Under the pieces are notes generated by a model, which ran no database searches, was not told where the DNA came from, and saw only the letters and a list, made by a program, of their open reading frames with translations. This document shows positions 1 through 64,000 of a stretch of 64,000 bases of DNA, piece by piece. The translations under genes and the position numbers were made by a program. The stretch is from Bacteroidaceae bacterium (GTDB lineage Bacteria; Bacteroidota; Bacteroidia; Bacteroidales; Bacteroidaceae), in NCBI GenBank assembly GCA_017557635.1, contig JAFYYH010000022.1, positions 236,710 through 300,709 of the forward strand, read 5' to 3'. The stretch's first letter is position 1. Each line of letters opens with the position of its first letter.

Positions 1-746
1 AATACCTGGGCGATGTAGGTGACGCACACCTTTCAGACGACACCAAGGAGAAGATCCGCGCCATGCTGCGTCAGATCGGTGAGTTGGAGTCAATCGGCGA
101 CAGCTGCTTCGGTCTGGCCCGCATAATGCGCCGCAAGCGTGACAACCAGATTGTGTTCAACGATGAGCAGCAGGCCGGCGTTGAGCAGATGTTCACTCTG
201 GTTGACCAGGCTCTGACTCGTATGAACGAGCTGCTGGCCGGACGTCGTGAGGACTATGACCTGACCGCTTCCGAGGAGATTGAGAACAGCATTAACGGTT
301 GCCGCAACCGCCTGAAACAGTGGAACATAAGCAACCTTGACCAGCATGTCTACAGCTATGACAACGGTACCGTATTCTCAGACCTGATAAATGAGTTTGA
401 GAAGAACGGAGACTATATAATCAACGTAGTTGAATCACGTCTGCGTGCAACGCGCACAGGTATCCGTTTCAAGGGTATTTACATAGATACAGACGCCAAG
501 ACCGTATCTGTTGACGGAGAGCCCGTTGCATTCACAAAGACCGAATACGAACTTCTCAAGATGTTCATGATGAATCGCGGCATGGTTTATTCTCGTGAGG
601 ATCTGCTCCAGGCCATCTGGCCCGATGACGTGGTCGTTAACGCCCGCACCGTCGATGTCAACATCACCCGCATCCGCAAGAAGATAGAACCCTACGCCGA
701 CCACCTGACCACCCGCGCCGGCTTCGGCTACTCCTTCCAGGAGTGA
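1..746 (+). CDS. Na/Pi cotransporter C-terminal PhoU domain fused to OmpR-type winged helix (5' partial)
   Basis: The reading frame is open from the left edge, so the start lies outside the window. Counting from the Met at base 63, residues 1-128 resemble the cytoplasmic PhoU-like helices that end bacterial Na/Pi-cotransporter (NptA/PNaS family) proteins, including the signature IGELESIGDSC. Residues 133-227 are a complete OmpR/PhoB DNA-binding domain: the KTEYELLK helix, the SREDLLQAIW helix, a recognition helix around RTVDVNITRIRKK (195-207) and the closing wing GFGYSF. Known NptA-like proteins normally end after PhoU. The fusion is continuous, with no stop or frameshift at the join. I infer a membrane transporter that can bind DNA directly, but the membrane part is not visible here. 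The alternative is a soluble PhoU-wHTH regulator. Confidence 0.75.
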   Translation, partial: YLGDVGDAHLSDDTKEKIRAMLRQIGELESIGDSCFGLARIMRRKRDNQIVFNDEQQAGVEQMFTLVDQALTRMNELLAGRREDYDLTASEEIENSINGCRNRLKQWNISNLDQHVYSYDNGTVFSDLINEFEKNGDYIINVVESRLRATRTGIRFKGIYIDTDAKTVSVDGEPVAFTKTEYELLKMFMMNRGMVYSREDLLQAIWPDDVVVNARTVDVNITRIRKKIEPYADHLTTRAGFGYSFQE

Positions 747-749
747 AAA

Positions 750-815
750 GGTGCCAGAGGGGACGGTTCTCTTTGGCCCTATTTGGTGCCAGAGGGGACG
801 GTTCTCTTTGGCACC
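750..815. repeat. Family-1 palindromic repeat, tandem doublet
   Basis: Two direct copies of a unit with core GGGGACGGTTCTCTTTGG occupy 750-777 and 785-815, joined by the linker cctattt. The second unit has matching flanks GGTGCC and GGCACC, so each unit can fold as a hairpin. The same doublet with the same linker recurs at 32011-32078. Confidence 0.85.
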
Positions 816-836
816 TCCCAGAATTGATTAACTTTG
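807..836 (+). promoter_or_regulatory. Promoter of the CE15 esterase gene
   Basis: A TAACTTTG box (829-836) matches the Bacteroidetes -7 consensus TAnnTTTG. A TTTG at 807-810, 18 bases upstream, could be the -33 element, and it lies inside the second family-1 repeat unit. The spacing is slightly short of the usual 19-21. Confidence 0.6.
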
Positions 837-867
837 CGAAGCAATTAACCCAAATTACTATACAATT

Positions 868-2094
868 ATGAAGAGTATCAGATCATTCGTAACTGCTGCC
901 TTTGTCCTGGCAGTTGTTCCTGCAATGGCACAGAAATCAATTCCTCTGGTTTATGACCAGGAATTCACGGGAGCCAAGTATGCCGAGCCGGCTTATCCTT
1001 CAGTGGATGAGGCTAAAACCTTAGAGACTCTGCCCAACCCATTTGAGTTCTCAGACGGCAAGAAGCAGGTCAAGAAATTCAAGGATTGGGAGAAGCGCCG
1101 TGCTGAGATTATCCATGAACTCTATCACTATGAGGTTGGTGAGAAGCCTATGGTTGACAAGAAGGATATCAAGGCTACCCTGATAGACAACACTCTGACA
1201 GTTGTTGTTTACCGTAACGGTGACTCTCTTACCATCACTTCAAAGATCACATATCCCGAGGGTGACGGTCCGTTCCCTCTCATGATCGGTATGTCAGGTA
1301 TCAGTCTGCCGCGTAATTTCTTCCCCGAGCGTAACATCGCCACCATGAACTTCAACATGAGCCAGGTAATGGCACATCAGCAGAAACGCGGAAGCGAGCC
1401 CATCAACAAGATCTATCCCGAACTGGTTGAGAACGGTGCCTATGCCATGTGGCCTTGGGGCGTAAGCCGTATCATCGACGGTCTGGAGATTGTAGGCGCA
1501 GCCAGCAAGATCGATATGAAGCACATCGGCGTAACCGGTTGCTCATACGCAGGTAAGATGGCCCTCTGGTCAGGTGCTTTTGATGAGCGTATCGCTCTGA
1601 CAATCGCTCAGGAGCCGGGTGGCGGCGGTGCTGCAGCATGGCGCGTATCAGAGACTCTGGGTCACGTTGAGACCCTTGGTAACACTGATCCCCACTGGTT
1701 CAAGGAGTCAATGTGGGACTGGAAGGATGAGAACGTATCAAAACTCCCCATGGATCACCACGAGCTTTGCGCACTGGTTTGCCCGCGTGCCCTTCTGGTA
1801 CTGGGTAACACCGACTATGAGTGGTTGGCCGATGAGGCCGGTTACGTTTCATGCGTAGCTGCCCGCGAGGTATGGAAGAAGTTCGGTATCGAGGACCGCA
1901 TGGGATTCTCAGTTCAAGGCAAGCACGGTCACTGCCAGCTCCCCAAGAGCCAGTATCCCGAGGTTGAGGCCTTCATCGACAAGTTCCTGCTCGGCAAGGA
2001 GGACGCCAACACCATCATCCAGTATGTTGACGAAACTCTGATTGACAAAGAGGTACAGAAGTGGATCCCCTGGGCAGATGTAGATTTCAAATAA
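868..2094 (+). CDS. Secreted glucuronoyl esterase-like protein (CE15)
   Basis: 408 aa with an N-terminal signal peptide ending near AMA-QK (residues 1-22). The alpha/beta hydrolase core carries the CE15 nucleophile motif GCSYAGK with Ser226, an acidic QEPGGGG stretch near 249-254, and a C-terminal GKHGHCQLP histidine site (351-359). CE15 enzymes cleave the ester between lignin alcohols and 4-O-methyl-glucuronic acid on xylan, and a periplasmic or surface role fits a plant-fibre degrader. It stands alone behind its own promoter and is followed by a strong terminator. The family call is good; substrate preference is not inferable. Confidence 0.85.
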   Translation: MKSIRSFVTAAFVLAVVPAMAQKSIPLVYDQEFTGAKYAEPAYPSVDEAKTLETLPNPFEFSDGKKQVKKFKDWEKRRAEIIHELYHYEVGEKPMVDKKDIKATLIDNTLTVVVYRNGDSLTITSKITYPEGDGPFPLMIGMSGISLPRNFFPERNIATMNFNMSQVMAHQQKRGSEPINKIYPELVENGAYAMWPWGVSRIIDGLEIVGAASKIDMKHIGVTGCSYAGKMALWSGAFDERIALTIAQEPGGGGAAAWRVSETLGHVETLGNTDPHWFKESMWDWKDENVSKLPMDHHELCALVCPRALLVLGNTDYEWLADEAGYVSCVAAREVWKKFGIEDRMGFSVQGKHGHCQLPKSQYPEVEAFIDKFLLGKEDANTIIQYVDETLIDKEVQKWIPWADVDFK

Positions 2095-2123
2095 TCATCC
2101 TGATCCAGGTAAATAACAAAAAG

Positions 2124-2160
2124 TCAAGTCGGCCTCAGATAAGCCGACTTGATTTTTTTA
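2124..2160 (+). terminator. Rho-independent terminator after CE15 gene
   Basis: A perfect 10-bp stem TCAAGTCGGC/GCCGACTTGA with a 9-base loop is followed by a run of seven T. Confidence 0.85.
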
Positions 2161-2162
2161 AA

Positions 2163-2190
2163 CGCAAAGGGGTCGTTTCCCTTTGCGTCA
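2163..2190. repeat. Family-3 palindromic repeat, copy 1
   Basis: This 28-base imperfect palindrome has arms CGCAAAGGG and CCCTTTGCG. It is the exact reverse complement of the copy at 5338-5365. Its right end (tca, 2188-2190) is the TGA stop codon of the minus-strand AraC gene. Confidence 0.85.
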
Positions 2191-3078
2191 CTTTGTGAAT
2201 TGGCGGGGTGTGATGCCGGTAATTATCTTGAACAGCCGTGTAAAATGCTGGGGGTAGTCAAACCCCAGCAGGTGGGCCGTCTCGTTGATGTTATGGCCGT
2301 TCATCAGAAGGTTCTTGCCCTGCTCAATTACGAATGAATGTATGTAGCCGATGGCCGTGCCGCCGGTGGCCTTATGCACCACATCGCCCAGGTATCGGGC
2401 CGAATACGCCAGCTGGTCGGCACAGTACTGTACCGATGGCACTCCCATATCCAATTGACGCTGCTGAAAGTAGTAATCACGTAACAAGCTGTTGAACCTT
2501 TTAAGCAGGTCCGATGAGCTCTTGTCCTCCTTGGAAAGCTGACGCAGGTATATACGGTTGCAGTATTCCAGAATAAGGCGGATGTATCCTAGTATTACTG
2601 TACGCAGCGCAGGTGAATCCGTATTCTCCTGTAACTCATGTCTTAACTGAGTGAGTAACTGGGTTATCCTGCCCCACTCCGATGTCTCCATCACCAGCGT
2701 CTCGGTGGCAAAATATGAGAAGAAACGGTAATCCTTCATCCTGGGCTCCAGGTCCGTGCCGTGAATGAGTTGTGGCGAGAACAGCAATGCCCACCCGCTC
2801 AGGTAAAGCTCCTCGCCGTTATCCTCACGCCCGCCTATCTGACCCGGCTCCACGGCTATGATGGAACCGTCAGGGGCATCGAACATCTTCATGCCGTAGG
2901 TAAGGTTCTTGGGGAAACTGCGCTGGATAAAGAGGCCGTAAACGCCGTACCGGTTCAGGCTGGAGTGTATGGGCGACACCTCGTCATAATGTACGATACT
3001 TACCAACGGATGCAATACGGGAGCGTTCACGTATCGGCCGTAAACATTAGGATCTGATACCTGCAGAATATTCTTCAT
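2188..3078 (-). CDS. AraC-family transcriptional regulator
   Basis: 296 aa with an N-terminal cupin-like ligand/sensor region (about 1-170) and a C-terminal AraC double helix-turn-helix (about 195-296), including YSARYLGDVVHKATG and the final HLLGFDYPQHFTRLFK...TGITPRQF signature. The start MKNILQ at 3078 is preferred over an in-frame Met 23 codons upstream, because a -7-like box TACCTTTA lies at 3087-3094. It is divergent from the flavoprotein/hydrolase/flavodoxin operon starting at 3210, which suggests it controls that operon. The stop codon lies within a family-3 repeat. Confidence 0.85.
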   Translation of the reverse strand: MKNILQVSDPNVYGRYVNAPVLHPLVSIVHYDEVSPIHSSLNRYGVYGLFIQRSFPKNLTYGMKMFDAPDGSIIAVEPGQIGGREDNGEELYLSGWALLFSPQLIHGTDLEPRMKDYRFFSYFATETLVMETSEWGRITQLLTQLRHELQENTDSPALRTVILGYIRLILEYCNRIYLRQLSKEDKSSSDLLKRFNSLLRDYYFQQRQLDMGVPSVQYCADQLAYSARYLGDVVHKATGGTAIGYIHSFVIEQGKNLLMNGHNINETAHLLGFDYPQHFTRLFKIITGITPRQFTK

Positions 3079-3086
3079 AACGCCCG

Positions 3087-3094
3087 TAAAGGTA
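3087..3094 (-). promoter_or_regulatory. Promoter -7 box for AraC regulator
   Basis: Reads TACCTTTA on the minus strand, one base from the TAnnTTTG consensus, 8 bases upstream of the chosen start. Confidence 0.45.
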
Positions 3095-3178
3095 GAAAAT
3101 TTGTGCAAAATACGCAATAATCTGCGAAATTGGTAGATATCGGGCAAAAATCGGTAAATTACTCTCTTTCTTGTCCGT

Positions 3179-3186
3179 TACCTTTG
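3179..3186 (+). promoter_or_regulatory. Promoter -7 box for flavoprotein operon
   Basis: TACCTTTG matches the Bacteroidetes -7 consensus, 23 bases upstream of the ATG at 3210. It is divergent from the AraC promoter, so the 131-base intergenic region probably holds the regulator's operators. Confidence 0.65.
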
Positions 3187-3209
3187 CATCGGTAATAAAA
3201 ACTGACAGA

Positions 3210-3746
3210 ATGAAAAAGGTAATAGTAATCTCCACAAGCCTGCGCACCGGCTCCAACAGCGATATGCTGGCCGACAGATTTATTGATGGCGCCAAGTCCG
3301 CCGGAAACAATGCAGAGAAGATCTCTCTGGTGGGCAAGAACATACAGTTCTGCAAAGGTTGTTTCGGCTGCCAGAAGTTGGGCCGATGCGTGATCAAGGA
3401 CGATGTTAACGACATCATGGCCAAGGTTCTCAAGGCCGATGTCATCTGCTGGGCCACCCCTATCTACTATTATGAGATGAGCGGCCAGATGAAGACTCTG
3501 ATAGACCGCATGAACGCAATGTATCCGCTGGACTATCAGTTCCGCGACGTCTATCTGCTTACAACCGCAGCCGAGAATGAGGAGCAGACTCCCAAGCGGG
3601 CCGAATCGGGCCTGATGGGCTGGATAGAGTGCTTCCCCAAGAGCCGTCTGGCCGGAACGCTTTTCTGCGGCGATGTCAACGACGCCCGCGAGATTGAGGG
3701 CAACCCCAAGCTTGATGAGGCTTTTGAATTAGGCAAGAAGGTATGA
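3210..3746 (+). CDS. Iron-sulfur flavoprotein / NAD(P)H-dependent FMN reductase
   Basis: 178 aa flavodoxin-fold protein. The N-terminal VIVISTSLRTGSNS loop is the FMN phosphate site. Cys48-x2-Cys51-x2-Cys54-x5-Cys60 (FCKGCFGCQKLGRC) matches the compact [4Fe-4S] motif of iron-sulfur flavoproteins. ATPIYYYEMSGQMK is the typical second flavin-contact segment. The start at MKKVIV is chosen because an upstream in-frame Met precedes the -7 box. The stop overlaps the next ATG (ATGA), indicating translational coupling. The electron partner is unknown, though the flavodoxin gene two genes downstream is an obvious candidate. Confidence 0.8.
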   Translation: MKKVIVISTSLRTGSNSDMLADRFIDGAKSAGNNAEKISLVGKNIQFCKGCFGCQKLGRCVIKDDVNDIMAKVLKADVICWATPIYYYEMSGQMKTLIDRMNAMYPLDYQFRDVYLLTTAAENEEQTPKRAESGLMGWIECFPKSRLAGTLFCGDVNDAREIEGNPKLDEAFELGKKV

Positions 3747-4834
3747 AAAAGATAATTTTAGCAGCAGCACTGATGGGCTGGATGCTCACGGGCTGCACAA
3801 GAAACGGACAAACAAAAACAGACAATAATATGACAACACTACAATTGACACAGGAATGGGACAAGACGTTCCCCAAGAGTGATAAGGTTGACCACAGGAA
3901 GGTTACTTTCCGCAACCGCTACGGCATTGAGCTGGCGGCCGATATGTACACACCCAAGAATGCCAAGGGCAAGCTGGCAGCGATTGCCGTGACCGGCCCG
4001 TTCGGCGCCGTTAAGGAGCAGTCAAGCGGTCTGTACGCACAGCACATGGCCGAGCGCGGATTCCTGACTATTGCCTTTGACCCCTCTTTTACCGGTGAGA
4101 GCGGCGGCGAGCCCCGCCGTATGGCATCGCCCGATATCAACACCGAGGATTTCCTGGCAGCGGTTGATTTCCTGTCCGTTCAGGATAACGTTGATGCCGA
4201 GCGCATCGGAATAATCGGCATATGCGGATTTGGAGGTATGGGCGTGAATGCGGCAGCACTTGATCCGCGCATCAAGGCTACCGTGGCATCCACCATGTAT
4301 GATATGAGCAAGGTGAACGTGGAGGGCTATTTTGCCAGCGAGGATACCCCGGCTCAGCGTATGGAAAAGCGCAAGGCCATTGCGGCACAGCGCACAGAGG
4401 ATTACAAGTCAGGCACTTACAAGCGCGCAGGCGGCGTTATTGATCCCCTGCCCGACGATGCGCCCTGGTTTGTAAAGGATTACCACGCATACTACAAGAC
4501 TCCGCGCGGTTACCACAAGCGCAGCGGCAACTCCAACGATGGCTGGAACGTAATTGGCTGCCAGAGTTTCATGAACCAGCCTCTGCTGGCATGGGCTCAG
4601 GAGATTGAGAATCCGGTGCTGCTTATCCACGGTGAGAAGGCCCACTCACGCTATTTCTCGGAGTACGCCTTTGAGCGCATGACCGGAAGGCATGTGGAGG
4701 GTGTATCGGCCGTAGAGGGAAACAAGGAGCTCATGATTATTCCGGGCGCATCGCACGTGGACCTTTACGATGACGTAGCCGGAGTAATCCCCTATGACAA
4801 GATTGAATCATTCTTTAAAGACAACTTAAAATGA
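3743..4834 (+). CDS. Lipoprotein alpha/beta hydrolase (DLH/YcjY-like) with non-canonical nucleophile elbow
   Basis: 363 aa. A lipoprotein signal ends at LTGC (Cys18). An alpha/beta hydrolase core follows, resembling the COG1073/dienelactone hydrolase group. The elbow reads IGICGFGGMG (159-168). Relatives with GICASGG carry Ser where this protein has Phe163, so the usual Ser nucleophile seems absent; Cys161 might substitute. GASHVDLYD near the C-terminus supplies the acid/base His. It overlaps both neighbours by 4 bases, forming a three-gene operon with two flavoproteins. Substrate unknown. Confidence 0.7.
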   Translation: MKKIILAAALMGWMLTGCTRNGQTKTDNNMTTLQLTQEWDKTFPKSDKVDHRKVTFRNRYGIELAADMYTPKNAKGKLAAIAVTGPFGAVKEQSSGLYAQHMAERGFLTIAFDPSFTGESGGEPRRMASPDINTEDFLAAVDFLSVQDNVDAERIGIIGICGFGGMGVNAAALDPRIKATVASTMYDMSKVNVEGYFASEDTPAQRMEKRKAIAAQRTEDYKSGTYKRAGGVIDPLPDDAPWFVKDYHAYYKTPRGYHKRSGNSNDGWNVIGCQSFMNQPLLAWAQEIENPVLLIHGEKAHSRYFSEYAFERMTGRHVEGVSAVEGNKELMIIPGASHVDLYDDVAGVIPYDKIESFFKDNLK

Positions 4835-5334
4835 GTAAGTCAATTGTAATATTCTTTTCACACGCCGGCGATAACTACAGCGTTGGAAACGTAGAGGTTG
4901 GCAACACAAAGATCGTGGCCGATTACATAACCGATATAATCGGCGCCGACCAGTTTGAGATAGTAACCCACAAGTATGACGGCATGGCATACACTCCGCT
5001 GATAGAACTGGCCAAGAAGGAGGCGGCCGATGGCGAACTCCCCCCGTACGAGGGCAAGGCTCCTGACCTGACTGCATACGATACGGTATTCATAGGCGGT
5101 CCGGTATGGTGGGGCACCTACCCTCAGGTTATGTTCACACTGTTCAAGGACATCAATCTGGACGGAAAGACCGTAATCCCGTTCTCCACCCACGAGGGCA
5201 GCGGCCTGGCATCATGTGCAAGCGATGTAAAGAAACAATTCCCCAAGGCCAAAGTAACTCAGGGATTCAGCATCTACGGCCACGAGGTCCGCTCCGGCAA
5301 AGCCAAAGTCGAGAAGTGGTTAAAATCTCTCTAA
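4831..5334 (+). CDS. Flavodoxin
   Basis: 167 aa, a single flavodoxin-like domain. It has an N-terminal beta strand IVIFFSHAGDN and the FMN-binding loop FIGGPVWWGTYPQ (aromatic WW stacks on the isoalloxazine), typical of the flavodoxin_4 group. It is the last gene of the operon from 3210, overlapping the hydrolase stop by ATGA. Its stop TAA is followed two codons later by an in-frame TGA that opens a family-3 repeat. Confidence 0.8.
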   Translation: MSKSIVIFFSHAGDNYSVGNVEVGNTKIVADYITDIIGADQFEIVTHKYDGMAYTPLIELAKKEAADGELPPYEGKAPDLTAYDTVFIGGPVWWGTYPQVMFTLFKDINLDGKTVIPFSTHEGSGLASCASDVKKQFPKAKVTQGFSIYGHEVRSGKAKVEKWLKSL

Positions 5335-5337
5335 AAA

Positions 5338-5365
5338 TGACGCAAAGGGAAACGACCCCTTTGCG
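5338..5365. repeat. Family-3 palindromic repeat, copy 2
   Basis: Exact reverse complement of the 28 bases at 2163-2190. It starts with TGACGCAAAGGG directly after the flavodoxin stop and sits between convergent genes, so it may act as a terminator. Confidence 0.85.
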
Positions 5366-5370
5366 GCGTT

Positions 5371-5988
5371 TTATCTGACAAAGTGCATGGGAGTCCAGGG
5401 TTCATCGCCGCGTCCGGGCGCAGGTTTGCCGCCGGTGGCCTTAAGCAGCCAGGCCATGTTGTGCGCCAAGGCACGCATGGTCTGCAGCCCCTCCTGATCC
5501 TGAGCGGCCTGACCGGGTTCGCGGCCATAAACTATATTCCAGTACTGCGATGTTACCACAGGCATATTGAGCATCTGGAACGGCATATTCAGGGTCTCGA
5601 ATACGGCCGATGCCCCTCCCCTGCGACACACGGCAACCACGGCCGCGGGCTTGCCGGCGATGGCGATGCTGTTTGAATAGAATGCTCTCTGCAAGACAGC
5701 CAGCAGAGCGCCGTTGGGCTGTCCGTAATAGACCGGTGATCCCACGATGAGGGCATCGGCCTCACTGAACTTGGTGCCGATGACATTGCATATATCATCG
5801 TTGAATGCGCAGGCACCAGACAACTCCCGGCATTTGCCACAGGCGATACAGCCTCTTACCGGTTTGTTTCCAATCCAGACAATCTCACTTTCAATGCCAT
5901 CGGACTCAAGAGTACGCGCAATCTCCGTAAGCGCCACGTTCGTATTGCCCTTTTGACGGGGGCTGCCGTTTATCATCAGTACTTTCAT
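5371..5988 (-). CDS. Iron-sulfur flavoprotein (NADPH-dependent FMN reductase family)
   Basis: 205 aa. INGSPRQKGNTN (residues 6-17) is the FMN phosphate-binding loop. Cys47-x2-Cys50-x2-Cys53-x6-Cys60 is the iron-sulfur flavoprotein cluster motif, and VGSPVYYGQPNG is the flavin-contact loop. The start at MKVLMING is fixed by the conserved N-terminus and by a TACCTTTG box at 6014-6021; the frame stays open further upstream through a repeat and is not believed there. It is the second of three iron-sulfur flavoproteins in the window (others at 3210 and 25319). Confidence 0.8.
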   Translation of the reverse strand: MKVLMINGSPRQKGNTNVALTEIARTLESDGIESEIVWIGNKPVRGCIACGKCRELSGACAFNDDICNVIGTKFSEADALIVGSPVYYGQPNGALLAVLQRAFYSNSIAIAGKPAAVVAVCRRGGASAVFETLNMPFQMLNMPVVTSQYWNIVYGREPGQAAQDQEGLQTMRALAHNMAWLLKATGGKPAPGRGDEPWTPMHFVR

Positions 5989-6013
5989 GTTAGTACAATA
6001 TTTCAGTATGCTG

Positions 6014-6021
6014 CAAAGGTA
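6014..6021 (-). promoter_or_regulatory. Promoter -7 box for iron-sulfur flavoprotein
   Basis: TACCTTTG on the minus strand, 25 bases upstream of the start codon at 5988 and 10 bases from the edge of a family-2 repeat. Confidence 0.65.
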
Positions 6022-6030
6022 AGGTTTTTC

Positions 6031-6170
6031 GCCAAAGTGTCCCACACCTACCCGCGTTAGAGCGTATTCTCGCTGCGGTGAGTGTGGGACATAGCCCCGA
6101 AATGAGGGTGTGTAACACAGTGAGCGGCTCCACGAGCGCTGTGAGCGGGGATGTTGTGTGACACTTTGGC
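6031..6170. repeat. Family-2 palindromic element, copy 1 (140 bp)
   Basis: Terminal inverted ends GCCAAAGTGTCCCACAC and GTGTGACACTTTGGC enclose two GC-rich imperfect hairpins. In inverted orientation it matches the element at 43533-43674 along its whole length, including a shared AGAATACGCTCT block. Its right end abuts the truncated 5' end of the thioesterase remnant. Confidence 0.8.
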
Positions 6171-6176
6171 AAAAAA

Positions 6177-6785
6177 ATGCCCGCGCCACCCACCATGTGG
6201 ACCGAGGACATTGAGGTCCAGGTATGGGTAAGCGAGATGTCATCACTCCGCATCTGGATGGAATTTACCATGAAAGAAGTGCATTCCGGCGTTCTGGCGG
6301 CACGCGGCAACAGCTGCTGGTCAGTCATTTCCATGTCCGAAAGGAAACTGCTGTCATGTGAAGGCCTTATTCCCGATGCAGAACTCATCCCTGAGCTCGC
6401 AACCGGACCACACAAGAAACGCGCTGTCATAAAATTTCAGAATGGGCCGATAAACACACTGCAGCATTCGGTAAACCTTATCGATCTGGATTTCAACGGA
6501 CACACCACCAATCGCAGATATGTCCAGCTGGCTCTGGCCTGCTTTGAGCCGTCATTCCTTGAGGCTTACAGGCCCGACTCGCTTAACATCCGCTTTATCC
6601 ATGAGTCCCGTATGGGCGATGAACTTGTTTGCCAGACACATCCTGCCGATGCCCCACAAACATTCGTAGGCAGAATCATAAACGGTTGCGATCAAGAGAT
6701 TTGCAAGGTAAGCAGCCAGTGGGTAAAAAGGGAACCCCTCCCAGATATCGCATCGGTCAACCTTATCCGCCATCCCCAAAAGTGA
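6177..6785 (+). pseudogene. Acyl-ACP thioesterase remnant, N-terminally truncated
   Basis: The translated segment resembles Bacteroidales acyl-ACP thioesterases from the middle of the first hotdog domain to the C-terminus. It includes DLDFNGHTTNRRYVQLAL, the second-domain helix normally carrying the catalytic Asn and His. About 70-75 N-terminal residues expected for the family are missing, and the homology begins just after the right end of a family-2 repeat. No -7 box or ribosome site precedes the first Met. Full-length enzymes release fatty acids from ACP. Its stop TGA opens a TGACGCAAAG fragment that joins it to a MATE remnant on the other strand. Confidence 0.7.
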
Positions 6786-6792
6786 CGCAAAG
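6783..6792. repeat. Family-3 repeat fragment at a pseudogene junction
   Basis: TGACGCAAAG is identical to the left end of the family-3 repeat. It lies exactly where thioesterase similarity ends and MATE similarity on the opposite strand begins. Confidence 0.55.
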
Positions 6793-7244
6793 AGCGCTCG
6801 GCCCACCTCTACCATGATATCAATCCAGAGCACTATGGTTCCCATGCGTATTATATTCTCGTTATCGGTCAGCATGGAGAATATGGTATGACCAAAACAG
6901 GCCGTGGTGAATGACAGCACAAAAGTGACGGCAACCGAAATGCGCAGTACACGTCGGCCCAGGGCAAACGCGGCGTTATACTTTTTCATACCTGTAAGAT
7001 GCCCAATAACAATGGCCCCACCCTGTGCCGCAGCCAGTGAGAACAGGAATACAAATGTGGTTATGGTCTGTCCGTATGTGCGCGTGGCCAGTTCATCGTT
7101 TCCCAGGAAATTGATGAAATAGGTCACAACTACCATTGAGAGACTGTAAGTATCGGCCGCACCCAATGTCATGACAAGCAGAGTGTCAATGAAAATGGGC
7201 AATGCAAGAACAGTCAGAAGGCGTGTAAGTGACCCGTATTTCAT
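6793..7244 (-). pseudogene. MATE efflux transporter remnant with internal deletion and lost C-terminus
   Basis: From the start MKYGSLTRLL (7244) the first helix LALPIFIDTLLVMTLGAADTYSLS is a normal MATE beginning. It runs directly into VVTYFINFLGNDELATRTYGQ, which belongs to the second half of MATE proteins, so roughly 200 residues are deleted in frame. Similarity stops at VEVGRAL, where MATE proteins usually continue for about 100 residues. The frame stays open into the antisense of the thioesterase remnant, but that part is not MATE. A promoter box is still present at 7266-7273. Confidence 0.7.
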
Positions 7245-7265
7245 GCGTTGGTTTGAAATCGGCTG

Positions 7266-7273
7266 CAAAGATA
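7266..7273 (-). promoter_or_regulatory. Promoter -7 box upstream of MATE remnant
   Basis: TATCTTTG on the minus strand, 22 bases before the MATE start. It is divergent from the box at 7284. Confidence 0.6.
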
Positions 7274-7283
7274 AGAATTTGAT

Positions 7284-7291
7284 TACCTTTG
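7284..7291 (+). promoter_or_regulatory. Promoter -7 box for Dabb/GNAT genes
   Basis: TACCTTTG, 21 bases upstream of the ATG at 7313. Confidence 0.65.
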
Positions 7292-7312
7292 CGGGGAAAT
7301 TAAAAAACAAAT

Positions 7313-7618
7313 ATGGTTAAGCATATCATTCTTTGGACATTGAATCCGGAGTTATCCGATGATCAGAAAAAGGCCGTAAAGGCAGGTATAAAAGAGGGCC
7401 TGGAGGGCCTTGTAGGCAAGGTTCCCGGACTGATTGACGTAAAAGTACAGATTGACGGCCGCCTGGCTTCATCAAACGCCGATGTCATGCTGGACAGCAC
7501 CCTTGAGAGCGAGGAGGCGCTCAAAGCCTACGCCAAACACCCCGCACACGTAGCCGTGGCCGATACCAAAGTCCGCCCCTACACCATCCAGCGCTCCTGC
7601 CTGGACTTTGAAATCTGA
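7313..7618 (+). CDS. Dabb (stress-responsive A/B barrel) domain protein
   Basis: 101 aa, one ferredoxin-like alpha+beta barrel domain of the Dabb family (PF07876). It starts with VKHIILWTL and has the conserved central helix and the closing HPAHVAVADTKVRPY. Family members are small dimeric proteins of mostly unknown role; a few act in polyketide or stress metabolism. It is followed 5 bases later by a GNAT gene, probably in the same transcript. Confidence 0.8.
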   Translation: MVKHIILWTLNPELSDDQKKAVKAGIKEGLEGLVGKVPGLIDVKVQIDGRLASSNADVMLDSTLESEEALKAYAKHPAHVAVADTKVRPYTIQRSCLDFEI

Positions 7619-7623
7619 CAAAT

Positions 7624-8088
7624 ATGAAAATACGCAGAGCGGTAAAAGATGACTTGGAGGCAGTAAACAGTCTGCTCAGACAGGTACTGAAAGTACACCA
7701 TGATGGCCGTCCGGACCTGTTCCGTGCCGAGGGTAAGAAATACACTGATGCTGAACTCCTTGAGATATTCTCCAACCCTGATACTCCCGTATTCGTTTAT
7801 GAGGAAGACGGAAAGGTTCTGGGATATGCTTTCTGTGCCCTCCAGCATCAGGAGAGCGGCAGCCTGATGCCGGTCAGCACCCTTTACATTGATGACATCT
7901 GCGTGGATGAAAACGCCCGCGGCAAACACATCGGAAGCAAACTGTTCGAGTATGTCAAAGCGTTTGCCCGCGAGAAAGGCTGCCACAACATCACGCTCCA
8001 CGTCTGGGAGTGCAACCCCGGTGCCGCCTCATTCTACCAGGCTCTTGGCATGGAACCCCAATACACCTCAATGGAATTGTTGCTTTAA
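7624..8088 (+). CDS. GNAT-family N-acetyltransferase
   Basis: 154 aa, a single GNAT domain with the beta4 strand LYIDDICVDENARGKHIGSKLF (acetyl-CoA pyrophosphate loop, consensus Q/RxxGxG/A) and HVWECNPGAASFYQALGM at the C-terminus. Substrate unknown. Expressed with the Dabb gene 5 bases upstream. Confidence 0.85.
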   Translation: MKIRRAVKDDLEAVNSLLRQVLKVHHDGRPDLFRAEGKKYTDAELLEIFSNPDTPVFVYEEDGKVLGYAFCALQHQESGSLMPVSTLYIDDICVDENARGKHIGSKLFEYVKAFAREKGCHNITLHVWECNPGAASFYQALGMEPQYTSMELLL

Positions 8089-8134
8089 ACCTTTGCACTT
8101 TCTTTATGTCAGATTTATAGATAAATGCTGACAT

Positions 8135-9901
8135 ATGAGAAAGGGACTTTATGCACTGGGATTCATACTGATCTTAAGTTTGGGTTGTTCACCGGATAGC
8201 CTCTCAACTGTTATAGAATTTCCAAGCAACACAGGCAGTGTTACTGATACCACAACCGTAGCGCCACAATATAATCTGGCCCGATTTGCCGACGACAGCA
8301 TATCACAAACAGTATTTGACCGAACAATACAGATTGTTTTTGCCGATGACCGCGTACAGATAACCGGCGATGACAACAACACCATTTCTGCCACTGGCTG
8401 CCATGTGACCGTGAACAACACCACCGATGAGAAGGTGATGTATGAGCTCAAGGGCACTGCTGAGGACGGTTCAATAAAACTATACAGTTCCAGAAAACAG
8501 GCATTGGTTCTGGATGGTCTTGATTTGACCAGCACAAAAGGAGCTGCCATAAACAATCAGAGCAAGAAAAAGTGCTTTGTGGTTGTGAAAGGTTCTAACA
8601 GTCTGAAAGATGCCACAACCTACTCCTCCACTCCTGCTGATGAGGATGAGAAAGCAGTTCTGTTCAGCGAGGGACAACTGGTATTCAGCGGTGACGGAAC
8701 ACTCACAGTGACAGCACAGGGCAAGGCAGGAATAACCAGTGACAATTATGTGCATTTCATGGAATCACCGGTCATAAATGTGACCTCCAGCACCGGCCAC
8801 GGAATTCGCGGCAAGGAAGCGGTGATAATATCGAACGGAACTGTCAGCGTGAGTGTATCGGCCGACATGAAGAAAGGTATCACGTCCGATTCAGTTGTAT
8901 GCATCAATGGCGGAGAAACGATGATAAACATCTCAGGCTCAGCAGCATATGATGATGAAGATGCTGAATACAAAGGCACTGCGGGCATTAAGGCGGACTA
9001 TCTGTTCCTGATGAACGCAGGCACACTGAGTGTTATCAATTCAGGAAAAGGAGGAAAAGGCATAAGCGGTGACATGACCGGCTGTTTTAACGGCGGTACG
9101 GTTAGAGTTGCAACAACGGGAACAAACTACGGAAATTCATCTGGAGGCAACCGTTGGGGGCAATCTTCATCCGGTAACAGTGTATCGGCCAAAGGCATAA
9201 AGTTCGACGGCAATCTGTTCTTTAACGGCGGAACTGTAACGGTCAACTGCACAGCACATGAGGGCATTGAATCCAAGGGCAATATCATAGTGACTGATGG
9301 CGTGGTTTACAGTTACTCCGCGGCCGATGACGCTATCAATTCTTCGGGTACATTCACAGTTGAAGGCGGATATCTGTGCGGTCATGCTGTCAGGAATGAC
9401 GGCCTTGACGCCAACGGTAACTTCTACATCAAGGGCGGCATGGTTTATGCAATTGGAACATCGGCTCCGGAGGTTGGTATCGATGCCAATACTGAAGGCG
9501 GATGCAAACTTTATGTGACAGGTGGTACTATTATTGCCATTGGCGGTCTTGAATCAGGTTCAAGTCTTACGCAGAGTTGCTATCAGGCATCCTGGAGCAA
9601 GAGCACATGGTATTCAATGGCTGTTGGCAATGATGAATTTGCCTTCAAGACTCCAGCAAGCGGCGGAACAACCCTTGTAGTATCCGGCAGTTCCCAGCCG
9701 GTATTGAAGTCCGGTGTTACAGTTCAGGACGGTACGGAAATGTTTGAAGGACTGCTTAATACAGGCGGCTCCATTAGCGGTGGCACGGATGTTACACTGT
9801 CATCCTATTCCGGCGGTGATGGATTCGGCCCTGGACCCGGCGGAGGTGGTTTCAGACCCGGACCCGGTGGAGGTTTCAGCGGACGCCCCGGCGGATGGTA
9901 A
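8135..9901 (+). CDS. Lipoprotein with beta-helix carbohydrate-binding domain (Cthe_2159-like)
   Basis: 588 aa. The lipoprotein signal ends at LSLGC (Cys18). Residues about 70-520 form repeating short Gly/Asn-rich strands (for example GGTVRVATTG, KGIESKGNIIV, NDGLDANGNFYIKGG) typical of the right-handed beta-helix family of the Clostridium thermocellum Cthe_2159 polysaccharide-binding protein. The C-terminus is a low-complexity Gly/Pro tail of about 30 residues (GPGPGGGG type). It is likely surface-exposed and binds acidic or cellulosic polysaccharide by family analogy. Its last 102 bases overlap the convergent gene on the other strand. Confidence 0.75.
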   Translation: MRKGLYALGFILILSLGCSPDSLSTVIEFPSNTGSVTDTTTVAPQYNLARFADDSISQTVFDRTIQIVFADDRVQITGDDNNTISATGCHVTVNNTTDEKVMYELKGTAEDGSIKLYSSRKQALVLDGLDLTSTKGAAINNQSKKKCFVVVKGSNSLKDATTYSSTPADEDEKAVLFSEGQLVFSGDGTLTVTAQGKAGITSDNYVHFMESPVINVTSSTGHGIRGKEAVIISNGTVSVSVSADMKKGITSDSVVCINGGETMINISGSAAYDDEDAEYKGTAGIKADYLFLMNAGTLSVINSGKGGKGISGDMTGCFNGGTVRVATTGTNYGNSSGGNRWGQSSSGNSVSAKGIKFDGNLFFNGGTVTVNCTAHEGIESKGNIIVTDGVVYSYSAADDAINSSGTFTVEGGYLCGHAVRNDGLDANGNFYIKGGMVYAIGTSAPEVGIDANTEGGCKLYVTGGTIIAIGGLESGSSLTQSCYQASWSKSTWYSMAVGNDEFAFKTPASGGTTLVVSGSSQPVLKSGVTVQDGTEMFEGLLNTGGSISGGTDVTLSSYSGGDGFGPGPGGGGFRPGPGGGFSGRPGGW

Positions 9902-11242
9902 CAATTTGTAACAGACACATTCTGAGTCCCGATAGAACTCGGTGGCTCCCCAACGCTGCCAGTATGTGTGGGTTTTGAGCCGATGCATGACCGGTATGAA
10001 TATATAGTCATAACGGGACTTGAGTTCCGGCATGATTGACATGAGCATATCGTAGTTCAGGCGTGTGCCGCAATAGTCTGGAGCTACTATGAATGAGAAT
10101 ACGGCGGTGTAACGCTGGGCGTTCAGGCTGGCCAGAAGTTCCGGCGCATCTTTAAGAATCTGCTCTGTCTCCTCTTCTATGCGGTAATCACTCATATTCA
10201 GTAGGCCGATAACCTTACCATCATTATCTATGGCCTTGACACTAAGCGGCCAGTTAAAGTGCAGGTCACGCACCCAGGTTTCAACCTCTGCGCGGTCAAA
10301 GCCGTACTGACGCACCATCCAGTCTACGGTGAGAGGTGCATCGGCCGGAGTCATTCTGTGCAATGTGTACGGCATTGAAATGCGTACCACATTAAAACTC
10401 AACAGTATTTCAGGGTGATATGACAACTTGGATTTTCTAAGGCCTGGTAACCCCATATCATCCTCACGGTTCACATAGATGTATTGCTCTGGCAGATGGC
10501 TGGCAAACTGTTGGTTGATGGTGGCAAATGCGCCCTCAATGTTGCGGTCGGCCTTTTCTACACAAATATCAAAAGTATCATTTGTAACAGCAGCGCCATA
10601 ACTGAATGCAACCATACGGCCGTTTACAAATATGCTGCCGCCTATCATACCCAGTGATTCCCAATTGCTGAAGATGGTCTCCATGACCTGCCTCTCAACA
10701 TCTATGGTTTCACTGGAACCTTTTTCCCCCTGCCATATCTCTGTGAGCCTGCGGCATTCATCAAACAGTTCCGGTGTGAGCGGACGGTATTCAAAGTCGG
10801 GGTTATCGGCCCTGAAACGGTTTACGTGATTGCGCTTGGCCTGCAGATGTCCGCCTTGCAGCATGGCCAGATCCGTGCGGCGGTATATGTAATCAAACAG
10901 GTAAGGCAAGGACTCAACTTCATATTTGAATGATGAGAAGGCCGATACCTGAGAATCCTCGAGGGCATAGATAATCAGTTTCCCGCCACTGTCTGCCAGT
11001 AATGCTTTGATCAGTTCTTCGGTCAGATTATCGGCCGTACATACAGAATAGGCATGTTCCCCCTCATAAATGTAACGCAACACTACAGTATCCTGTAGCA
11101 CACACACCTCGGTTTTATACAAAAACTGCCAGCCTAAAAGGTTTGCAAAGGTATAATTGCAGTTGCGACGCCCCGAATTTAGCGTCACAGCCTGAATCGT
11201 CTCCCGGTCAGAGAGCGTCAACTGATGAAAAGACAATTGCAT
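9800..11242 (-). CDS. DUF2156 (lysylphosphatidylglycerol synthase-like) plus GNAT protein
   Basis: 480 aa. Residues about 1-290 resemble the DUF2156 domain, related to the C-terminal domain of phosphatidylglycerol lysyltransferase (paired GNAT folds), with motifs such as KRNHVNRFRADNP and YVNREDDMGLPGLRKSK. Residues about 300-445 look like a second GNAT domain. The last 30 residues after CYKLL are a Ser/Thr/Gly-rich tail encoded antisense to the Gly/Pro tail of the convergent lipoprotein, so the natural C-terminus was probably extended by stop loss. Its start overlaps the VanX-like gene stop by one base (TAATG). Confidence 0.7.
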   Translation of the reverse strand: MQLSFHQLTLSDRETIQAVTLNSGRRNCNYTFANLLGWQFLYKTEVCVLQDTVVLRYIYEGEHAYSVCTADNLTEELIKALLADSGGKLIIYALEDSQVSAFSSFKYEVESLPYLFDYIYRRTDLAMLQGGHLQAKRNHVNRFRADNPDFEYRPLTPELFDECRRLTEIWQGEKGSSETIDVERQVMETIFSNWESLGMIGGSIFVNGRMVAFSYGAAVTNDTFDICVEKADRNIEGAFATINQQFASHLPEQYIYVNREDDMGLPGLRKSKLSYHPEILLSFNVVRISMPYTLHRMTPADAPLTVDWMVRQYGFDRAEVETWVRDLHFNWPLSVKAIDNDGKVIGLLNMSDYRIEEETEQILKDAPELLASLNAQRYTAVFSFIVAPDYCGTRLNYDMLMSIMPELKSRYDYIFIPVMHRLKTHTYWQRWGATEFYRDSECVCYKLLPSAGASAETSTGSGSETTSAGSRAESITAGIG

Positions 11243-11934
11243 TATTCTACCGGGAAGGTAAAGTATGTATCCGGATAGGGTTCATCTTTCAGGGTGAAGT
11301 GCCACCACTCTGAATCCAACGGTTTGAAACCGTGACGCAGCATGGCATCGCGCAGTATCATACGGTTGGCAAACTGAACATCAGTAATGCCGCGGTAATC
11401 AGGATGGCTCTCTGTTCCGAACCAGTCAAATGTACCGCCCATGTCAACCTCTTTCTCGGTTGTCATGTCAAACAGAGTCAAATCAACTGTTGATCCGCGT
11501 GTATGGCCGGACTTGGCCATGATGTAGTCAAGTTCAAACAGGCGGCTTTTATCCACATCTGGATAGAAGTAGCGTCGCATGGTGGTGTCAGCCACATCGG
11601 CCGCCCATCGGACAAAATGATCTACTGCACACTGCGGGCGGTAGGCATCATAAATCTTGAGTCTGTAACCGAGGCTGATTACGTCATCACTGACAGCCTT
11701 GAGGCTATCGGCGGCCTGGCGTGTAAGCAAAGCGGTAGGCGCCAGGTATCCGTCTATGCGGGTGCCCACAAAGTTGTATGTGCCGTAGTAACGTATTTCA
11801 AGGATAACATCGGGAACCACATCCGTAATGGCTACAAAATCACTTGAATCCTGCTCCTTAACCGTGCCTTCAGACTGTTTGCAGGCTGCAAGCGTTAAGC
11901 AGAATGCTATAAAAAAAACTGAATACTTTCTCAT
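11242..11934 (-). CDS. VanX-type D-Ala-D-Ala dipeptidase (M15D) lipoprotein
   Basis: 230 aa. The lipoprotein signal ends at LAAC (Cys18). The zinc site is complete: SGHTRGSTVDL (His144, Asp151) and SEWWHF (catalytic Glu209, zinc His212). M15D enzymes hydrolyse D-Ala-D-Ala. In Bacteroidetes these exported forms most likely recycle cell-wall dipeptide rather than confer glycopeptide resistance. The start MRKYSVFF is chosen for its signal peptide, with a TACATTTG box at 11955-11962. Probable operon with the DUF2156/GNAT gene. Confidence 0.85.
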   Translation of the reverse strand: MRKYSVFFIAFCLTLAACKQSEGTVKEQDSSDFVAITDVVPDVILEIRYYGTYNFVGTRIDGYLAPTALLTRQAADSLKAVSDDVISLGYRLKIYDAYRPQCAVDHFVRWAADVADTTMRRYFYPDVDKSRLFELDYIMAKSGHTRGSTVDLTLFDMTTEKEVDMGGTFDWFGTESHPDYRGITDVQFANRMILRDAMLRHGFKPLDSEWWHFTLKDEPYPDTYFTFPVE

Positions 11935-11954
11935 AATATGTCCTTTTACGTCCC

Positions 11955-11962
11955 CAAATGTA
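11955..11962 (-). promoter_or_regulatory. Promoter -7 box for VanX-like operon
   Basis: TACATTTG on the minus strand, 20 bases upstream of the start. Confidence 0.55.
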
Positions 11963-12006
11963 TAAAAATAGTACAAAAGGGGACTTTCCTTAATGTGTCA
12001 TTTCAC

Positions 12007-12014
12007 TATATTTG
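12007..12014 (+). promoter_or_regulatory. Promoter -7 box for exported protein at 12038
   Basis: TATATTTG, 23 bases upstream of the ATG. It is divergent from the VanX-like promoter. Confidence 0.6.
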
Positions 12015-12037
12015 CAAAAAGGACTAATTATCACATT

Positions 12038-12595
12038 ATGAGAAAATCATTATTTACGGTAGTAGCAGCTATGATGATGGCTACTTATGTAATTGCACAG
12101 GACATTCCTACCGACATGCGTATGGAGATTATCGAGAGTGAGGATGACAGCCATGACCAGTACACCATCTTCAAGTACAAGGAGAAGAACGGCAACACCG
12201 GTTATTGGATGGGTGTAGGCAACAAGACTGAACTCCTAAGCCTGGTTCGTGACGATATTACAGACATGTCCATTTCACATATGGATGAGGTTTGTCTGCC
12301 TATGGGCAGCACCCGACAGGAGGTTCTTGACAACCTGGATTCTTACCTGGAACTGCTTGACAAGCCCGCAGGCACTACCGTTGAATTCCCTTGCAGGATA
12401 GACAACTACGCCGGATTGGGCGATGAGTCAAAAACCACATGTATAGTAACCAAGCGCTTCCTGCAAGGCAAGCGTCTCTGCTTCCAATTTACCAGCGGCA
12501 AGCGTACAGCCGAGGCCGACCTTCGCAAATCATCCATCAAATCCATGAAGGTTAGCGTAAAGCTTGACATGAAGCTCCACCCCAACAAGGATTGA
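12038..12595 (+). CDS. Exported protein of unknown function
   Basis: 185 aa. A signal peptide ends at VIA-QD (about residue 21). The mature part is hydrophilic and predicted soluble, with no motif I recognise; it contains three Cys (in DEVCLP, EFPCRI and TTCIVT) and a basic C-terminus. Upstream in-frame Met codons are rejected because they precede the -7 box. Its stop TGA is the first three bases of a truncated family-1 repeat (TGACCGTCCCCTTTGG). Confidence 0.6.
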   Translation: MRKSLFTVVAAMMMATYVIAQDIPTDMRMEIIESEDDSHDQYTIFKYKEKNGNTGYWMGVGNKTELLSLVRDDITDMSISHMDEVCLPMGSTRQEVLDNLDSYLELLDKPAGTTVEFPCRIDNYAGLGDESKTTCIVTKRFLQGKRLCFQFTSGKRTAEADLRKSSIKSMKVSVKLDMKLHPNKD

Positions 12596-12608
12596 CCGTC
12601 CCCTTTGG
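12593..12608. repeat. Family-1 repeat fragment
   Basis: TGACCGTCCCCTTTGG is part of the inverted family-1 core, starting at the stop codon of the preceding gene. The rest of the 70-base gap to 12666 shows no clear signal. Confidence 0.55.
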
Positions 12609-12665
12609 CTTTAAATGGAAGACGTAGAGTCAGCCGTCGCCCAAGCCCTCGTCCCCGCGAAATAA

Positions 12666-13238
12666 ATGATTGTAACCAACCTGCTGGACATACATACACG
12701 CGCCGAACTCTACCAGTGGTATCTGGAAAACCATGACAAGGTGGATGATTTCTGGCTACGCATTAACCGTGCGGAGGCCGATTGCCCCGGCGTAGTGCGT
12801 TACGTGGATGCAGTTGAGGTGGCACTCTGCTTTGGCTGGATTGACAGCACCATGAAACGAATCGATGACGGCAAACCGATCCAGCATTTCACCCCGCGCC
12901 GCAAGCGCAGCAACTGGTGCGAGCATAATCTGGTACGATGCCGCCGGCTTGTAGAACAAGGCGAAATGACGCCCGCCGGCCTTGCCGTAGCCCCCGATCT
13001 GGACCCCTCAAAGTTTATCTATGAAGATTGGGTAATCAATGCCATCAAAGCCGATAAGCAAACCTGGACCAATTGGCTCTCATTCCCTGAAAACTACCGC
13101 CGCATCAAGGTTGACCGCATCCAGCACTACCAACACACCAACCGTCCCGAGTACGCGCAAAAGACCCTCCAAAAGCTAATCCAAGACACCCACAACGGCA
13201 AACTCCAACCCGGCTGGAGTGATTTTGGTCGCAACTAA
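12666..13238 (+). CDS. YdeI/OmpD-associated family protein
   Basis: 190 aa matching the YdeI-like (bacteriocin-protection/OmpD-associated) family. It has FWLRINR near residue 30, the signature VEVALCFGWIDSTMKRID (about 51-68), FTPRRKRSNWCEHN, and a C-terminal helical region with KADKQTWTNWLSFP. No signal peptide, so cytoplasmic. The molecular activity of the family is unknown. Neighbours give no further clue. Confidence 0.75.
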   Translation: MIVTNLLDIHTRAELYQWYLENHDKVDDFWLRINRAEADCPGVVRYVDAVEVALCFGWIDSTMKRIDDGKPIQHFTPRRKRSNWCEHNLVRCRRLVEQGEMTPAGLAVAPDLDPSKFIYEDWVINAIKADKQTWTNWLSFPENYRRIKVDRIQHYQHTNRPEYAQKTLQKLIQDTHNGKLQPGWSDFGRN

Positions 13239-13241
13239 ATG

Positions 13242-13363
13242 TCAGCTTTTCCAGTGCTCCAGTTGTGAGAGGTGAAAGCGATGCTTACTAGTGCATCGAA
13301 AAGTTCTACAACCTGTCAAAAGAAGAACGTGATGCCGTTGTAGAATTCATCAATTCAATCTAA
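13242..13363 (+). pseudogene. Remnant of a di-heme cytochrome-type protein C-terminus
   Basis: In one frame the bases encode PVVRGESDAY, stop (TAG), CIEKFYNLSKEERDAVVEF then INSI and a TAA stop. This resembles the last 30-40 residues of DUF1111 di-heme oxidoreductases (HGGEA...LSxEERDALxxFLNSL). The rest of the gene and any CxxCH motif are absent. It lies just before the cytochrome c assembly gene, suggesting a lost cytochrome partner. The fragment is short, so the identification is tentative. Confidence 0.4.
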
Positions 13364-13372
13364 TTTTACTGC

Positions 13373-14758
13373 GTGAAAACAAACAAGATACTCAAATACG
13401 CCAGCATTGGTTCAGCGGCCGCCGTCATCCTTATGATGGCAGCCGCTACCATTTTTGAGAAGCTGTACGGTACAGAAACAGCATTCAGGCATTTCTATCA
13501 CAGCCCCGTGTTCATTGCACTCTGGGCAGTCACCGCAATATCGGGAGTATGGCTCATGATCAGGCGCGGCACAATCAGGAAACCTGCCACATTCTTCCTG
13601 CACATAGCGTTCGTGCTGATACTGGCCGGCGCATTGATTACCCTGCTCACAGGTAAGAGCGGCAGCATGTACCTGCGCCGCGGTGAGACATCGGCCTATT
13701 GGTCATCGGCCGAGGGTTTCCGTCAGAAACTGCCGTTCAAACTTACGCTCAAGGATTTCAGCATTGAGTACTATCCCGGTACAAATGACCCGTCAGACTA
13801 TATCAGCAAGGTGGTTGTGTCCGATAATAACACGGAGTACACAATCTCCATGAACAACATACTCAAGTACGGAGGTTACCGCTTCTATCAGACCAGTTAT
13901 GACGCCGATCTGAACGGCAGCGTATTCTCAGTGAGCCATGACCCTTGGGGCGTTTCCGTGACCTACACGGGATACATCATGCTACTGATCTCCATGATAG
14001 GGTTCTTTTTTCAGAAAAACTCCGGCTTCCGTACGGCACTGAAGGCCCGCAGCGAAGGATTTTCCAAGCCGGTAAGAACAGTTCTGATGGTTATGAATAT
14101 CCTGCTCTTTGGCTACCTGACCTTTGTCATCGGCCGAAACTGGTACCGCTCCGGACATGGCCCGTTTGTTGGCACATACTCGGTTATGATGCTTATGGCA
14201 TGGCTTGTGACTGTTGCAATGGCACTGCTGCGCAAGCGTCTGCCCATTATCCAGCCGCTTGGCTTTGTACTGGCAGGATTCTCAATCCTGGTGGCATCAC
14301 TCTCATTCTCCGACCCCGAGGCCAACCTTATGCCGGTGCTGCGTTCACCGTTCCTGAGCGTTCATGTGCTCTGCATGATGGTATCGTACACGCTGTTCGG
14401 ACTTGTGGCTCTGATAGGTGTGGTAGGATTGATAAAACGCAATGACGAGACCCGCTCGATGCTTCGAGACATGAGCCTGAGCATACTCTACCCTGCGGTA
14501 TTCATGCTCACCACGGGTACTTTCATCGGCGCCGTCTGGGCCAACATTTCATGGGGAAACTACTGGGGCTGGGATCCCAAGGAGACATGGGCGCTCATCA
14601 CCATGCTGGTCTATGCTGCCATGCTCCACAGCAGCACAGTATCCAGATTTGCACGTCCGCGATTCTTCCACGCATACGCCGTAATCGCGTTCCTCACCGT
14701 CCTGATCACCTACTTCGGAGTAAACCTAATCTTAGGAGGCATGCACTCCTACGCGTGA
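13373..14758 (+). CDS. ccsA: Fused ResB-CcsA cytochrome c biogenesis protein
   Basis: 461 aa with GTG start. Residues 1-215 contain two to three helices and a periplasmic segment (about 95-195) resembling a shortened ResB/CcsB. Residues 235-461 are CcsA with the tryptophan-rich haem-handling motif WGNYWGWDPKETWAL (394-408), plus flanking His331 and His419 expected as haem ligands. System II exports haem and attaches it to CxxCH apocytochromes. Its stop TGA lies inside the left arm of a 120-bp inverted repeat. No intact cytochrome c gene is present nearby, only the remnant upstream. Confidence 0.85.
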   Translation: MKTNKILKYASIGSAAAVILMMAAATIFEKLYGTETAFRHFYHSPVFIALWAVTAISGVWLMIRRGTIRKPATFFLHIAFVLILAGALITLLTGKSGSMYLRRGETSAYWSSAEGFRQKLPFKLTLKDFSIEYYPGTNDPSDYISKVVVSDNNTEYTISMNNILKYGGYRFYQTSYDADLNGSVFSVSHDPWGVSVTYTGYIMLLISMIGFFFQKNSGFRTALKARSEGFSKPVRTVLMVMNILLFGYLTFVIGRNWYRSGHGPFVGTYSVMMLMAWLVTVAMALLRKRLPIIQPLGFVLAGFSILVASLSFSDPEANLMPVLRSPFLSVHVLCMMVSYTLFGLVALIGVVGLIKRNDETRSMLRDMSLSILYPAVFMLTTGTFIGAVWANISWGNYWGWDPKETWALITMLVYAAMLHSSTVSRFARPRFFHAYAVIAFLTVLITYFGVNLILGGMHSYA

Positions 14759-14874
14759 CAAAGGGGACGGTTCCGTTTGGCACGTCTGCAGAAAGCAAAA
14801 ATCCCGTCTGAGCATACTGTAGCGCAGATGGGATTCTTTTTGTGCGTGCCAAACGGAACCGTCCCCTTTGTCAC
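14755..14874. repeat. Family-1 long inverted repeat, 120 bp, copy A
   Basis: Perfect 30-bp terminal inverted arms (14755-14784 and 14845-14874, beginning GTGACAAAGGGGACGG) enclose an inner stem near 14797-14840 (AAAAATCCCGTCTG / CAGATGGGATTCTTTTT). The stop codons of both convergent neighbours (TGA at 14756-14758; minus-strand TGA at 14871-14873) lie inside the arms. It probably also works as a bidirectional terminator. Confidence 0.9.
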
Positions 14875-15974
14875 TCGGTGTAGTTGTGGTCGATGACTAT
14901 GGTGATGGGGGTGTCTTTCAGGATGGGTTTGAGCTTGTCTGTCAGGAGGTTGATGAATGCTTCGTCGTCGGTGACAGTCATATCGGGAACGACATCGATT
15001 GATACTCGGTTATCGGACTCGTAGAAATAGAAGCCGTGTACCTGGATTACGTGCTCCTGCTGCGCAATGGCCTGAGTGACCTCTTTCTGAAGCTGGGCAT
15101 GGCAGTTGTCTCCGGTTGCGATGGCGTAAATACCTACAGTCATGACGATTCCGTGATTGACCATCATCTTTTCAGATATCTTTCTGGTCAGTCCGTGAAT
15201 CTGGTACGCATCCATGGTGTCGGGCACGCTGACATGCAGTGAACCGATGGACACATTGGGACCGTAACCGTGCACGATGATGTCATAAACGCCCTGCACG
15301 CCCTCCATCTCCAGAATCTCGCTCTTGATCTGACGGGTAAGTTCGGCCGATACGCTCGCACCCAGTAACTGATTAATCGGCGATGCCAGCATCTCAATAC
15401 CTGCCTTGATGATTACGGCCGATATAAGCACGCCCAGATAACCGTCCAGAGAGACGTTCCAGATAAGCATGATACCGGCCGATATCAGCGTAGCAAGTGT
15501 GATGACAGCGTCGAACAGTGCATCGGACCCGGAGGCAATCAGCGCATCGCTCTCCAGTTTCTGACCCTGCTTGCGCACATACCAGCCCAGCACCAGTTTG
15601 GTCACGATGGCTGCGATGATTACAATCAGCGTGATTGTGGTGTAGCCCGGCTGTGTGGGATTGATGATCTTCTTGACAGATTCCACCAGCGATGTGATAC
15701 CTGTGGTAAGGACAATGGCCGATATGATTATGGCCGTGAAGTACTCCACGCGGCCATATCCGAACGGGTGCTCCTTATCGGCAGGACGTACCGACAGTTT
15801 GGTACCGACAATTGTGATTACACTTGAGAGCGCGTCGCTCAGATTGTTGACTGCATCAAGTACGATGGCAACCGAGTGTGACAGCAGACCTACCAGGGCC
15901 TTGAATCCGGCCAGCAGGACGTTGGTTACGATGCCAATTACGCTGGTGCGAATAATCTGTTTGGATCTATTCAT
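14871..15974 (-). CDS. Cation diffusion facilitator (CDF) efflux transporter
   Basis: 367 aa. Six transmembrane helices in the first 200 residues are followed by a cytoplasmic C-terminal domain. The helix-2 metal site HSVAIVLDAVNNLSDALSS, the loop HPFGYGRVEYF, and a helix-5 region with SGSDALFDAVI match CDF exporters of Zn, Co, Fe or Mn. The start overlaps the OhrR-like gene by 8 bases, so the two are co-transcribed. Its substrate may link to peroxide stress through that regulator, but the metal cannot be assigned from sequence alone. Confidence 0.85.
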   Translation of the reverse strand: MNRSKQIIRTSVIGIVTNVLLAGFKALVGLLSHSVAIVLDAVNNLSDALSSVITIVGTKLSVRPADKEHPFGYGRVEYFTAIIISAIVLTTGITSLVESVKKIINPTQPGYTTITLIVIIAAIVTKLVLGWYVRKQGQKLESDALIASGSDALFDAVITLATLISAGIMLIWNVSLDGYLGVLISAVIIKAGIEMLASPINQLLGASVSAELTRQIKSEILEMEGVQGVYDIIVHGYGPNVSIGSLHVSVPDTMDAYQIHGLTRKISEKMMVNHGIVMTVGIYAIATGDNCHAQLQKEVTQAIAQQEHVIQVHGFYFYESDNRVSIDVVPDMTVTDDEAFINLLTDKLKPILKDTPITIVIDHNYTE

Positions 15975-16407
15975 TTTTCAATTTGGATATAATATCATTG
16001 AGCATCTTGTACAATGTGGGAGCAGTTTCCGGTGTTACGCTGTCGCAGAGAACTGCACCCCCCACCTTGAATGGCACATCGGCCAGTTTTTTCTGCAAAT
16101 CCCTACCCTTCTTTGTGAGTGAAACTATCATCTGGCGGGCATCCTTCTCGCCGCGCTGACGGGTAAGTATGCCCTCCTTCTCCATGCGCTGCAGCAGCGG
16201 CGTCACGGTGTTGGTCTCCAGATAGAGTTTGCGTGCTATGTCATTTACGGGCTGTGCATCGGCCTCCCAAAGTACAAGCAGCACGAGATACTGCGGGTAT
16301 GTTAGTCCGTGTTCCGAAAGGAGCGGATGATAGGCCTGCGTCATGAGACGTGAGGCGGTGTACAGCCTGAAACAGAGCTGATTGTCCAGTTTGAACTCTT
16401 CTTTCAT
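15967..16407 (-). CDS. MarR-family organic-peroxide sensor (OhrR type)
   Basis: 146 aa. The N-terminal LDNQLCFRLYTASRLM carries the redox-active Cys (residue 12) in the position and context of OhrR. The winged helix (about 30-110) includes NDIARKLYLETNTVTPLLQRMEKEG. OhrR represses peroxide-defence genes until its Cys is oxidised. The usual partner ohr is absent; instead a glutathione peroxidase C-terminal remnant lies directly upstream and a CDF gene downstream. Two matching palindromes around the promoter (16500-16550) are likely its operators. Confidence 0.85.
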   Translation of the reverse strand: MKEEFKLDNQLCFRLYTASRLMTQAYHPLLSEHGLTYPQYLVLLVLWEADAQPVNDIARKLYLETNTVTPLLQRMEKEGILTRQRGEKDARQMIVSLTKKGRDLQKKLADVPFKVGGAVLCDSVTPETAPTLYKMLNDIISKLKNE

Positions 16408-16513
16408 TAAAGTAATGCCTGAATGTCCTTCTCCATCTGATGGGGAGTTGTTGTAGGAGCAAAACGCTTAATAACAGCACCATCGCGACTGATTACAAAA
16501 TATCGTTCGCGAT
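16407..16513 (-). pseudogene. Glutathione peroxidase 3' remnant
   Basis: The minus strand upstream of ohrR encodes YRERYFVISRDGAVIKRF then APTTTPHQMEKDIQALL and a stop (TAATG overlapping the ohrR start). That is the last strand and helix of glutathione peroxidases (FLVDRxGxVVxRFxPTTxPExxExDIxxLL). The remaining 120 or so residues, including the catalytic Cys/Gln/Trp, are missing, and no start codon is evident. The deletion joined the gene's end to the promoter/operator region. Confidence 0.7.
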
Positions 16514-16550
16514 ACAAATGTACGACAATAATTTATATCGCATACGATAT
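16500..16550 (-). promoter_or_regulatory. Promoter flanked by twin palindromic operators
   Basis: Palindromes ATATCGTTCGCGATAC (16500-16515) and ATATCGCATACGATAT (16535-16550) share the form ATATCG-N4-CGATAT/C, with centres 35 bases apart. A -7 box TACATTTG (minus strand, 16515-16522) lies between them. This placement fits autorepression by the OhrR-type protein. Confidence 0.6.
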
Positions 16551-16568
16551 TTATCTTAAAAAAACAAA

Positions 16569-16603
16569 AATGGCACATTTGGGAGAATCCCTTTTGTGCC
16601 ATT
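16569..16603 (-). terminator. Terminator after TonB receptor gene
   Basis: Stem AATGGCACA/TGTGCCATT with inner GGGA/TCCC, followed on the minus strand by a T-rich run (TTTTTGTTTTTTT). Confidence 0.75.
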
Positions 16604-16615
16604 CTTCAGTCGATT

Positions 16616-18634
16616 TTAAAATATCAGAGGGATCTCCAGTTTCAGAGTAATATTGCGTCCGGGGTTACGCAGACCCACGTATTTGAGTCGGTTAAGATGG
16701 TCCACATATACCCTGTCGGTGAGATTCTCGCCCACCAGGCTCAGACTTGCCACGCGCTTCCCGTTCTGAAGGATATCGGTATGGGCCGATGCCCCTAACA
16801 GCGTGTAAGCCGGTGTAGCGGTCTCAGTGCCCTCCAGGAAGTGATCCTGTCTGAAACGGTGGTCAACGCCAAAAGAGAGATAGCAGTTATTGAAAGTCCG
16901 GCCGCTGTGGGTAATCTCCCACTTCACGTCAAATCCCAGTTTGGGAGCCGGAATGAGCGGCATGTCAGTTGATTGGAAGGTTCCGCGCACGTACGCATAG
17001 TCTGCACCCAGGTGCAGGGCATGCACGGGATGGAAATCGGCCGATACCTCTGCGCCGTAAAGCAGCGCATTAGTTGCCTTGAACAGATACTCGTCATGCT
17101 GATCGACAACCGCGCCCGTGCGAGCCGAATAGATGTAATTCTCCACATTATTCATAAAGGCCGATGCCGTCAGAGCCACATGCTCAAGGTTCAGATCCAC
17201 GCCCAGGTCACCCTGCAGGCTGAATTCGGGCTTAAGGTCACTGTTGCCGCGCTCATAGCGTACGGTGCCCTCATGAACGCCGTTCGATGCCAGTTCGCTC
17301 AGGTTGGGTGCGCGGAATCCGCGGGCGATGTTAGCCTTGACATTGATGATTGGCAGCGGCGTGCAGACAACGCCCAGGCTGCCCGTCAGACCGGTATAAT
17401 CACGGGTGAAAGCATCGAACTTACCCTCCAGGAACTGACTCTCAAGGTGACGGGTATCGACCCTGAGTCCGCCCGAGAAGGTGAACTCTTCAATCGACAT
17501 TGAGGTTGTTGCATAAACGCCCAGGTCAAAGAGGTTATAAGCTGGTATGAGCACCTCCTCTCCAAGGTTGTCGCTCTGCTGGTACATGCCCCCCACTCCG
17601 GTCGAAACCTTCCAGCCGCCGGGCAGTTCATCGGTCAGATAACGCAGCTCATAGTTCACGGTGTTGAGTTTGAAATCCAGTTCAGCCTCATCGGCCTCCT
17701 CTTCAAACTCCTGGCGGCGGTTCTGCTGCATTCCCACAAGCGCTTTCAGACTGCCGGGGCCGATGATAACGCTGTTGTCAAGCACGGCCTTGTAGTGGTG
17801 CACCTGCTGGAAAGGCAGTTCTACGGCGTATCCTGTGGGGCCTTCCAGCTCGTTGGAGCCCTCCTCATAGCCCTCGGTCATGCCCGGGGTCAGATGATAA
17901 TAGCCAAGTGTGAGGCGTGAGAATCCCCAGTCGCGATTCAGTCCCAGTTTGCCGCTTGCAGCACGCTCACGGAACTGTGTGCCGGGAATAAGGCCGTCGG
18001 CGGCGTTCCGGATGGCATGCGCGTATTTGTCGGAGAAACGCAGGTCCCATACCGTACCTTTCTTATTACCGGCCTGATAGACCGAATATGCAGCCAGGCC
18101 GTTGTTGGTCTGATACTCGCTGCTCAAGCCTCCGGTTAACTGGCCAGGCTCCGGGAAGGGATTGGGATTGAGCAGTATCACGCCGGCCAGGGCATCCGAT
18201 CCGTACATGATGCTGGCGGGGCCTTTCAGAACCTCGGCGCTACCCACGGTGGCGGCATCGACCTCAATTCCGTGCTCGTCGCCCCACTGCTGGCCCTCCT
18301 GACGGATTCCGTCGGCCATCAGGATTACGCGGTTGTAACCCATTCCGCGGATCACAGGCTTGGAAATGCCGCTTCCGGTGGTCACCTGGTTCACGCCGGG
18401 CAGTGCGGTGATGGCGTCTATGATATTGTTCGATGAGCTTTCACGCAGCGTGCGTGCATCGGCCACGCTTATGGCCGACGGGGTCTGGCTCAAAAGGCTG
18501 GTTCCGGTAAGGCCGGTCACTGTCACCTCGTCCAGGCGGAGGTGTTTGTAGAAGATGTCTGTGCTGTCCTGGGCTATTGTAGATGTGCAAACGATTGCGG
18601 ACAATACGACCGCAATGAGAATATGTTTTTTCAT
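16616..18634 (-). CDS. TonB-dependent outer-membrane receptor (metal/siderophore type)
   Basis: 672 aa. Signal peptide ends near TIA-QD. The plug domain (about 35-150) includes LDEVTVTG, the GMGYNRVILMADGIRQEGQQWGDEHG segment and VLKGPASIMYGSDALAGVI. A 22-strand barrel follows, with the TonB-receptor C-terminal signature ending in LIF. The small, single-domain architecture without the SusC N-terminal extension, plus the EVDAATVGSAEV plug, resembles ZnuD/iron receptors rather than SusC. A small His/Cys-rich exported protein 46 bases upstream points to a metal or metal complex as substrate. Confidence 0.8.
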   Translation of the reverse strand: MKKHILIAVVLSAIVCTSTIAQDSTDIFYKHLRLDEVTVTGLTGTSLLSQTPSAISVADARTLRESSSNNIIDAITALPGVNQVTTGSGISKPVIRGMGYNRVILMADGIRQEGQQWGDEHGIEVDAATVGSAEVLKGPASIMYGSDALAGVILLNPNPFPEPGQLTGGLSSEYQTNNGLAAYSVYQAGNKKGTVWDLRFSDKYAHAIRNAADGLIPGTQFRERAASGKLGLNRDWGFSRLTLGYYHLTPGMTEGYEEGSNELEGPTGYAVELPFQQVHHYKAVLDNSVIIGPGSLKALVGMQQNRRQEFEEEADEAELDFKLNTVNYELRYLTDELPGGWKVSTGVGGMYQQSDNLGEEVLIPAYNLFDLGVYATTSMSIEEFTFSGGLRVDTRHLESQFLEGKFDAFTRDYTGLTGSLGVVCTPLPIINVKANIARGFRAPNLSELASNGVHEGTVRYERGNSDLKPEFSLQGDLGVDLNLEHVALTASAFMNNVENYIYSARTGAVVDQHDEYLFKATNALLYGAEVSADFHPVHALHLGADYAYVRGTFQSTDMPLIPAPKLGFDVKWEITHSGRTFNNCYLSFGVDHRFRQDHFLEGTETATPAYTLLGASAHTDILQNGKRVASLSLVGENLTDRVYVDHLNRLKYVGLRNPGRNITLKLEIPLIF

Positions 18635-18680
18635 TTCAATAATGTATTCAATTAATAATAAAGGAGTTGAACTCTATATA

Positions 18681-18998
18681 TCAAATGAATACGAATGGCG
18701 GTGCACGGGTGGATTTAAGATCGGAAAACTTAAAACTGATGTCCGGAACTACTTCGGCAAACTCAGTCTCGGTAAAGCACGGCTCGAATGCCGGCTCCTG
18801 CTCAGAAGCAAAAAGATTCAGGGTTGTCAGAAACTCGCAGACCAAGCAGTGCAGTCCCTCATGGTCAACATCTATAACGCATTGGGAATCACTCTCCTGC
18901 TCCGGAACAATGACGGTATGATGATGCACGCTTGCAAGCAAAAGTGCCTGCAGGAAGATTACCAATAACAGCGATGATATGATGCGTGCTTTCTTCAT
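18681..18998 (-). CDS. Small exported His/Cys-containing protein
   Basis: 105 aa. An N-terminal hydrophobic segment (signal or anchor, about 5-24) is followed by SVHHHTV, then a Cys/His cluster CVIDVDHEGLHCLVCEF and an acidic aromatic tail. The pattern recalls DUF2946-like small proteins found beside metal-related TonB receptors, but that link is by analogy only. First gene of the TonB receptor transcript, with a TAATTTTG box at 19006-19013. Confidence 0.6.
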   Translation of the reverse strand: MKKARIISSLLLVIFLQALLLASVHHHTVIVPEQESDSQCVIDVDHEGLHCLVCEFLTTLNLFASEQEPAFEPCFTETEFAEVVPDISFKFSDLKSTRAPPFVFI

Positions 18999-19005
18999 AC
19001 GCCTG

Positions 19006-19013
19006 CAAAATTA
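19006..19013 (-). promoter_or_regulatory. Promoter -7 box for small protein/TonB receptor operon
   Basis: TAATTTTG on the minus strand, 7 bases upstream of the start at 18998. It overlaps the T-run of the upstream terminator. Confidence 0.5.
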
Positions 19014-19021
19014 AAACAAAA

Positions 19022-19052
19022 AAGCCCCCGCAGGATATCTGCAGGGGCCTTT
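19022..19052 (-). terminator. Terminator downstream of yeiH
   Basis: A GC-rich hairpin (GCCCCTGCAG... CTGCGGGGGC on the minus strand) followed by TTTTTTGTTTT. It ends transcripts coming from YeiH and the adjoining repeat. Confidence 0.75.
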
Positions 19053-19075
19053 CTATGATTAAAAATCTACAATTA

Positions 19076-19195
19076 GTGACAAAGGGGACGGTTCCGTTTG
19101 GCACGTTTGAAAAAAGCAAAAATCCCACCTGAGCATAGTGTAGCGCAGATGGGATCCTTTTTGTGCGTGCCAAACGGAACCGTCCCCTTTGTCAT
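19076..19195. repeat. Family-1 long inverted repeat, 120 bp, copy B
   Basis: Same architecture and length as the element at 14755: 30-base arms (29 of 30 complementary) and inner stem AAAAATCCCACCTG / CAGATGGGAT. Its right arm abuts the minus-strand stop codon of yeiH (19195-19197). Confidence 0.9.
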
Positions 19196-20490
19196 CAATT
19201 CTTGATGACGCCGAAGAGGATGGCGGCAACAAGAAGCGTAAAGATGATGTTGAAGCCCTGGGCCGAGAGGAACGCCTTGAGAGACTGGTTGTTCTCCTTG
19301 GCGAAAATCTGCTTGAAATTGGTCTCAAGGCCGATGCACACGAATGCGATTGAGAAGAAGATGTTCTGGAAGTTCTTGGCCAGGCTCTTGTAAGCAATGC
19401 CATCGGCACTCTTTCCGGCAAAGAATATGCTGAACACGATAGAAGCAATCACCATACCCACAACGAACTTGGGGAAACGCTCCCAGATAACCTTGCCTGA
19501 GGTCTTCTCAACGCCCTTGGTGCCGCGAAGCGACCAGTAAAGTGAGATAAAGAACGCAGCCACGCCAATGAGCACGTTCTGTGAAGCCTTCACGATGACA
19601 GCGGTCTGCCCTGCCTCATCGCCCAGAATTCCGCCCGATGCAGCCACGGCAGCGGTGGTATCGATAGTACCGCCAATCCAAGCGCCGGCCACCTGTGCCT
19701 GTGCAAGCTCATTTCCGGGGAAGAACAGCGGAAGCAGCCAGTTGCAAAGCAGCGGCATGATGTAAAGCATGGGAATAGCCACAACCATTACCAGTGAAAT
19801 CACGTATGACAGTTTCTTCTGGTCACCCTTGATGGTACCGCAGGTTGCAATGGCGGCCGATACACCGCAGATACTTACAGAACTTGCCAGCATCGTAGCC
19901 ATCTCGTCATCCACCTTGAACACCTTGCGTGAGATCCAGAAACCAAAGTACCATACGCACAGCACCACGATCAGAGCCTGAGCCAGACCGTATGCGCCGG
20001 ACTTGAGCACCTCCTGATAAAGCACGGTGGCACCCAGGCAGACAATACCTATCTTGATATAAAACTCACTCTGAATAGCGGGTTTGAGCCAATCCGGGAC
20101 CTTGAAGAAATTGCTGATAATCAGGCCCAGAATAACCGCAAACAGAACTGCCTCAAGACCGTACTTCTTGCAGAACGGAATTGTAGCCAGCGCCAGCGAA
20201 ACCACTGTCAGCAAGCAAATTACAAGGAATGAAAAGAATAATCCCTTGAACGGTTTTCCCGTCAGCGCCTGCGCCAGATAAAGCAGAGCCAGCACAAACA
20301 CGAATATATAGACCGCGCCCAGCCAACCTTCCAGACTGCCCAAAGCACCGGCACTCTGACTGGCCAGGATTCCCGGAATCTTAAGACTGTTCATTGTATT
20401 AGGAAACAACACTGACAGAGCCAGCACGATAAATCCCAGAACGACAACTATCCACTCGTCGTTCACCAAAGCTTTTCTAGTTTTACTCAT
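19195..20490 (-). CDS. YeiH family putative sulfate exporter (UPF0324)
   Basis: 431 aa with about 11 transmembrane helices. Conserved segments SSVSICGVSAAIATCG, AGAWIGGTIDTTAAVAASG and AVIVKASQNVLIGVAAF identify the YeiH/UPF0324 family, annotated as sulfate or anion exporters though rarely tested. Divergent from the AraC-type gene at 20576 across an 85-base region. Its last codon touches a family-1 repeat. Confidence 0.8.
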   Translation of the reverse strand: MSKTRKALVNDEWIVVVLGFIVLALSVLFPNTMNSLKIPGILASQSAGALGSLEGWLGAVYIFVFVLALLYLAQALTGKPFKGLFFSFLVICLLTVVSLALATIPFCKKYGLEAVLFAVILGLIISNFFKVPDWLKPAIQSEFYIKIGIVCLGATVLYQEVLKSGAYGLAQALIVVLCVWYFGFWISRKVFKVDDEMATMLASSVSICGVSAAIATCGTIKGDQKKLSYVISLVMVVAIPMLYIMPLLCNWLLPLFFPGNELAQAQVAGAWIGGTIDTTAAVAASGGILGDEAGQTAVIVKASQNVLIGVAAFFISLYWSLRGTKGVEKTSGKVIWERFPKFVVGMVIASIVFSIFFAGKSADGIAYKSLAKNFQNIFFSIAFVCIGLETNFKQIFAKENNQSLKAFLSAQGFNIIFTLLVAAILFGVIKN

Positions 20491-20562
20491 CTTATTAATC
20501 GGTTAATAATATGCAAATCAACTCATTTTTACTTACACCGCAAAAGGAACGCTTCCTTTTTG

Positions 20563-20570
20563 TACCTTTG
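20563..20570 (+). promoter_or_regulatory. Promoter -7 box giving a near-leaderless mRNA
   Basis: TACCTTTG ends only 5 bases before the ATG at 20576. A short palindrome of the CGCAAAAGGAA...TTCCTTTTTG type (20539-20562) lies just upstream and may be an operator or a degenerate family-3 repeat. Confidence 0.55.
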
Positions 20571-20575
20571 CCCGC

Positions 20576-21088
20576 ATGAGCGCAGTAATCATCATCGAAT
20601 CAATCATCATCGCGGTGCTGGCAATCACGCTGGCGGTATTCATCGTGCTCTTTATCAGGCGCGACCGGGCCCTGCGCAAATACCTGTTCCACACGCAGCC
20701 CATCGCCTACAACAACAATGATGCCGATGTCAAACTCATCATGGCCCTCAAATCCAAGATGGCCGATGAGCGCCTCTTCACGGACAGCACCCTCACGCTC
20801 GACAAGGTAGCCAAACTGCTGGGCACCAACCGCTCCACCCTCTCCAAGGCCATTAACTCCGGCCTGGGAGTCAACTTCAGCACCTTCCTGAACAGTTACC
20901 GAATCAAGGAGGCCATCAGGCTGCTGGGTGAGAACAGCGCCCAATCCTACAAAATGGAATCCATCGGCCAGATGTGCGGCTTCAACTCCCGCCAGGCCTT
21001 TCACCGCGCCTTCAAGAACGAGACCGGCATGAACATGCGCCAGTACGCAAAGAAGGTGTCCGCCTCCAATTCTGCCAACCCCGCCTAA
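20576..21088 (+). CDS. Membrane-anchored AraC-type DNA-binding protein
   Basis: 170 aa. Residues about 4-27 form one hydrophobic transmembrane helix, followed by basic RRDRALRK, then an AraC HTH domain (about 55-160): LTLDKVAKLLGTNRSTLSKAIN and IGQMCGFNSRQAFHRAFKNETGMNMRQYAK. No periplasmic or ligand domain is present, unlike the long hybrid regulators of Bacteroides. A membrane tether with no sensor is unusual. Divergent from yeiH, its possible target. Confidence 0.75.
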   Translation: MSAVIIIESIIIAVLAITLAVFIVLFIRRDRALRKYLFHTQPIAYNNNDADVKLIMALKSKMADERLFTDSTLTLDKVAKLLGTNRSTLSKAINSGLGVNFSTFLNSYRIKEAIRLLGENSAQSYKMESIGQMCGFNSRQAFHRAFKNETGMNMRQYAKKVSASNSANPA

Positions 21089-21133
21089 AAACGTATTTCA
21101 AAGAAAATCTTTCTACCGTTTTGCATCGTCAAA

Positions 21134-21156
21134 GCGGATTTTTCCGCATTTTTTGC
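21134..21156 (+). terminator. Terminator after AraC-type gene
   Basis: GCGGA/TCCGC stem followed by ATTTTTTG. Confidence 0.65.
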
Positions 21157-21213
21157 TTAACTGGGCCGATTATTCCGCATGCAGTAATTTAGCATGTCGT
21201 AATATCGTTACTT

Positions 21214-21999
21214 ATGGCCAATCCTTACGAAATAGATATCGAACAGATAATCCGGAGCCGATTCCCAAAAGCACCGCGACTGCTCACACGTTTTATCAAA
21301 AAGCTTATTCACCAGGACTTCCTGAACGGATTCTTCCGCAAGGGATACACCGGCGTGGAGTTCTGCCACGAGGCGCTCAAGTACCTGAATATCAGGATTG
21401 AAGTTGAGGGCTCAATCCCAGAGGGCGGCCCCTACACTTTCGTCTCAAACCATCCGCTGGGCGGCATTGACGGCCTGGCACTGCTTGACCTGATTGGTTC
21501 CAACGGCAGGGATGTAAAACTGTTAGGTAATGATTTCCTGGCCGCAATCAAGGGCCTTGCTCCCATGATAGTTCCCATAAGCAAGGTTGGAATTCAGAGC
21601 CGCTCGCTCAAGTCCAACATTGACCAGGCGTTCAGCAGTGATGTGAACATGCTGGTGTGTCCCGCAGGCAAGGTTTCAAGAAAAATTGACGGTGTGATAC
21701 AGGACCAGAAATGGGCTAAGACATTCCTTCAAAAGAGCATAGAAACCCATCGTGACATAGTTCCCATGCACTTTATCGGCGAGAATTCACGCAGGTTCTA
21801 TCGCATCGGCCGTATGGAGAAATTCTTCCACTTGCGTTTTCCGCTGGGCATGCTCTTTTTGCCCGATGAGATGTACCGCGCTCAGGGCAGCACCTACCGC
21901 GTGGTCATCGGCCAACCAATTGAATATAAAACATTTGATTCATCCAAGTCCCTTAATGACTGGGCACAGGATATCCGCAAAACCGTTTACGAATTATGA
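21214..21999 (+). CDS. glsA: O-acyltransferase of glycine lipid synthesis (PlsC-like)
   Basis: 261 aa. NHPLGGIDGLALLDLIG (about 70-86) is the NHxxxxD acyltransferase motif in the form used by the GlsA/OlsA group. VPISKVGIQSRSLKSN and CPAGKVSRKIDG correspond to the later motifs. The gene pair with the following N-acyltransferase matches the glsA/glsB pair of Bacteroides thetaiotaomicron that makes glycine and commendamide-type lipids. GlsA would add the second, ester-linked acyl chain at the inner membrane. Stop and next start overlap (ATGA). Confidence 0.8.
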   Translation: MANPYEIDIEQIIRSRFPKAPRLLTRFIKKLIHQDFLNGFFRKGYTGVEFCHEALKYLNIRIEVEGSIPEGGPYTFVSNHPLGGIDGLALLDLIGSNGRDVKLLGNDFLAAIKGLAPMIVPISKVGIQSRSLKSNIDQAFSSDVNMLVCPAGKVSRKIDGVIQDQKWAKTFLQKSIETHRDIVPMHFIGENSRRFYRIGRMEKFFHLRFPLGMLFLPDEMYRAQGSTYRVVIGQPIEYKTFDSSKSLNDWAQDIRKTVYEL

Positions 22000-22970
22000 A
22001 AAAGATCATCGACCCCGTTAGTGTTGACGTCCTTAAGTCACAGCTCAAGAAAGAGTATTTTCTGCGTACCACCAACCATGGCGGCAACGAGATTTACGTA
22101 GTTGACAACACCAATGCGCCCGATGTGCTGCGTGAGATTGGCCGTCTGCGTGAGGAGGCTTTCCGCGCCGGCGGCGGTGGCACCGGTCAGGAGCTTGACC
22201 TGGACCGCTTTGACACAGACCCTGCATACGGTTACAAACAGCTGGTGCTTTGGGATCCTGAGGCCGAGCGTATCATAGGCGGTTACCGATACGCCCTCTG
22301 CAACAACATTGTGTATGACCGGTTCGGACAGCCGCTGCTCACATCGTCACATATGTTCCAGTTCTCCAAGAAGTTTATAAACAACGAGTTACAGCATACA
22401 ATTGAGTTGGGCCGGTCATTCGTAACGCTTGATTATCAGAGTTCCAAGGGCGGCGCCAAGAGCATCTTTGCGCTGGACAATCTGTTTGACGGACTGGGCG
22501 CTCTCATGGTCATGTACAAGAGCAGCATGAAGTATTTCTTCGGCAAAATGACCATCTACAGCCAGTACCCTACTCAGGCGCGTGAGATGATCCAGGTGTT
22601 CCTGAGCAAGTGGTTCGGCGCGGCAAACCTGCGTCGCGTCAGACTGCGCAAGCCTGTCCGCGTTAAGAGGCCAGGCAAGTACATAAAGAAACTCACAGGC
22701 AAGACTTACAAGGATGATTACCGCAACCTCAAGGCATATGTCTCAAGTTTTGGCGTGAGCATCCCGCCGCTGGTAAACTCCTACATGAATCTGTCGCCCA
22801 AGATGCAGTACTTTGGCACCGGCCTGAACGACGAGTTCGGTGACGTGCTGGATTCCGGCATCATGATACCCTTCAAGTACATTGCCGAGGACAAGATCCG
22901 CCGCCACATCGACACCGTCAAGCCCGGTCCCCTTGCCAAATTGAGATTCTTACTCAGAAGGAAAATTTAG
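21996..22970 (+). CDS. glsB: N-acyltransferase of glycine lipid synthesis (GNAT/OlsB-like)
   Basis: 324 aa. A GNAT-type ornithine/glycine N-acyltransferase core: IGRLREEAFRAGGGGTGQELDLDRFD, GYKQLVLWDPEAERIIGGYRYA and the ELGRSFVTLDYQ strand before the acyl-donor loop. GlsB transfers a 3-hydroxy-acyl chain to the amino group of glycine. Coupled by a 4-base overlap to glsA. Confidence 0.85.
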   Translation: MKKIIDPVSVDVLKSQLKKEYFLRTTNHGGNEIYVVDNTNAPDVLREIGRLREEAFRAGGGGTGQELDLDRFDTDPAYGYKQLVLWDPEAERIIGGYRYALCNNIVYDRFGQPLLTSSHMFQFSKKFINNELQHTIELGRSFVTLDYQSSKGGAKSIFALDNLFDGLGALMVMYKSSMKYFFGKMTIYSQYPTQAREMIQVFLSKWFGAANLRRVRLRKPVRVKRPGKYIKKLTGKTYKDDYRNLKAYVSSFGVSIPPLVNSYMNLSPKMQYFGTGLNDEFGDVLDSGIMIPFKYIAEDKIRRHIDTVKPGPLAKLRFLLRRKI

Positions 22971-23000
22971 GTTAGCATTGTTCTTTTTGAATAATAATCA

Positions 23001-23008
23001 TACATTTG
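23001..23008 (+). promoter_or_regulatory. Promoter -7 box for serpin gene
   Basis: TACATTTG, 30 bases upstream of the ATG at 23039. It overlaps an upstream in-frame Met at 23006, which rules that Met out as a start. Confidence 0.6.
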
Positions 23009-23038
23009 CTGATACTCATCAGTCAAATTGTTTGCACT

Positions 23039-24289
23039 ATGAACAAAAGGAACATCACATTTGCTTTATTAACAGCGCTTTTAGTAAGCTGCAATCTTGA
23101 TAATGAAATAGAGGAACCGACCCCGACAATCGATCCCGTTTATCCTCCTGCTGACCTTGTGCTGACAAAATCTGAGCTGCAAATGGTTCAGCAAAGCAAC
23201 ACTTTTGCATTCAACCTGTTCAACCAGATTTCAGACACTACCGCTTGGGAATCGGACATTAAGACAAAGAGTTTCATGGTATCTCCTTTGAGCATCACAT
23301 ATGCACTTGGCATGCTCAACAACGGTGCCGCCGGAAACACTCAGGCTCAGATAAACAACGTGCTGGGATTCGGCCAGACAGGGGCCGATAGCATCAACGC
23401 GTTCTGCTACAAGATGCTCCAAGCCGCACCCGCGCTGGACTCTCTGACTAAGGTGCTGATTGCCAACAACATCTACCTGAACCAGGGATTTGAGATAAAG
23501 CCCGAATTCCAGAAGAAAGCCAATGATTTCTACGACGCCCAGCCCGAGACACGCAATTTCGCCGACGGGGAGACGATGGATGTGATCAACCAGTGGGCAA
23601 GTGACCATACCGAGCATATGATAGACACCGTCCTCACCGAGGATGAGTTTGACGAACGCGCTGACTATTACATGCTTAACGCATTATACTTCAAGGGCGA
23701 GTGGACCACAAAATTCGACAAGGCCAAGACCAAGGAAGCATCATTCTCTACTCCCGGAAGAAAGACCGTTATGGTTCCAATGATGAATCTGCAGGCTGAG
23801 TTTGAATACTCTCAAAACAATGATTATCAGGCCATCCGCTTACCGTACGGCAACGGTTCCTACTACATGACCGTTCTGTTGCCAAAAGCCTTCAACGGCG
23901 ATCTGCCTGCTTTGCCATCGGCCCAAGCCTGGAAAGAGCTCAACCGTAATATGGAAAAGACGTTGATTGATTTGTCTATGCCTCGCATTGAAACTGATAC
24001 AGACATTGATCTGTCAGATATTATGAAAGGTCTGGGAATGACCGATGCATTCAACAGAGCGGCCGATTTCTCAGAATTAAGCGTTGTTTGGACCTATATC
24101 TTCCTGTTCAAACAGGTAGCCAAGATAAAACTTGATGAGGAGGGCACCGAAGCTGCAGCTGTAACGGTAATCGGTGGCAAGAGAAGCGACTCAACTCCCA
24201 AATTCACAGCCAATCACCCGTTCATCTACCTGATCAGCGAGAAGAATTCGGACGCCATATTCTTTATGGGCCGATTCACGGGCGAGTAA
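23039..24289 (+). CDS. Serpin-family protease inhibitor lipoprotein
   Basis: 416 aa. Lipoprotein signal LLVSC near residue 18, then a complete serpin fold: SFMVSPLSITYALGMLNNGAAG, YFKGEWTTKFD, and the C-terminal signature FTANHPFIYLI. The hinge EEGTEAAAVTV is the mobile Ala-rich type of inhibitory serpins. The reactive loop reads GGKRSDS; counting from the hinge places P1 at or beside the Arg-Ser pair, suggesting a trypsin-like target. It would protect surface proteins from host or neighbour proteases. Its last 14 bases overlap the convergent GNAT gene. Confidence 0.85.
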   Translation: MNKRNITFALLTALLVSCNLDNEIEEPTPTIDPVYPPADLVLTKSELQMVQQSNTFAFNLFNQISDTTAWESDIKTKSFMVSPLSITYALGMLNNGAAGNTQAQINNVLGFGQTGADSINAFCYKMLQAAPALDSLTKVLIANNIYLNQGFEIKPEFQKKANDFYDAQPETRNFADGETMDVINQWASDHTEHMIDTVLTEDEFDERADYYMLNALYFKGEWTTKFDKAKTKEASFSTPGRKTVMVPMMNLQAEFEYSQNNDYQAIRLPYGNGSYYMTVLLPKAFNGDLPALPSAQAWKELNRNMEKTLIDLSMPRIETDTDIDLSDIMKGLGMTDAFNRAADFSELSVVWTYIFLFKQVAKIKLDEEGTEAAAVTVIGGKRSDSTPKFTANHPFIYLISEKNSDAIFFMGRFTGE

Positions 24290-24797
24290 ACTTCAAGACT
24301 TTTACTGGTTTGTCCGAGCCTATTTCCAGGTTCGGACAAATTATTTCTCTGCCTGTATCAATGAAGCCGCACTTGGTCATTACGCGGCCCGATGCGGGAT
24401 TGGACGGGAAAAAATCTCCCCACAGAACAGTGTAATGCTTTACATTGAAGCAGTAGTCAATTACCAGACGCAGAGCCTCTGTGCAGATACCCCTGCCCCA
24501 GTAAGGCTTGCCGATCCAGTAACCTACTTCACACTGGTCATCAGGTATCTGGAGATTTGAAACAGATGCAGGCAGATAGCCCACGCAACCAATTGCTTCA
24601 GCGGTCTCCTTAAGCTCAACAGCCCACATCGTAGGCGTGTTGAATACGGTTTTGATAATCTGCAGGCTCTCCTCAACACTCTTATGCGGCGGCCAGCCTG
24701 CGCGCGGTCCCACATCAGGATCACTGGCATATTTGAAAAGCGCCTCAGCATCACTCTCACGCCACGGGCGCAGAATCAGTCTTTCTGTCTCCATCAT
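24276..24797 (-). CDS. RimJ/RimL-type GNAT acetyltransferase
   Basis: 173 aa, opening with METERLILRPWRESDAEALF typical of RimJ/RimL-like enzymes. It has EVGYWIGKPYWGRGICTEAL (acetyl-CoA loop) and PASGRVMTKCGF near the C-terminus. Protein or small-molecule N-acetylation; substrate unknown. Last gene of the nine-gene minus-strand block and overlaps the upstream gene by 4 bases. Confidence 0.8.
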   Translation of the reverse strand: MMETERLILRPWRESDAEALFKYASDPDVGPRAGWPPHKSVEESLQIIKTVFNTPTMWAVELKETAEAIGCVGYLPASVSNLQIPDDQCEVGYWIGKPYWGRGICTEALRLVIDYCFNVKHYTVLWGDFFPSNPASGRVMTKCGFIDTGREIICPNLEIGSDKPVKVLKFTRP

Positions 24798-25315
24798 TGA
24801 TACTTTCCACTCAAAATCCTACTTCTAATACTCTTCACGGCTGGTTTGTAGTACTCAATCTCCATACCCTCAAGAATGCGCTTAAGCTCAGCCATCAGTT
24901 CAGGATAGAAGGTACTAATGCGGAATGCAATCTTCATGCAAATAGCCTGAATGCCAGGAAGTTCCTCAACATCAACCGCATGCTCCAGACAAAAATCATA
25001 AAGGTCCGAACGCAGATCCTCCTCCTTCATCTCCAGCATATCAACCACATTGAGCGATAACCTGCGGACCGATGAACTCTCGGTCTTCAATGCCAGGTCA
25101 ATCAGCTCATCCATCATGGGCTGCAACTGAGCAATCTCCTTATCGGTTGCCTTGGTTAGACTCCACAGAGCATTTCTGGCCACACGGTAATCCGCATCAA
25201 ACGCAAACTGCCGCGTAAAGCCCACAAAATCACCGCTTTTGCACACCTCACGGTAAACCGCCTGCGCATCGGCCTCACCCATTACGGAACGTATTATCTC
25301 ACTTGTCAGAACCAT
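24794..25315 (-). CDS. Hypothetical helical (HEAT-like) protein
   Basis: 173 aa with no signal peptide. All-helical pattern with repeated helix pairs (for example YRVARNALWSLTKATDKEI and SSVRRLSLNVVDMLEM) like HEAT/ARM repeats. No catalytic motif. Overlaps the following GNAT gene by 4 bases and sits 3 bases after the iron-sulfur flavoprotein, so clearly in one transcript. Role unknown; such proteins usually scaffold partners. Confidence 0.55.
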   Translation of the reverse strand: MVLTSEIIRSVMGEADAQAVYREVCKSGDFVGFTRQFAFDADYRVARNALWSLTKATDKEIAQLQPMMDELIDLALKTESSSVRRLSLNVVDMLEMKEEDLRSDLYDFCLEHAVDVEELPGIQAICMKIAFRISTFYPELMAELKRILEGMEIEYYKPAVKSIRSRILSGKYQ

Positions 25316-25318
25316 TTT

Positions 25319-25888
25319 CTATAATTTCTGTATTGCCTTGCGGCACTTGCGTTTATCCTTTTCTGAAAGCTCAGGATGCCAGGCTGTTCCGCCGCGCTCT
25401 ATTGTCGCTACAATCTTGAAACCGGCGTAATGGCATATCTCACGCATGGCGCGGATTGCTCCGTGTGATTGGTTGAACCATACGTTCCAGGGATACGGCG
25501 TTGTGCAGGTACTCAGCAAGATGCACTTCTTTCCCTTAAGCAGAGGCTCCGGGAAACGTGGTGTATCGCGCATCATTCCATAGACCATGCGGTCAAACAG
25601 CAGTTTCATCTGTCCGGGTATGTTGCCCCAGTAACAGGGTGCGCCCATGATTATGGCATCGGCCTCCTGGAGTTTTGCAATCATGCGCTGTGAATCATCC
25701 TCACCCAGCACGCATTTGTTCTTGGTTCGGCACACCATACAGCCTATGCAGGGCTTTACGCTCAAGTCATTGGTGTACACGACATCAACACTATCGCCAC
25801 GGTTTTCTGCCTCAACACGCATAATATCAAGCATCTGCGATATTAGTCCCCTCTTCTTGGGGCTGCCGTTTATGATCAGGATCTTCAT
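25319..25888 (-). CDS. Iron-sulfur flavoprotein / NAD(P)H oxidoreductase
   Basis: 189 aa. INGSPKKRGLISQM is the FMN phosphate loop. CIGCMVCRTKNKC supplies the CX2CX2CX5C cluster motif, and MGAPCYWGNIPGQMK the flavin-contact loop. Third such protein in the window. Overlaps the flavodoxin-like gene upstream by 4 bases, so the two may form an electron-transfer pair. Confidence 0.8.
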   Translation of the reverse strand: MKILIINGSPKKRGLISQMLDIMRVEAENRGDSVDVVYTNDLSVKPCIGCMVCRTKNKCVLGEDDSQRMIAKLQEADAIIMGAPCYWGNIPGQMKLLFDRMVYGMMRDTPRFPEPLLKGKKCILLSTCTTPYPWNVWFNQSHGAIRAMREICHYAGFKIVATIERGGTAWHPELSEKDKRKCRKAIQKL

Positions 25889-26406
25889 ACCGACGGAACA
25901 ATTACATCAAGGGCCGATAAATCCACGTTGTCAATTCTCTGGCCGTATGTAGCAAGCACGGTGCGGCTCACAGCGTCAAGTTCACTCTCAGGCTTCTTGG
26001 AGGCCATGGAGTGCATCATTGACATGAGCATACGGTGTGACAGATTGAGATTGGGATAGTCAATGCAGCCTTGCAGATGAAATATCCTGCTCTCATCATA
26101 AAAATCCGCCGGAATCTGCTGTTTGATATTGCTGCGCAAGCCGGTAACGGTCTCGGGATCCTTGGGGTCAAGCATTCCCACAGTAACAATCACCAGTTCC
26201 TGTCCGGCTTTCATCTTGCTTACGGTTTTCTTTAGACCCGTAACTGTTCCGGCCAAGATTGAGCCCATGTAAATCACTTTGTCGTAGGCCGAAATATCCT
26301 TAACCTTGCTGTAGTCAACAGCCTCAACTCCGGTCAGTTCCGACAGTTTATCGGCGTAACGCTTGGTAGAGCCGTATCGGCTGGCATAAACTATAATCTT
26401 ACTCAT
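25885..26406 (-). CDS. Flavodoxin-domain protein (HemG-like)
   Basis: 173 aa. IIVYASRYGSTKRYADKL (residues 4-21) is the FMN-binding loop of the flavodoxin_5/HemG-like group (quinone-dependent protoporphyrinogen oxidase relatives). YMGSILAGTVTGLKK is the second loop. HemG activity is not assured; many relatives are simple flavodoxins. Coupled to the iron-sulfur flavoprotein. Confidence 0.7.
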   Translation of the reverse strand: MSKIIVYASRYGSTKRYADKLSELTGVEAVDYSKVKDISAYDKVIYMGSILAGTVTGLKKTVSKMKAGQELVIVTVGMLDPKDPETVTGLRSNIKQQIPADFYDESRIFHLQGCIDYPNLNLSHRMLMSMMHSMASKKPESELDAVSRTVLATYGQRIDNVDLSALDVIVPSV

Positions 26407-26447
26407 TGATCTTAACTAGTTAAACACGTGATAGACGATAAAGCCTC

Positions 26448-26795
26448 TCACTTGTTATGCCTCAAACTCTTTAGGTTTTCAAGCGCGGCGGGATTATGAG
26501 TATGGATTGCACCTACGATTGGACATTTATCCAATTCGGGGCAATCCGCACAGGTGGTTACTCCACGCTTTATAGCACACTGACGTACCTGACACAACTG
26601 GTCACAGAAGAATGTCTTACGGCCACATGCGCGGCAACCGTCGCAGTTGATATGCTCCGGAAGTATAGGCGCATTGTTAAGTTCTGCCCACAGTTTGGCG
26701 GTCTTTATACGCAGTTCCTGGTTATCAGTCTGTGTTGCTATGTAGGCATCGCACTTGGAACAATCCAAGCCACAAATTGCAATCATTTTTTCCAT
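26448..26795 (-). CDS. DUF3795 cysteine-rich protein
   Basis: 115 aa. It opens with AICGLDCSKCDAYIA, the DUF3795 hallmark, and has three further Cys groups (CDGCRACG, FFCDQLCQVRQC, TTCADCPELDKC), 12 or more Cys in all, likely binding Zn or an Fe-S cluster. Function unknown. Its end overlaps the upstream GNAT-zinc-ribbon gene by 13 bases. Confidence 0.75.
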   Translation of the reverse strand: MEKMIAICGLDCSKCDAYIATQTDNQELRIKTAKLWAELNNAPILPEHINCDGCRACGRKTFFCDQLCQVRQCAIKRGVTTCADCPELDKCPIVGAIHTHNPAALENLKSLRHNK

Positions 26796-27664
26796 CTCTT
26801 AAGCATTGGAAAGAATCCGTACATCATTTGTTTATACTCATCACGCGTCATGGGTTTGGGCATGTTTTTATTGACTTCGTCAACAAATTGTGCGCAATGC
26901 TCAATCATCTGATCCATAGTCATTTCCTGCAGGAAGTGGCCATCAGTATAACAGTACTTGCAATAGTCATAGTTAATGCTGCCGTCAGCGTTTGTACCGC
27001 AATCCTCCTCACGTGTAAGCGGCATACCACAGCTCTGGCAGAATTGAGGCAGTTGTCCGGGCTGGAAAGCCTTTTTCTTAGCCGGGAACGTAGCCTCATA
27101 AGCCTCAAATCCTGCAGGATCAACATCGGCCACAAAATAACCGTCAGGCGGGCAATATGTTCCCTCTCGCCCACTCCAATAGCCCGGAATGAGTTCCTGA
27201 GCAAGGAAATAAGGAACCTCCGCATCCCTTGGTTCAGCGTGATAATGTATCTTGAGCTTGCTGGCCAAATCAAAACCGGCATGCTTGTAAAACTCAATAT
27301 TACCCTCCATGCAAAGAAGGCCGATGCCCATATCGCGGGCTTTACCCAATGCGTATTGGAGCAGTTTCAGGCCATAACCCTTGCGCTTGTAATCCGGGTG
27401 GATGCTTATCGGCCCGAATGTCCATGACGGAAACTTTGTGCCATCGTCAAGCACAATCTCTGCCTTTGAAAACATCACATGACCTATAATCTTACCGTCC
27501 TCCTCCATCACATAGTCCAGTTCAGGAATGAAATCCGGATTGCTCCTATAACGGTTGAGCACAAAATGCTCCAGGCATCCGGGCTTATAAACGTTCCAGA
27601 ATGCCTCACGCGTAAGGTTCTCCACCTCACGCCAGTCCTTTTTCTCTTCTAATCTTATAATCAT
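26783..27664 (-). CDS. GNAT acetyltransferase fused to a zinc-ribbon domain
   Basis: 293 aa. Residues 1-150: GNAT domain with FGPISIHPDYKRKGYGLKL as the acetyl-CoA loop and LCMEGNIEFYKHAGF. Residues about 215-290: a putative zinc-ribbon (PF12674-like) with FCQSCGMPLTREEDCGTN and NYDYCKYCYTDGHF. The start at 27664 is chosen because the GNAT fold begins there; the longer upstream frame lies in the neighbouring gene. Fusion of these two domains suggests nucleic-acid or protein docking by the acetyltransferase. Confidence 0.75.
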   Translation of the reverse strand: MIIRLEEKKDWREVENLTREAFWNVYKPGCLEHFVLNRYRSNPDFIPELDYVMEEDGKIIGHVMFSKAEIVLDDGTKFPSWTFGPISIHPDYKRKGYGLKLLQYALGKARDMGIGLLCMEGNIEFYKHAGFDLASKLKIHYHAEPRDAEVPYFLAQELIPGYWSGREGTYCPPDGYFVADVDPAGFEAYEATFPAKKKAFQPGQLPQFCQSCGMPLTREEDCGTNADGSINYDYCKYCYTDGHFLQEMTMDQMIEHCAQFVDEVNKNMPKPMTRDEYKQMMYGFFPMLKRWKK

Positions 27665-27675
27665 AAATAAACATT

Positions 27676-28782
27676 TTAAATCCAAGTCAGGCAACGCCAC
27701 AGTCCCTCCAGAGGTCCGCGCTCGTGGTTCTTGGACCACAGCTTGAGGATGCTGTACTGGAATGCAATCATACCCAGTCCTACAAGTGCCGACCATGTGG
27801 TTCCCAGTGTGTTGTAGAGGCTGAATCCCCACTCATAGAACAGCAGGCTGCCCAAAATGGACTGCAGCAGGTAGTTGGTCAGACTCATGCGGCCAAAGAA
27901 TCCCAGCTTGCCAAAAACGTTCCTGATTCCTTTGAAACGATACCAGAGCAGTACTCCAGCTGACATAATGAGCATCAGGATAGCCAGATTCCACATGGGA
28001 TGCAGCAGGTCATCAAACTTGCCAAACTTTACAAATGCACCAACTATAACCAGCAGGGCCGATACGCACAAAATCACGCGCCACTTCTTGAGATTATCAC
28101 CTTCATTGTAGAACAGGCGTGTGCGGCCGATGAGCAATCCAAGATAGAACAGTCCCAAAGTCTGAGTGATGCGTCCGTGGAACCAGAACCATCCAAGGCT
28201 AACTTTTATGCCTATCCGTATGTTCGTGGCGGCCGAGTGCCAGAACGTGTCGTGAGCCTGTGTTAATTGGAAATAACCCATATCCACCCATCGTGAATCA
28301 GGATGCCAGCCTACCAGATGCGAGTAGATCTCAAGCGGTTGGATAAGCAAGAAGATGGTTATGACCCATAACCACTTGTTACTCAGGTATCCGGCGGGGA
28401 TGAGAAGCAGGCCCAGAATTGCGTATGTGATCAGGATGTCGCCATCATAGAAGCAGACGTTCAGCAAGCCAAAAAGAGCCAGCAGCACCATTCGCCAGGC
28501 AAAACGGAGTGAAAAGTCCTTTCCCTTCTGCTCCTGGTTGTCACGCATGATAAAGAAACTGAGTCCGAACAGAACCGCAAAGATTCCGTACATCTTGCCT
28601 GAAAGCAATGCCTGAAGTACGCTGAACACTGTCCCGTCACAAGGAAGGGTGTATTTTATCTCTCTGGCAAATGTATTGAAATGTTCTACCGAGTGAAACA
28701 GAATAATACCGGCTACAGCAAGCCCTCGCAGGGCATCGGCCACCTCAATGCGGCTGTTTTTAAGTCCTGTTGTCTTGTACAT
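27676..28782 (-). CDS. DUF418-type membrane protein
   Basis: 368 aa with about 10 hydrophobic helices. It begins SRIEVADALRGLAVAGIILFHSVEHF, the DUF418/acyltransferase-3-like opening, and ends with the DUF418-like GRMSLTNYLLQSILGSLLFY and ERGPLEGLWRCLTW. Family thought to be transporters or membrane acyl-modifying enzymes; unproven. The start is placed at MYKTTGL (28782), two bases after the upstream gene. Confidence 0.7.
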   Translation of the reverse strand: MYKTTGLKNSRIEVADALRGLAVAGIILFHSVEHFNTFAREIKYTLPCDGTVFSVLQALLSGKMYGIFAVLFGLSFFIMRDNQEQKGKDFSLRFAWRMVLLALFGLLNVCFYDGDILITYAILGLLLIPAGYLSNKWLWVITIFLLIQPLEIYSHLVGWHPDSRWVDMGYFQLTQAHDTFWHSAATNIRIGIKVSLGWFWFHGRITQTLGLFYLGLLIGRTRLFYNEGDNLKKWRVILCVSALLVIVGAFVKFGKFDDLLHPMWNLAILMLIMSAGVLLWYRFKGIRNVFGKLGFFGRMSLTNYLLQSILGSLLFYEWGFSLYNTLGTTWSALVGLGMIAFQYSILKLWSKNHERGPLEGLWRCLTWI

Positions 28783-28783
28783 A

Positions 28784-29263
28784 TTAAAATCTGCGTGAAT
28801 GTTTGCAATACTCCTCATACTCACTGCCAAAATCGCGGCGCAAGCGTTTCTCTTCACTCAGCACCTGCACGAACATGATGCAGAAGAAAGCTACCCATAC
28901 AGCTACTGCCTGCCAACTCCAAAGCCATACGGCAGCACCGGCCAGATAAGTGAGTGTACCCGTGAGCATTGGGTTACGGTTGATCCTGTACGGTCCAGCC
29001 ACCATAAGATGCTGTGTGCGCGGAGCAACCTCATGCCCGAATGCGTCCATGGGATTACCCTTGCCCTGACGCTTCATGTAAATGATTGTCCATATACTCA
29101 GCGACAGACCGCCAATCATCAGAACACCAGTAATAGACGCGCGTAAAGCACCTATGTGCTCCAAAGCCGGCATACCCGTAGCAAGCCACATCACCGCGGG
29201 CATCAGCCCCACAAATAACACTCCTCCGAGCACGTAGCCCAATAATTCACGTAAAAGTTTCAT
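28784..29263 (-). CDS. Isoprenylcysteine methyltransferase-like (PEMT/ICMT) membrane protein
   Basis: 159 aa with four hydrophobic helices. The C-terminal half has GPYRINRNPMLTGTLTYLAG and EEKRLRRDFGSEYEEYCK, the SAM-binding signature of the ICMT/NnrU-like membrane methyltransferases. The acceptor is unknown. One base separates it from the DUF418 gene. Confidence 0.75.
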   Translation of the reverse strand: MKLLRELLGYVLGGVLFVGLMPAVMWLATGMPALEHIGALRASITGVLMIGGLSLSIWTIIYMKRQGKGNPMDAFGHEVAPRTQHLMVAGPYRINRNPMLTGTLTYLAGAAVWLWSWQAVAVWVAFFCIMFVQVLSEEKRLRRDFGSEYEEYCKHSRRF

Positions 29264-29310
29264 ATCCGGTATTCAAATAAATAACCAATAGTTTTTTTAT
29301 CGGCAAGAAT

Positions 29311-30411
29311 TCAGCGCTTTTTCTCACCGAATACGCACCAGCGGATGAACGGAACCCTGTGCAGCACCTCATAAATTGCAGGAGACAGGACAAATACCGC
29401 AATGGTAAGGATGATGTACATTGCGACAGGCGGCAGGTCAGTATGAACTTTCATCTGATAGCCAAAGGCTGCAACAACCAGATAGTGAACAATATAGAGG
29501 CCGTAACTGCTGCGGGTCATATACTGTGAGAATGAGTTGGTGCAGTCGTAGCGGGCATTGAACAGTCCCATCAACGCAAGGCACATAAGCCATCCGTAGA
29601 GGCAGTTCATGGGGCTGCACAGATACTGCGGTGAGGTATTGTTCTCTCCCCATGTGGTTATTATCAGGATGACGCCGGCAACAACCGCACAGGCCATCAG
29701 CGGAATCCAAGCTTCCTTAACCTTCTCCTGCACCTCGTCATGTGAGAATACAAAGTAACCCATCAGGAATACCACAAAGTAGAATACAGGCTTGTACAGA
29801 TTGAGCAGTCCATCGGCCGAATCCTCACGCGGGTTCATGATCAATGTATGCTCTGCAGCCCAGTAGAGTAATCCAAGCAATAAGATTACGACTATTCCAC
29901 TCTTTCCGCAAAGCGTCCAAAGCTTGTCCTTTCCGTCAAGTTTACGCACTAACAAAAATATGAGTGAGAACAGCCACAGGTCCTGGGCAAACCACAGCGG
30001 ACCCGTTCCGGATATAGCAAATAACAAGTATTTGGCCACTGACGGCATATCCTTGAATATAACCTCGGCAGCAGTAACCGTATTGAAATAGCCCACCATC
30101 CAGTGGAACACAAACAAACCTATAGTACTGGGCACAAGCAGTTTAAGAGTACGCGAGCGGAACCACTCCTTACCGGTTTTACGCTGCAGTGAATATCGGG
30201 TGCTCATACCTGCAAGCAGGAACAGCAGCGGCATGAACCAGGGATAGAGCATATACATTACAACATCCTGATACTGCTGAACTTCGGGGAACTCACCAAA
30301 GCCGCCGATACCGCCAAACACACCCTTGTTGTTGTAGAAATAGATTACGTGATAGAATAAAACCAGCAGCACTGTAGCCCAGCGCAGATTGTCAATCCAA
30401 TGTTTCCTCAT
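29311..30411 (-). CDS. Acyltransferase-3 family membrane protein
   Basis: 366 aa with about 10 transmembrane helices. It opens RKHWIDNLRWATVLLVLFYH with the conserved Arg and the membrane-acyltransferase His near residue 21. RTLKLLVPSTIGLFVF and SSYGLYIVHYLVVA are typical internal motifs. Such enzymes O-acetylate surface glycans or lipids. First gene of the minus-strand block that runs to 24276, with a TACCTTCG box at 30447-30454. Confidence 0.75.
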   Translation of the reverse strand: MRKHWIDNLRWATVLLVLFYHVIYFYNNKGVFGGIGGFGEFPEVQQYQDVVMYMLYPWFMPLLFLLAGMSTRYSLQRKTGKEWFRSRTLKLLVPSTIGLFVFHWMVGYFNTVTAAEVIFKDMPSVAKYLLFAISGTGPLWFAQDLWLFSLIFLLVRKLDGKDKLWTLCGKSGIVVILLLGLLYWAAEHTLIMNPREDSADGLLNLYKPVFYFVVFLMGYFVFSHDEVQEKVKEAWIPLMACAVVAGVILIITTWGENNTSPQYLCSPMNCLYGWLMCLALMGLFNARYDCTNSFSQYMTRSSYGLYIVHYLVVAAFGYQMKVHTDLPPVAMYIILTIAVFVLSPAIYEVLHRVPFIRWCVFGEKKR

Positions 30412-30446
30412 TTTGTAAGCCCTCCCATGGCTAAAAATTGTTTTAA

Positions 30447-30454
30447 CGAAGGTA
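30447..30454 (-). promoter_or_regulatory. Promoter -7-like box for the nine-gene block
   Basis: TACCTTCG on the minus strand (one mismatch to TAnnTTTG), 35 bases upstream of 30411. Confidence 0.4.
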
Positions 30455-30514
30455 CATTATTTGCAATTCAGTTGCACTCTTTTTTTTAGTAAATTCGCAA
30501 AAAAAAATAGAGAA

Positions 30515-31258
30515 ATGCTGTTCTACACATACGGAGGGGCCGATAAACCCACGCTGCTGCTGATTCCGGGACTTGGAGTCTCACATGAGATTTTCCTCCC
30601 GCTCATTGAACTGCTAAAGAATAAGTTCAGCATCACAACAGTTGATAATGACGGCTTCCTGCTGGGTCAGACATCTGAGTTTACATCGGTCGATGACCTG
30701 GCCGTGCAGATTATTAAATATGTACAGGAGAACCTGGGCGGCAAACTTGATACAGCATACGGTCTGTCACTGGGCGGCAAGATACTCTCCCGCGTATTGG
30801 AACGTAACGAGATAGGCATCGGACACGCAATAATGGACGCAGCCCCGCTGCTCCCCCTGCCCCGCTGGAGCGTTGACCCCATACGCTACTACCAGAGTTT
30901 CAACGTCTGGACCTGCTACCACTGGACCGGATTCTGGCGCTTTGTCTTCCACTCACACTACTATGATGTGCTGCTTGACGAGTGCAAGAAGGTTTGGCCT
31001 TATGGCAAGGGCAAGGCCGTACGTGACGGTTATAAATCAGTCTACACCAACAAGTTGGAGAGCATATCGGGCAATGACATTCATTTCTGGTACGGTACAA
31101 AGGAGGCGTTCGTTGCAAAACCACAAGTAGAGCATCTCCTCAAACTCCACCCCGATACCCACGTAGAGGTCTTCCCCAAGATGAACCACGGCCAGTTCCT
31201 TGTGGATCATCCCGATGAAGTTGCAAAACGAATAATTTCAATGACATATAGGTTATGA
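30515..31258 (+). CDS. Alpha/beta hydrolase
   Basis: 247 aa. LLIPGLGVSHEIF is the oxyanion-hole loop, AYGLSLGGK the GxSxG nucleophile elbow (Ser near 89), and PKMNHGQFL the C-terminal His. No signal peptide. The start at MLFYTYGG is chosen over an earlier in-frame Met because the fold begins there. Substrate unknown. Overlaps the ZIP gene by ATGA. Confidence 0.75.
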   Translation: MLFYTYGGADKPTLLLIPGLGVSHEIFLPLIELLKNKFSITTVDNDGFLLGQTSEFTSVDDLAVQIIKYVQENLGGKLDTAYGLSLGGKILSRVLERNEIGIGHAIMDAAPLLPLPRWSVDPIRYYQSFNVWTCYHWTGFWRFVFHSHYYDVLLDECKKVWPYGKGKAVRDGYKSVYTNKLESISGNDIHFWYGTKEAFVAKPQVEHLLKLHPDTHVEVFPKMNHGQFLVDHPDEVAKRIISMTYRL

Positions 31259-32013
31259 GAAATACATTGATGATTCTGTTGATTCCGTTTCTGGGAACTG
31301 CGCTGGGTTCAGCGTTCGTATTCTTTATGCGGAAAGAGATGCCCGCTTTGCTGCAGAAGATTCTGCTTGGTTTTGCATCGGGCGTAATGGTGGCCGCATC
31401 GTTCTGGTCACTGATTGTTCCGGGTATGCAGATGGGCGGCATAAAGCCCTCTACAATAGGTCTGCTGGCAGGTTTTGCCTTCCTGCTGCTGATTGACTAC
31501 GTAACTCCGCACCTGCACGCTACGGGTAAGGCCGAAGGTCCCAGAAGCCGCCTCTCAAGAACCGCAATGCTGGCACTGGCCGTAACCATTCACAACTTCC
31601 CTGAAGGCATGGCAGTAGGCGTAGGTCTGGCCGGAGCCATGAGCAGCGTAGTCAACATGACGGGTTCTGCCGCGCTGGCCCTTGCACTCGGTATCGCAAT
31701 TCAGAACGTACCCGAGGGAGCAATCATCTCAATGCCCCTGCGCGCCGCCGGCAACAGCCGCCTCAAATCATTCTGGATTGGCGCCCTTAGCGGAATCGTT
31801 GAGCCCATCGGAGCCATTCTGGTCATTTTCCTAGCATCGTTCTTTACCCCCATCATGCCGTTCATGCTCACATTCGCAGCCGGAGCCATGCTCTACGTCG
31901 TAGTCGAGGAACTCATCCCCGAAGCCTCCGAAGGCGAGCACTCCAACATCGGCACCATCGGCTTTGCCCTCGGCTTCGCCCTAATGATGGTCCTCGACGT
32001 CGCCCTCGGATGA
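31255..32013 (+). CDS. ZIP-family metal transporter
   Basis: 252 aa with eight transmembrane helices. The helix-4/5 metal sites HNFPEGMAVGVGLA and QNVPEGAIIS are intact. ZIP proteins import Zn or other divalent metals. Translationally coupled to the hydrolase upstream. Its TGA stop (32011-32013) is the first three bases of a family-1 repeat array. Confidence 0.85.
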   Translation: MRNTLMILLIPFLGTALGSAFVFFMRKEMPALLQKILLGFASGVMVAASFWSLIVPGMQMGGIKPSTIGLLAGFAFLLLIDYVTPHLHATGKAEGPRSRLSRTAMLALAVTIHNFPEGMAVGVGLAGAMSSVVNMTGSAALALALGIAIQNVPEGAIISMPLRAAGNSRLKSFWIGALSGIVEPIGAILVIFLASFFTPIMPFMLTFAAGAMLYVVVEELIPEASEGEHSNIGTIGFALGFALMMVLDVALG

Positions 32014-32109
32014 TACCATTGGGGACGGTTCTCTTTGGCCCTATTTGGTGACAATGGGGACGGTTCTCTTTGGCACCCAAAAGAGCCAAAGAGAACCGTC
32101 CCCAATGGA
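32011..32109. repeat. Family-1 repeat array, three units
   Basis: Unit 1 (32011-32039) and unit 2 (32046-32078) are direct repeats with core GGGGACGGTTCTCTTTGG, separated by cctattt. Unit 3 (32083-32109) is inverted, so units 2 and 3 form a long hairpin. The array starts at the ZIP stop codon. Confidence 0.9.
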
Positions 32110-32190
32110 CCAATCGTTTTGCGAAGTTGCGTGTATGCAGTAATGAAGCGCTTCAAAAAACGATTTGTTGAACTCTCATTAAAACAGAAA

Positions 32191-33396
32191 ATGAAACGAT
32201 TTCTTATTCCGATCATACTGATGACCGTGTTTGCTACGGCCGATGCACAGAACGCAAAAGCCGTATCGGCCGACAAACCCGAAAAGATTGTCACATTCGT
32301 CAAGACCGAACACCCCACCGACTGGTACGCCAGGCAGGCAAAACTCTGGGAAGCCGAGGTTAAGAAGAACCCCAACAATGATGACGCGTGGATATATTGG
32401 TTCAAAGCCACAAGGTACAAAATAATGTTTGAGGCCTATGATACCAATAGTAAGAATAACAACAATCACGACTATATTGATGGTGATTACTCCCCACTTA
32501 AGGATATTGCCGTAAGACTGGCTAAAGAACGTCCCAACTCATACGCCCGATACACGATTGATTACTTCTGCGACATGTTTGTAAGCGGGTTTGAATGTGA
32601 GGACAACATGCTAAAAGCCATAGAAATGCGTCCCGACAATGAAGAGATGTACACTGACTATGTTGTTTATCTGCTTAGGAAAGGTGAAAACGAACTTATG
32701 GCCAAGGTGTTGAAAAAATGGTACAACACCGGTGAATACTCCTATAACCTGCTCAACTATGCATACAATGAGATGATTGGAATGCAGCAGAATGGTATTA
32801 TTTTCGTGAATGGCGATACTCCAACCTTCTCCAAATTACTGGTCAAATACGGGAAGGACCTGTTTGCTGACAAAACAGTTATATGTATGTCACTCCTGGC
32901 TACACCTGAATACAGAAATGCTGTCAGCAAGGAACTTGGTATTAGCTCAATTCCGGAGCCAGACTATCAGGATTATGACAAATGGATGGACAATGCTGTA
33001 ATGCACATTATCCGTGAGAGCAAACGTCCATGCTATTTCTCAACTGTAATACCCAATCTGCCCTCATTCCAGGATAAACTCTACTCAGAGGGACTGGTTT
33101 ACAAATACAGTGACAAAAGGTATGACAATCTTGTTGTAAAGCAGGATAACTATGAAAGAAGGTACCTGCTTGATTACCTCTATGAGCAGTTCACTCCTGA
33201 GACATATGAAGCTACGGCCTACCAGTTGAATCTCAACTATATACCATGCTTCAAATCCCTCATGGACTACTATAAGGAGAGCGGACAGAAAGATAAATAC
33301 ACGGAACTCTACGGTCTCATGAAACGCATAGTTCTTAAGACCGAAGGTATTTCTGATGAAAAGCGTAAACTGTATCACGATGAAATTGACCGCTGA
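32191..33396 (+). CDS. Exported protein with helical (TPR-like) repeats
   Basis: 401 aa. The signal peptide MKRFLIPIILMTVFATADA decides the start; the frame continues upstream into the repeat and is not coding there. The mature part is helical with TPR-like pairs (WEAEVKKNPNNDDAWIYWFKA, AIEMRPDNEEMYTDYVVYLL). The segment ESKRPCYFSTVIP recalls the C-terminal region of DUF2723 proteins. It overlaps the sigma factor start by 17 bases, so it may belong to the same regulatory unit. Function unknown. Confidence 0.6.
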   Translation: MKRFLIPIILMTVFATADAQNAKAVSADKPEKIVTFVKTEHPTDWYARQAKLWEAEVKKNPNNDDAWIYWFKATRYKIMFEAYDTNSKNNNNHDYIDGDYSPLKDIAVRLAKERPNSYARYTIDYFCDMFVSGFECEDNMLKAIEMRPDNEEMYTDYVVYLLRKGENELMAKVLKKWYNTGEYSYNLLNYAYNEMIGMQQNGIIFVNGDTPTFSKLLVKYGKDLFADKTVICMSLLATPEYRNAVSKELGISSIPEPDYQDYDKWMDNAVMHIIRESKRPCYFSTVIPNLPSFQDKLYSEGLVYKYSDKRYDNLVVKQDNYERRYLLDYLYEQFTPETYEATAYQLNLNYIPCFKSLMDYYKESGQKDKYTELYGLMKRIVLKTEGISDEKRKLYHDEIDR

Positions 33397-33889
33397 GCAG
33401 TTCCGAACCCTATACCTTGAGCACGGCCGCCGTGCCCAAGGTTTCTTCATGCGCATGATGGGCTACGATGTCCAGTTGGCGCGTGATATGGTCCAGGACC
33501 TGTTCACACGCATCTGGGAGCATCGGGACACATTCAGGGCCGATGCCTCTTTCACCACCTGGATGTTCTCAATCGCCTACAACATGTGCAAGAACGAGTA
33601 TCGGCACAGAGAGATAGTACAGGCCTATCAGGAGCACATCTTGGCCACCACGACCGATATCGGGGCCGATGCCGACACGCTGGAGCAAAAACAGCGCCGT
33701 CAGATGCTCAAAAAGGCCATAGACGCCCTGCCCGAAAACCAGAAGCCCCTGTTCCTGCTCAGATATGATGAGGAACTGACCGTACCGGAGATTGCACGCA
33801 TCACCATGTTGCCCGAGGGAACGGTGAAGACACGCCTGCTGACAGCACTCAAGAGCGTGAAGGAATCAATGAGTAAGTATAATTTATAA
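33380..33889 (+). CDS. ECF-type RNA polymerase sigma factor
   Basis: 169 aa. Region 2: ARDMVQDLFTRIWEHRDTF and TWMFSIAYNMCKNEYR. Region 4: LPENQKPLFLLRYDEELTVPEI and LPEGTVKTRLLTALKSVKE. The start at MKLTAEQF overlaps the preceding gene by 17 bases. It is followed 11 bases after its stop by a short one-helix membrane protein, the likely anti-sigma factor. Confidence 0.85.
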   Translation: MKLTAEQFRTLYLEHGRRAQGFFMRMMGYDVQLARDMVQDLFTRIWEHRDTFRADASFTTWMFSIAYNMCKNEYRHREIVQAYQEHILATTTDIGADADTLEQKQRRQMLKKAIDALPENQKPLFLLRYDEELTVPEIARITMLPEGTVKTRLLTALKSVKESMSKYNL

Positions 33890-33900
33890 ATGATATAACA

Positions 33901-34227
33901 ATGGAAAAGGATCAGCTGAAAGACCTTGAGAATGAGAGTAAGGAACTGTTAAGCCTGCTCAGGGAAAGCCGCGACATGGAGAACAGCACTCTTGACCTTC
34001 CGCCCATGGAGGCCATCACGAGCCGCCGTAAAAAGCGCTATGCCATGCGTCGCGTATCGGCCTGGTGGGTAGCCGCAGCCCTCTTCGCAGGAGTATTGAT
34101 AGGCAATCTCACCAAGCAAACTCCCAACCCCCAAACTCCCGACAACATAGCCTCCCTCTACGCCGACACCTGTAGGAGTCTTGCGGATGGAGATGTAAAC
34201 TTCTCTTTGTTGGTAACCAATCTCTAA
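33901..34227 (+). CDS. Small anti-sigma-like membrane protein
   Basis: 108 aa. Residues 1-45 acidic/basic cytoplasmic helix, then RRKKRYAMRRVSAWWVAAALF with one transmembrane helix (about 53-69), and about 38 residues outside. Size, topology and position directly after the ECF gene fit an anti-sigma factor, but there is no zinc motif and no large periplasmic sensor. The assignment is from context. Confidence 0.55.
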   Translation: MEKDQLKDLENESKELLSLLRESRDMENSTLDLPPMEAITSRRKKRYAMRRVSAWWVAAALFAGVLIGNLTKQTPNPQTPDNIASLYADTCRSLADGDVNFSLLVTNL

Positions 34228-34228
34228 C

Positions 34229-34259
34229 AAAAAATGGCCGCCACAGGGCGACCATTTTT
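34229..34259. terminator. Bidirectional terminator
   Basis: AAAAAATGGCCGCC/GGGCGACCATTTTT forms a GC-centred hairpin with A/T runs on both sides. It ends the sigma/anti-sigma transcript on the plus strand and the SRP RNA on the minus strand. Confidence 0.8.
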
Positions 34260-34269
34260 CGTATGAGAT

Positions 34270-34366
34270 GGGTAAGCTGACTGCATCGCGCCGCTACAAC
34301 CGACGTACCTTTGCTGCCGTCAAGCCCTGGAGGGTTGGAAGGGAGCTGGCCGTGTAGGACTTACCC
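34270..34366 (-). ncRNA. ffs: Signal recognition particle RNA (small bacterial type)
   Basis: 97 nt. The ends GGGTAAG and CTTACCC pair. An apical segment CCAGGGCTTGACGGCAGC matches the domain IV helix, with an AGG / AGCA internal loop and a TTGACG loop in place of the usual GGAA tetraloop. No reading frame fits. A TATCTTTG box at 34371-34378 precedes it and a terminator follows. It binds Ffh for membrane-protein targeting. The identification is from pattern and gene arrangement. Confidence 0.7.
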
Positions 34367-34370
34367 GATG

Positions 34371-34378
34371 CAAAGATA
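34371..34378 (-). promoter_or_regulatory. Promoter -7 box for SRP RNA
   Basis: TATCTTTG on the minus strand, placing the start of transcription at the base of the RNA's terminal stem. Confidence 0.7.
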
Positions 34379-34411
34379 GCGCAAGTAAGAGTAATATCCA
34401 AAATAATTCGC

Positions 34412-34419
34412 TAAATTTG
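34412..34419 (+). promoter_or_regulatory. Promoter -7 box for DUF4199/glycosyltransferase operon
   Basis: TAAATTTG ends 9 bases before the ATG at 34429, which excludes the upstream in-frame Met at 34417. Confidence 0.6.
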
Positions 34420-34428
34420 CATTTCTGT

Positions 34429-35019
34429 ATGGAGGAACAGAACGAACCGAAAATAATCAGGATAAACATCCTGCAGACATCAATGTCACTCGGAACCTAT
34501 CTGGGTGCTTATATTATTCTGGCATACCTTGCAACACTGCTGACAGTCAAGTATCCGGCTGTGTCGCTGCTTGCAGTACCCCTGTTCATAGGTATTCCCG
34601 TAGTGGCATTCTTCCTGATACGCCGTTTCCGCGACTCGACCAAGGTGCCCTACTTCCCGTTCCCCGTATCGTGGATCATCTCCATCCTGACATTCTTGTT
34701 CGCTACAGTGCTCTCATGCATGGTAGCGTACCTCTATCTGCGTTTTCTTGACCACGGCGCACTGGCTGCCGGTCTGACGGCACGCATGGACCTTATGATG
34801 CAGTCGTCACAGGAGGCTACAGCCCTGATGACCGATCCCGCACAGATAGAGCAGTACAACAAGACAATGGAGCTGATGCAGCAGACAATAGCATGGTTCT
34901 GCTCGCTGCCCGCATCGGCCATGACCAAGCAACTGATTCAGTCATCACTTATGTGGGGTAACATTATCTCACTGATAATAGGACTTTTAACAGCAAAAAG
35001 GATTAAAATTCAGCAATAA
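34429..35019 (+). CDS. DUF4199 membrane protein
   Basis: 196 aa with four transmembrane helices (about 18-38, 43-63, 82-104, 170-187) and a Met/Gln-rich loop between helices 3 and 4. This matches the Bacteroidetes family DUF4199, which regularly precedes the glycosyltransferase found here one base downstream. Possibly a partner subunit; function unknown. Confidence 0.75.
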   Translation: MEEQNEPKIIRINILQTSMSLGTYLGAYIILAYLATLLTVKYPAVSLLAVPLFIGIPVVAFFLIRRFRDSTKVPYFPFPVSWIISILTFLFATVLSCMVAYLYLRFLDHGALAAGLTARMDLMMQSSQEATALMTDPAQIEQYNKTMELMQQTIAWFCSLPASAMTKQLIQSSLMWGNIISLIIGLLTAKRIKIQQ

Positions 35020-35020
35020 T

Positions 35021-35977
35021 ATGGACCTTTCAATCATAGTACCGCTCCTGAATGAGGCGGAGTCAATTCCGGAACTGTTCGCATGGATAGGCCGCGTAAT
35101 GAAGCAGAACAACTTCAGTTATGAGGTGATCTTTGTAGATGACGGCAGCACCGATGATTCATGGAAGATTATTGAAGGACTCAGGGCCGATAACCCCGAA
35201 ATCGTAAAGGGCATCAAGTTCCGCCGCAACTACGGCAAGTCCCCCGCCCTGTTCTGCGGATTCGACATGGCTCAGGGTGATATCGTAGTTACCATGGACG
35301 CAGACCTTCAGGACAGCCCCGAGGAGGTTCCCGAGATGGTACGCATGATCCGCGAGGACGGCTTTGACCTGGTATCGGGCTGGAAGAAAAAGCGCTATGA
35401 CGGAAAGCTGAGCAAGAACATACCCTCCAAGATATACAACTGGACAGCCCGCAAGGTTACTGGCCTCAAGCTACATGATATGAACTGCGGCCTCAAGGCT
35501 TACCGCAAGGAGGTTGTCAAGAACATTGAGGTTTACGGTGAGATGCACCGCTACATCCCCTTCCTGGCCAAGAACGCCGGCTTCGGCAAGATCGGCGAGA
35601 AGGTGGTTCACCACCAGGCACGCAAGTACGGCAAGACCAAGTTCGGTCTGGACCGCTTTGTAAACGGTTATCTGGACCTTATGTCACTCTGGTTCCTGAA
35701 CCGCTTCGGCAAGCAGCCCATGCATTTCTTCGGACTTTGGGGTTCAGTAATGTTCGTGCTCTGCTTCATCGCAATAATCGTGATAGGCGTAAACAAGCTG
35801 ATTTGTCTGGCACACAGCGTTCCCGCACGTCTTATCACCGACAACCCCTACTTCTACATCGCCCTGACCGGTATGATCATGGGTACTCTGATGTTCCTGG
35901 TAGGATTCCTTGCCGAGTTGGTCAGCCGCAGTTCTCAGAACCGCAACGATTACAAGATCGAGAAAGAAATCAAGTAA
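35021..35977 (+). CDS. Family 2 glycosyltransferase (DPM1/GtrB-like)
   Basis: 318 aa. GT-A domain: LSIIVPLLNEAESIPELF, FVDDGSTDDSW, TMDADLQDSPEEVPEM (metal-binding DxD), GLKAYRKEV; then two C-terminal transmembrane helices (about 234-256 and 275-298). It transfers a sugar from a nucleotide donor to a polyprenyl phosphate carrier. In one operon with DUF4199, followed by mntP. Confidence 0.85.
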   Translation: MDLSIIVPLLNEAESIPELFAWIGRVMKQNNFSYEVIFVDDGSTDDSWKIIEGLRADNPEIVKGIKFRRNYGKSPALFCGFDMAQGDIVVTMDADLQDSPEEVPEMVRMIREDGFDLVSGWKKKRYDGKLSKNIPSKIYNWTARKVTGLKLHDMNCGLKAYRKEVVKNIEVYGEMHRYIPFLAKNAGFGKIGEKVVHHQARKYGKTKFGLDRFVNGYLDLMSLWFLNRFGKQPMHFFGLWGSVMFVLCFIAIIVIGVNKLICLAHSVPARLITDNPYFYIALTGMIMGTLMFLVGFLAELVSRSSQNRNDYKIEKEIK

Positions 35978-35981
35978 TACA

Positions 35982-36554
35982 ATGACACTATTAGATCTGA
36001 TACTACTGTCCGTGGCACTTGCAATGGACTGCTTTACAGTGTCCATTACCAGCGGTCTCATACAGCGTCGTCTGGTATTGAAGACAATGCTGATTACCGC
36101 CTTTATGTTCGGTCTGTTCCAGGCCCTGATGCCCATGATAGGCTGGCTGGGAATAAGTTCGTTCAGCAGTGCCCTGGAGCGTTGGGACCACTGGATTGCA
36201 TTCGGCCTTCTGGCATTCCTGGGCGGACGCATGATTCTGGGAGGGCTCAAGTCCGATGAAGAGGAGAAGTCGTTTGACCCCACAAAGTTCTCCACCACGC
36301 TGACCATGGCAGTTGCCACCAGCATCGACGCCCTGGCAGTGGGTCTGTCGTTCGGATGCTCGGGTTACGAGACGTTCGCGAGCATACTGCTTCCTATAAT
36401 CATCATCGGCATCGGCTCATTCCTGTTTTCGGTGGCCGGATTCATGATTGGAGCCTATGCAGGCAAGCGAATCAACTTCCCGGTCGAGATCATCGGCGGC
36501 ATAATTCTTATAGGAATAGGAGTAAAAATACTGATAGAACATCTTACAGCGTGA
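35982..36554 (+). CDS. mntP: Manganese efflux pump MntP
   Basis: 190 aa, close to the family's usual length. Six transmembrane helices with the paired motifs ALAMDCFTVSITSG and SIDALAVGLSFG, whose Asp residues are needed for Mn export. The start MTLLDL is placed 4 bases after the glycosyltransferase stop. No yybP-type riboswitch is visible upstream. Confidence 0.9.
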   Translation: MTLLDLILLSVALAMDCFTVSITSGLIQRRLVLKTMLITAFMFGLFQALMPMIGWLGISSFSSALERWDHWIAFGLLAFLGGRMILGGLKSDEEEKSFDPTKFSTTLTMAVATSIDALAVGLSFGCSGYETFASILLPIIIIGIGSFLFSVAGFMIGAYAGKRINFPVEIIGGIILIGIGVKILIEHLTA

Positions 36555-36555
36555 T

Positions 36556-37569
36556 ATGAAAAAGTGGCACTACCCTTTCCTGGCGTTTCTGATAATAGGC
36601 ACAATCATCATCCTGTCTCAGAGCAAGCCCGCCAAACCCGAGTTCCGCACGGCGCAGGGCCTGGTATTCGGCACACGCTACAACATCACCTATCTCTATA
36701 ACGCTGATCTCAAGCCCGAGATTGAGCACACCATGGCGCTTGTGGACAGTGCACTGTCCATGTTCAACGAGCAGTCAACCATATCGGCCGTAAACCGCAG
36801 CGCAAGCATACAGGTGGCCGATACCATGTTCCTCAAGGTTTATCGCCGCGCCATGGAGATATCGGACCTGACACACGGTGCTTTTGACATTACCGTAGCT
36901 CCGGCCGTGAACGCCTGGGGATTCGGATTCAAACACGCCGAGAACATACGCCAGGCCACTATTGACAGCCTGCTGGAGATTACGGGATACGGCAAGATTC
37001 ATGAGCAGGACGGCCTGATTACCAAGGATGATGAGCGAATCATGCTTGACTGCAGCGCCATTGCCAAGGGATTCGGCAGCGACATGGTGGCCCAGACGCT
37101 TCGTTCCAAGGGCATAAACGACTATATGGTCGAGATTGGCGGCGAGATTGTGGTTAGCGGCCATAATCCCAAGGGCAACAAATGGAACATCGGCATAAGC
37201 AAGCCGGTTGACGATTCGCTTTCTGTAAACAACGAACTACAGACCGTCATTGCGGTTACCGATATGGCGATGGCGACATCGGGCAACTACCGCAACTTCT
37301 ATGTCAAGGACGGACGCAAATACGCCCACACCATTGACCCGCACACCTGCATGCCGGTAAGTCACAGCCTGCTCTCCGTTACGGTGCTGGCCGATGACTG
37401 CGCAACCGCCGATGCACTGGCCACATCCATGATGGTTATGGGTCTGGACAGCGCCCAGGCACTCTGCAACCGCCACCCGGAGATTGAGGCCTACTTCATT
37501 TATGAGGCCCCGGACGGCTCTCTTTCATGTCATTTCGCCAACAATGGGGCGAAATTGGCCACAAATTGA
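36556..37569 (+). CDS. apbE: FAD:protein FMN transferase (ApbE)
   Basis: 337 aa. An N-terminal hydrophobic anchor (about 5-22) then the ApbE domain: GTRYNITYLY, FDITVAPAVNAWGFG, LDCSAIAKGFGSDMV, ATSGNYRNFYVKDGRKYAHTIDP and the metal-site Asp/Thr near TADALATS-like DDCATADALATSMM. It covalently attaches FMN to Thr of Rnf/Nqr-type subunits in the periplasm. Follows mntP by one base. Confidence 0.9.
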   Translation: MKKWHYPFLAFLIIGTIIILSQSKPAKPEFRTAQGLVFGTRYNITYLYNADLKPEIEHTMALVDSALSMFNEQSTISAVNRSASIQVADTMFLKVYRRAMEISDLTHGAFDITVAPAVNAWGFGFKHAENIRQATIDSLLEITGYGKIHEQDGLITKDDERIMLDCSAIAKGFGSDMVAQTLRSKGINDYMVEIGGEIVVSGHNPKGNKWNIGISKPVDDSLSVNNELQTVIAVTDMAMATSGNYRNFYVKDGRKYAHTIDPHTCMPVSHSLLSVTVLADDCATADALATSMMVMGLDSAQALCNRHPEIEAYFIYEAPDGSLSCHFANNGAKLATN

Positions 37570-37636
37570 TAAATATCACCCCCAAGGTTGCATGATTGTT
37601 TTACCTTAGCGGCATCAAACCAAATCCTTATTTTCA

Positions 37637-39289
37637 ATGTTGACAATAGACAATTTCATCAAACTCTTTGAGAACGCTACAAGAGAGTGCTGGGACCGTC
37701 CCGCCCTCAGTGATTTCCGCAAATCGACCATCACCTACCGCGAACTCGCAGAGCGCGTATATACTTTAGACCTTATTTGGAAAAAAGCCGGCCTGAAATC
37801 CGGTGACAAGATTGCCATCAACACCAAGAGCTGCGCACTGGGCGCATCGGTCTTTATGGCAGCCGTCAGCAAAGGTTACGTAGCAGTACATCTTTATAAT
37901 GCATTCACCCCGGCCGATACACAGCGCCTGGTGAACCACTCGGACAGCAAGATTCTCTACACTGAGAAGCGTGCCTTCGATGAGATGAACTTTGACGAGA
38001 TGCCGCAGGTTCTCTGCGTTATCGATGCCGGCACAGGCAAGGTTTTGGCAAGCCGCAACGGCGTTGACCATCTCTATGCCCAGGCCGATGCACTGCTCGC
38101 CGCTCAGTTCCCCAACGGAATGCAGCCCGCAGACTTCAATGTTTGCGATCCTGACATCGATGACGTCTGCGCCATCCTTTACACATCAGGCTCGACAGGC
38201 AACCCCAAGGGTGTCATGCTGACCTACCGCAACTATACCGCCAACGTACAGGTTATACGTCCGGGATTCCCCTTCCATCCGCGTGAGAACTACCTGAGCC
38301 TGCTGCCTCATGCACACAGCTTCGGTCTCACCTGCGACGTCGTAATACCTATGACCATGGGTATGCACGTAACCGTACTTGGTATTCCGCCAATTCCTTC
38401 AAACGTACAGGCTGCAATGCAGGAGGTAAAGCCGCGTATATTCTACGGTGTTCCTTTGATCTTTGTAAAGTTTGCCGAGTATGTGCTGGGCGACGATATC
38501 AAGAGCCCCGAAGGCAAGGCCAAACTCTCAGACTACAAGCACAACCCCGATTTCTGCAAGATGCTGCATGACAAGCTTCTGGCTGCCATGGGCGGTAACA
38601 TCGAGGTATTCGCAACAGGCGGTGCCGCAATCCCGTCGGAGGTTGAGTCACTGCTGGTTTACAAGCTGCAGCTGCCGTTCATTACCGGTTACGGTCTGAC
38701 AGAGCTCGCTCCTATCGTATCTTACGGAAAGTTGGGTAAGTACATTCCCAAGTCATGCGGTGAGTATCTGCCCGAGATCATGGAGTGCAAGATTGTATCT
38801 CCCGATCCCGAGAACATTGCAGGTGAGCTTCTGGTTAAGGGTGACCAGGTATTCAAGGGCTACTACAAGAACCCCGAGGCAACCGCACAGGTACTCGTTG
38901 ACGGCTGGTTCCACACCGGCGACATGGGTACCATCGACAAGGACCGCAACGTATTCCTGCTGGGCCGCAGCAAGAACATGATCCTGGCCGGCAACGGACA
39001 GAACATATACCCCGAGGAGATTGAGGTAATCCTGAACGAGCTCCCCTACGTAGCCGAGTCAATCGTTCTGCAGCGCGACACCAAAATCATAGCACTGATC
39101 GTTCCCAACCTGGATGCACTTGACAAGGCCGGACTCAACGCCGACGCCCTGGACGCCATCATGAAGCAGAACATCAGCCTGCTCAATTCCAAGCTCCCCT
39201 CATACTCAACGGTCAACGGCTTCGAGCTCCGTTTCGAACCCTTCGCCAAGACTCCCAAGGGCAGCATCCGCCGCTTCATGTACAAGTGA
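37637..39289 (+). CDS. AMP-forming long-chain acyl-CoA/acyl-ACP ligase
   Basis: 550 aa. ANL-superfamily motifs: LYTSGSTGNPKGVML (A3, about 184-198), GYGLTELAP (A5), GWFHTGDMG (A7), and C-terminal catalytic Lys in TPKGSIRRFM. Related to FadD-type ligases activating fatty acids. A TACCTTAG box near 37603 may be its promoter. Its TGA stop is inside the left arm of the third 120-bp repeat. Confidence 0.85.
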   Translation: MLTIDNFIKLFENATRECWDRPALSDFRKSTITYRELAERVYTLDLIWKKAGLKSGDKIAINTKSCALGASVFMAAVSKGYVAVHLYNAFTPADTQRLVNHSDSKILYTEKRAFDEMNFDEMPQVLCVIDAGTGKVLASRNGVDHLYAQADALLAAQFPNGMQPADFNVCDPDIDDVCAILYTSGSTGNPKGVMLTYRNYTANVQVIRPGFPFHPRENYLSLLPHAHSFGLTCDVVIPMTMGMHVTVLGIPPIPSNVQAAMQEVKPRIFYGVPLIFVKFAEYVLGDDIKSPEGKAKLSDYKHNPDFCKMLHDKLLAAMGGNIEVFATGGAAIPSEVESLLVYKLQLPFITGYGLTELAPIVSYGKLGKYIPKSCGEYLPEIMECKIVSPDPENIAGELLVKGDQVFKGYYKNPEATAQVLVDGWFHTGDMGTIDKDRNVFLLGRSKNMILAGNGQNIYPEEIEVILNELPYVAESIVLQRDTKIIALIVPNLDALDKAGLNADALDAIMKQNISLLNSKLPSYSTVNGFELRFEPFAKTPKGSIRRFMYK

Positions 39290-39405
39290 CAAAGGGGACG
39301 GTTCCGTTTGGCTCGTTCACTTAAAGCAAAAATCCCATCTGAGCATACTGTAGCGCAGATGGGATTGTTTTTTAGCGTGCCAAACGGAACCGTCCCCTTT
39401 GTCAT
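39286..39405. repeat. Family-1 long inverted repeat, 120 bp, copy C
   Basis: Arms 39286-39315 and 39376-39405, beginning GTGACAAAGGGGACGG; inner stem AAAAATCCCATCTG / CAGATGGGAT. Exactly the same length as the copies at 14755 and 19076. It starts one base before the ligase stop codon. Confidence 0.9.
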
Positions 39406-39415
39406 CCAGGGCCGA

Positions 39416-39437
39416 TGAGCGCGGGACACTTTGGCGA
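39416..39437. repeat. Family-2 element fragment (one end)
   Basis: GAGCGCGGGACACTTTGGCGAA matches the right terminus of the 140-bp family-2 elements. The rest of the element is absent. Confidence 0.6.
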
Positions 39438-39461
39438 ATGCAGAGATTTGTGCTATATTCG
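39430..39461 (+). promoter_or_regulatory. Promoter of GH43 gene, -33 supplied by repeat
   Basis: TTTG at 39430-39433 (within the family-2 fragment) and TATATTCG at 39454-39461 are 20 bases apart, the normal -33/-7 spacing in Bacteroides. The ATG follows 25 bases later. Confidence 0.55.
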
Positions 39462-39486
39462 CAAGTACAACCAAATGCTTATGAGT

Positions 39487-40947
39487 ATGAAAAGGATAAT
39501 CTTAGTGGCACTAGCATCATTGCTCTCAGTTTGCGGCTGGAGCCAACGGTATTGCAACCCGCTCCCCATGGTAATCGGCCAGGGCGGAAACGCATCGGGT
39601 GATGTTTCTGTTTTCCGCGAAGGAGATACATATTACATGTTCTGTACCGGCGGCGGTGCATGGACATCGGACAATATGCTTGACTGGTCGTTCACGCCCG
39701 TACGTAACGTTCCCGTTGCGCCCGATGTAGTCAAATACCGCGGCAAGTTCTATATGTCAGGCAATGACTGCCCACTCTATGTTGCTGATAATCCGCTCGG
39801 TCCGTACGAGGTGCTGGGTGATTGGGAGAATACTCCCGATGTCGAGGGCGGCTGGAACGGCGCGTTTGACATGCACATTTTCATAGACAATGACAAGCCC
39901 TATCTGCTCTACTCGGGACGCGGAATCAGCGGAATTTTCATTGTGCCGCTCGATCCCGATCAGCCGAACCGTTTTGCCGACAAGCCCACGCATCTGTTCG
40001 GGTTTGACAGCAGCCACACCTGGGAGCGTTACGGTGAGATGAATGAGTACACCGGCGTAGCCTGGATTGAGGGACCCTGGCTGTTCAAGTATAAAGGCAC
40101 CTATTATCTGCAGTATTCAGCATCAGGAACCCAGTGGAAAACCTACGCCGAGGGCTACTACACAGCCAAGAACATATTGGGACCATACAAGTATGCGGGC
40201 AATAATCCGCTGCTGCGCAAGACTGACGGACTTGTTACCGGAACTGCTCACGGCAGCGTTGTAGAGGGTCCGGACGGCGGTTTGTGGCAGTTCTACACAA
40301 TCGTGCTGTCAAATCCTCCCGGCGGCCGTCGCATCGGCATGGACCGTATAAATGTTGACAAGAAGGGCCAGTGGTCAGTAACCATTACCGATACTCCTCA
40401 GCCCGCGCCCGGAGCAACCGGCACAAGGCAGTCTCTCCCGGTTACCATCAACAAGATGAACGCCATGAATGCGCTCTCAACCTTCTCTTCACAGCAGCCG
40501 GGCCGATATGCATCATACGCCGTAGACAACTCCAGCGGCACAGTTTGGGAGCCGGAGCCCTCCGATGAGACACCCTCCATTACGATTGAACTGTCACCTG
40601 CAACCCGTTTTGATGAGGTTCAGCTGTTTGATGTGGATGGCGTCAGGATCATGTTCGGTGGTGGCGGACGCCGCGGTTTTGGCCGTGGTGCAGGCGCACA
40701 GGAGATTTACAAGTACAAGATTGAGGTCTCAATGGACGGCGAGAACTGGAAGACAGCGCTTGACCGTACTGACAACACAGTTCAGAAGAACACCATCTTT
40801 GAGGAGTTCGCACCCGTAGAGTGCCGGTTCATACGTCTCACCGTAACCGATTGGCCCAAGCCGCAGCCCCTAAGCGTGATAGAATTCACCGCCTTCGGAT
40901 TACCCTCATCGACCCAACCGGCCCGCGTTCCCATTCCCCACTTCTGA
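39487..40947 (+). CDS. Glycoside hydrolase family 43 protein with C-terminal F5/8-type domain
   Basis: 486 aa. Signal peptide ends near GWSQ. The five-bladed propeller catalytic domain (about 22-330) shows GDVSVFREGDTYYMF, APDVVKYRGKFYM, AFDMHIFIDNDKPYLLY and EGPWLFKYKGTYYL, where GH43 acid and base residues lie. A CBM32/discoidin-like domain (about 350-475) carries a Gly/Arg-rich insertion GGGGRRGFGRGAGA. It likely trims arabinose or xylose from plant polysaccharide. The start could also be two codons earlier. The stop TGA opens a family-1 repeat. Confidence 0.8.
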   Translation: MKRIILVALASLLSVCGWSQRYCNPLPMVIGQGGNASGDVSVFREGDTYYMFCTGGGAWTSDNMLDWSFTPVRNVPVAPDVVKYRGKFYMSGNDCPLYVADNPLGPYEVLGDWENTPDVEGGWNGAFDMHIFIDNDKPYLLYSGRGISGIFIVPLDPDQPNRFADKPTHLFGFDSSHTWERYGEMNEYTGVAWIEGPWLFKYKGTYYLQYSASGTQWKTYAEGYYTAKNILGPYKYAGNNPLLRKTDGLVTGTAHGSVVEGPDGGLWQFYTIVLSNPPGGRRIGMDRINVDKKGQWSVTITDTPQPAPGATGTRQSLPVTINKMNAMNALSTFSSQQPGRYASYAVDNSSGTVWEPEPSDETPSITIELSPATRFDEVQLFDVDGVRIMFGGGGRRGFGRGAGAQEIYKYKIEVSMDGENWKTALDRTDNTVQKNTIFEEFAPVECRFIRLTVTDWPKPQPLSVIEFTAFGLPSSTQPARVPIPHF

Positions 40948-41010
40948 TACCATTAGGGACGGTTCTTTTTGGTACCATTTTGTTGCCAACAAGAATCGTC
41001 CCTTTTATCA
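40945..41010. repeat. Family-1 hairpin between convergent genes
   Basis: TGATACCATTAGGGACGG (from 40945) pairs with the arm ending CGTCCCTTTTATCA (41010). TGA at 40945-40947 is the GH43 stop and TCA at 41008-41010 is the minus-strand stop of the next gene, so both stop codons form the ends of the hairpin. Confidence 0.85.
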
Positions 41011-42138
41011 TCTCAGAATCAGCGATCCGTATCCAAACATGCTGTAGGTAAACTGGAGTCCGATATTCACGGAGTAGGATTCCCTGAAAGGCTTGTAGTC
41101 CGACATGGCTCCGAACACCTTGAGTCTGGTCTTGAGCTTGACACCGCCAACATGCATGATGCTATACTGATTGACATTATTCCAATCCACCATAAATCCT
41201 GCTTCATACCTTACAGCTCCGGTCCGTCCGCTGTAATCGGGGTGTCGTTTGAGTAATGACTGACCTACTCCCACAAACGGAGTTACCGATACTTTATAAC
41301 CGTCATAGAGCAGACAGCCCAAATCAAAAACTATGTTCCGGTTATCGGCTGCACAATTACCCATCCAGGAGAATTGCAGAGCGCTCATCAATCGGCCCAA
41401 GTAGACGGTCCAACCCGCCGAAACACCGTGCAGGGCACCTATTCCCTGTCCCACGGGCTCAAGGTAAGACTCATTACTGTAGCCAATGGAGCGATCTAAC
41501 TCAAAATAATGGCATGCAGCCTCGTACTGACCGGCCAACTCATCCAGTTTTTCTTCCAAAACCACAGCCAGGGAGTCCATTAGTGAATTGTTGTACCTCT
41601 GCTCATATTCCAGAATGACAGCAGTATCACGTCCATAATTACTCTCCTTCATGAATCTATCGGCGGTAATGGAATCACAGAAAAACAGATCATCATCTAT
41701 AAGACATGAACGCGGATTTATATCATATCCCACTTCCACTGGACCGTCTATATCAATACACAGATTCTTCAGGCCCAAGATCCGGCCTTCATACTGTTCT
41801 ATGTTAAACATCACCTGAAGGTAACGCAACGTCCATTCATCACAATGATCCGGATCATACCATGACAGGACTCTGTTCAACGACTCGTCCACGATCCGAC
41901 AACTCACAGTCGTGTTCATAAATGGTATTGATTCGTAGTGATAATCTTCTTCTGTCACAATCCTGGCATACTCCTGCAAGCCGTCGGGAAGATGACGTAC
42001 GCTCAAATCATCCCAGGTTATGGGGTCATCGGCACTCCATTTCTTTAATCTGAGTTCCTCAAAATCCTGTCCTGATACGGACACGCTGGCCGACAACACC
42101 GTTATCAGCGCAATCAATCTTACAACCACCTTTCTCAT
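41008..42138 (-). CDS. Paralog 1 of degenerate DUF922-like / barrel protein family
   Basis: 376 aa. Signal peptide to about VSGQ (24). N-terminal domain with ITWDDLSVRHL (40-50), SWYDPDHCDEWTLRYLQVMF (92-111) and SNYGRDTAVILEYE (166-179), a layout like secreted DUF922 proteins; where that family has HExxH this has Tyr-Leu-x-x-Met. From about 217 on, alternating aromatic strands (VTPFVGVGQSLL, SYSVNIGLQFTYSMFGYG) look like a small outer-membrane barrel. The start MRKVVV overlaps the stop of paralog 2 by ATGA. Function unknown. Confidence 0.6.
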   Translation of the reverse strand: MRKVVVRLIALITVLSASVSVSGQDFEELRLKKWSADDPITWDDLSVRHLPDGLQEYARIVTEEDYHYESIPFMNTTVSCRIVDESLNRVLSWYDPDHCDEWTLRYLQVMFNIEQYEGRILGLKNLCIDIDGPVEVGYDINPRSCLIDDDLFFCDSITADRFMKESNYGRDTAVILEYEQRYNNSLMDSLAVVLEEKLDELAGQYEAACHYFELDRSIGYSNESYLEPVGQGIGALHGVSAGWTVYLGRLMSALQFSWMGNCAADNRNIVFDLGCLLYDGYKVSVTPFVGVGQSLLKRHPDYSGRTGAVRYEAGFMVDWNNVNQYSIMHVGGVKLKTRLKVFGAMSDYKPFRESYSVNIGLQFTYSMFGYGSLILR

Positions 42139-43457
42139 AACTTGAAGATATTCCATCGATCAAACTGATAAGCAACACCTATAAAGACCGAATATGCCGG
42201 GCCGATGTCCGCGAACTGTGTCCTGGCACCATACAGTCTGAGACTGACCTTCTGCTCTTCATATGATATGTCACGATCCGATTCGCTGATATGACGGGTC
42301 GATGACGGCCGCAGATTCCGGACTACCTTCCAGTCAACCTTGAGCCCCGCCTGAGTACGGAAACCATTCAGATCACTGTACTGATACCCGTCCTTAAGAA
42401 CGGGATCGTACTTATTCGTCTTCTGACTTACAGACATCGAGCCCACCCCGACAAACGGCGTCAGGGTCAGATAAGGTCTGTCTATCACCTTGTATCCCAA
42501 ATTGGCCGATACACGCCCAGACCTGGTCCTTCCGTCCATTCTCCAGTCATAGTCCAGTTCCGGGTCATGCCAGAAGTTACGCTGAGACACATGTCCTACA
42601 TCCAACCCGCCCATTTCAAGCTGAAGACAGATTTTCCTGTAACTGTAGCCCAGTCCTACAAAAAAGCCGGGCGTGGTAATGAGTTCACCGGGTACCCCAT
42701 CTATGAAATGCTCGTAGAACACCCCCGCGCTGAAAGAAAGGCCATGATTGTCATGATCGGTACGGACCACATACTCCGGATTTGGAGAAAGCGTATCCAG
42801 CATGGCTGCATATCGCAGCTCATACTGTTTTATCACTGCAGTGTCACGCCCATAACCGCTCTCCATTCTGAAGGTGCGCAGGGCGGCCTCTTTCTGATCC
42901 CTGAAGTAAAGGGATTTGGCCAGTCTTACCTGGCCGGAACTCATCAGTGCCTCCTTTTGGCGCCTGTAGGCCTCATATATGTCAAACTGAACCTGGTTGT
43001 AGCGCAGGCTCCAGTTGTCACACCGGTTTATGTCATACTTGGCTTGGCTCTTGAGAAAGTAAGTGTAGGATACCTTCTCGGTGTACTTGAGGTTACCTTC
43101 CTTCCGGAAAATCAGCTCATATCCCACACTGGGGAAAAACTCTATCACTGGATCAAGCTCCTCTTCAGTCAAAAGACGAATGTAATCACTATAGTTCCCG
43201 ACGACTCTTTGTGTATTGGCTGTGTCTGTTTTATCGGGAGAATAATCCGGAACGCTGATCGTGTCTGGAACAGGATACAATCTGTAGGTAGCGCCTTTTT
43301 CGACGCTGACCGGTCTCATATCCGACAACCTCAGCCCGCCCTGTTCCCATCGGACCGTATCGGACTGACGCATTTCCTGACCGCTTGCGCAAACACCCCC
43401 AAAGGAGAAAAACAGCGTCAGGAACACTCCGGCAACTGGAAAATTAATATTCATCAT
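42135..43457 (-). CDS. Paralog 2 of degenerate DUF922-like / barrel protein family
   Basis: 440 aa, the longest of the five. Signal peptide to about ASGQ (27). A divergent opening (VRWEQGGLRLSDMRPV) and an insert of about 60 residues precede YDINRCDNWSLRYNQVQFDI (141-160) and ESGYGRDTAVIKQYELRY (199-216). The HExxH positions read Tyr-Asn-Gln-Val-Gln. The C-terminal barrel-like part includes LTLTPFVGVGSMSVS and AYSVFIGVAYQFDRW. First gene of a two-gene minus-strand operon with paralog 1; no clear -7 box was found upstream. Confidence 0.6.
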   Translation of the reverse strand: MMNINFPVAGVFLTLFFSFGGVCASGQEMRQSDTVRWEQGGLRLSDMRPVSVEKGATYRLYPVPDTISVPDYSPDKTDTANTQRVVGNYSDYIRLLTEEELDPVIEFFPSVGYELIFRKEGNLKYTEKVSYTYFLKSQAKYDINRCDNWSLRYNQVQFDIYEAYRRQKEALMSSGQVRLAKSLYFRDQKEAALRTFRMESGYGRDTAVIKQYELRYAAMLDTLSPNPEYVVRTDHDNHGLSFSAGVFYEHFIDGVPGELITTPGFFVGLGYSYRKICLQLEMGGLDVGHVSQRNFWHDPELDYDWRMDGRTRSGRVSANLGYKVIDRPYLTLTPFVGVGSMSVSQKTNKYDPVLKDGYQYSDLNGFRTQAGLKVDWKVVRNLRPSSTRHISESDRDISYEEQKVSLRLYGARTQFADIGPAYSVFIGVAYQFDRWNIFKL

Positions 43458-43532
43458 GCAAACATCATCGGTCTCTACCTCTTCTATACTCCCTTCCCGC
43501 TATAGTTAAAACGGTACCATTAATCGCCGTTT

Positions 43533-43674
43533 CGCCAAAGTGTCCCACGCTCATCGGCCCAGAGAAGCTCCTAGTGCCGCTCGGTGTGGGACACACCCTC
43601 CAAATGAACTAGTGTCCCGCACTCACCGGGCTCAGAATACGCTCTGACGCGGGCGGGTGCGGGACACTTTGGCG
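43533..43674. repeat. Family-2 palindromic element, copy 2 (142 bp)
   Basis: CGCCAAAGTGTCCCACG at the left and GCGGGACACTTTGGCG at the right enclose two hairpins. It aligns along its length with the reverse complement of 6031-6170. It lies between the divergent paralog 2 promoter region and the rubrerythrin stop. Confidence 0.8.
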
Positions 43675-43689
43675 GAGTGCACAAAAGGA

Positions 43690-44226
43690 TCAATAGTTCT
43701 CCTTGTGAACCTCGAAGTAGGATTGCGGATGCTGGCAGACGGGGCAGATCTGCGGAGCCTTGGTGCCGACTACGATGTGACCGCAGTTGCGGCATTCCCA
43801 AACCTTAACCTCTGACTTCTCGAATACCTTGGCGGTCTCGACGTTCTTGAGCAGGGCGCGGTAACGCTCCTCGTGAGTCTTCTCGATGGCGCCGACCATG
43901 CGGAAACGTGCAGCCAGTACGGGGAATCCCTCCTGCTCGGCAGTCTTGGCAAAGCCCTCGTACATATCGGTCCACTCGTAATTCTCGCCGTCAGCGGCGG
44001 CAGCCAGGTTCTGGGCGGTATCGCCAATGCCCTCCAGCTCCTTGAACCAGAGTTTTGCGTGCTCTTTCTCGTTGTTTGCGGTCTCTTCAAAAATGGCTGC
44101 TATCTGCTCAAAACCCTCTTTCTTGGCCTTTGAAGCAAAATAGGTGTACTTGTTACGTGCCATTGACTCGCCGGCAAAAGCGGCCTCCAGATTCTTCTCT
44201 GTCTGTGTTCCTGAATACTTACTCAT
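43690..44226 (-). CDS. rbr: Rubrerythrin
   Basis: 178 aa. Ferritin-like diiron domain (about 1-135): [58 protein letters not shown]-terminal rubredoxin domain with two Cys pairs, [10 protein letters not shown] and [11 protein letters not shown], for one Fe. It reduces hydrogen peroxide in anaerobes. The start MSKYSGTQ is preferred; the longer frame upstream runs past a TATATTCG box (44277-44284). Divergent from paralog 3. Confidence 0.9.
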
Positions 44227-44276
44227 AATTCTTATAGTTGAAATGATTAATGGTCCTTTTTTTATGATTGCAAACG

Positions 44277-44284
44277 CGAATATA
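44277..44284 (-). promoter_or_regulatory. Promoter -7-like box for rubrerythrin
   Basis: TATATTCG on the minus strand, 50 bases upstream of the start, divergent from the box at 44298. Confidence 0.45.
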
Positions 44285-44297
44285 AGACATAAAACGA

Positions 44298-44305
44298 TAT
44301 CTTTG
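44298..44305 (+). promoter_or_regulatory. Promoter -7 box for paralog 3-5 operon
   Basis: TATCTTTG, 21 bases upstream of the ATG at 44327. Confidence 0.65.
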
Positions 44306-44326
44306 CAATGTACATTCAAGAACCTT

Positions 44327-45520
44327 ATGAGTCCGATAATAAAACGCAGGACAACCCCTAGGTTGCTCCTACTCCAGTTTGCAACATTACTTCTTCCATG
44401 CCATGCTTTCGGTCAGGAAGCTGTCCCCGAAATGATTTCACCACTAAAAAGCCAGGACGGTTCCCAAAAGCCTGCAGTCATCTGGCAGGAAACACGTGAC
44501 CTTACATGGGATGACTTCACCCCTGTGGAAGGACTGGAAAGCACATCACGAAACAACATCCGCATGATGCTCAGGCGGACTCCCCGTGAACTCAAAATAA
44601 AGAACACCACATACGCATGGGAAGAACATACCATAGCGGTCAACCCCAATAAGAGTCTGTACAATCCCCAAACAGCCACCGATGGAGAACTCAGATACTT
44701 CAACGTGCTGTTTGACATTGCGGAACTCGCAGTCAGACTGACCAATGACGGCCCGTTCTACGACGAGGATGCCGACAGACTGTTCAACAGATACGTCAAT
44801 GCGTGCATGGATGCATTTGAACTGGAAAGCGGATACGGCAAATACACCGACGTGGTAACGGAATATGAGAAAGAGGTAAAGGAGCAACTGGAAAACAACC
44901 CCAGGAAAGAGTTCTCTCCCGAAATGCTCGATGCCGATTTCAAAAACGGTTTCTCCGAACATATTGACTATACCAACAACACCATACTAGGAAAAGGGGC
45001 CGATATCTTCCAGCCGTTCAACGGATTTTCAATGGGTATGGATGGATATTTCAACAAGGTCAAGGTTGACGGAACCATTGATTTCCTATGGAGCAGGACT
45101 CTCGTATCCGGACTCTTCAATGATACCCAGCATGATTATGACTGGGTCCAGGGACGCAAGACAGAAAAGTTCGGAGCCTCCCTGAAGGTGGGATATCGGT
45201 TGTATTCAAATAACTCTATCGCCCTGTACCCCGTAGCGGGTATCGGCTTCTATGATTATCGCCAGAACTCCAAAGACCCGGAAAAGAAGGAGGAACGGCT
45301 CAAAAGCACCATCGCGTCAGCACCCTGCTGGACAGTCGGACTGGACACAGACTGGACATTGTCAAGGAAGATCACTCCGGCAAGCATCGGTTTCAATGTC
45401 CTCAGGCTCAAACTCTACGGCACTTATGAGAAGAACCGGATAATCGGAGATGTCTGGTTACTGAATGCCGGTCTGGCATACGTGTTCGGATTCAAAACTA
45501 AACCCGGTTCCATACTATGA
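44327..45520 (+). CDS. Paralog 3 of degenerate DUF922-like / barrel protein family
   Basis: 397 aa. Signal peptide to about AFGQ (30). [13 protein letters not shown] (58-70) is closest to the DUF922 opening. Then [18 protein letters not shown] (121-138), which keeps the FDIAEL flank of the protease motif while HExxH has become Tyr-Phe-Asn-Val-Leu, and [17 protein letters not shown] (165-181). Barrel-like C-terminus with [14 protein letters not shown]. The N-terminal MSPIIKRR matches paralog 5 (MCPIIKRR). The ATG is fixed by the promoter at 44298. Overlaps paralog 4 by ATGA. Confidence 0.65.
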
Positions 45521-46662
45521 AAACAATGAAACGATATAACTCCGATATAGTAAGATGCCTGCTGCTAGTTCTGATAGCCTTCAGTACGACATATTCACAC
45601 GCAGGCCTGCCCAGAATCATAAACCCCAGAATGTGGAACGGGCAGAATGTAACATGGAATGATTTCCAGGTACGTCATATTCAGACCGACACACTGAAGC
45701 CGTCATACATAAGCCTGGACATAGAAGATGAATTAAAGGTCAAGTGGACAGGAAACACCAGGTTCCAGTACACTGATTTCACCGCATACATGTATCCCAC
45801 ATCTTCGTGGTATGATCCTGACAAGGTGACCGAATGGGACCTTCTGAGCAACAACGTCCTTTTTGACCTTGTTGAACTGCATGCCAGGATGTTACAGAAA
45901 GAATACAACCGCAGTTACGATTATGTAAGCCGTCAGCAGGCAAAAGATCACGCCTGGAATGAAGCACAGCAGCGTTTCCGCGAGTTTGAGCTGCAGACAG
46001 ATTATCAGAGAGATACCGCAGCCCTGGCCCTCTTTGAACGGAACATTCAGAGAGAGCTCAACATGCTTCCGCGAACCGAGCCCACACTCCCCCCGTTGGA
46101 TTATCGATGGCACTATGGCTTCCAGTTGGGTTATTGGCGCATGGATCCGCTCAAAGAAGCCCGCAACGACCTGAGTCCCATAAACGGTTTCAACTTTGAA
46201 TTCATAGCTGGCCACAATAGACTTGAATTCGGAATCACCATCAAATCCAGCTCCACCGATATCAGCCAACCCGCATATTTCAGCGACAACGATTATGTAT
46301 GGAGGGCCGATGAAGCCACCCTGGCAATAAATGCCCTGAATCTGGGATACAGGGTATATTCCGGACAGTATCTCCGTCTGGTGCCGTTCACAAATATCGG
46401 CACCGCCACTCTCATGCAGAAAGATCCCGACTTCCCGGACGATTACGAAAAGAACCATAAGGAGAAGGGATTCAACCTCGATGCCGGCCTGAACCTGGAC
46501 TACGTAGTAATGCGTGACATCCGTCAACTCACCAATGCAGACGAGTTCTTCCTCCGTCTCAAGCCTTATGTATCATACACTAAGATAGGCGGCAGGGAAA
46601 TCTGGTCAGCCAACGTAGGTATCAGTTTCTGTATAGATATGATATTCCTAAAAAACTTTTAA
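45517..46662 (+). CDS. Paralog 4 of degenerate DUF922-like / barrel protein family
   Basis: 381 aa. Signal peptide to about SHAG (30). NVTWNDFQVRHI (44-55), SSWYDPDKVTEWDLLSNNVL (96-115) followed by FDLVELHARML, then ELQTDYQRDTAALALFE (158-174). The metal-site positions read Ser-Asn-Asn-Val-Leu. Barrel-like part from about 200, including LRLVPFTNIGTATLMQ and IWSANVGISFCID. Coupled to paralog 3 and followed after 15 bases by paralog 5. Confidence 0.65.
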   Translation: MKTMKRYNSDIVRCLLLVLIAFSTTYSHAGLPRIINPRMWNGQNVTWNDFQVRHIQTDTLKPSYISLDIEDELKVKWTGNTRFQYTDFTAYMYPTSSWYDPDKVTEWDLLSNNVLFDLVELHARMLQKEYNRSYDYVSRQQAKDHAWNEAQQRFREFELQTDYQRDTAALALFERNIQRELNMLPRTEPTLPPLDYRWHYGFQLGYWRMDPLKEARNDLSPINGFNFEFIAGHNRLEFGITIKSSSTDISQPAYFSDNDYVWRADEATLAINALNLGYRVYSGQYLRLVPFTNIGTATLMQKDPDFPDDYEKNHKEKGFNLDAGLNLDYVVMRDIRQLTNADEFFLRLKPYVSYTKIGGREIWSANVGISFCIDMIFLKNF

Positions 46663-46677
46663 CCAATAATTTAGCCT

Positions 46678-47859
46678 ATGTGTCCAATAATCAAACGCAG
46701 GAAAGCATTCACTATCAGCCTGCTCCTGTTTGCAGCATGTCAACTTCAGCTGTCAGCTAAGAAACACGAGAATCTAAAGAACTGGAATGAAGGTCCTCTT
46801 ACATGGGCCGATTACCACGAGGCAGAGTTGTCGCCTCTGGTGAGCGACTTCGCCCCTTCGGTATTCCAGTTTAATGCCTCCAAAAAGAGAGTCAGAATCC
46901 AGAATTATAAGTTTGTCTATTATCAGGTGGACGCTTCACTGAACAAGGACAAATCCTATTATGACCCTGCCAGGACCGATGATTGGGATCTTAAAGCCAG
47001 ACAGGCTGTATTTGACACCTGGGAACTCTATTCCAGATACGCCCAGTCCCGTTCCTTAGGCGAGACGACCTTGACATACAACAAGACCGTTGAGGATTAC
47101 ATGAACAGAGCCCAAAAAGACATAGCAAAATTCCAGCAGGAGAGTAATCAGTTCAAAGACACCGCTGTAATCAACAAATACGGAGCATCTGTCCGTAACC
47201 AGCTTGAAAGCACCAAAAGAAAGACTCCTGACCTCTCAATGGCTGACGTTCCTGCATACAGGTATGGCGTCTATATCGGAGCAGAACATGAAATCCTTAT
47301 GGGAAAAGCCGGCGATCAGTTAAATAACATGTACGGCTTCAATGTCGGCATTGATTACATCACAAAGAGAAAATGGTACCTTGACTTTGGCATGTCAGCT
47401 AACTTTACTGAACTCAAAGTCGATGATTTTTACCATGATGTCGGATACGCTTACGACTGGGTGACAAATAAATCGGTCACAAACCTTCGTTTGTACTTTA
47501 ACGTGGGTCATTTACTGGATGTCAATCAGTACCTCAGATTCATCCCATTTGCCGGAATATCATATTCCAGACTTCAACAGCAATCCGATATGATTGACCC
47601 AAGCAGCCAGAACTACTCTTATCTCATGAGTAATCTTAACTGCATGGCCGTCCAGGCCGGCGTAAACGCAGACTTTATGATCAGACACAGCATAACTCCC
47701 GATGACATTACTGACACCAGTATAAGATTCAAGTTATACGGAGCGTATGAAGACTGGGGTACCGGCCATAAGGCATACTCTGTAAACCTTGGCCTGGCCA
47801 TCAAATTCGATACCTACAGTTTCGTTAATGGGATTTTTATACCCATTATCATATTCTGA
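46678..47859 (+). CDS. Paralog 5 of degenerate DUF922-like / barrel protein family
   Basis: 393 aa. Signal peptide to about LSAK (28). GPLTWADYHEAEL (39-51), SYYDPARTDDWDLKARQAVF (93-112) then DTWELYSRY, and FKDTAVINKYG. Metal-site positions read Ala-Arg-Gln-Ala-Val. Barrel-like C-terminal half with YLRFIPFAGISYSRL and KAYSVNLGLAIKFD. Last of the three plus-strand paralogs; its final 11 bases overlap the convergent mfd gene. Confidence 0.65.
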   Translation: MCPIIKRRKAFTISLLLFAACQLQLSAKKHENLKNWNEGPLTWADYHEAELSPLVSDFAPSVFQFNASKKRVRIQNYKFVYYQVDASLNKDKSYYDPARTDDWDLKARQAVFDTWELYSRYAQSRSLGETTLTYNKTVEDYMNRAQKDIAKFQQESNQFKDTAVINKYGASVRNQLESTKRKTPDLSMADVPAYRYGVYIGAEHEILMGKAGDQLNNMYGFNVGIDYITKRKWYLDFGMSANFTELKVDDFYHDVGYAYDWVTNKSVTNLRLYFNVGHLLDVNQYLRFIPFAGISYSRLQQQSDMIDPSSQNYSYLMSNLNCMAVQAGVNADFMIRHSITPDDITDTSIRFKLYGAYEDWGTGHKAYSVNLGLAIKFDTYSFVNGIFIPIIIF

Positions 47860-50800
47860 CGCTGATAGCGCCCAGGATACTGATGGCGCTCTCCACATCA
47901 GGTACGTCCGATACCACCAGACTGCGCTTGGTTCCGGCCTCGCGCAGTCTGCATTTCAGGGGGTTCTGCGCGGCATATGCCAGAATCATACCGAACGCCT
48001 CGCTCTCGTAGTAAGGGCTGTCGGGGTTGCTTACAAAGAACAGGCTCATGCGGCCGCCTTTAAGGAATATGCGTTCGATGCCCAGTTCGCGGCCCATGCG
48101 GCGTAAAGTGACAAGACGGATAAGTTCCTCAGCAGGCTTGGGAATCTGACCGAAACGGTCCTGCAGACGCTCGCGGAAGCGCTGGATATCGGCCTCGCGC
48201 TCCATGCTGTCAAGCTCGCGGTAAAGCAGGATGCGCTCACTGCCGTCAGGTACGAACTGATCCGGGAAGAACATATCCAGATCCGTCTCAACGGTACATT
48301 CATCCACAAACATCGAAGCATCGGTAGGAGTACTCCCCTGCTCTTTTGCCTGCTCCTTGAACAGATCCTGGAACTCGTCGTTCTTAAGTTCGCGAACGGC
48401 CTCCTTGAGGATCTTCTGATAGGTCTCGTAGCCAAGGTCTGCAATGAATCCGCTCTGCTCGGCACCCAGCAGGTTACCGGCACCACGGATATCCAGATCC
48501 TGCAGAGCCAGCTGTATGCCGCTGCCCAGGTCGCTGAAGCTCTCAATGGCCTGCAGACGGCGGCGTGACTCATCAGAAAGCGCAGCCAAAGGCGGTGCAA
48601 GCAGGTAGCAGAAGGCTTTCCTGTTTGAACGGCCCACGCGTCCGCGCATCTGGTGCAGATCACTCAGGCCAAAGTTCTGGGCCTGGTTCACGATTATGGT
48701 ATTTGCATTCGGTATGTCAATTCCGTTCTCAATGATAGAGGTAGCCACCAGAACATCGTAATCATAGTTGATGAATCCGGTCAGGATCTTCTCAAGTTCA
48801 TCAGGATCCATCTGTCCATGGCCGATGGCAACGCGGGCATCGGGCACCTCACGCATAACCGTATCGGCCAGGTCTGGCAGAGACGATATGCGGTTGCTCA
48901 CGATGAACAACTGTCCGTTTCGGCTCATCTCAAAGTTGACGGCCTCACGGATGATATCAGGGCTGTAAACATGCACCTCGGTCTGTATGGGGTAACGGTT
49001 TGGCGGCGGAGTCTGGATGACAGAGAGGTCACGGGCACCCATGAGTGAGAACTGCAGGGTACGCGGTATGGGTGTGGCGGTCATGGTGAGCACATCCACG
49101 TTGGCGCGCAGCTGCTTGAGTTTCTCCTTTACCGATACGCCGAACTTCTGCTCCTCATCGATAATGAGCAGACCTAAGTCCTTGAACTTGACCTGCTTGC
49201 CTATCAACTTATGAGTACCGATAATGATGTCTATCTTACCGTTTTTCAAATCCTCCAGTATGGCGGTAACCTTGGCTGCACTGCGTGCACGTGACAGGTA
49301 CTCTACCCTGCACGGGAACTCTTTCAGACGCTCGGCAAAGGTCTGATAGTGCTGGAAAGCCAGAATGGTGGTAGGTACAAGTACTGCCACCTGCTTGTTA
49401 TCGGCCACGGCCTTGAAGGCGGCACGTATGGCAACCTCGGTCTTGCCGAATCCCACATCGCCGCAAACCAGACGGTCCATGGGGCGGCTGCTCTCCATAT
49501 CGGCCTTTACGTCAAGTGTGGCCTTGAGCTGATCAGGCGTATCCTCATACATGAAGCTGGCCTCCAACTCATTCTGCAGATAACTGTCAGGGCTATAGGC
49601 AAAGCCTTTCTCCTCCAGTCGCTTGGCGTACAGTTTGATAAGGTCACGCGCAATGTCCTTGATCTTGCCCTTGGTACGCTCCTTGAGGTTCTCCCAGGCG
49701 CCCGTACCAAGTTTATTTATATGCGGCTCCTCACCCTCCTTGCCCTTATACTTGGAAACCTTGTGCAGGGCGTGGATGGATACAAACACCACATCGTCAT
49801 TCTTATAGATGATCTTTATCTTCTCCTGATATCCGCCGGCCTCGGGCACACGCACCAGTCCGCCGAACTTACCTACTCCGTGGTCCATATGAACCACGTA
49901 ATCACCAATCTGGAACTCCTGCAACTCCTTGAGCGTAAGCGCCACCTTTCCGTTGCGGGCACGCTCGCTGCGCAGGTTATACTTGTGGTAGCGGTCAAAT
50001 ATCTGATGATCAGTAAAGAAGCAGCATTTAAGGATGCCGTCGGCAAATCCCTCATGCAGTGTCTTGCCGATGGTCTCAAACTGAATGTTCTCGCCGCGCT
50101 CGGTAAAAATGTCGTGCAGACGCTCGCCCTGCTTGTGGTTATCGGTCAGGATATAAATCCTGTAACCCTTTACTATATAATCGGTCAGGCTCTGTGACAC
50201 CAGGTCAAAGTTCTTGTGGAACAGCGGCTGCGGCGTTGTATCAAATGTGATTGTGGCCGATGCCACACCGGTGGGTTTGTTGCCGAACTCCACCACGCGG
50301 AAATCGGTTGTCTTGCGCAGGAAATCCTCAGCCGTAAGCAGATGCGGCATCTCAACAGGCTCCGCGTTTTCGGTTGCGGCGGCGTTGACCTGACGCATTC
50401 GGGCAGCCATACTCTCCTGGTCGGCCACTTCACGGCTTACTGTGGTCATGCGGTCAGCCGTAAGCAGCAAATCCTTGACAGCCAGCACGGTATCGGCCGG
50501 CAGGAAATCCATCAGCGACACCTGTGCGCCCTCCACCTTATCCATATCGGGCACAACAACCACGCTGTCTTTCTTCTCTGTTGAGAGCTGTGTATCGACC
50601 GAGAACTGACGGATGCTGTCTATGTCATCGCCAAAGAAATCCAGGCGGAACGGGTACTCCGATGAGAACGAGAACACATCCAGTATGCTGCCGCGCAGGG
50701 CAAACTGCCCCGGCTCATAGACGTAATCCACGCGGTTGAACCCCAGTTCCAGCAGCAGGCTCTGCAGTTCCTCGCGGTCCAGTGTCTCGCCTACGCTGAT

Positions 50801-51247
50801 GCGTATGGACTTGTCCTCCAGGCTGGATTTGGATACCACCTTTTCGGCAAGCGCATCGGCCGATGTCACTATTACGAGCGTATCGGCCCCGGGCTCAACG
50901 GTGGTAAGGCGGCTCAGCACTTCGGTGCGCAGTATCTCGCTGGCATCGTCCTTCTGTCCGTACTTGGCGGCGCGGCGGAATGCCGACGGGAAATAGAGCA
51001 CGTTCTGATCACCCATGGTCTGCACCATGTCGTGATAGAAATATGCAGCCTCCTCCTGGTCATTAAGTATTATAAGGATGCAAGGCTTACCCCCGTTCTG
51101 AGCCACTCCACAGAACAAAAGCGGAGCCGAAGACGCACGAAGCCCCTGCAGAAAAACGTTTCCGGTGCGTTTTCCCGCAAGTTCCTTAAGCAGCGCCTTG
51201 GTCTGCGCCAACCCGCCATAAAGGCCACTAAGATCCGCCAATGTCAT
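47849..51247 (-). CDS. mfd: Transcription-repair coupling factor Mfd
   Basis: 1132 aa. N-terminal UvrB-homology region, an RNA-polymerase-interaction (CarD-like) domain around FQIGDYVVHMDHGVGKFGGL, and a RecG-type translocase with Walker A GDVGFGKTEVAIRAAF, Walker B DEEQKFGV, MTATPIPRT and QMRGRVGRSNRKAF. The C-terminal TRCF domain is present. It displaces stalled RNA polymerase and recruits UvrA. The start MTLADLSGL (51247) follows a TATCTTTG box at 51256-51263; the longer frame enters a repeat. Confidence 0.95.
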   Translation of the reverse strand: MTLADLSGLYGGLAQTKALLKELAGKRTGNVFLQGLRASSAPLLFCGVAQNGGKPCILIILNDQEEAAYFYHDMVQTMGDQNVLYFPSAFRRAAKYGQKDDASEILRTEVLSRLTTVEPGADTLVIVTSADALAEKVVSKSSLEDKSIRISVGETLDREELQSLLLELGFNRVDYVYEPGQFALRGSILDVFSFSSEYPFRLDFFGDDIDSIRQFSVDTQLSTEKKDSVVVVPDMDKVEGAQVSLMDFLPADTVLAVKDLLLTADRMTTVSREVADQESMAARMRQVNAAATENAEPVEMPHLLTAEDFLRKTTDFRVVEFGNKPTGVASATITFDTTPQPLFHKNFDLVSQSLTDYIVKGYRIYILTDNHKQGERLHDIFTERGENIQFETIGKTLHEGFADGILKCCFFTDHQIFDRYHKYNLRSERARNGKVALTLKELQEFQIGDYVVHMDHGVGKFGGLVRVPEAGGYQEKIKIIYKNDDVVFVSIHALHKVSKYKGKEGEEPHINKLGTGAWENLKERTKGKIKDIARDLIKLYAKRLEEKGFAYSPDSYLQNELEASFMYEDTPDQLKATLDVKADMESSRPMDRLVCGDVGFGKTEVAIRAAFKAVADNKQVAVLVPTTILAFQHYQTFAERLKEFPCRVEYLSRARSAAKVTAILEDLKNGKIDIIIGTHKLIGKQVKFKDLGLLIIDEEQKFGVSVKEKLKQLRANVDVLTMTATPIPRTLQFSLMGARDLSVIQTPPPNRYPIQTEVHVYSPDIIREAVNFEMSRNGQLFIVSNRISSLPDLADTVMREVPDARVAIGHGQMDPDELEKILTGFINYDYDVLVATSIIENGIDIPNANTIIVNQAQNFGLSDLHQMRGRVGRSNRKAFCYLLAPPLAALSDESRRRLQAIESFSDLGSGIQLALQDLDIRGAGNLLGAEQSGFIADLGYETYQKILKEAVRELKNDEFQDLFKEQAKEQGSTPTDASMFVDECTVETDLDMFFPDQFVPDGSERILLYRELDSMEREADIQRFRERLQDRFGQIPKPAEELIRLVTLRRMGRELGIERIFLKGGRMSLFFVSNPDSPYYESEAFGMILAYAAQNPLKCRLREAGTKRSLVVSDVPDVESAISILGAISVRI

Positions 51248-51255
51248 AGCACCTG

Positions 51256-51263
51256 CAAAGATA
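51256..51263 (-). promoter_or_regulatory. Promoter -7 box for mfd
   Basis: TATCTTTG on the minus strand, 8 bases upstream of the start, giving a very short leader. Confidence 0.6.
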
Positions 51264-51274
51264 GTGCAAAAAAC

Positions 51275-51305
51275 GATACCAAAGGGGACGGTTCCGTTTG
51301 GTATC
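51275..51305. repeat. Family-1 solo palindrome
   Basis: GATACCAAA...TTTGGTATC, 31 bases, around the core GGGGACGGTTCCG. It lies between divergent mfd and DUF2975 promoters rather than at a gene end. Confidence 0.8.
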
Positions 51306-51371
51306 ATTTTTTATCATCCACACCACCTCACTACAATTTTATCGTTTTTCAATAAATTTTTTACGTTTTTC

Positions 51372-51402
51372 TTTGGTGGATTAAAAAACACACTTATCTT
51401 TG
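51372..51402 (+). promoter_or_regulatory. Canonical promoter for DUF2975/HTH operon
   Basis: TTTG at 51372-51375, 19-base spacer, TATCTTTG at 51395-51402. This is the best -33/-7 pair in the window, 43 bases upstream of the ATG. Confidence 0.75.
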
Positions 51403-51445
51403 CACCGAAAATAATTATCGTTTAACAATAAATTCAATTCCAATT

Positions 51446-52162
51446 ATGAACAAAAAACTAAAACTTTACTGCTCCCTGTTTGTGACAGTACTGATCCTGT
51501 TTATGGTTTTCAGTTTTTTCCATGTAACTCTTCCATCCTCATACGTTTCTTATGGTGATGAAAAGCTGGAGTTCATGGATACTCCCGGTGAGTTCTATGA
51601 TGTTTTTGATACCGTCAGCCATGATGGCGGACACCACTACTATTCAAGTGTCAAGACATATAATTTTGACGTAAATGTAATGCCCAAGGATAGAATCCTG
51701 TCCAGCAAAGACAAGGCTTTGTTCTCAATCACGAACAATCAGATATATAAGATGCAGATGCAGTCTGTCAGGATTACAACCCCTTCTCGCCAGGCATCGA
51801 CTTTCTTCGCCATTCTTTCATTTGCATTGCCATTTGTCACCTTTATAGTGGCATTATATATCATTGTTCTCATATTCAAAACAGTAAAAAGAATCAGGGA
51901 AGGAGTAATATTTGCAAGTCAAGTCTCACGGTTCCTTGATATCGCCGGCAAATTGCTGGTAGGACTGTATCTGTTCCAGTTCATCGCCTCTTATGTCTAC
52001 AGCATGTACTGCATCAACCACATTCATCTGGCCCAGTATTACGTAGTGTACAAGAATGACGCAAACATAATGTTGATCCTGACCGGACTTGGGCTGATGA
52101 TAATCTCGCAGATAATACTTATGGGCAAAGACCTGAAAGAGGAACAGGACCTGACAATCTAA
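51446..52162 (+). CDS. DUF2975 membrane protein
   Basis: 238 aa with four transmembrane helices (about 9-29, 119-145, 168-190, 209-229) and an extracytoplasmic loop (30-115). Topology and the following small HTH gene match the DUF2975/YozG-like pairing common in Firmicutes and Bacteroidetes, where the membrane protein is thought to work with the Cro/CI-type regulator. Function otherwise unknown. 12 bases separate the two genes. Confidence 0.7.
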   Translation: MNKKLKLYCSLFVTVLILFMVFSFFHVTLPSSYVSYGDEKLEFMDTPGEFYDVFDTVSHDGGHHYYSSVKTYNFDVNVMPKDRILSSKDKALFSITNNQIYKMQMQSVRITTPSRQASTFFAILSFALPFVTFIVALYIIVLIFKTVKRIREGVIFASQVSRFLDIAGKLLVGLYLFQFIASYVYSMYCINHIHLAQYYVVYKNDANIMLILTGLGLMIISQIILMGKDLKEEQDLTI

Positions 52163-52174
52163 AACACCCCGACT

Positions 52175-52375
52175 ATGAGCATAATAGTAAACGTTGACGT
52201 AATGATGGCCAAACGCAAGATGTCATCGGGCGAACTGGCCGATAAGATAGGCATAACGCAGGCCAACCTCTCCATACTCAAGACCGGAAAGGCCAAGGCC
52301 ATACGATTCTCTACGCTCGATGCCATATGCAAGGCATTGGATTGCCAGCCGGGCGACATTCTTGAATTCAGATAA
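52175..52375 (+). CDS. Small Cro/CI-type HTH regulator (YozG-like)
   Basis: 66 aa, nearly all one helix-turn-helix: VDVMMAKRKMSSGELADKIG, ITQANLSILKTGKAKAIRFS and LDAICKALDCQPGDILEF. Such proteins are paired with DUF2975. No ligand or multimer domain. Confidence 0.85.
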   Translation: MSIIVNVDVMMAKRKMSSGELADKIGITQANLSILKTGKAKAIRFSTLDAICKALDCQPGDILEFR

Positions 52376-52400
52376 TTACAGACCTTTAATTCCAATAACA

Positions 52401-53591
52401 ATGAATAAAAACATCCTTCTCACAACCGCACTTCTCTCCCTGCTTGCAGTATCATGTGCTCCCAAGGCAACCACCATCCAGTCCGATGACACCGAACCCC
52501 TGACAACCCAGGGCTCCAAAGTGCTGAAAATGTCGCTCGGGCAGGACACCGTCCGCTTATCGGAACTTGTCAAAAGCATAGCCATCATCCCCCTGCAGAC
52601 TACCGATGAATCACTTATAAACCAGATCCAGACTGTCAAATATGATGACGGCATGTTCTTTGTCTTTGATTACATGGGCAAAAGCATCCTTAAGTTTGAC
52701 AGGAACGGTGAATTCAAAGGACGCGTAGGCAACAGAGGACGCGGACGCGGCGAGTACTTTGCTCCCACCCTGATGAGCATAGATCCCAAGAACCGCACCA
52801 TACTGCTCATCGACAACACAGAATCTCTGCTCAAGTACAGCTATGAAGGAGAATTCCTGTCATCAACAGATTTCAAAATGTCGGCCCACACTTTTGAGGT
52901 GACCGATGACTTTTACATTTTCTATACAGGCAAGACTGTCAATTTCAAACCGGGATATGAGGATTACTGGGGTGCGGAACTGATGATAATGGACCGCAAC
53001 AACACCGACAGCATTCGCCGCTACATCCCCGTTGACAAGGAGCTTTATCCCATAGGCGAAGGCCATACATACATCTCTGAGGGATTGACGCTCAGCCCTT
53101 CATCGGACTCATATACACTCCACTACAACTTTACTGACTACATATTCTCCATTGACCGCAAGACCGGAGATGTAAAGGTCAAGTACACCGTTGATTACGG
53201 AAAGGACGGATACAATGACGACCTGGCATCCATGGAGGCAATGGAAGCCCTCCGCTATATCCAGGCCAATGAGGACAAGGTTGGCTGGACTCACGGTGTT
53301 GTCGAGACTGACGACCTGTTCTTTTTCTGCTTCTATGGCAACAAGTTTGAGCAGATATACTTCAATGACAAGAAATCAGGCAAGGTTCTGAGAGGTCCGT
53401 TCCTGCCCGACATCCTGAACCGTTACAGGTTTAACGGAGTCATTGACTCACGTACCATATACGGATATCTTACCGATAAGACCAGCCTCGGTGACAACCT
53501 CAGAGAGTTCAAAGGCAAGGTCAACGGACTGGAGCGTCTGGACAGCGTGAACGATGCTGATAACCCCATTCTCGTTATATATCATTTCTGA
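52401..53591 (+). CDS. 6-bladed beta-propeller lipoprotein
   Basis: 396 aa. Lipoprotein signal LLAVSC (Cys19). Repeating propeller strands such as FFVFDYMGKSILKFDRNGEF and ILLIDNTESLLKYSYEGEFL. VGNRGRGRGEYFAP is the blade-joining motif of the Bacteroides 6-bladed beta-propeller family (PF17170-like). These outer-membrane or periplasmic proteins are abundant in gut Bacteroidales; ligands mostly unknown. The ATG is 25 bases after the HTH stop, so it may share that transcript. Confidence 0.75.
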   Translation: MNKNILLTTALLSLLAVSCAPKATTIQSDDTEPLTTQGSKVLKMSLGQDTVRLSELVKSIAIIPLQTTDESLINQIQTVKYDDGMFFVFDYMGKSILKFDRNGEFKGRVGNRGRGRGEYFAPTLMSIDPKNRTILLIDNTESLLKYSYEGEFLSSTDFKMSAHTFEVTDDFYIFYTGKTVNFKPGYEDYWGAELMIMDRNNTDSIRRYIPVDKELYPIGEGHTYISEGLTLSPSSDSYTLHYNFTDYIFSIDRKTGDVKVKYTVDYGKDGYNDDLASMEAMEALRYIQANEDKVGWTHGVVETDDLFFFCFYGNKFEQIYFNDKKSGKVLRGPFLPDILNRYRFNGVIDSRTIYGYLTDKTSLGDNLREFKGKVNGLERLDSVNDADNPILVIYHF

Positions 53592-53685
53592 CCCAAAATA
53601 CTCAAAAAAAAGGATGCCAGGGATTGGGTAATGCCGCCGATTTTCAGTAAGTTTGCATACTATTAAAATTAGCGGACAGACATAT

Positions 53686-53693
53686 TACATTTG
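53686..53693 (+). promoter_or_regulatory. Promoter -7 box giving a near-leaderless mRNA
   Basis: TACATTTG ends 5 bases before the ATG at 53699. Confidence 0.55.
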
Positions 53694-53698
53694 ACCTG

Positions 53699-54451
53699 AT
53701 GAAAACTAGTGACAGCATCGTAATCATTCCCACATATAACGAGAAGGAGAACATAGAGAACATTATCAGAGCCGTCATGGCGCTTGAGGACAATTTCAAC
53801 ATCCTGATAATTGACGATGGTTCGCCCGACGGCACCGCAGCCATAGTCAAAGGGCTGATGGAGACCGATTTCAAGGACCGTCTCTTCATTGTGGAGCGCT
53901 CCGGAAAACTGGGTCTGGGAACTGCCTACATAGCCGGTTTCAAGTGGAGCATTGAGCACGGTTACGATTACATCTTTGAGATGGATGCCGATTTCTCTCA
54001 CGCACCTTCTGACCTGCCCCGCCTGCTCAACGCATGCCGCAACGAGGGTTATGACGTGGCCATCGGCTCACGATATGTAAGCGGTGTGAACGTGGTCAAC
54101 TGGCCCATGGGACGCGTGCTGATGTCATATTTCGCATCCAAGTACGTTCATTTCGTTACCGGTCTGCCCGTACACGACACCACCGCCGGATTCAAATGCT
54201 ACCGCCGCGAGGTGCTTGAGACCATTGAACTGGACAAGATTCACTTCAAGGGCTACGCCTTCCAGATTGAGATGAAGTTCACCGCCTACAAGTGCGGCTT
54301 CAAGATCAAGGAGGTGCCCGTAATATTCGTGAACCGCGAGCTTGGAACATCAAAGATGAGCGGAGGCATATTCAGCGAGGCCCTGTTCGGCGTAATCCGC
54401 CTCAAGATCTCCAGCTGGTTCCGCAAATATCCCCAAAAGAAAACAGCCTGA
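53699..54451 (+). CDS. Polyprenol-phosphate mannosyltransferase-like GT2
   Basis: 250 aa. IVIIPTYNEKENIENIIRAV, LIIDDGSPDGTAAIVK, FEMDADFSHAPSDLP (DxD) and KMSGGIFSEALFGV match DPM1-type polyprenol monophosphomannose synthases; no transmembrane helix. It makes a lipid-linked sugar, possibly for protein O-glycosylation in Bacteroidetes. First of a three-gene operon with pyrC and plsC. Confidence 0.85.
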   Translation: MKTSDSIVIIPTYNEKENIENIIRAVMALEDNFNILIIDDGSPDGTAAIVKGLMETDFKDRLFIVERSGKLGLGTAYIAGFKWSIEHGYDYIFEMDADFSHAPSDLPRLLNACRNEGYDVAIGSRYVSGVNVVNWPMGRVLMSYFASKYVHFVTGLPVHDTTAGFKCYRREVLETIELDKIHFKGYAFQIEMKFTAYKCGFKIKEVPVIFVNRELGTSKMSGGIFSEALFGVIRLKISSWFRKYPQKKTA

Positions 54452-54457
54452 CGCAAC

Positions 54458-55795
54458 ATGGGCAGGACACTGATCAAAGACGCTATGGTGGTTAATGAGG
54501 GCCAGGTGCAGCGCGCATCGGTCCTGATTGAGAACGACACCATAGCCGGTATCTTTATGTCCGATGCCCCCAAGGCCGATAACATAATCGACGCCGCAGG
54601 AAAGTGGCTCCTGCCCGGCGTGATAGACGACCACGTACATTTCCGTGACCCCGGTCTGACACATAAGGCCGATATGTACACCGAGAGTCTTGCAGCCGCC
54701 ATGGGCGGTGTGACCACGGTGTTCGACATGCCCAACTGCGTACCCCAGACCGTCACTCTGGAGGCCCTGAATGACAAGTTCAGACACGCCTCTGAGACCT
54801 GCCTGGTAAACCACAGTTTCTACCTGGGCGCCACCCACACTAACCTGGACCAGATTGAGAAGATTGATCCCGCAAAGGTCTGCGGAGTCAAACTCTTTAT
54901 GGGCTCCAGCACAGGCGGAATGCTGCTGGACGATGCCGCATCACTCAAGGCTCTGTTCCAGGCCGCCACAGTCCCCGTAGCAGTTCACTGTGAGGAGACA
55001 TCAATCATCAACGCAAACATGGAGCGCTACACCAGCCAGTACGGCAGTGAGCCTCCCGTAAAATACCACCCCCTTATCCGCAGTGAGGAGGCGTGCTACG
55101 CATCGACCTCAAAGGCGCTTGAGGTGGCTGCAGGAACAAACGTTCACCTGCACATAATGCACCTTACAACCGCTCATGAACTGAACCTGTTCAACAACCA
55201 TCCGTTGCAGAGCAAGCAGTTCACAGCCGAGGCATGCCCCGCACATCTGTGGTTCACCGATGCAGATTACGACCACAAGGGCACACTCATCAAGTGCAAT
55301 CCCGCCATCAAGACAGCCGCTGACCGTCAGGCTCTGCGTCTGGCCCTGACCGACGGCCGCATTGACGTGATTGGCACCGACCACGCCCCGCACCTGCTCT
55401 CCGAAAAACAGGGTGGATGCAAGAGCGCCGCATCAGGCATGCCTGTGCTGCCCTACTCGCTCATTTCAATGCTTGAGTTGGCATCGGCCGGCGTAATGCA
55501 GATGACCGATGTGGTAAGACTCATGTGCCACAACCCCGCACAGATATTCAGCATAAAGGAGCGCGGATACATACGCCAGGGCTACAAGGCAGACCTGACG
55601 CTGGTGTCACGCAGCGAACAGGGCTACAAGGTATCCAATGCCGACCTGCCTAACAAATGCGGCTGGACACCGTTTGAAGGCGAGCAGTTCCACTGGAAGG
55701 TTTGCACCACCTGGGTGAACGGCCGCACCGTCTATAATGAAGGAAAATTCGACACAGAAATAAAAGGTAAACCCGTAGAATTCAACAGACTATGA
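54458..55795 (+). CDS. pyrC: Dihydroorotase
   Basis: 445 aa class I dihydroorotase/allantoinase type. Metal ligands in DDHVHFRDPGLTHK, carboxylated Lys in VCGVKLFMGSSTGGM, further His in VAVHCEET and LHIMHLTT, and the catalytic Asp in IGTDHAPHLL. Third step of pyrimidine synthesis. It starts 6 bases after the glycosyltransferase stop and overlaps plsC by ATGA. No other pyr genes are nearby. Confidence 0.9.
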   Translation: MGRTLIKDAMVVNEGQVQRASVLIENDTIAGIFMSDAPKADNIIDAAGKWLLPGVIDDHVHFRDPGLTHKADMYTESLAAAMGGVTTVFDMPNCVPQTVTLEALNDKFRHASETCLVNHSFYLGATHTNLDQIEKIDPAKVCGVKLFMGSSTGGMLLDDAASLKALFQAATVPVAVHCEETSIINANMERYTSQYGSEPPVKYHPLIRSEEACYASTSKALEVAAGTNVHLHIMHLTTAHELNLFNNHPLQSKQFTAEACPAHLWFTDADYDHKGTLIKCNPAIKTAADRQALRLALTDGRIDVIGTDHAPHLLSEKQGGCKSAASGMPVLPYSLISMLELASAGVMQMTDVVRLMCHNPAQIFSIKERGYIRQGYKADLTLVSRSEQGYKVSNADLPNKCGWTPFEGEQFHWKVCTTWVNGRTVYNEGKFDTEIKGKPVEFNRL

Positions 55796-56550
55796 TCAGA
55801 GCACTATACCTTATCTACCAGATCTGCATTGCGCTGCCCATCATGATTGTGATAACCATCATCGTAGCGCTCGCCACAATGATAGGTTCAATATTTGACC
55901 ACCGTTTCTGGGGATACTGGCCAGGCATGATCTGGGGACGCCTTTTCTACCGCGTTTTCTTTATTCCCATCCACGTACACGGACTTGAGAACATCAAGAA
56001 GGGCCAGTCATACGTGATTGCCGCCAACCACCAGAGTTACTGGGACGCATTCCTGATGTACGGATTCCTGGGTGTCAAATTCAAATGGATGATGAAAAAG
56101 GAACTGGGCAAGATCCCGTTCGTAGGCTGGGCATGCTACATGGCCCGTCACATCCTGATAGACCGCAGTTCAAGGGTAAGTTCAAGGGAGAGCATCCGTA
56201 AGGCCGAGTCAGTTCTCAAGGACGGAATGTCCGTAATCATATTCCCCGAGGGAACCCGCACCCCCGACGGCAAGATGGGCCGATTCAAACGCGGCGCATT
56301 CCTTATCTCACAGGAGCTGCAGCTCCCCATCCTGCCCGTTACCATCGACGGCAACTATGACGTGATGTCACGCCACGCATGGAACGTAACCTGGCATCCG
56401 GTTCACATGACCATCCACGAGCCCATCATGCCCCGTGCCGATGTAGGAACTACAGAACAGGAGCAGACTCAGGCCATGAATGAGACTGCACAGAAAGTAA
56501 GTGAAATTATTCAGGAGGCCCTTGACAAGGGTTATTCGTTGCGGGCGTAA
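55792..56550 (+). CDS. plsC: 1-acyl-sn-glycerol-3-phosphate acyltransferase
   Basis: 252 aa. N-terminal membrane helix, then NHQSYWDAFL (NHxxxxD) and FPEGTRTPDGKMGRFKRGAF. It makes phosphatidic acid at the inner membrane. Distinct from the PlsC-like glsA at 21214. The 3' end overlaps the convergent DUF4369 gene by 19 bases. Confidence 0.9.
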   Translation: MIRALYLIYQICIALPIMIVITIIVALATMIGSIFDHRFWGYWPGMIWGRLFYRVFFIPIHVHGLENIKKGQSYVIAANHQSYWDAFLMYGFLGVKFKWMMKKELGKIPFVGWACYMARHILIDRSSRVSSRESIRKAESVLKDGMSVIIFPEGTRTPDGKMGRFKRGAFLISQELQLPILPVTIDGNYDVMSRHAWNVTWHPVHMTIHEPIMPRADVGTTEQEQTQAMNETAQKVSEIIQEALDKGYSLRA

Positions 56551-57224
56551 CCCATACGGCCTATGTAGCCGTGTACGTAAGACTGGCTCAGGAAATCTTC
56601 GGGAGCAGCATCCAGAATACGTCTGATCAATGAGGGAACTTCATTTGAAGGGCCTGCGCTCAACATCATGAACACTCCCACTGCGGCCGGTTCGTCGTAG
56701 TTATCGGCCATAAAGGAACAGATCATATCCTCACACTCGTCAACAACAAGGCGGAGCGAATCCTGTATGACCTCCATACGGCGTGAATCAAAACCGTGAC
56801 GGGACATCTGGGCACGCTTCTGTGACAGGTCCTCGTAGAGGTTGTCATAAGCTATCTTCTGCTTGAGGAAACTGTAGAACAGGTCATTCTGACGTGTACC
56901 TGATACAGTCATCTCTGTAGGAAGCAGAGAAACCTTGGCCACACCCTTCTCAATGTAAACGGGAATTATGGGACGGTTGTCCTTGCAAAGGAATACAAGA
57001 CGTGTGGTATCGGCCTTGCCGCTCATCTGGAAACGGCCGTGATTGACCGTGCAGGAATCATACTTTGTGGTACGATAAGGAAGGAATTCAATGAGTGAGA
57101 GCTCACGGCCTTCATATCCCAGTGTCTCAACGACACCGTCAATCCTGTAGTGGCTTGTGCATGACGCAAAAGCAAGCATCAAGCCTGCCAAAGTCATCAT
57201 CATATTCAAGCGTTGTCTGAGCAT
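56532..57224 (-). CDS. DUF4369 lipoprotein
   Basis: 230 aa. Lipoprotein signal LAFASC (Cys about 22), then the DUF4369 beta-sandwich: YRIDGVVETLGYEGRELSLIEF, GRFQMSGKADTTRLVFL and VYIEKGVAKVSLLPTEMTVSGT. A helical C-terminus follows. In many relatives a thioredoxin domain comes next; here it is absent. Function unknown. A TAATTTTG box at 57246-57253 precedes the chosen start. Confidence 0.75.
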   Translation of the reverse strand: MLRQRLNMMMTLAGLMLAFASCTSHYRIDGVVETLGYEGRELSLIEFLPYRTTKYDSCTVNHGRFQMSGKADTTRLVFLCKDNRPIIPVYIEKGVAKVSLLPTEMTVSGTRQNDLFYSFLKQKIAYDNLYEDLSQKRAQMSRHGFDSRRMEVIQDSLRLVVDECEDMICSFMADNYDEPAAVGVFMMLSAGPSNEVPSLIRRILDAAPEDFLSQSYVHGYIGRMGYARNE

Positions 57225-57245
57225 CTTATATCCTTTTACGGGATG

Positions 57246-57253
57246 CAAAATTA
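57246..57253 (-). promoter_or_regulatory. Promoter -7 box for DUF4369 lipoprotein
   Basis: TAATTTTG on the minus strand, 21 bases upstream of 57224. Confidence 0.55.
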
Positions 57254-57336
57254 CAACACAAGAAAAAACGAAATCCCGATTTATTATTCTTTAATGAAAT
57301 GCGGCCCGTATCCGGCTAAAAGTTGTTAAATGTTTT

Positions 57337-57354
57337 AGAATCTATTTAGATTCT
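57337..57354. promoter_or_regulatory. Palindromic site, possible operator
   Basis: AGAATCTATTTAGATTCT has perfect 8-bp arms and lies in the intergenic gap about 85 bases upstream of the DUF4369 promoter. No regulator can be named. Confidence 0.3.
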
Positions 57355-57396
57355 ATTTCAATGTGATACGATTCTTAATCAAAAGGGAACAAATTA

Positions 57397-57819
57397 TCAC
57401 TCCTGATTTTTGGAGATATGATCCAATCTGAAAGCCGAATAGAGTTCAAATACGGCACCTATCGTAAGCGTCACGATCCAGTTGTTCCTGCGGGTTATCT
57501 CCAGAAGGAAAGAACGCATCTTTCCGCCCATGCCCATATCGGCCAGAAGACGTTCATGGAGAGGAGCCGAGAACATGAGGGCTGCAGTAATAAGCAGGAA
57601 TACAGCACCCGTAATCTGCTGGAAACGAAGGCGTTTCACGATAGGATCATCACCGGTGTAACGGTCGGCGAACTGTCCGCTGGCAAACATCAGCGAACCT
57701 GCCAGATAGAAATACGGTGAATACTCCCACCCCGTGATGTAAACGGCCGCTCCTACAATGAGCAGCAATCCTCCTGCTGTGGTGAATGCCTCGATAAGTC
57801 GGTTTTCCCTGTTTTCCAT
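57397..57819 (-). CDS. Small membrane protein of unknown function
   Basis: 140 aa with about four transmembrane helices (14-30, 35-50, 68-86, 112-130). No motif I recognise. Its start lies 3 bases after the ftsB-like gene's stop, so the two are co-transcribed and conserved pairing would suggest an envelope role. Confidence 0.6.
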   Translation of the reverse strand: MENRENRLIEAFTTAGGLLLIVGAAVYITGWEYSPYFYLAGSLMFASGQFADRYTGDDPIVKRLRFQQITGAVFLLITAALMFSAPLHERLLADMGMGGKMRSFLLEITRRNNWIVTLTIGAVFELYSAFRLDHISKNQE

Positions 57820-57822
57820 AAA

Positions 57823-58122
57823 CTATTCCTCAATGAAAAGATCCTCATCCTCACGGTGCATGTTGTACCTTTCACGGGCTATTCGGTCTATGACCAGGCT
57901 GTCGTTGTTGAGGTCGTTCAGCATCAGTTCGTTCTGGCGTTTCTGCTCGGCGCTTTCACGCAACTGCTCCTGCAGGGATCGGATTTCACGTTTCTGGACC
58001 ATGCGTTTTACCAGGCTGTTGTCGCTCGCCACAAGTATGACAAGCAGGAACAGCGCGAGTACAATCCAATATTTGTACTTGCCCAGAAACACTTTGAGTT
58101 GAGGCAGGAATCCGTTGTCCAT
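57823..58122 (-). CDS. FtsB/DivIC-type septum formation protein
   Basis: 99 aa. One N-terminal transmembrane helix (about 19-33) then a coiled coil REIRSLQEQLRESAEQKRQ and the closing DSLVIDRIARERYNMHREDE, the FtsB/DivIC C-terminal signature. Essential divisome component with FtsL/FtsQ. A TACTTTTG box at 58141-58148 precedes it. Divergent from dnaX. Confidence 0.8.
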   Translation of the reverse strand: MDNGFLPQLKVFLGKYKYWIVLALFLLVILVASDNSLVKRMVQKREIRSLQEQLRESAEQKRQNELMLNDLNNDSLVIDRIARERYNMHREDEDLFIEE

Positions 58123-58140
58123 ATTACGCTTTCAATGATG

Positions 58141-58148
58141 CAAAAGTA
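58141..58148 (-). promoter_or_regulatory. Promoter -7 box for ftsB-like operon
   Basis: TACTTTTG on the minus strand, 18 bases upstream of 58122. Confidence 0.55.
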
Positions 58149-58195
58149 GTTCAAAAATTCGGAGTTTCCATTTAGGAAATGCACGAAAAAAAGAG

Positions 58196-58203
58196 TATCT
58201 TTG
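58196..58203 (+). promoter_or_regulatory. Promoter -7 box for dnaX
   Basis: TATCTTTG, 18 bases upstream of the ATG at 58222. Confidence 0.65.
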
Positions 58204-58221
58204 AAATCAGTTATTTCAGCT

Positions 58222-59967
58222 ATGGAAGATTATATAGTATCAGCAAGAAAGTACCGTCCTGTGACGTTTGACAGCGTGGTCGGCCAGAAGGCTCTCACCA
58301 CTACTCTCAAGAACGCCATCAGTTCCGGCAAGCTGGCCAACACCTATCTGTTCTGCGGACCCAGAGGCGTAGGTAAGACCACTTGTGCCCGTATTTTCGC
58401 CAAGACAATCAACTGTGAGCACCGCGGTCCCGACGGCGAGGCATGCGGACAGTGCGAGTCATGCAAGAGTTTCAACGAGGAACTCCGCTCATACAACGTG
58501 TTCGAGCTTGACGCCGCCAGCAACAACTCGGTCGATGACATCCGTAACCTGACCGAGCAGGTGCGCATCCCGCCCATGAACGGCAAGTACAAGGTCTATA
58601 TAATCGATGAGGTCCACATGCTGTCACAGGCCGCCTTCAACGCCTTCCTCAAGACTCTGGAGGAGCCGCCCAAGTACGCCATATTCATACTGGCCACTAC
58701 CGAGAAGCATAAGATCATCCCCACCATACTGTCACGCTGCCAGATTTACGATTTCAGCCGTATAACCAACCAGGATATCATCGGCCACCTTCAGTCTGTT
58801 GCCCAGAAGGAGGGCGTTACAGCCGAGAAAGAGGCTCTTGCAATAATTGCCGAGAAGTCCGACGGCGGAATGCGTGACGCACTCTCCATCTTTGACCAGG
58901 TGGTAAGTTTTACAGGCGGACAGGTCACATATCAGAAGACCATCGAGAATCTGAATGTGATTGACTATGACTACTACTTCCGCCTCACGGATATGTTCCT
59001 TGAAAAACGTATCCCCGATACGATGGTGCTGCTCAACGACATCCTTGCCAAGGGATTTGACGGCAGCCACCTGATAAGCGGACTCATGCTTCACCTGCGC
59101 AACCTGCTGGTAAGCCGTGACGCCTGCACCCTGCCCCTTCTGGAGGTAAGCGACGAGATGCGTGAGCGTTACAAGGCCCAGGCCGCCAAGTGCTCCCAGA
59201 AGTTCCTGTATCGTGCCCTGAAGATCTGCAATGACTGTGACCTGAACTACCGCATCAGCAAGAACAAGCGTCTGCTGGTGGAACTCACACTCATACAGGC
59301 TGCCCAGGCCGATGAAGACGACGACAGTAGTGGGCGTAAGCCCAAGAGACTACACCCCATTTTCAAAAACATAGCTGCCCGGCAGGCAGCTCCGGCAGCG
59401 GCAGAGCCTAAGGCCACCGCCAAGCCGGTTGTAGCGCAGCCAGTTCCCGAGATAACTCCTCAACCGGCGCGCAAGAAAGCCATGCCCACACTTAAGGGAG
59501 GCAACATATTCACATCCATCTACGGAAACAAGCCTGCAGGACGTCCCGACCAGCCCCACGGCCGCCAGACAGTACAGGTAATAGACCAGGAGCAGCATCC
59601 CGCCAAGCCCCTGTCGGCCGATGCCCTGCAGAACTGCTGGAACGACTTTGCCGCCAGCCTGCCCCGTCAGGACACACCGCTCAAGAACCGTATGATCAAC
59701 TGCCACCCCTCCATAAAGAGCGACACGCAGTTCGCAGTAATGGCAGGCAACCCCATGATGGCCGAGGAGATACGTCAGGCCGAGGACCGCATCATCAGTT
59801 TCGTCAGAGAGCGGTTCAGCAATCCCGCCATCACCATGGAGATTGTTGTGGATCAGTCACGTAACGTGGAGCACCTGCTTACCCGCGAGGAGCGTTACGC
59901 AAAAATGAAAGCCTCCAATCCTGCACTCGCAGAACTGGAGACTGTATTCGGACTCGAACTTCGCTAA
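58222..59967 (+). CDS. dnaX: DNA polymerase III subunits gamma/tau
   Basis: 581 aa. Walker A GPRGVGKTTCAR, zinc-binding CEHRGPDGEACGQCESC, Walker B YIIDEVHML, and sensor/SRC motif LSRCQIYDF. Domain III with helical SDGGMRDALSIFDQV. The C-terminal part (about 390-581) is a Pro/Ala-rich linker and a tau-like domain. Clamp loader of the replisome. The start MEDYIVSARKYRP is fixed by family N-terminus and promoter. No programmed frameshift slippery run was recognised. Confidence 0.95.
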   Translation: MEDYIVSARKYRPVTFDSVVGQKALTTTLKNAISSGKLANTYLFCGPRGVGKTTCARIFAKTINCEHRGPDGEACGQCESCKSFNEELRSYNVFELDAASNNSVDDIRNLTEQVRIPPMNGKYKVYIIDEVHMLSQAAFNAFLKTLEEPPKYAIFILATTEKHKIIPTILSRCQIYDFSRITNQDIIGHLQSVAQKEGVTAEKEALAIIAEKSDGGMRDALSIFDQVVSFTGGQVTYQKTIENLNVIDYDYYFRLTDMFLEKRIPDTMVLLNDILAKGFDGSHLISGLMLHLRNLLVSRDACTLPLLEVSDEMRERYKAQAAKCSQKFLYRALKICNDCDLNYRISKNKRLLVELTLIQAAQADEDDDSSGRKPKRLHPIFKNIAARQAAPAAAEPKATAKPVVAQPVPEITPQPARKKAMPTLKGGNIFTSIYGNKPAGRPDQPHGRQTVQVIDQEQHPAKPLSADALQNCWNDFAASLPRQDTPLKNRMINCHPSIKSDTQFAVMAGNPMMAEEIRQAEDRIISFVRERFSNPAITMEIVVDQSRNVEHLLTREERYAKMKASNPALAELETVFGLELR

Positions 59968-59970
59968 AAC

Positions 59971-60001
59971 AGTACCATTGGGGACGGTTCCGTTTGGTAC
60001 T
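59971..60001. repeat. Family-1 solo palindrome between convergent genes
   Basis: AGTACC...GGTACT around the core GGGGACGGTTCCG. It follows the dnaX stop by 3 bases and its right end supplies most of the minus-strand TAG stop of eda. Confidence 0.8.
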
Positions 60002-60671
60002 ATTTCTTCAAATTCTTCACAAATTCAATGCACTCACGGATTTTGGTTTCAATGAAATTGAAGTCTCCGTTTGCAATTACATCCTTGGGAGTAAGCTGAG
60101 AGCCCAGACCAACGCAGGCAACGCCAGCCTTGAACCATGCCTCAAGGCTTGCAGGCTCAGGTGAAACACCACCTGAAGGCATGATCTCTGTCCAGGGGCA
60201 GGGACCCTTGATAGCCTTCACGAATGAAGGACCGCCAACCTCGGTACCCGGGAATATCTTGACAATCTCACAGCCAAGCTCCTCGGCGGTATTGATCTCA
60301 GTCAGAGTACCGCAGCCGGGAATCCATGCAATCTTACGGCGGTTGCAGATCTTGGCCATATCGGGATTGAGACTGGGTGATACGATGAAGCCTGCACCCA
60401 ACTGGATATAAAGTGCTGCAGTGGCGGGATCGCTTACCGAGCCCACACCCATAATCATCTCAGGGCACTCTGTGGCGCACCATTTGTTGACCTCGGCAAA
60501 CACCTCATGCGCATAGTCACCGCGGTTGGTGAACTCAAACACGCGGGCGCCGCCCTTATAGCATGCCTTTACCACATTCTTTACAAGTTCTGCATCCTTG
60601 TTGTAGAACAGCGGAACAATACCGGTGCTGACAAAGGTGTTAAGCACCTGCAATCTCTTGAATCTGCTCAT
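60000..60671 (-). CDS. eda: KDPG/KHG aldolase
   Basis: 223 aa TIM barrel. RGGDYAHEVF-like FTNRGDYAHEVFAEV, MGVGSVSDPATAALYIQLGAGF, IVSPSLNPDMAKICNRR, and the Schiff-base Lys in VKIFPGTEVGG. It cleaves 2-keto-3-deoxy-6-phosphogluconate to pyruvate and glyceraldehyde-3-phosphate. 11 bases after kdgK, together forming the lower part of uronate (pectin/alginate sugar acid) catabolism. Confidence 0.9.
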   Translation of the reverse strand: MSRFKRLQVLNTFVSTGIVPLFYNKDAELVKNVVKACYKGGARVFEFTNRGDYAHEVFAEVNKWCATECPEMIMGVGSVSDPATAALYIQLGAGFIVSPSLNPDMAKICNRRKIAWIPGCGTLTEINTAEELGCEIVKIFPGTEVGGPSFVKAIKGPCPWTEIMPSGGVSPEPASLEAWFKAGVACVGLGSQLTPKDVIANGDFNFIETKIRECIEFVKNLKK

Positions 60672-60682
60672 AACTCTATGTT

Positions 60683-61714
60683 TTAACGGGCAACGCGGCC
60701 TGATGCATCGCCGCCCATAAGTTTTTCTACTTCACTTACTGTCACACGGTTGTAGTCACCGTAGATGGTATGCTTGAGGCATGATGCAGCAACTGCAAAG
60801 TCAAGTGCCTTCTGGTCATCCTCATAAACGCGCAGTCCGTAGATCAGACCGCCCATGAATGAGTCACCGCCGCCTACACGGTCTACTATATGTGTGATAT
60901 CGTATTCTCTTGATTTGTAAAGGGTCTTGCCGTCGTAAAGAACGCCCTTCCACATGTTGTGGTTGGCGTTGATTGAACCGCGCAGTGTGGTGATAACCTT
61001 CTTGCAGCGCGGGAATCGGGCCATGATCTGCTTTGAAACTGACAGATATGCATCGGCATCAACCTTACCGCCGGTTACGTCAACACCCTCGGGCTTGATG
61101 CCGAGAGCCATCTGTGCGTCTTCCTCGTTGCCCAGAACGATATCGGTGCAGGCTACCAGGTCAGGCATTACCTCGCTGGCCTTCTTGCCCCACTTCCAGA
61201 GGTTCTTGCGGTAATTCAGGTCACATGATACGGTGATGCCCTTCTCATTGCACTTCTTTACTGCCTCAAGGCAAACCTTTGCAGCACCCTCAGAAATGGC
61301 GGGAGTGATACCGGTCCAGTGGAACCAGCCTGCGCCCTCAAGCACCTTGTCCCAGTCAATCATACCGGGTTCGATCTTTGCGATCGATGAGCCAGCACGG
61401 TCGTAGATGACCTTACTGCCGCGGCTCACGGCACCTGTCTCAAGGAAATAGATGCCCAGACGGTCGCCGCCCAGAACAACGTCGCTAACGTCAACGCCGA
61501 ATCCGCGCAGTTCACGCAGGCAGGCGGCAGCTATATCATTATCGGGAACTCTTGTAACAAATGATACGGGGAGACCGTAATTGGCAAGTGATACGGCCAC
61601 ATTGGCCTCACCGCCACCGTATGTTGCACTCAACATGTTGCCCTGTCCGAAGCGCTCGTAGCCCGGAGTAGCAAGACGAAGCATAACCTCGCCGAAAGTA
61701 ACTGTCTTATTCAT
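60683..61714 (-). CDS. kdgK: 2-keto-3-deoxygluconate kinase
   Basis: 343 aa PfkB-family sugar kinase. GGGEANVAVSLANYGLPVSF near the N-terminus, substrate region RLGIYFLETGAVSRGSKVIYDR (KDG-binding type), DLNYRKNLW, and the C-terminal anion-hole signature RVGGGDSFMGGLIYGL. It feeds KDPG to the aldolase downstream. A TAACTTCG box at 61740-61747 precedes it. Confidence 0.9.
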   Translation of the reverse strand: MNKTVTFGEVMLRLATPGYERFGQGNMLSATYGGGEANVAVSLANYGLPVSFVTRVPDNDIAAACLRELRGFGVDVSDVVLGGDRLGIYFLETGAVSRGSKVIYDRAGSSIAKIEPGMIDWDKVLEGAGWFHWTGITPAISEGAAKVCLEAVKKCNEKGITVSCDLNYRKNLWKWGKKASEVMPDLVACTDIVLGNEEDAQMALGIKPEGVDVTGGKVDADAYLSVSKQIMARFPRCKKVITTLRGSINANHNMWKGVLYDGKTLYKSREYDITHIVDRVGGGDSFMGGLIYGLRVYEDDQKALDFAVAASCLKHTIYGDYNRVTVSEVEKLMGGDASGRVAR

Positions 61715-61739
61715 CTCAAAACATTAAGTTTTCAGACCG

Positions 61740-61747
61740 CGAAGTTA
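61740..61747 (-). promoter_or_regulatory. Promoter -7-like box for kdgK-eda operon
   Basis: TAACTTCG on the minus strand, 25 bases upstream of 61714, one mismatch to consensus. Confidence 0.5.
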
Positions 61748-61753
61748 CGTAAT

Positions 61754-62551
61754 TTAATTCACATAGAAGAGAACGCCAACGCGGAAACCTATTCCGGTCT
61801 TGTCATAGAGGAGCGTACTTGAGACTGCGTATTGCTCGGTTATACCGCATTTGAAGTTCAGAGCGCCGCGCAGATAGCCCTTCCAACCGCTCACTGCGGT
61901 ATCCACATGGTCATACCACACGCCCGAGAAACCTATCTGCGGAGTAAGGCGGAAACGCTTAAGACGTCCAAAGATGAAACTGTATCCCGCAGCACCCTCA
62001 AACGTTACGGTATTGTTTATGCCGATATGCACGATCGTGCTCTGTTCCAGGTTGACGTTATTGAAATAGGCGCCCCAGGAGTTACCCACACCCCACCCTT
62101 CGGCATTGACCTTACTCTCCTCAAATACCAGCGTGGTGTAGAGTTCACGGCGGTCAAAGAAGTAGTGCGGACGTGGGGTCAGACCGGCTGTGACATGTGA
62201 CTGCAGCGTTGCGGCCACATCAAACACAACGTAATAATTCAGATAACCGTCCATCTCCAGACGGGCATGATATGTTCCGTCCTGTACGTTTTCAATAAGC
62301 AGCGGAGTGACGCCCTGATAGATATCGTCTATGAAGACTTTGGCGCCTTTAGGATTGGTCTCAAAGAATACTGATCCCACACCGGAAGGCCTCTTTCCGA
62401 ACTCCAGCGGAGCACCCTCCTGAAGCGGATACTCGTAGTGCTGGTAGTTGTCATCGATAATGACCGGTTCCTCCCATTGCGCACTGACAGTGCCGCAAAT
62501 GCACAGGGCAAATGCAGTTAGGGCAAATCGGAAAAAAGAACGGGCGTCCAT
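61754..62551 (-). CDS. PEGA-domain exported protein
   Basis: 265 aa. Signal peptide to about VSAQ (25). A PEGA domain (about 58-118) with SVFFETNPKGAKVFIDDIYQG, TPLLIENVQDGTYHARLEMDGY. The second half (about 130-265) has alternating strands rich in aromatic residues ending VGVLFYVN, like an outer-membrane barrel. A surface role is likely. It lies downstream of the orphan cobalamin riboswitch on the same strand, but a terminator at 62591-62623 lies between. No -7 box of its own was found. Confidence 0.7.
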   Translation of the reverse strand: MDARSFFRFALTAFALCICGTVSAQWEEPVIIDDNYQHYEYPLQEGAPLEFGKRPSGVGSVFFETNPKGAKVFIDDIYQGVTPLLIENVQDGTYHARLEMDGYLNYYVVFDVAATLQSHVTAGLTPRPHYFFDRRELYTTLVFEESKVNAEGWGVGNSWGAYFNNVNLEQSTIVHIGINNTVTFEGAAGYSFIFGRLKRFRLTPQIGFSGVWYDHVDTAVSGWKGYLRGALNFKCGITEQYAVSSTLLYDKTGIGFRVGVLFYVN

Positions 62552-62567
62552 ACTCTATTTTGATGCC

Positions 62568-62867
62568 GTTTTCCAAAAATGGTTTAATCACAAAAAAGAT
62601 GGGGAAACCCTCACGGCCTCCCCAACTTTTCGCGAGTTCCACATCACCGGAACTCACTGCGCTTCAGTCCAATGAAGGGCTGACATCAAACAAGTATTTT
62701 TTTGTCAAACGATATACTGTTCAACGAGGGAGGCTGACATACGACGGACTCACCGTAAGCATAGCATACGGCATCTCGGAGACATGCTCCGGTCATTCTC
62801 TACTGTAACCAATAGTTTCAGACATTTGTCGTACCCGCCCTATCCTCGGGGCTTAAGTAAAACTTGG
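62568..62867 (-). other. Structured non-coding region below the riboswitch
   Basis: About 300 bases with no convincing gene. Several hairpins are visible: GAGTTCC/GGAACTC (62634-62655), CGGAG/CTCCG and CCGTA/TACGG near 62750-62795, and outer GTCGTA/TACGAC. Only tiny peptides could be encoded. It may be the 3' part of a riboswitch-controlled RNA or a decayed gene. Confidence 0.45.
62591..62623 (-). terminator. Putative terminator of the riboswitch transcript
   Basis: On the minus strand GGGGA/TCCCC with inner CC/GG pairs is followed by ATCTTTTTTG. The stem is short, so the call is moderate. Confidence 0.5.
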
Positions 62868-63058
62868 AATTCTGGGCAGGTCTTCTGACTTATCTCTTGT
62901 CTCAGGAACCTTCCCGACCAACCGGTCAGTGGCGTTTTTTGCAGTCATGGGAGCGACTGCTCATCCTGAAACGGTATCCGGAGAAATACAGCAGCGGGAC
63001 TGTCCGGGAATCTCACCCGTGTTCCCTATTAAATCTGATTCAACAGATACCCAGATTC
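62868..63058 (-). promoter_or_regulatory. Cobalamin riboswitch
   Basis: 191 nt on the minus strand. Conserved elements in order: GGTGAGATTCCCGGACAGTC then CCCGCTGC, a GCCACTG core, CGGGAAGGTTCC, and the B12 box AAGTCAGAAGACCTGCC at the 3' end. AATCTGGG and CCCAGAATT pair to form P1. A promoter lies just upstream. In Bacteroidales such riboswitches normally control btuB/TonB receptor or cobalamin salvage genes; here no such gene follows. Confidence 0.9.
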
Positions 63059-63064
63059 TGATTG

Positions 63065-63096
63065 CAAAGATAGTGTTTGATTATAAAAATGCAAAG
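63065..63096 (-). promoter_or_regulatory. Promoter of the riboswitch transcript
   Basis: On the minus strand TTTG (63092-63095) and TATCTTTG (63065-63072) are 19 bases apart, a canonical Bacteroides promoter, with transcription expected to start at the P1 stem. Confidence 0.7.
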
Positions 63097-63116
63097 AATA
63101 GCCAACTATTATTTCT

Positions 63117-63124
63117 TAACTTTG
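63117..63124 (+). promoter_or_regulatory. Promoter -7 box of HAD phosphatase gene
   Basis: TAACTTTG ends 6 bases before the ATG at 63131, so the mRNA should be leaderless or nearly so. Divergent from the riboswitch promoter. Confidence 0.6.
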
Positions 63125-63130
63125 CGGCCG

Positions 63131-63916
63131 ATGAACAAGTACGCCCTATTCTTTGACATAGACGGGACTCTGGTGAGCTTCAAAACCCACAGAATTCCCG
63201 AATCAACCGTACGTGCACTGACCCTGGCCAGACAGAACGGATCACAGGTCTACATAGCCACAGGCCGCCCGCCGCTGATAATCAGCAACCTCGGCCAGAT
63301 AGAGCATCTCATAGACGGTTACATCACCACCAACGGCGCACTCTGTTACATTGGTAATGAGATAGTTTTATATCAGCCCATTTCCAAGACCGACGTAAAT
63401 ACATGCGTACAGGATTCCATAAATAAGAGGTACGGACTTATAGTGGTAGGCAGGGACAAAGTGGCGGTATTGGACCCCACCGGTGATGTGGACAGGATCT
63501 TCCGCCTCTATCTGGATGTCAAGGAGTTCAACGAGCCGTCACCATTGGAAGAGGTGCTCAAGCAGGATATCCTCCAGCTGACAGCATTCGTAGGGGCCGA
63601 TTATGAAACGAACCTGCTTTCCCGCATGCCCGACTGCATATCGGGCCGATGGCACCCCGAATTCACCGACATCACCGCCAACGGAGCCGACAAAGGCAAA
63701 GGCATCATGGCAATTGCCGCCCACAAGGGATTTGATCCCACACAAACCATAGCTTTCGGAGACGGAGGAAACGACCTCTCCATGATAATCCAGGCCGGAA
63801 CCGGAGTAGCCATGGCCAACGCCACCGACACCCTCAAACTCCACGCCGACTACATCACCGACTCAGTAGACGAAGACGGCATCCTCAACGCTCTCCGTCA
63901 CTTCAACGTCATATAA
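63131..63916 (+). CDS. Cof-type HAD-superfamily phosphatase
   Basis: 261 aa. Motif I FFDIDGTLVSF, motif II YIATGRPP, motif III Lys in GADKGKGIMAI and motif IV FGDGGNDLSMI; a C2 cap (about 85-180) as in Cof/YbjI enzymes. It dephosphorylates sugar phosphates or similar small metabolites. The start MNKYALFF is used; an earlier in-frame Met lies upstream of the promoter box. Confidence 0.85.
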   Translation: MNKYALFFDIDGTLVSFKTHRIPESTVRALTLARQNGSQVYIATGRPPLIISNLGQIEHLIDGYITTNGALCYIGNEIVLYQPISKTDVNTCVQDSINKRYGLIVVGRDKVAVLDPTGDVDRIFRLYLDVKEFNEPSPLEEVLKQDILQLTAFVGADYETNLLSRMPDCISGRWHPEFTDITANGADKGKGIMAIAAHKGFDPTQTIAFGDGGNDLSMIIQAGTGVAMANATDTLKLHADYITDSVDEDGILNALRHFNVI

Positions 63917-63925
63917 AAATAAAAG

Positions 63926-63999
63926 GAAAAAGCGCTTTCCATACGCCGCAAAACAAAAAAAGCCGCTATTGGCGGCTTTTTGTTTTGCGGTGCGTATGG
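63926..63999. terminator. Long inverted repeat / bidirectional terminator
   Basis: CCATACGC...AAAGCCGC (63939-63966) pairs with GCGGCTTTTT...GCGTATGG (63972-63999) over about 27 bp with a 5-base loop. The A- and T-rich stretches within the stem make it a terminator in both directions. It reaches the window edge, so it may be part of a larger repeat. Confidence 0.75.
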
Positions 64000-64000
64000 G

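Follow-up and report, generated by a model that had tools for sequence, protein, structure and literature searches.

Five genes in a 64,000-nucleotide stretch of a gut-type Bacteroidaceae genome (the window) encode divergent paralogues, w1 to w5, whose N-terminal half is homologous to DUF922 (PF06037) and has lost the metal site of that domain, and whose C-terminal half resembles an outer-membrane barrel. With moderate confidence, we read these sequences as encoding exported, outer-membrane-anchored pseudopeptidases, in which the dead DUF922 domain would be a periplasmic module that binds or scaffolds and does not cut. In the proposed mechanism, a C-terminal barrel of approximately eight strands follows the fused DUF922 domain, a predicted zincin. 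With the barrel in the outer membrane and both of its ends on the inner side, the dead domain would be in the periplasm and might there bind or scaffold without cutting, and the paralogues of the genus would differ in partner. We infer the barrel fold and strand number, the periplasmic side, the binding role and a ligand; the present evidence indicates no ligand or partner for the family.

The genes form two arms. On the minus strand lie w1 (41008..42156, 382 aa) and w2 (42135..43457, 440 aa), and on the plus strand w3 (44327..45520, 397 aa), w4 (45517..46662, 381 aa) and w5 (46678..47859, 393 aa); a rubrerythrin gene (43690..44226, minus strand; PF02915, 4e-26) lies between the arms. An earlier note on this DNA had described five such genes with a rubrerythrin gene in the middle, and all five ORFs and the rubrerythrin match were found at these coordinates. 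In each protein, a degenerate DUF922 domain is followed by a barrel-like C-half, encoded at about 41011-41571 in w1, 42138-42773 in w2, 44915-45517 in w3, 46084-46659 in w4 and 47230-47856 in w5. The w3 ORF is nested in a longer mechanical ORF starting at 44144, the first 4 bases of w4 are also the last 4 of w3, and w1 is without about 20 residues near strand 3 and the following loop. The N-termini of all five, read by eye, are signal-peptide-like, in agreement with the signal peptides claimed. The shared motifs quoted in the earlier note are present, but they are looser than it had stated, and the exact W-x-D-F, YDP, YG and PFxGxG forms do not hold throughout. Thus, w2 opens with RLSDM instead of W-x-D-F, the YDP block reads YDI in w2 and YNP in w3, the YG block reads YQ in w4 and QF in w5, and PFxGxG becomes PVAGIG in w3, PFTNIG in w4 and PFAGIS in w5. 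The claimed paralogy was confirmed over the full length. Pairwise identity is 22-28%, BLASTP aligns 10 of 10 pairs (E 5e-7 to 1e-28, database size set to 1e6 letters), and profiles built from four of the proteins score the fifth at 102-180 bits, as compared with 11.3 bits for the best shuffle (200 shuffles per protein).

Profile-profile comparison revealed that the N-halves are homologous to DUF922, as the earlier note had proposed, although PF06037 itself does not match w1 to w5. The N-halves of 42 HExxH-less family members aligned with 40 HExxH-bearing DUF922 domains over 153 columns (Prob 99.7, E 4.1e-25), whereas the C-half control gave Prob 0.3. The result was the same with only the 38 intact rows found by PF06037, two family-profile finds being removed (Prob 99.7, E 3.1e-25), and w1 to w5 alone also matched intact DUF922 (Prob 98.8, E 4.2e-17). 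The alternative that this is a chance resemblance, or an unrelated fold with a few common motifs, would fit the lack of a DUF922 match for w1 to w5 in Pfam (E up to 10) or NCBIfam and of any PF06037 match in their own genome, but it is extremely improbable given that the profile-profile alignments (Prob 98.8 to 99.7) are co-linear along the domain and that intermediates exist, for example the tandem pair of DUF922 domains in the L120 genome, one intact and one dead. Furthermore, a G065 gene was found both by the profile of the barrel proteins (E 6e-7) and by PF06037 (E 7e-9). L048 shows partial loss of the site (HEQVL). A search of the PDB for a solved relative gave none, the best E being 0.068.

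Most DUF922 proteins, which occur in Bacteroidota and other bacteria, are exported and consist of this domain alone, and the N-domain of the family is homologous to them over its full length. Both have the W-x-D-F opening, a Ser before the site, L-x-x-x-Q-x-x-[FY]-[DN]-x-x-E and a later [ED]-[ST]-x-x-[GS] block. The family differs from DUF922 in having neither HExxH nor Gln161, in the rarity of Asp149 and in the additional barrel-like half, for which there is no room in any of the 40 intact proteins, where 77-97 residues follow HExxH. The protease activity of DUF922 is itself a prediction, and HExxH stands at 100 in the per-cent column of Table 1 in the available part of PMC3650047. Our 40 intact domains, 36 from L142-L184 and 4 others, were reached via PF06037 (38) or the family profile (2). 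Their HExxH columns are at 100% because the rows were picked by the string HE..H[FY]; Asp149 and Gln161 were no part of this selection. Seven of the 43 loci in L142-L184 were left out by this string or by ORF picking: L142, L143, L144, L146, L148 and L180, which have HExxH and at most 89 residues beyond it, and L179, a 2442-residue open frame.

Loss of the metal site extends through all barrel-fused proteins that were inspected. The replacements of HExxH that had been claimed are all present: YLQVM in w1 (41809..41823, minus), YNQVQ in w2 (42987..43001, minus), YFNVL followed by FDIAEL in w3 (44696..44710, plus), SNNVL in w4 (45847..45861, plus) and ARQAV in w5 (46996..47010, plus). Both His are gone in w1 to w5, as they are in every fused protein inspected, and HExxH is present in none of these 51 (0/42 and 0/9 further). 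The set of 42 was chosen by locus and length out of 64 matches. The 22 unchosen matches comprise 8 more fused proteins (L103, L107 twice, L108, L109, L110, L118 and L119), 1 truncated (L099_3141), 3 that have the barrel alone, 5 that have DUF922 alone (intact in two), 2 carrying a CarboxypepD_reg domain and 3 carrying a different N-domain; adding L186 to the 8 gives the 9 further proteins. The set that was scored and used for the tree, the 42 plus L118 and L119, has 44 barrel rows. Both metal-binding His are absent from all 44, and the catalytic Glu is left in 4. Gln161 is found in 40/40 intact rows and 0/44 barrel rows, in all of which the position is hydrophobic. Asp149, which belongs to the later YD motif, is present in 38/40 intact rows (Glu in 2) and in 5/44 barrel rows (Glu in 9); in w1 to w5 it is Asp in none, and Glu in w3 and w4. 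None of the five site residues (H1, E, H2, D149 and Q161) remains in 37/44 barrel rows. By contrast, scaffold residues are retained: W40 in 38, S85 in 37, L95 in 40, D103 in 38, E106 in 39 and R110 in 39 of the 42. These counts show a concerted loss of the metal-site residues.

It might be supposed that the groove is still enzymatic, using other residues or another metal. Columns conserved only in the barrel family, Arg96 (32/42), the Asn of the GN turn (38/42) and Glu165 (33/42), would suit such altered catalysis, as would an acidic residue at position 149 in 14/44 barrel rows. However, His stands at neither metal position in the 44 rows, and hydrophobic or aromatic residues, Tyr included, occupy the first-His position, 148 and 161 in 39, 43 and 44 of them, respectively, which makes altered catalysis very improbable. 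The CLCA family and the inactive ADAMs, zincin families other than DUF922, are not known to have an outer-membrane barrel. In the part of PMC3650047 that treats them, these inactive zincins are likewise described as maintained families with non-random HExxH substitution. A change of catalytic His to Tyr also occurs in another bacterial protease-like family, the pseudo-orthocaspases, which have a caspase fold and not a zincin fold (the available part of PMC6426788).

We also asked the tree how often the site was lost. The candidate of one loss behind all dead DUF922 was ruled out once L043 was included (p-AU 0.0024), and was not rejected without L043 (p-AU 0.447). L043 marks a second DUF922 lineage, in which the site was lost independently. 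The 44 barrel rows as one clade were not rejected (p-AU 0.514), although the free tree requires two changes for the barrel label.

The C-half was claimed to be barrel-like, and strand alternation together with weak barrel-profile matches supports this. With a hand-adjusted hydropathy scale, alternating windows make up 24% of the C-half and 5% of the N-half, the shuffle mean is 5%, and 0/500 shuffles were as high; on the same scale, the alternation profile of the C-half has seven peaks and one weaker strand. Among the C-halves of 19 members, Pfam matches were found to OMP_b-brl (PF13505; 5/19, best 5.9e-6) and to the Autotransporter beta-domain (PF03797; 6/19, best 4.4e-5), and these best-placed matches are barrels; stray weak matches were to Cyclin_C, DUF7091 and citrate lyase ligase (1/19 each). 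Other relatives matched OMP_b-brl (1/15, 2.5e-5) and OMP_b-brl_2 (PF13568; 3/15). The window proteins gave no barrel match above the Pfam gathering score (w3 0.013 and w5 0.023, both under the cut-off), and they differ from these barrel families in the fused N-terminal, dead peptidase-like domain. Together, the alternation and the profile matches suggest a barrel fold, with a strand number of about eight; that only two of the five window proteins have a C-terminal Phe speaks against it. The C-halves of L125 and L126, Bacteroidales proteins of ~390-400 aa, match the family profile (E 5e-16 and 2e-16, ORFs searched), and their N-halves, which do not match it, are a different N-domain.

Both ends of a small eight-strand barrel face the periplasm, and such a barrel is too narrow for exporting a domain. 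The predicted loops mostly fit this orientation, although the predicted inner turn preceding strand 7 exceeds the predicted following outer loop in length. The dead N-domain is therefore probably periplasmic and not displayed by the barrel, as the earlier note had it. A surface-displayed adhesin or binding domain, carried outside via or around the barrel and diversifying against host, phage or competitors, would accord with the number of family matches per genome within the genus, which varies from 0 to 6, and with orthologues of w3 to w5 that diverge far more than the flanking genes. Against L098, dN of w3, w4 and w5 is 0.43, 0.37 and 0.20 (dS 1.80, 1.55 and 1.11), and that of the flanking ligase is 0.012 (dS 0.19); against L100, w5 has dN 0.21 and dS 1.04, and the flanking mfd has 0.033 and 0.53. 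Display is nevertheless unlikely, in view of a barrel that looks too narrow, of a whole-gene dN/dS below 0.25 and of predicted outer loops that are not consistently the most variable parts. Hypervariation of surface loops was rejected as a candidate, since the signal is inconsistent across w2 to w5: relative to strands, the outer loops are less conserved in w4 and w5 and more conserved in w2 and w3 (two sequences underlie the w2 result, three each those of w3 and w4).

The dN/dS of w3, w4 and w5 against their nearest orthologues is 0.18-0.24, where pairs whose silent sites are saturated (w5-L097, w5-L096, w4-L097 and w2-L099) were left out. This shows that the family is maintained wherever the rate is measurable. 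In the tree, each of w1 to w5 falls in a separate subclade with orthologues from other species, so the paralogues seem to predate the species, and a recent expansion within this genome is ruled out. The local expansion that had been proposed thus holds at the level of the genus only; beyond it, other Bacteroidales families have single full-length members. Full-length fusions occur in 15/393 genomes of the order, 10 of them adjoining argF' and 2 adjoining ilvN (raw counts). The same design recurs across Bacteroidales, indicating an old, maintained family and not a local oddity.

Another view of the dead domain is that it regulates an active DUF922 enzyme of the same cell or serves as its decoy; such roles are suggested for inactive metalloproteases in the available part of PMC3650047. 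Searching with PF06037 at 1e-3, we found matches in 39/345 phylum genomes and in 0/36 barrel-family genomes, where the search gave no signal in its own controls. This speaks weakly against the regulator, as 5/198 order genomes have a match, so that only about 1 would be expected among the 36, most of which are incomplete. We regard this role as quite improbable.

Returning to the tethered periplasmic module, it is tentatively possible that peptidase chemistry was lost and an outer-membrane anchor gained in one evolutionary step, by which DUF922 became, long ago, a membrane-tethered periplasmic receptor or scaffold. This would have spread through Bacteroidales, taking its place in most other families next to genes of amino-acid synthesis (argF', ilvN), and later given rise in one gut genus to several paralogues whose partner specificities diverge. 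A literature search in one open library found no recognised treatment of dead or barrel-fused DUF922, nor of a pseudopeptidase receptor class, and to our knowledge pseudoenzymes of bacterial envelopes have been little explored. The family range, from intact through the partial loss in L048 and the intact/dead pair in L120 to an extensive dead clade that has a putative membrane anchor, is useful for the evolution of site loss; since intact, partial, tandem and dead members are all on hand, the order of active-site residue loss and replacement is testable. It also provides a frame for gut Bacteroidales proteins that lie outside all curated families. As for the site itself, the flanking ligase was used as the query for an empty-site comparison in six match-less genomes of the genus, and a close copy (88%) was found only in G491, near a contig end. 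Rubrerythrin adjoins family genes on 7/11 genus contigs sharing the site, as judged by eye.

BLASTP comparisons revealed that all ten pairs among the five proteins w1-w5 are alignable. A profile made from the other four proteins scored each of them at 102-180 bits, and the best of 200 shuffles for each reached at most 11.3 bits, confirming the proposal of the earlier note that the five genes are paralogues. In a Pfam search no match of w1-w5 reached the cut-off, and no NCBIfam family claimed any of them. When the profile of the five proteins was searched against 198 genomes of the order, full-length relatives and short proteins were found, and in two genomes (G065 and G046) its match overlapped a gene that PF06037, the DUF922 family, also finds. 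As the intact reference we used 40 DUF922 domains with HExxH, 38 of them reached via PF06037 to avoid circularity. In profile-profile comparison, the 42 barrel-fused N-halves matched this set with probability 99.7 (E 4.1e-25, 153 columns). The probability stayed at 99.7 (E 3.1e-25) when the intact set was restricted to its 38 PF06037-derived rows, w1-w5 alone gave 98.8 (E 4.2e-17), and the C-halves, serving as the control, gave 0.3. Thus, the DUF922 likeness assigned to the N-halves was borne out, and the alignment with intact DUF922 also put the lost metal site where the earlier note had located it.

The loss extends beyond HExxH. In the intact set, selected without use of positions 148, 149 and 161, these are Tyr (38/40) or Phe (2/40), Asp (38/40) or Glu (2/40), and Gln (40/40), respectively. 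None of the 44 barrel rows has His at either metal position, and the HExxH Glu is kept in four. Gln161 is absent from all 44, position 161 being hydrophobic throughout, and position 149 is Asp in five and Glu in nine. Position 148 is hydrophobic in 43 of the 44 rows, 28 of these being aromatic, so the change there is mild. Of the five residues H1, E, H2, D149 and Q161, 37 rows retain none, five retain one and two retain two. The first-His position is hydrophobic or aromatic in 39/44 rows (Tyr in 26) and the second in 26/44. Neighbours of the site are kept in the barrel N-halves: Gln after HE (33/42), Phe/Tyr (41/42), Asp/Asn (42/42), Glu106 and Arg110 (39/42 each). This pattern suggests that hydrophobic packing replaced the polar metal centre. 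HExxH is missing in all 51 barrel-fused proteins (the 42 and nine further ones). In the 40 intact proteins only 77-97 residues follow HExxH, too few to accommodate a barrel; in seven of this set, 271-397 aa long, DUF922 lies at the C-terminal end.

A tree of 91 DUF922 domains, built after removal of seven trait columns, was split (100/98) into 44 barrel domains plus two dead domains linked to CarboxypepD_reg, and 40 intact domains plus five dead or partly dead single-domain proteins. The dead domain L043 and the intact L024 are sisters in the tree (99/86) and tandem neighbours in one genome. A single clade of all dead domains was rejected (p-AU 0.0024), and the rejection disappeared without L043 (p-AU 0.447). 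The L043-L024 pairing and the rejection of one dead clade indicate that the metal site was lost at least twice. Other variants were also observed. Adjacent DUF922 genes in one genome (L120:3343-3912 and L120:3924-4490) read HEQIH and HAQIF; the HAQIF copy has lost the later Asp and Gln as well, and the two form a natural intact/dead pair. Proteins of about 590 aa at L123:4360-6135 and L124:3554-5314 end in a dead DUF922-like domain, preceded in L124 by an N-terminal CarboxypepD_reg domain. Two PF06037 matches lie inside a 2614-aa open frame (G621:C11:511453-514266, L179).

The C-half shows barrel-like features. In its column-averaged hydropathy, 24% of windows alternate, against a shuffle mean of 5%, and none of 500 shuffles was as high; the N-half value is 5%. 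Seven alternation peaks and a weaker eighth strand at the PFAGIG region are separated by stretches of about 18, 0, 29, 4, 22, 17 and 8 residues, most of which follow the long-short order of outer-membrane barrels, although the sixth and seventh run counter to it. C-halves matched OMP_b-brl (5/19 members, best 5.9e-6), the autotransporter beta-domain (6/19, best 4.4e-5) and OMP_b-brl_2 (3/15, best 0.0048). A similar C-half lies behind other N-domains at L125 and L126. Barrel-only relatives of about 250 aa, with the DUF922 half absent, were seen at L105:4797-6317 and L106:5507-6277, and a w1 relative at L099:3141-3728 stops short after the DUF922 half. Both ends of an eight-strand barrel are on the periplasmic side, and therefore the dead domain should be periplasmic. 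As a dead but anchored and maintained domain, it is best read as a putative module for binding or scaffolding in the periplasm. A role as regulator of an active DUF922 protein is less likely, because PF06037 matched in none of the 36 genomes with the barrel family, although its rarity in Bacteroidales generally (5/198 genomes) tempers this count. Lenart et al. (PMC3650047) predicted that DUF922 adopts a zincin-like fold, on the basis of its HExxH motif and of a match to thermolysin in fold recognition; conserved inactive zincins are described there for other families. The sole other paper found using the term lists, in its vesicle table, a DUF922 protein (PMC11788153); within one open library, no paper was recognised as dealing with DUF922 domains that are dead or fused to a barrel.

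In the genome assembly (2.44 Mb, 24 contigs, 89% complete), the five genes are flanked by a GH43 enzyme (39415) on one side and mfd (47849) on the other. In order of coordinates, w1 (41008-42156), w2 (42135-43457) and a rubrerythrin gene lie on the minus strand; w3 (44327-45520), w4 (45517-46662) and w5 (46678-47859) lie on the plus strand between rubrerythrin and mfd. Since w1/w2 overlap by 22 bases, w3/w4 overlap by 4 and w4 and w5 are 15 apart, w1-w2 and w3-w4-w5 are likely two short operons. In the gap of about 230 bases between w2 and rubrerythrin (43458-43689), gtgtccc/gggacac words were seen by eye in both orientations. In several relatives of the genus (L139:4052-5664, also L097 and L104), a HipA-type kinase and an HTH partner, identified by test at L139, separate mfd from the barrel genes; they are absent here, so the site looks variable. 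Against L098 orthologues, dN and dS were 0.43/1.80 for w3, 0.37/1.55 for w4 and 0.20/1.11 for w5, and against L100 0.21/1.04 for w5, dS above 1 being imprecise; the adjoining ligase gave 0.012/0.19 (L098) and mfd 0.033/0.53 (L100). The ratios for w3, w4 and w5 are 0.18-0.24, and these genes are thus kept. Their divergence exceeds that of flanking genes at silent sites as well, suggesting that the alleles are old, that strains have exchanged these genes or that the genes turn over. Outer-loop regions of the barrel halves were not consistently the fastest-changing part.

The six closest named loci belong to MAGs of uncultured Bacteroidales, Bacteroidaceae or Prevotellaceae (UBA1179, three RUG assemblies, a sheep reticulum sample and a red deer sample). 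Besides the own genome, the number of matches ranges from one to six in 13 of 24 genus relatives, many of the assemblies being incomplete, and some of these matches are barrel-only. Matches were found in 13/151 genomes of the family, own included, and some part matched in 61/393 of the order. Full-length members occur in 15/393 order genomes, own included, one as two contig pieces. An argF'-type carbamoyltransferase, recognised by likeness and, at each of three loci tested, assigned by NCBIfam to N-acetylornithine carbamoyltransferase, directly adjoins the gene in 10 of the 14 others; proA adjoins argF' in 7/7 loci read there (L128-L134, by eye; L132 and L133 tested). Distant full-length members at L118 (G365) and L119 (G302) directly follow ilvN, behind ilvB and ilvD, with argG further along (ilv neighbourhood tested on L119), and those at L116 and L117 are beside neither argF' nor ilvN. 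Amino-acid synthesis genes thus adjoin the gene in 12/14 full-length genomes outside the own family; the argF'/ilvN neighbourhood may reflect descent alone. Outside the order, one full-length member was found, L186 (G804), with E 1.2e-28 and the site YNQVL.
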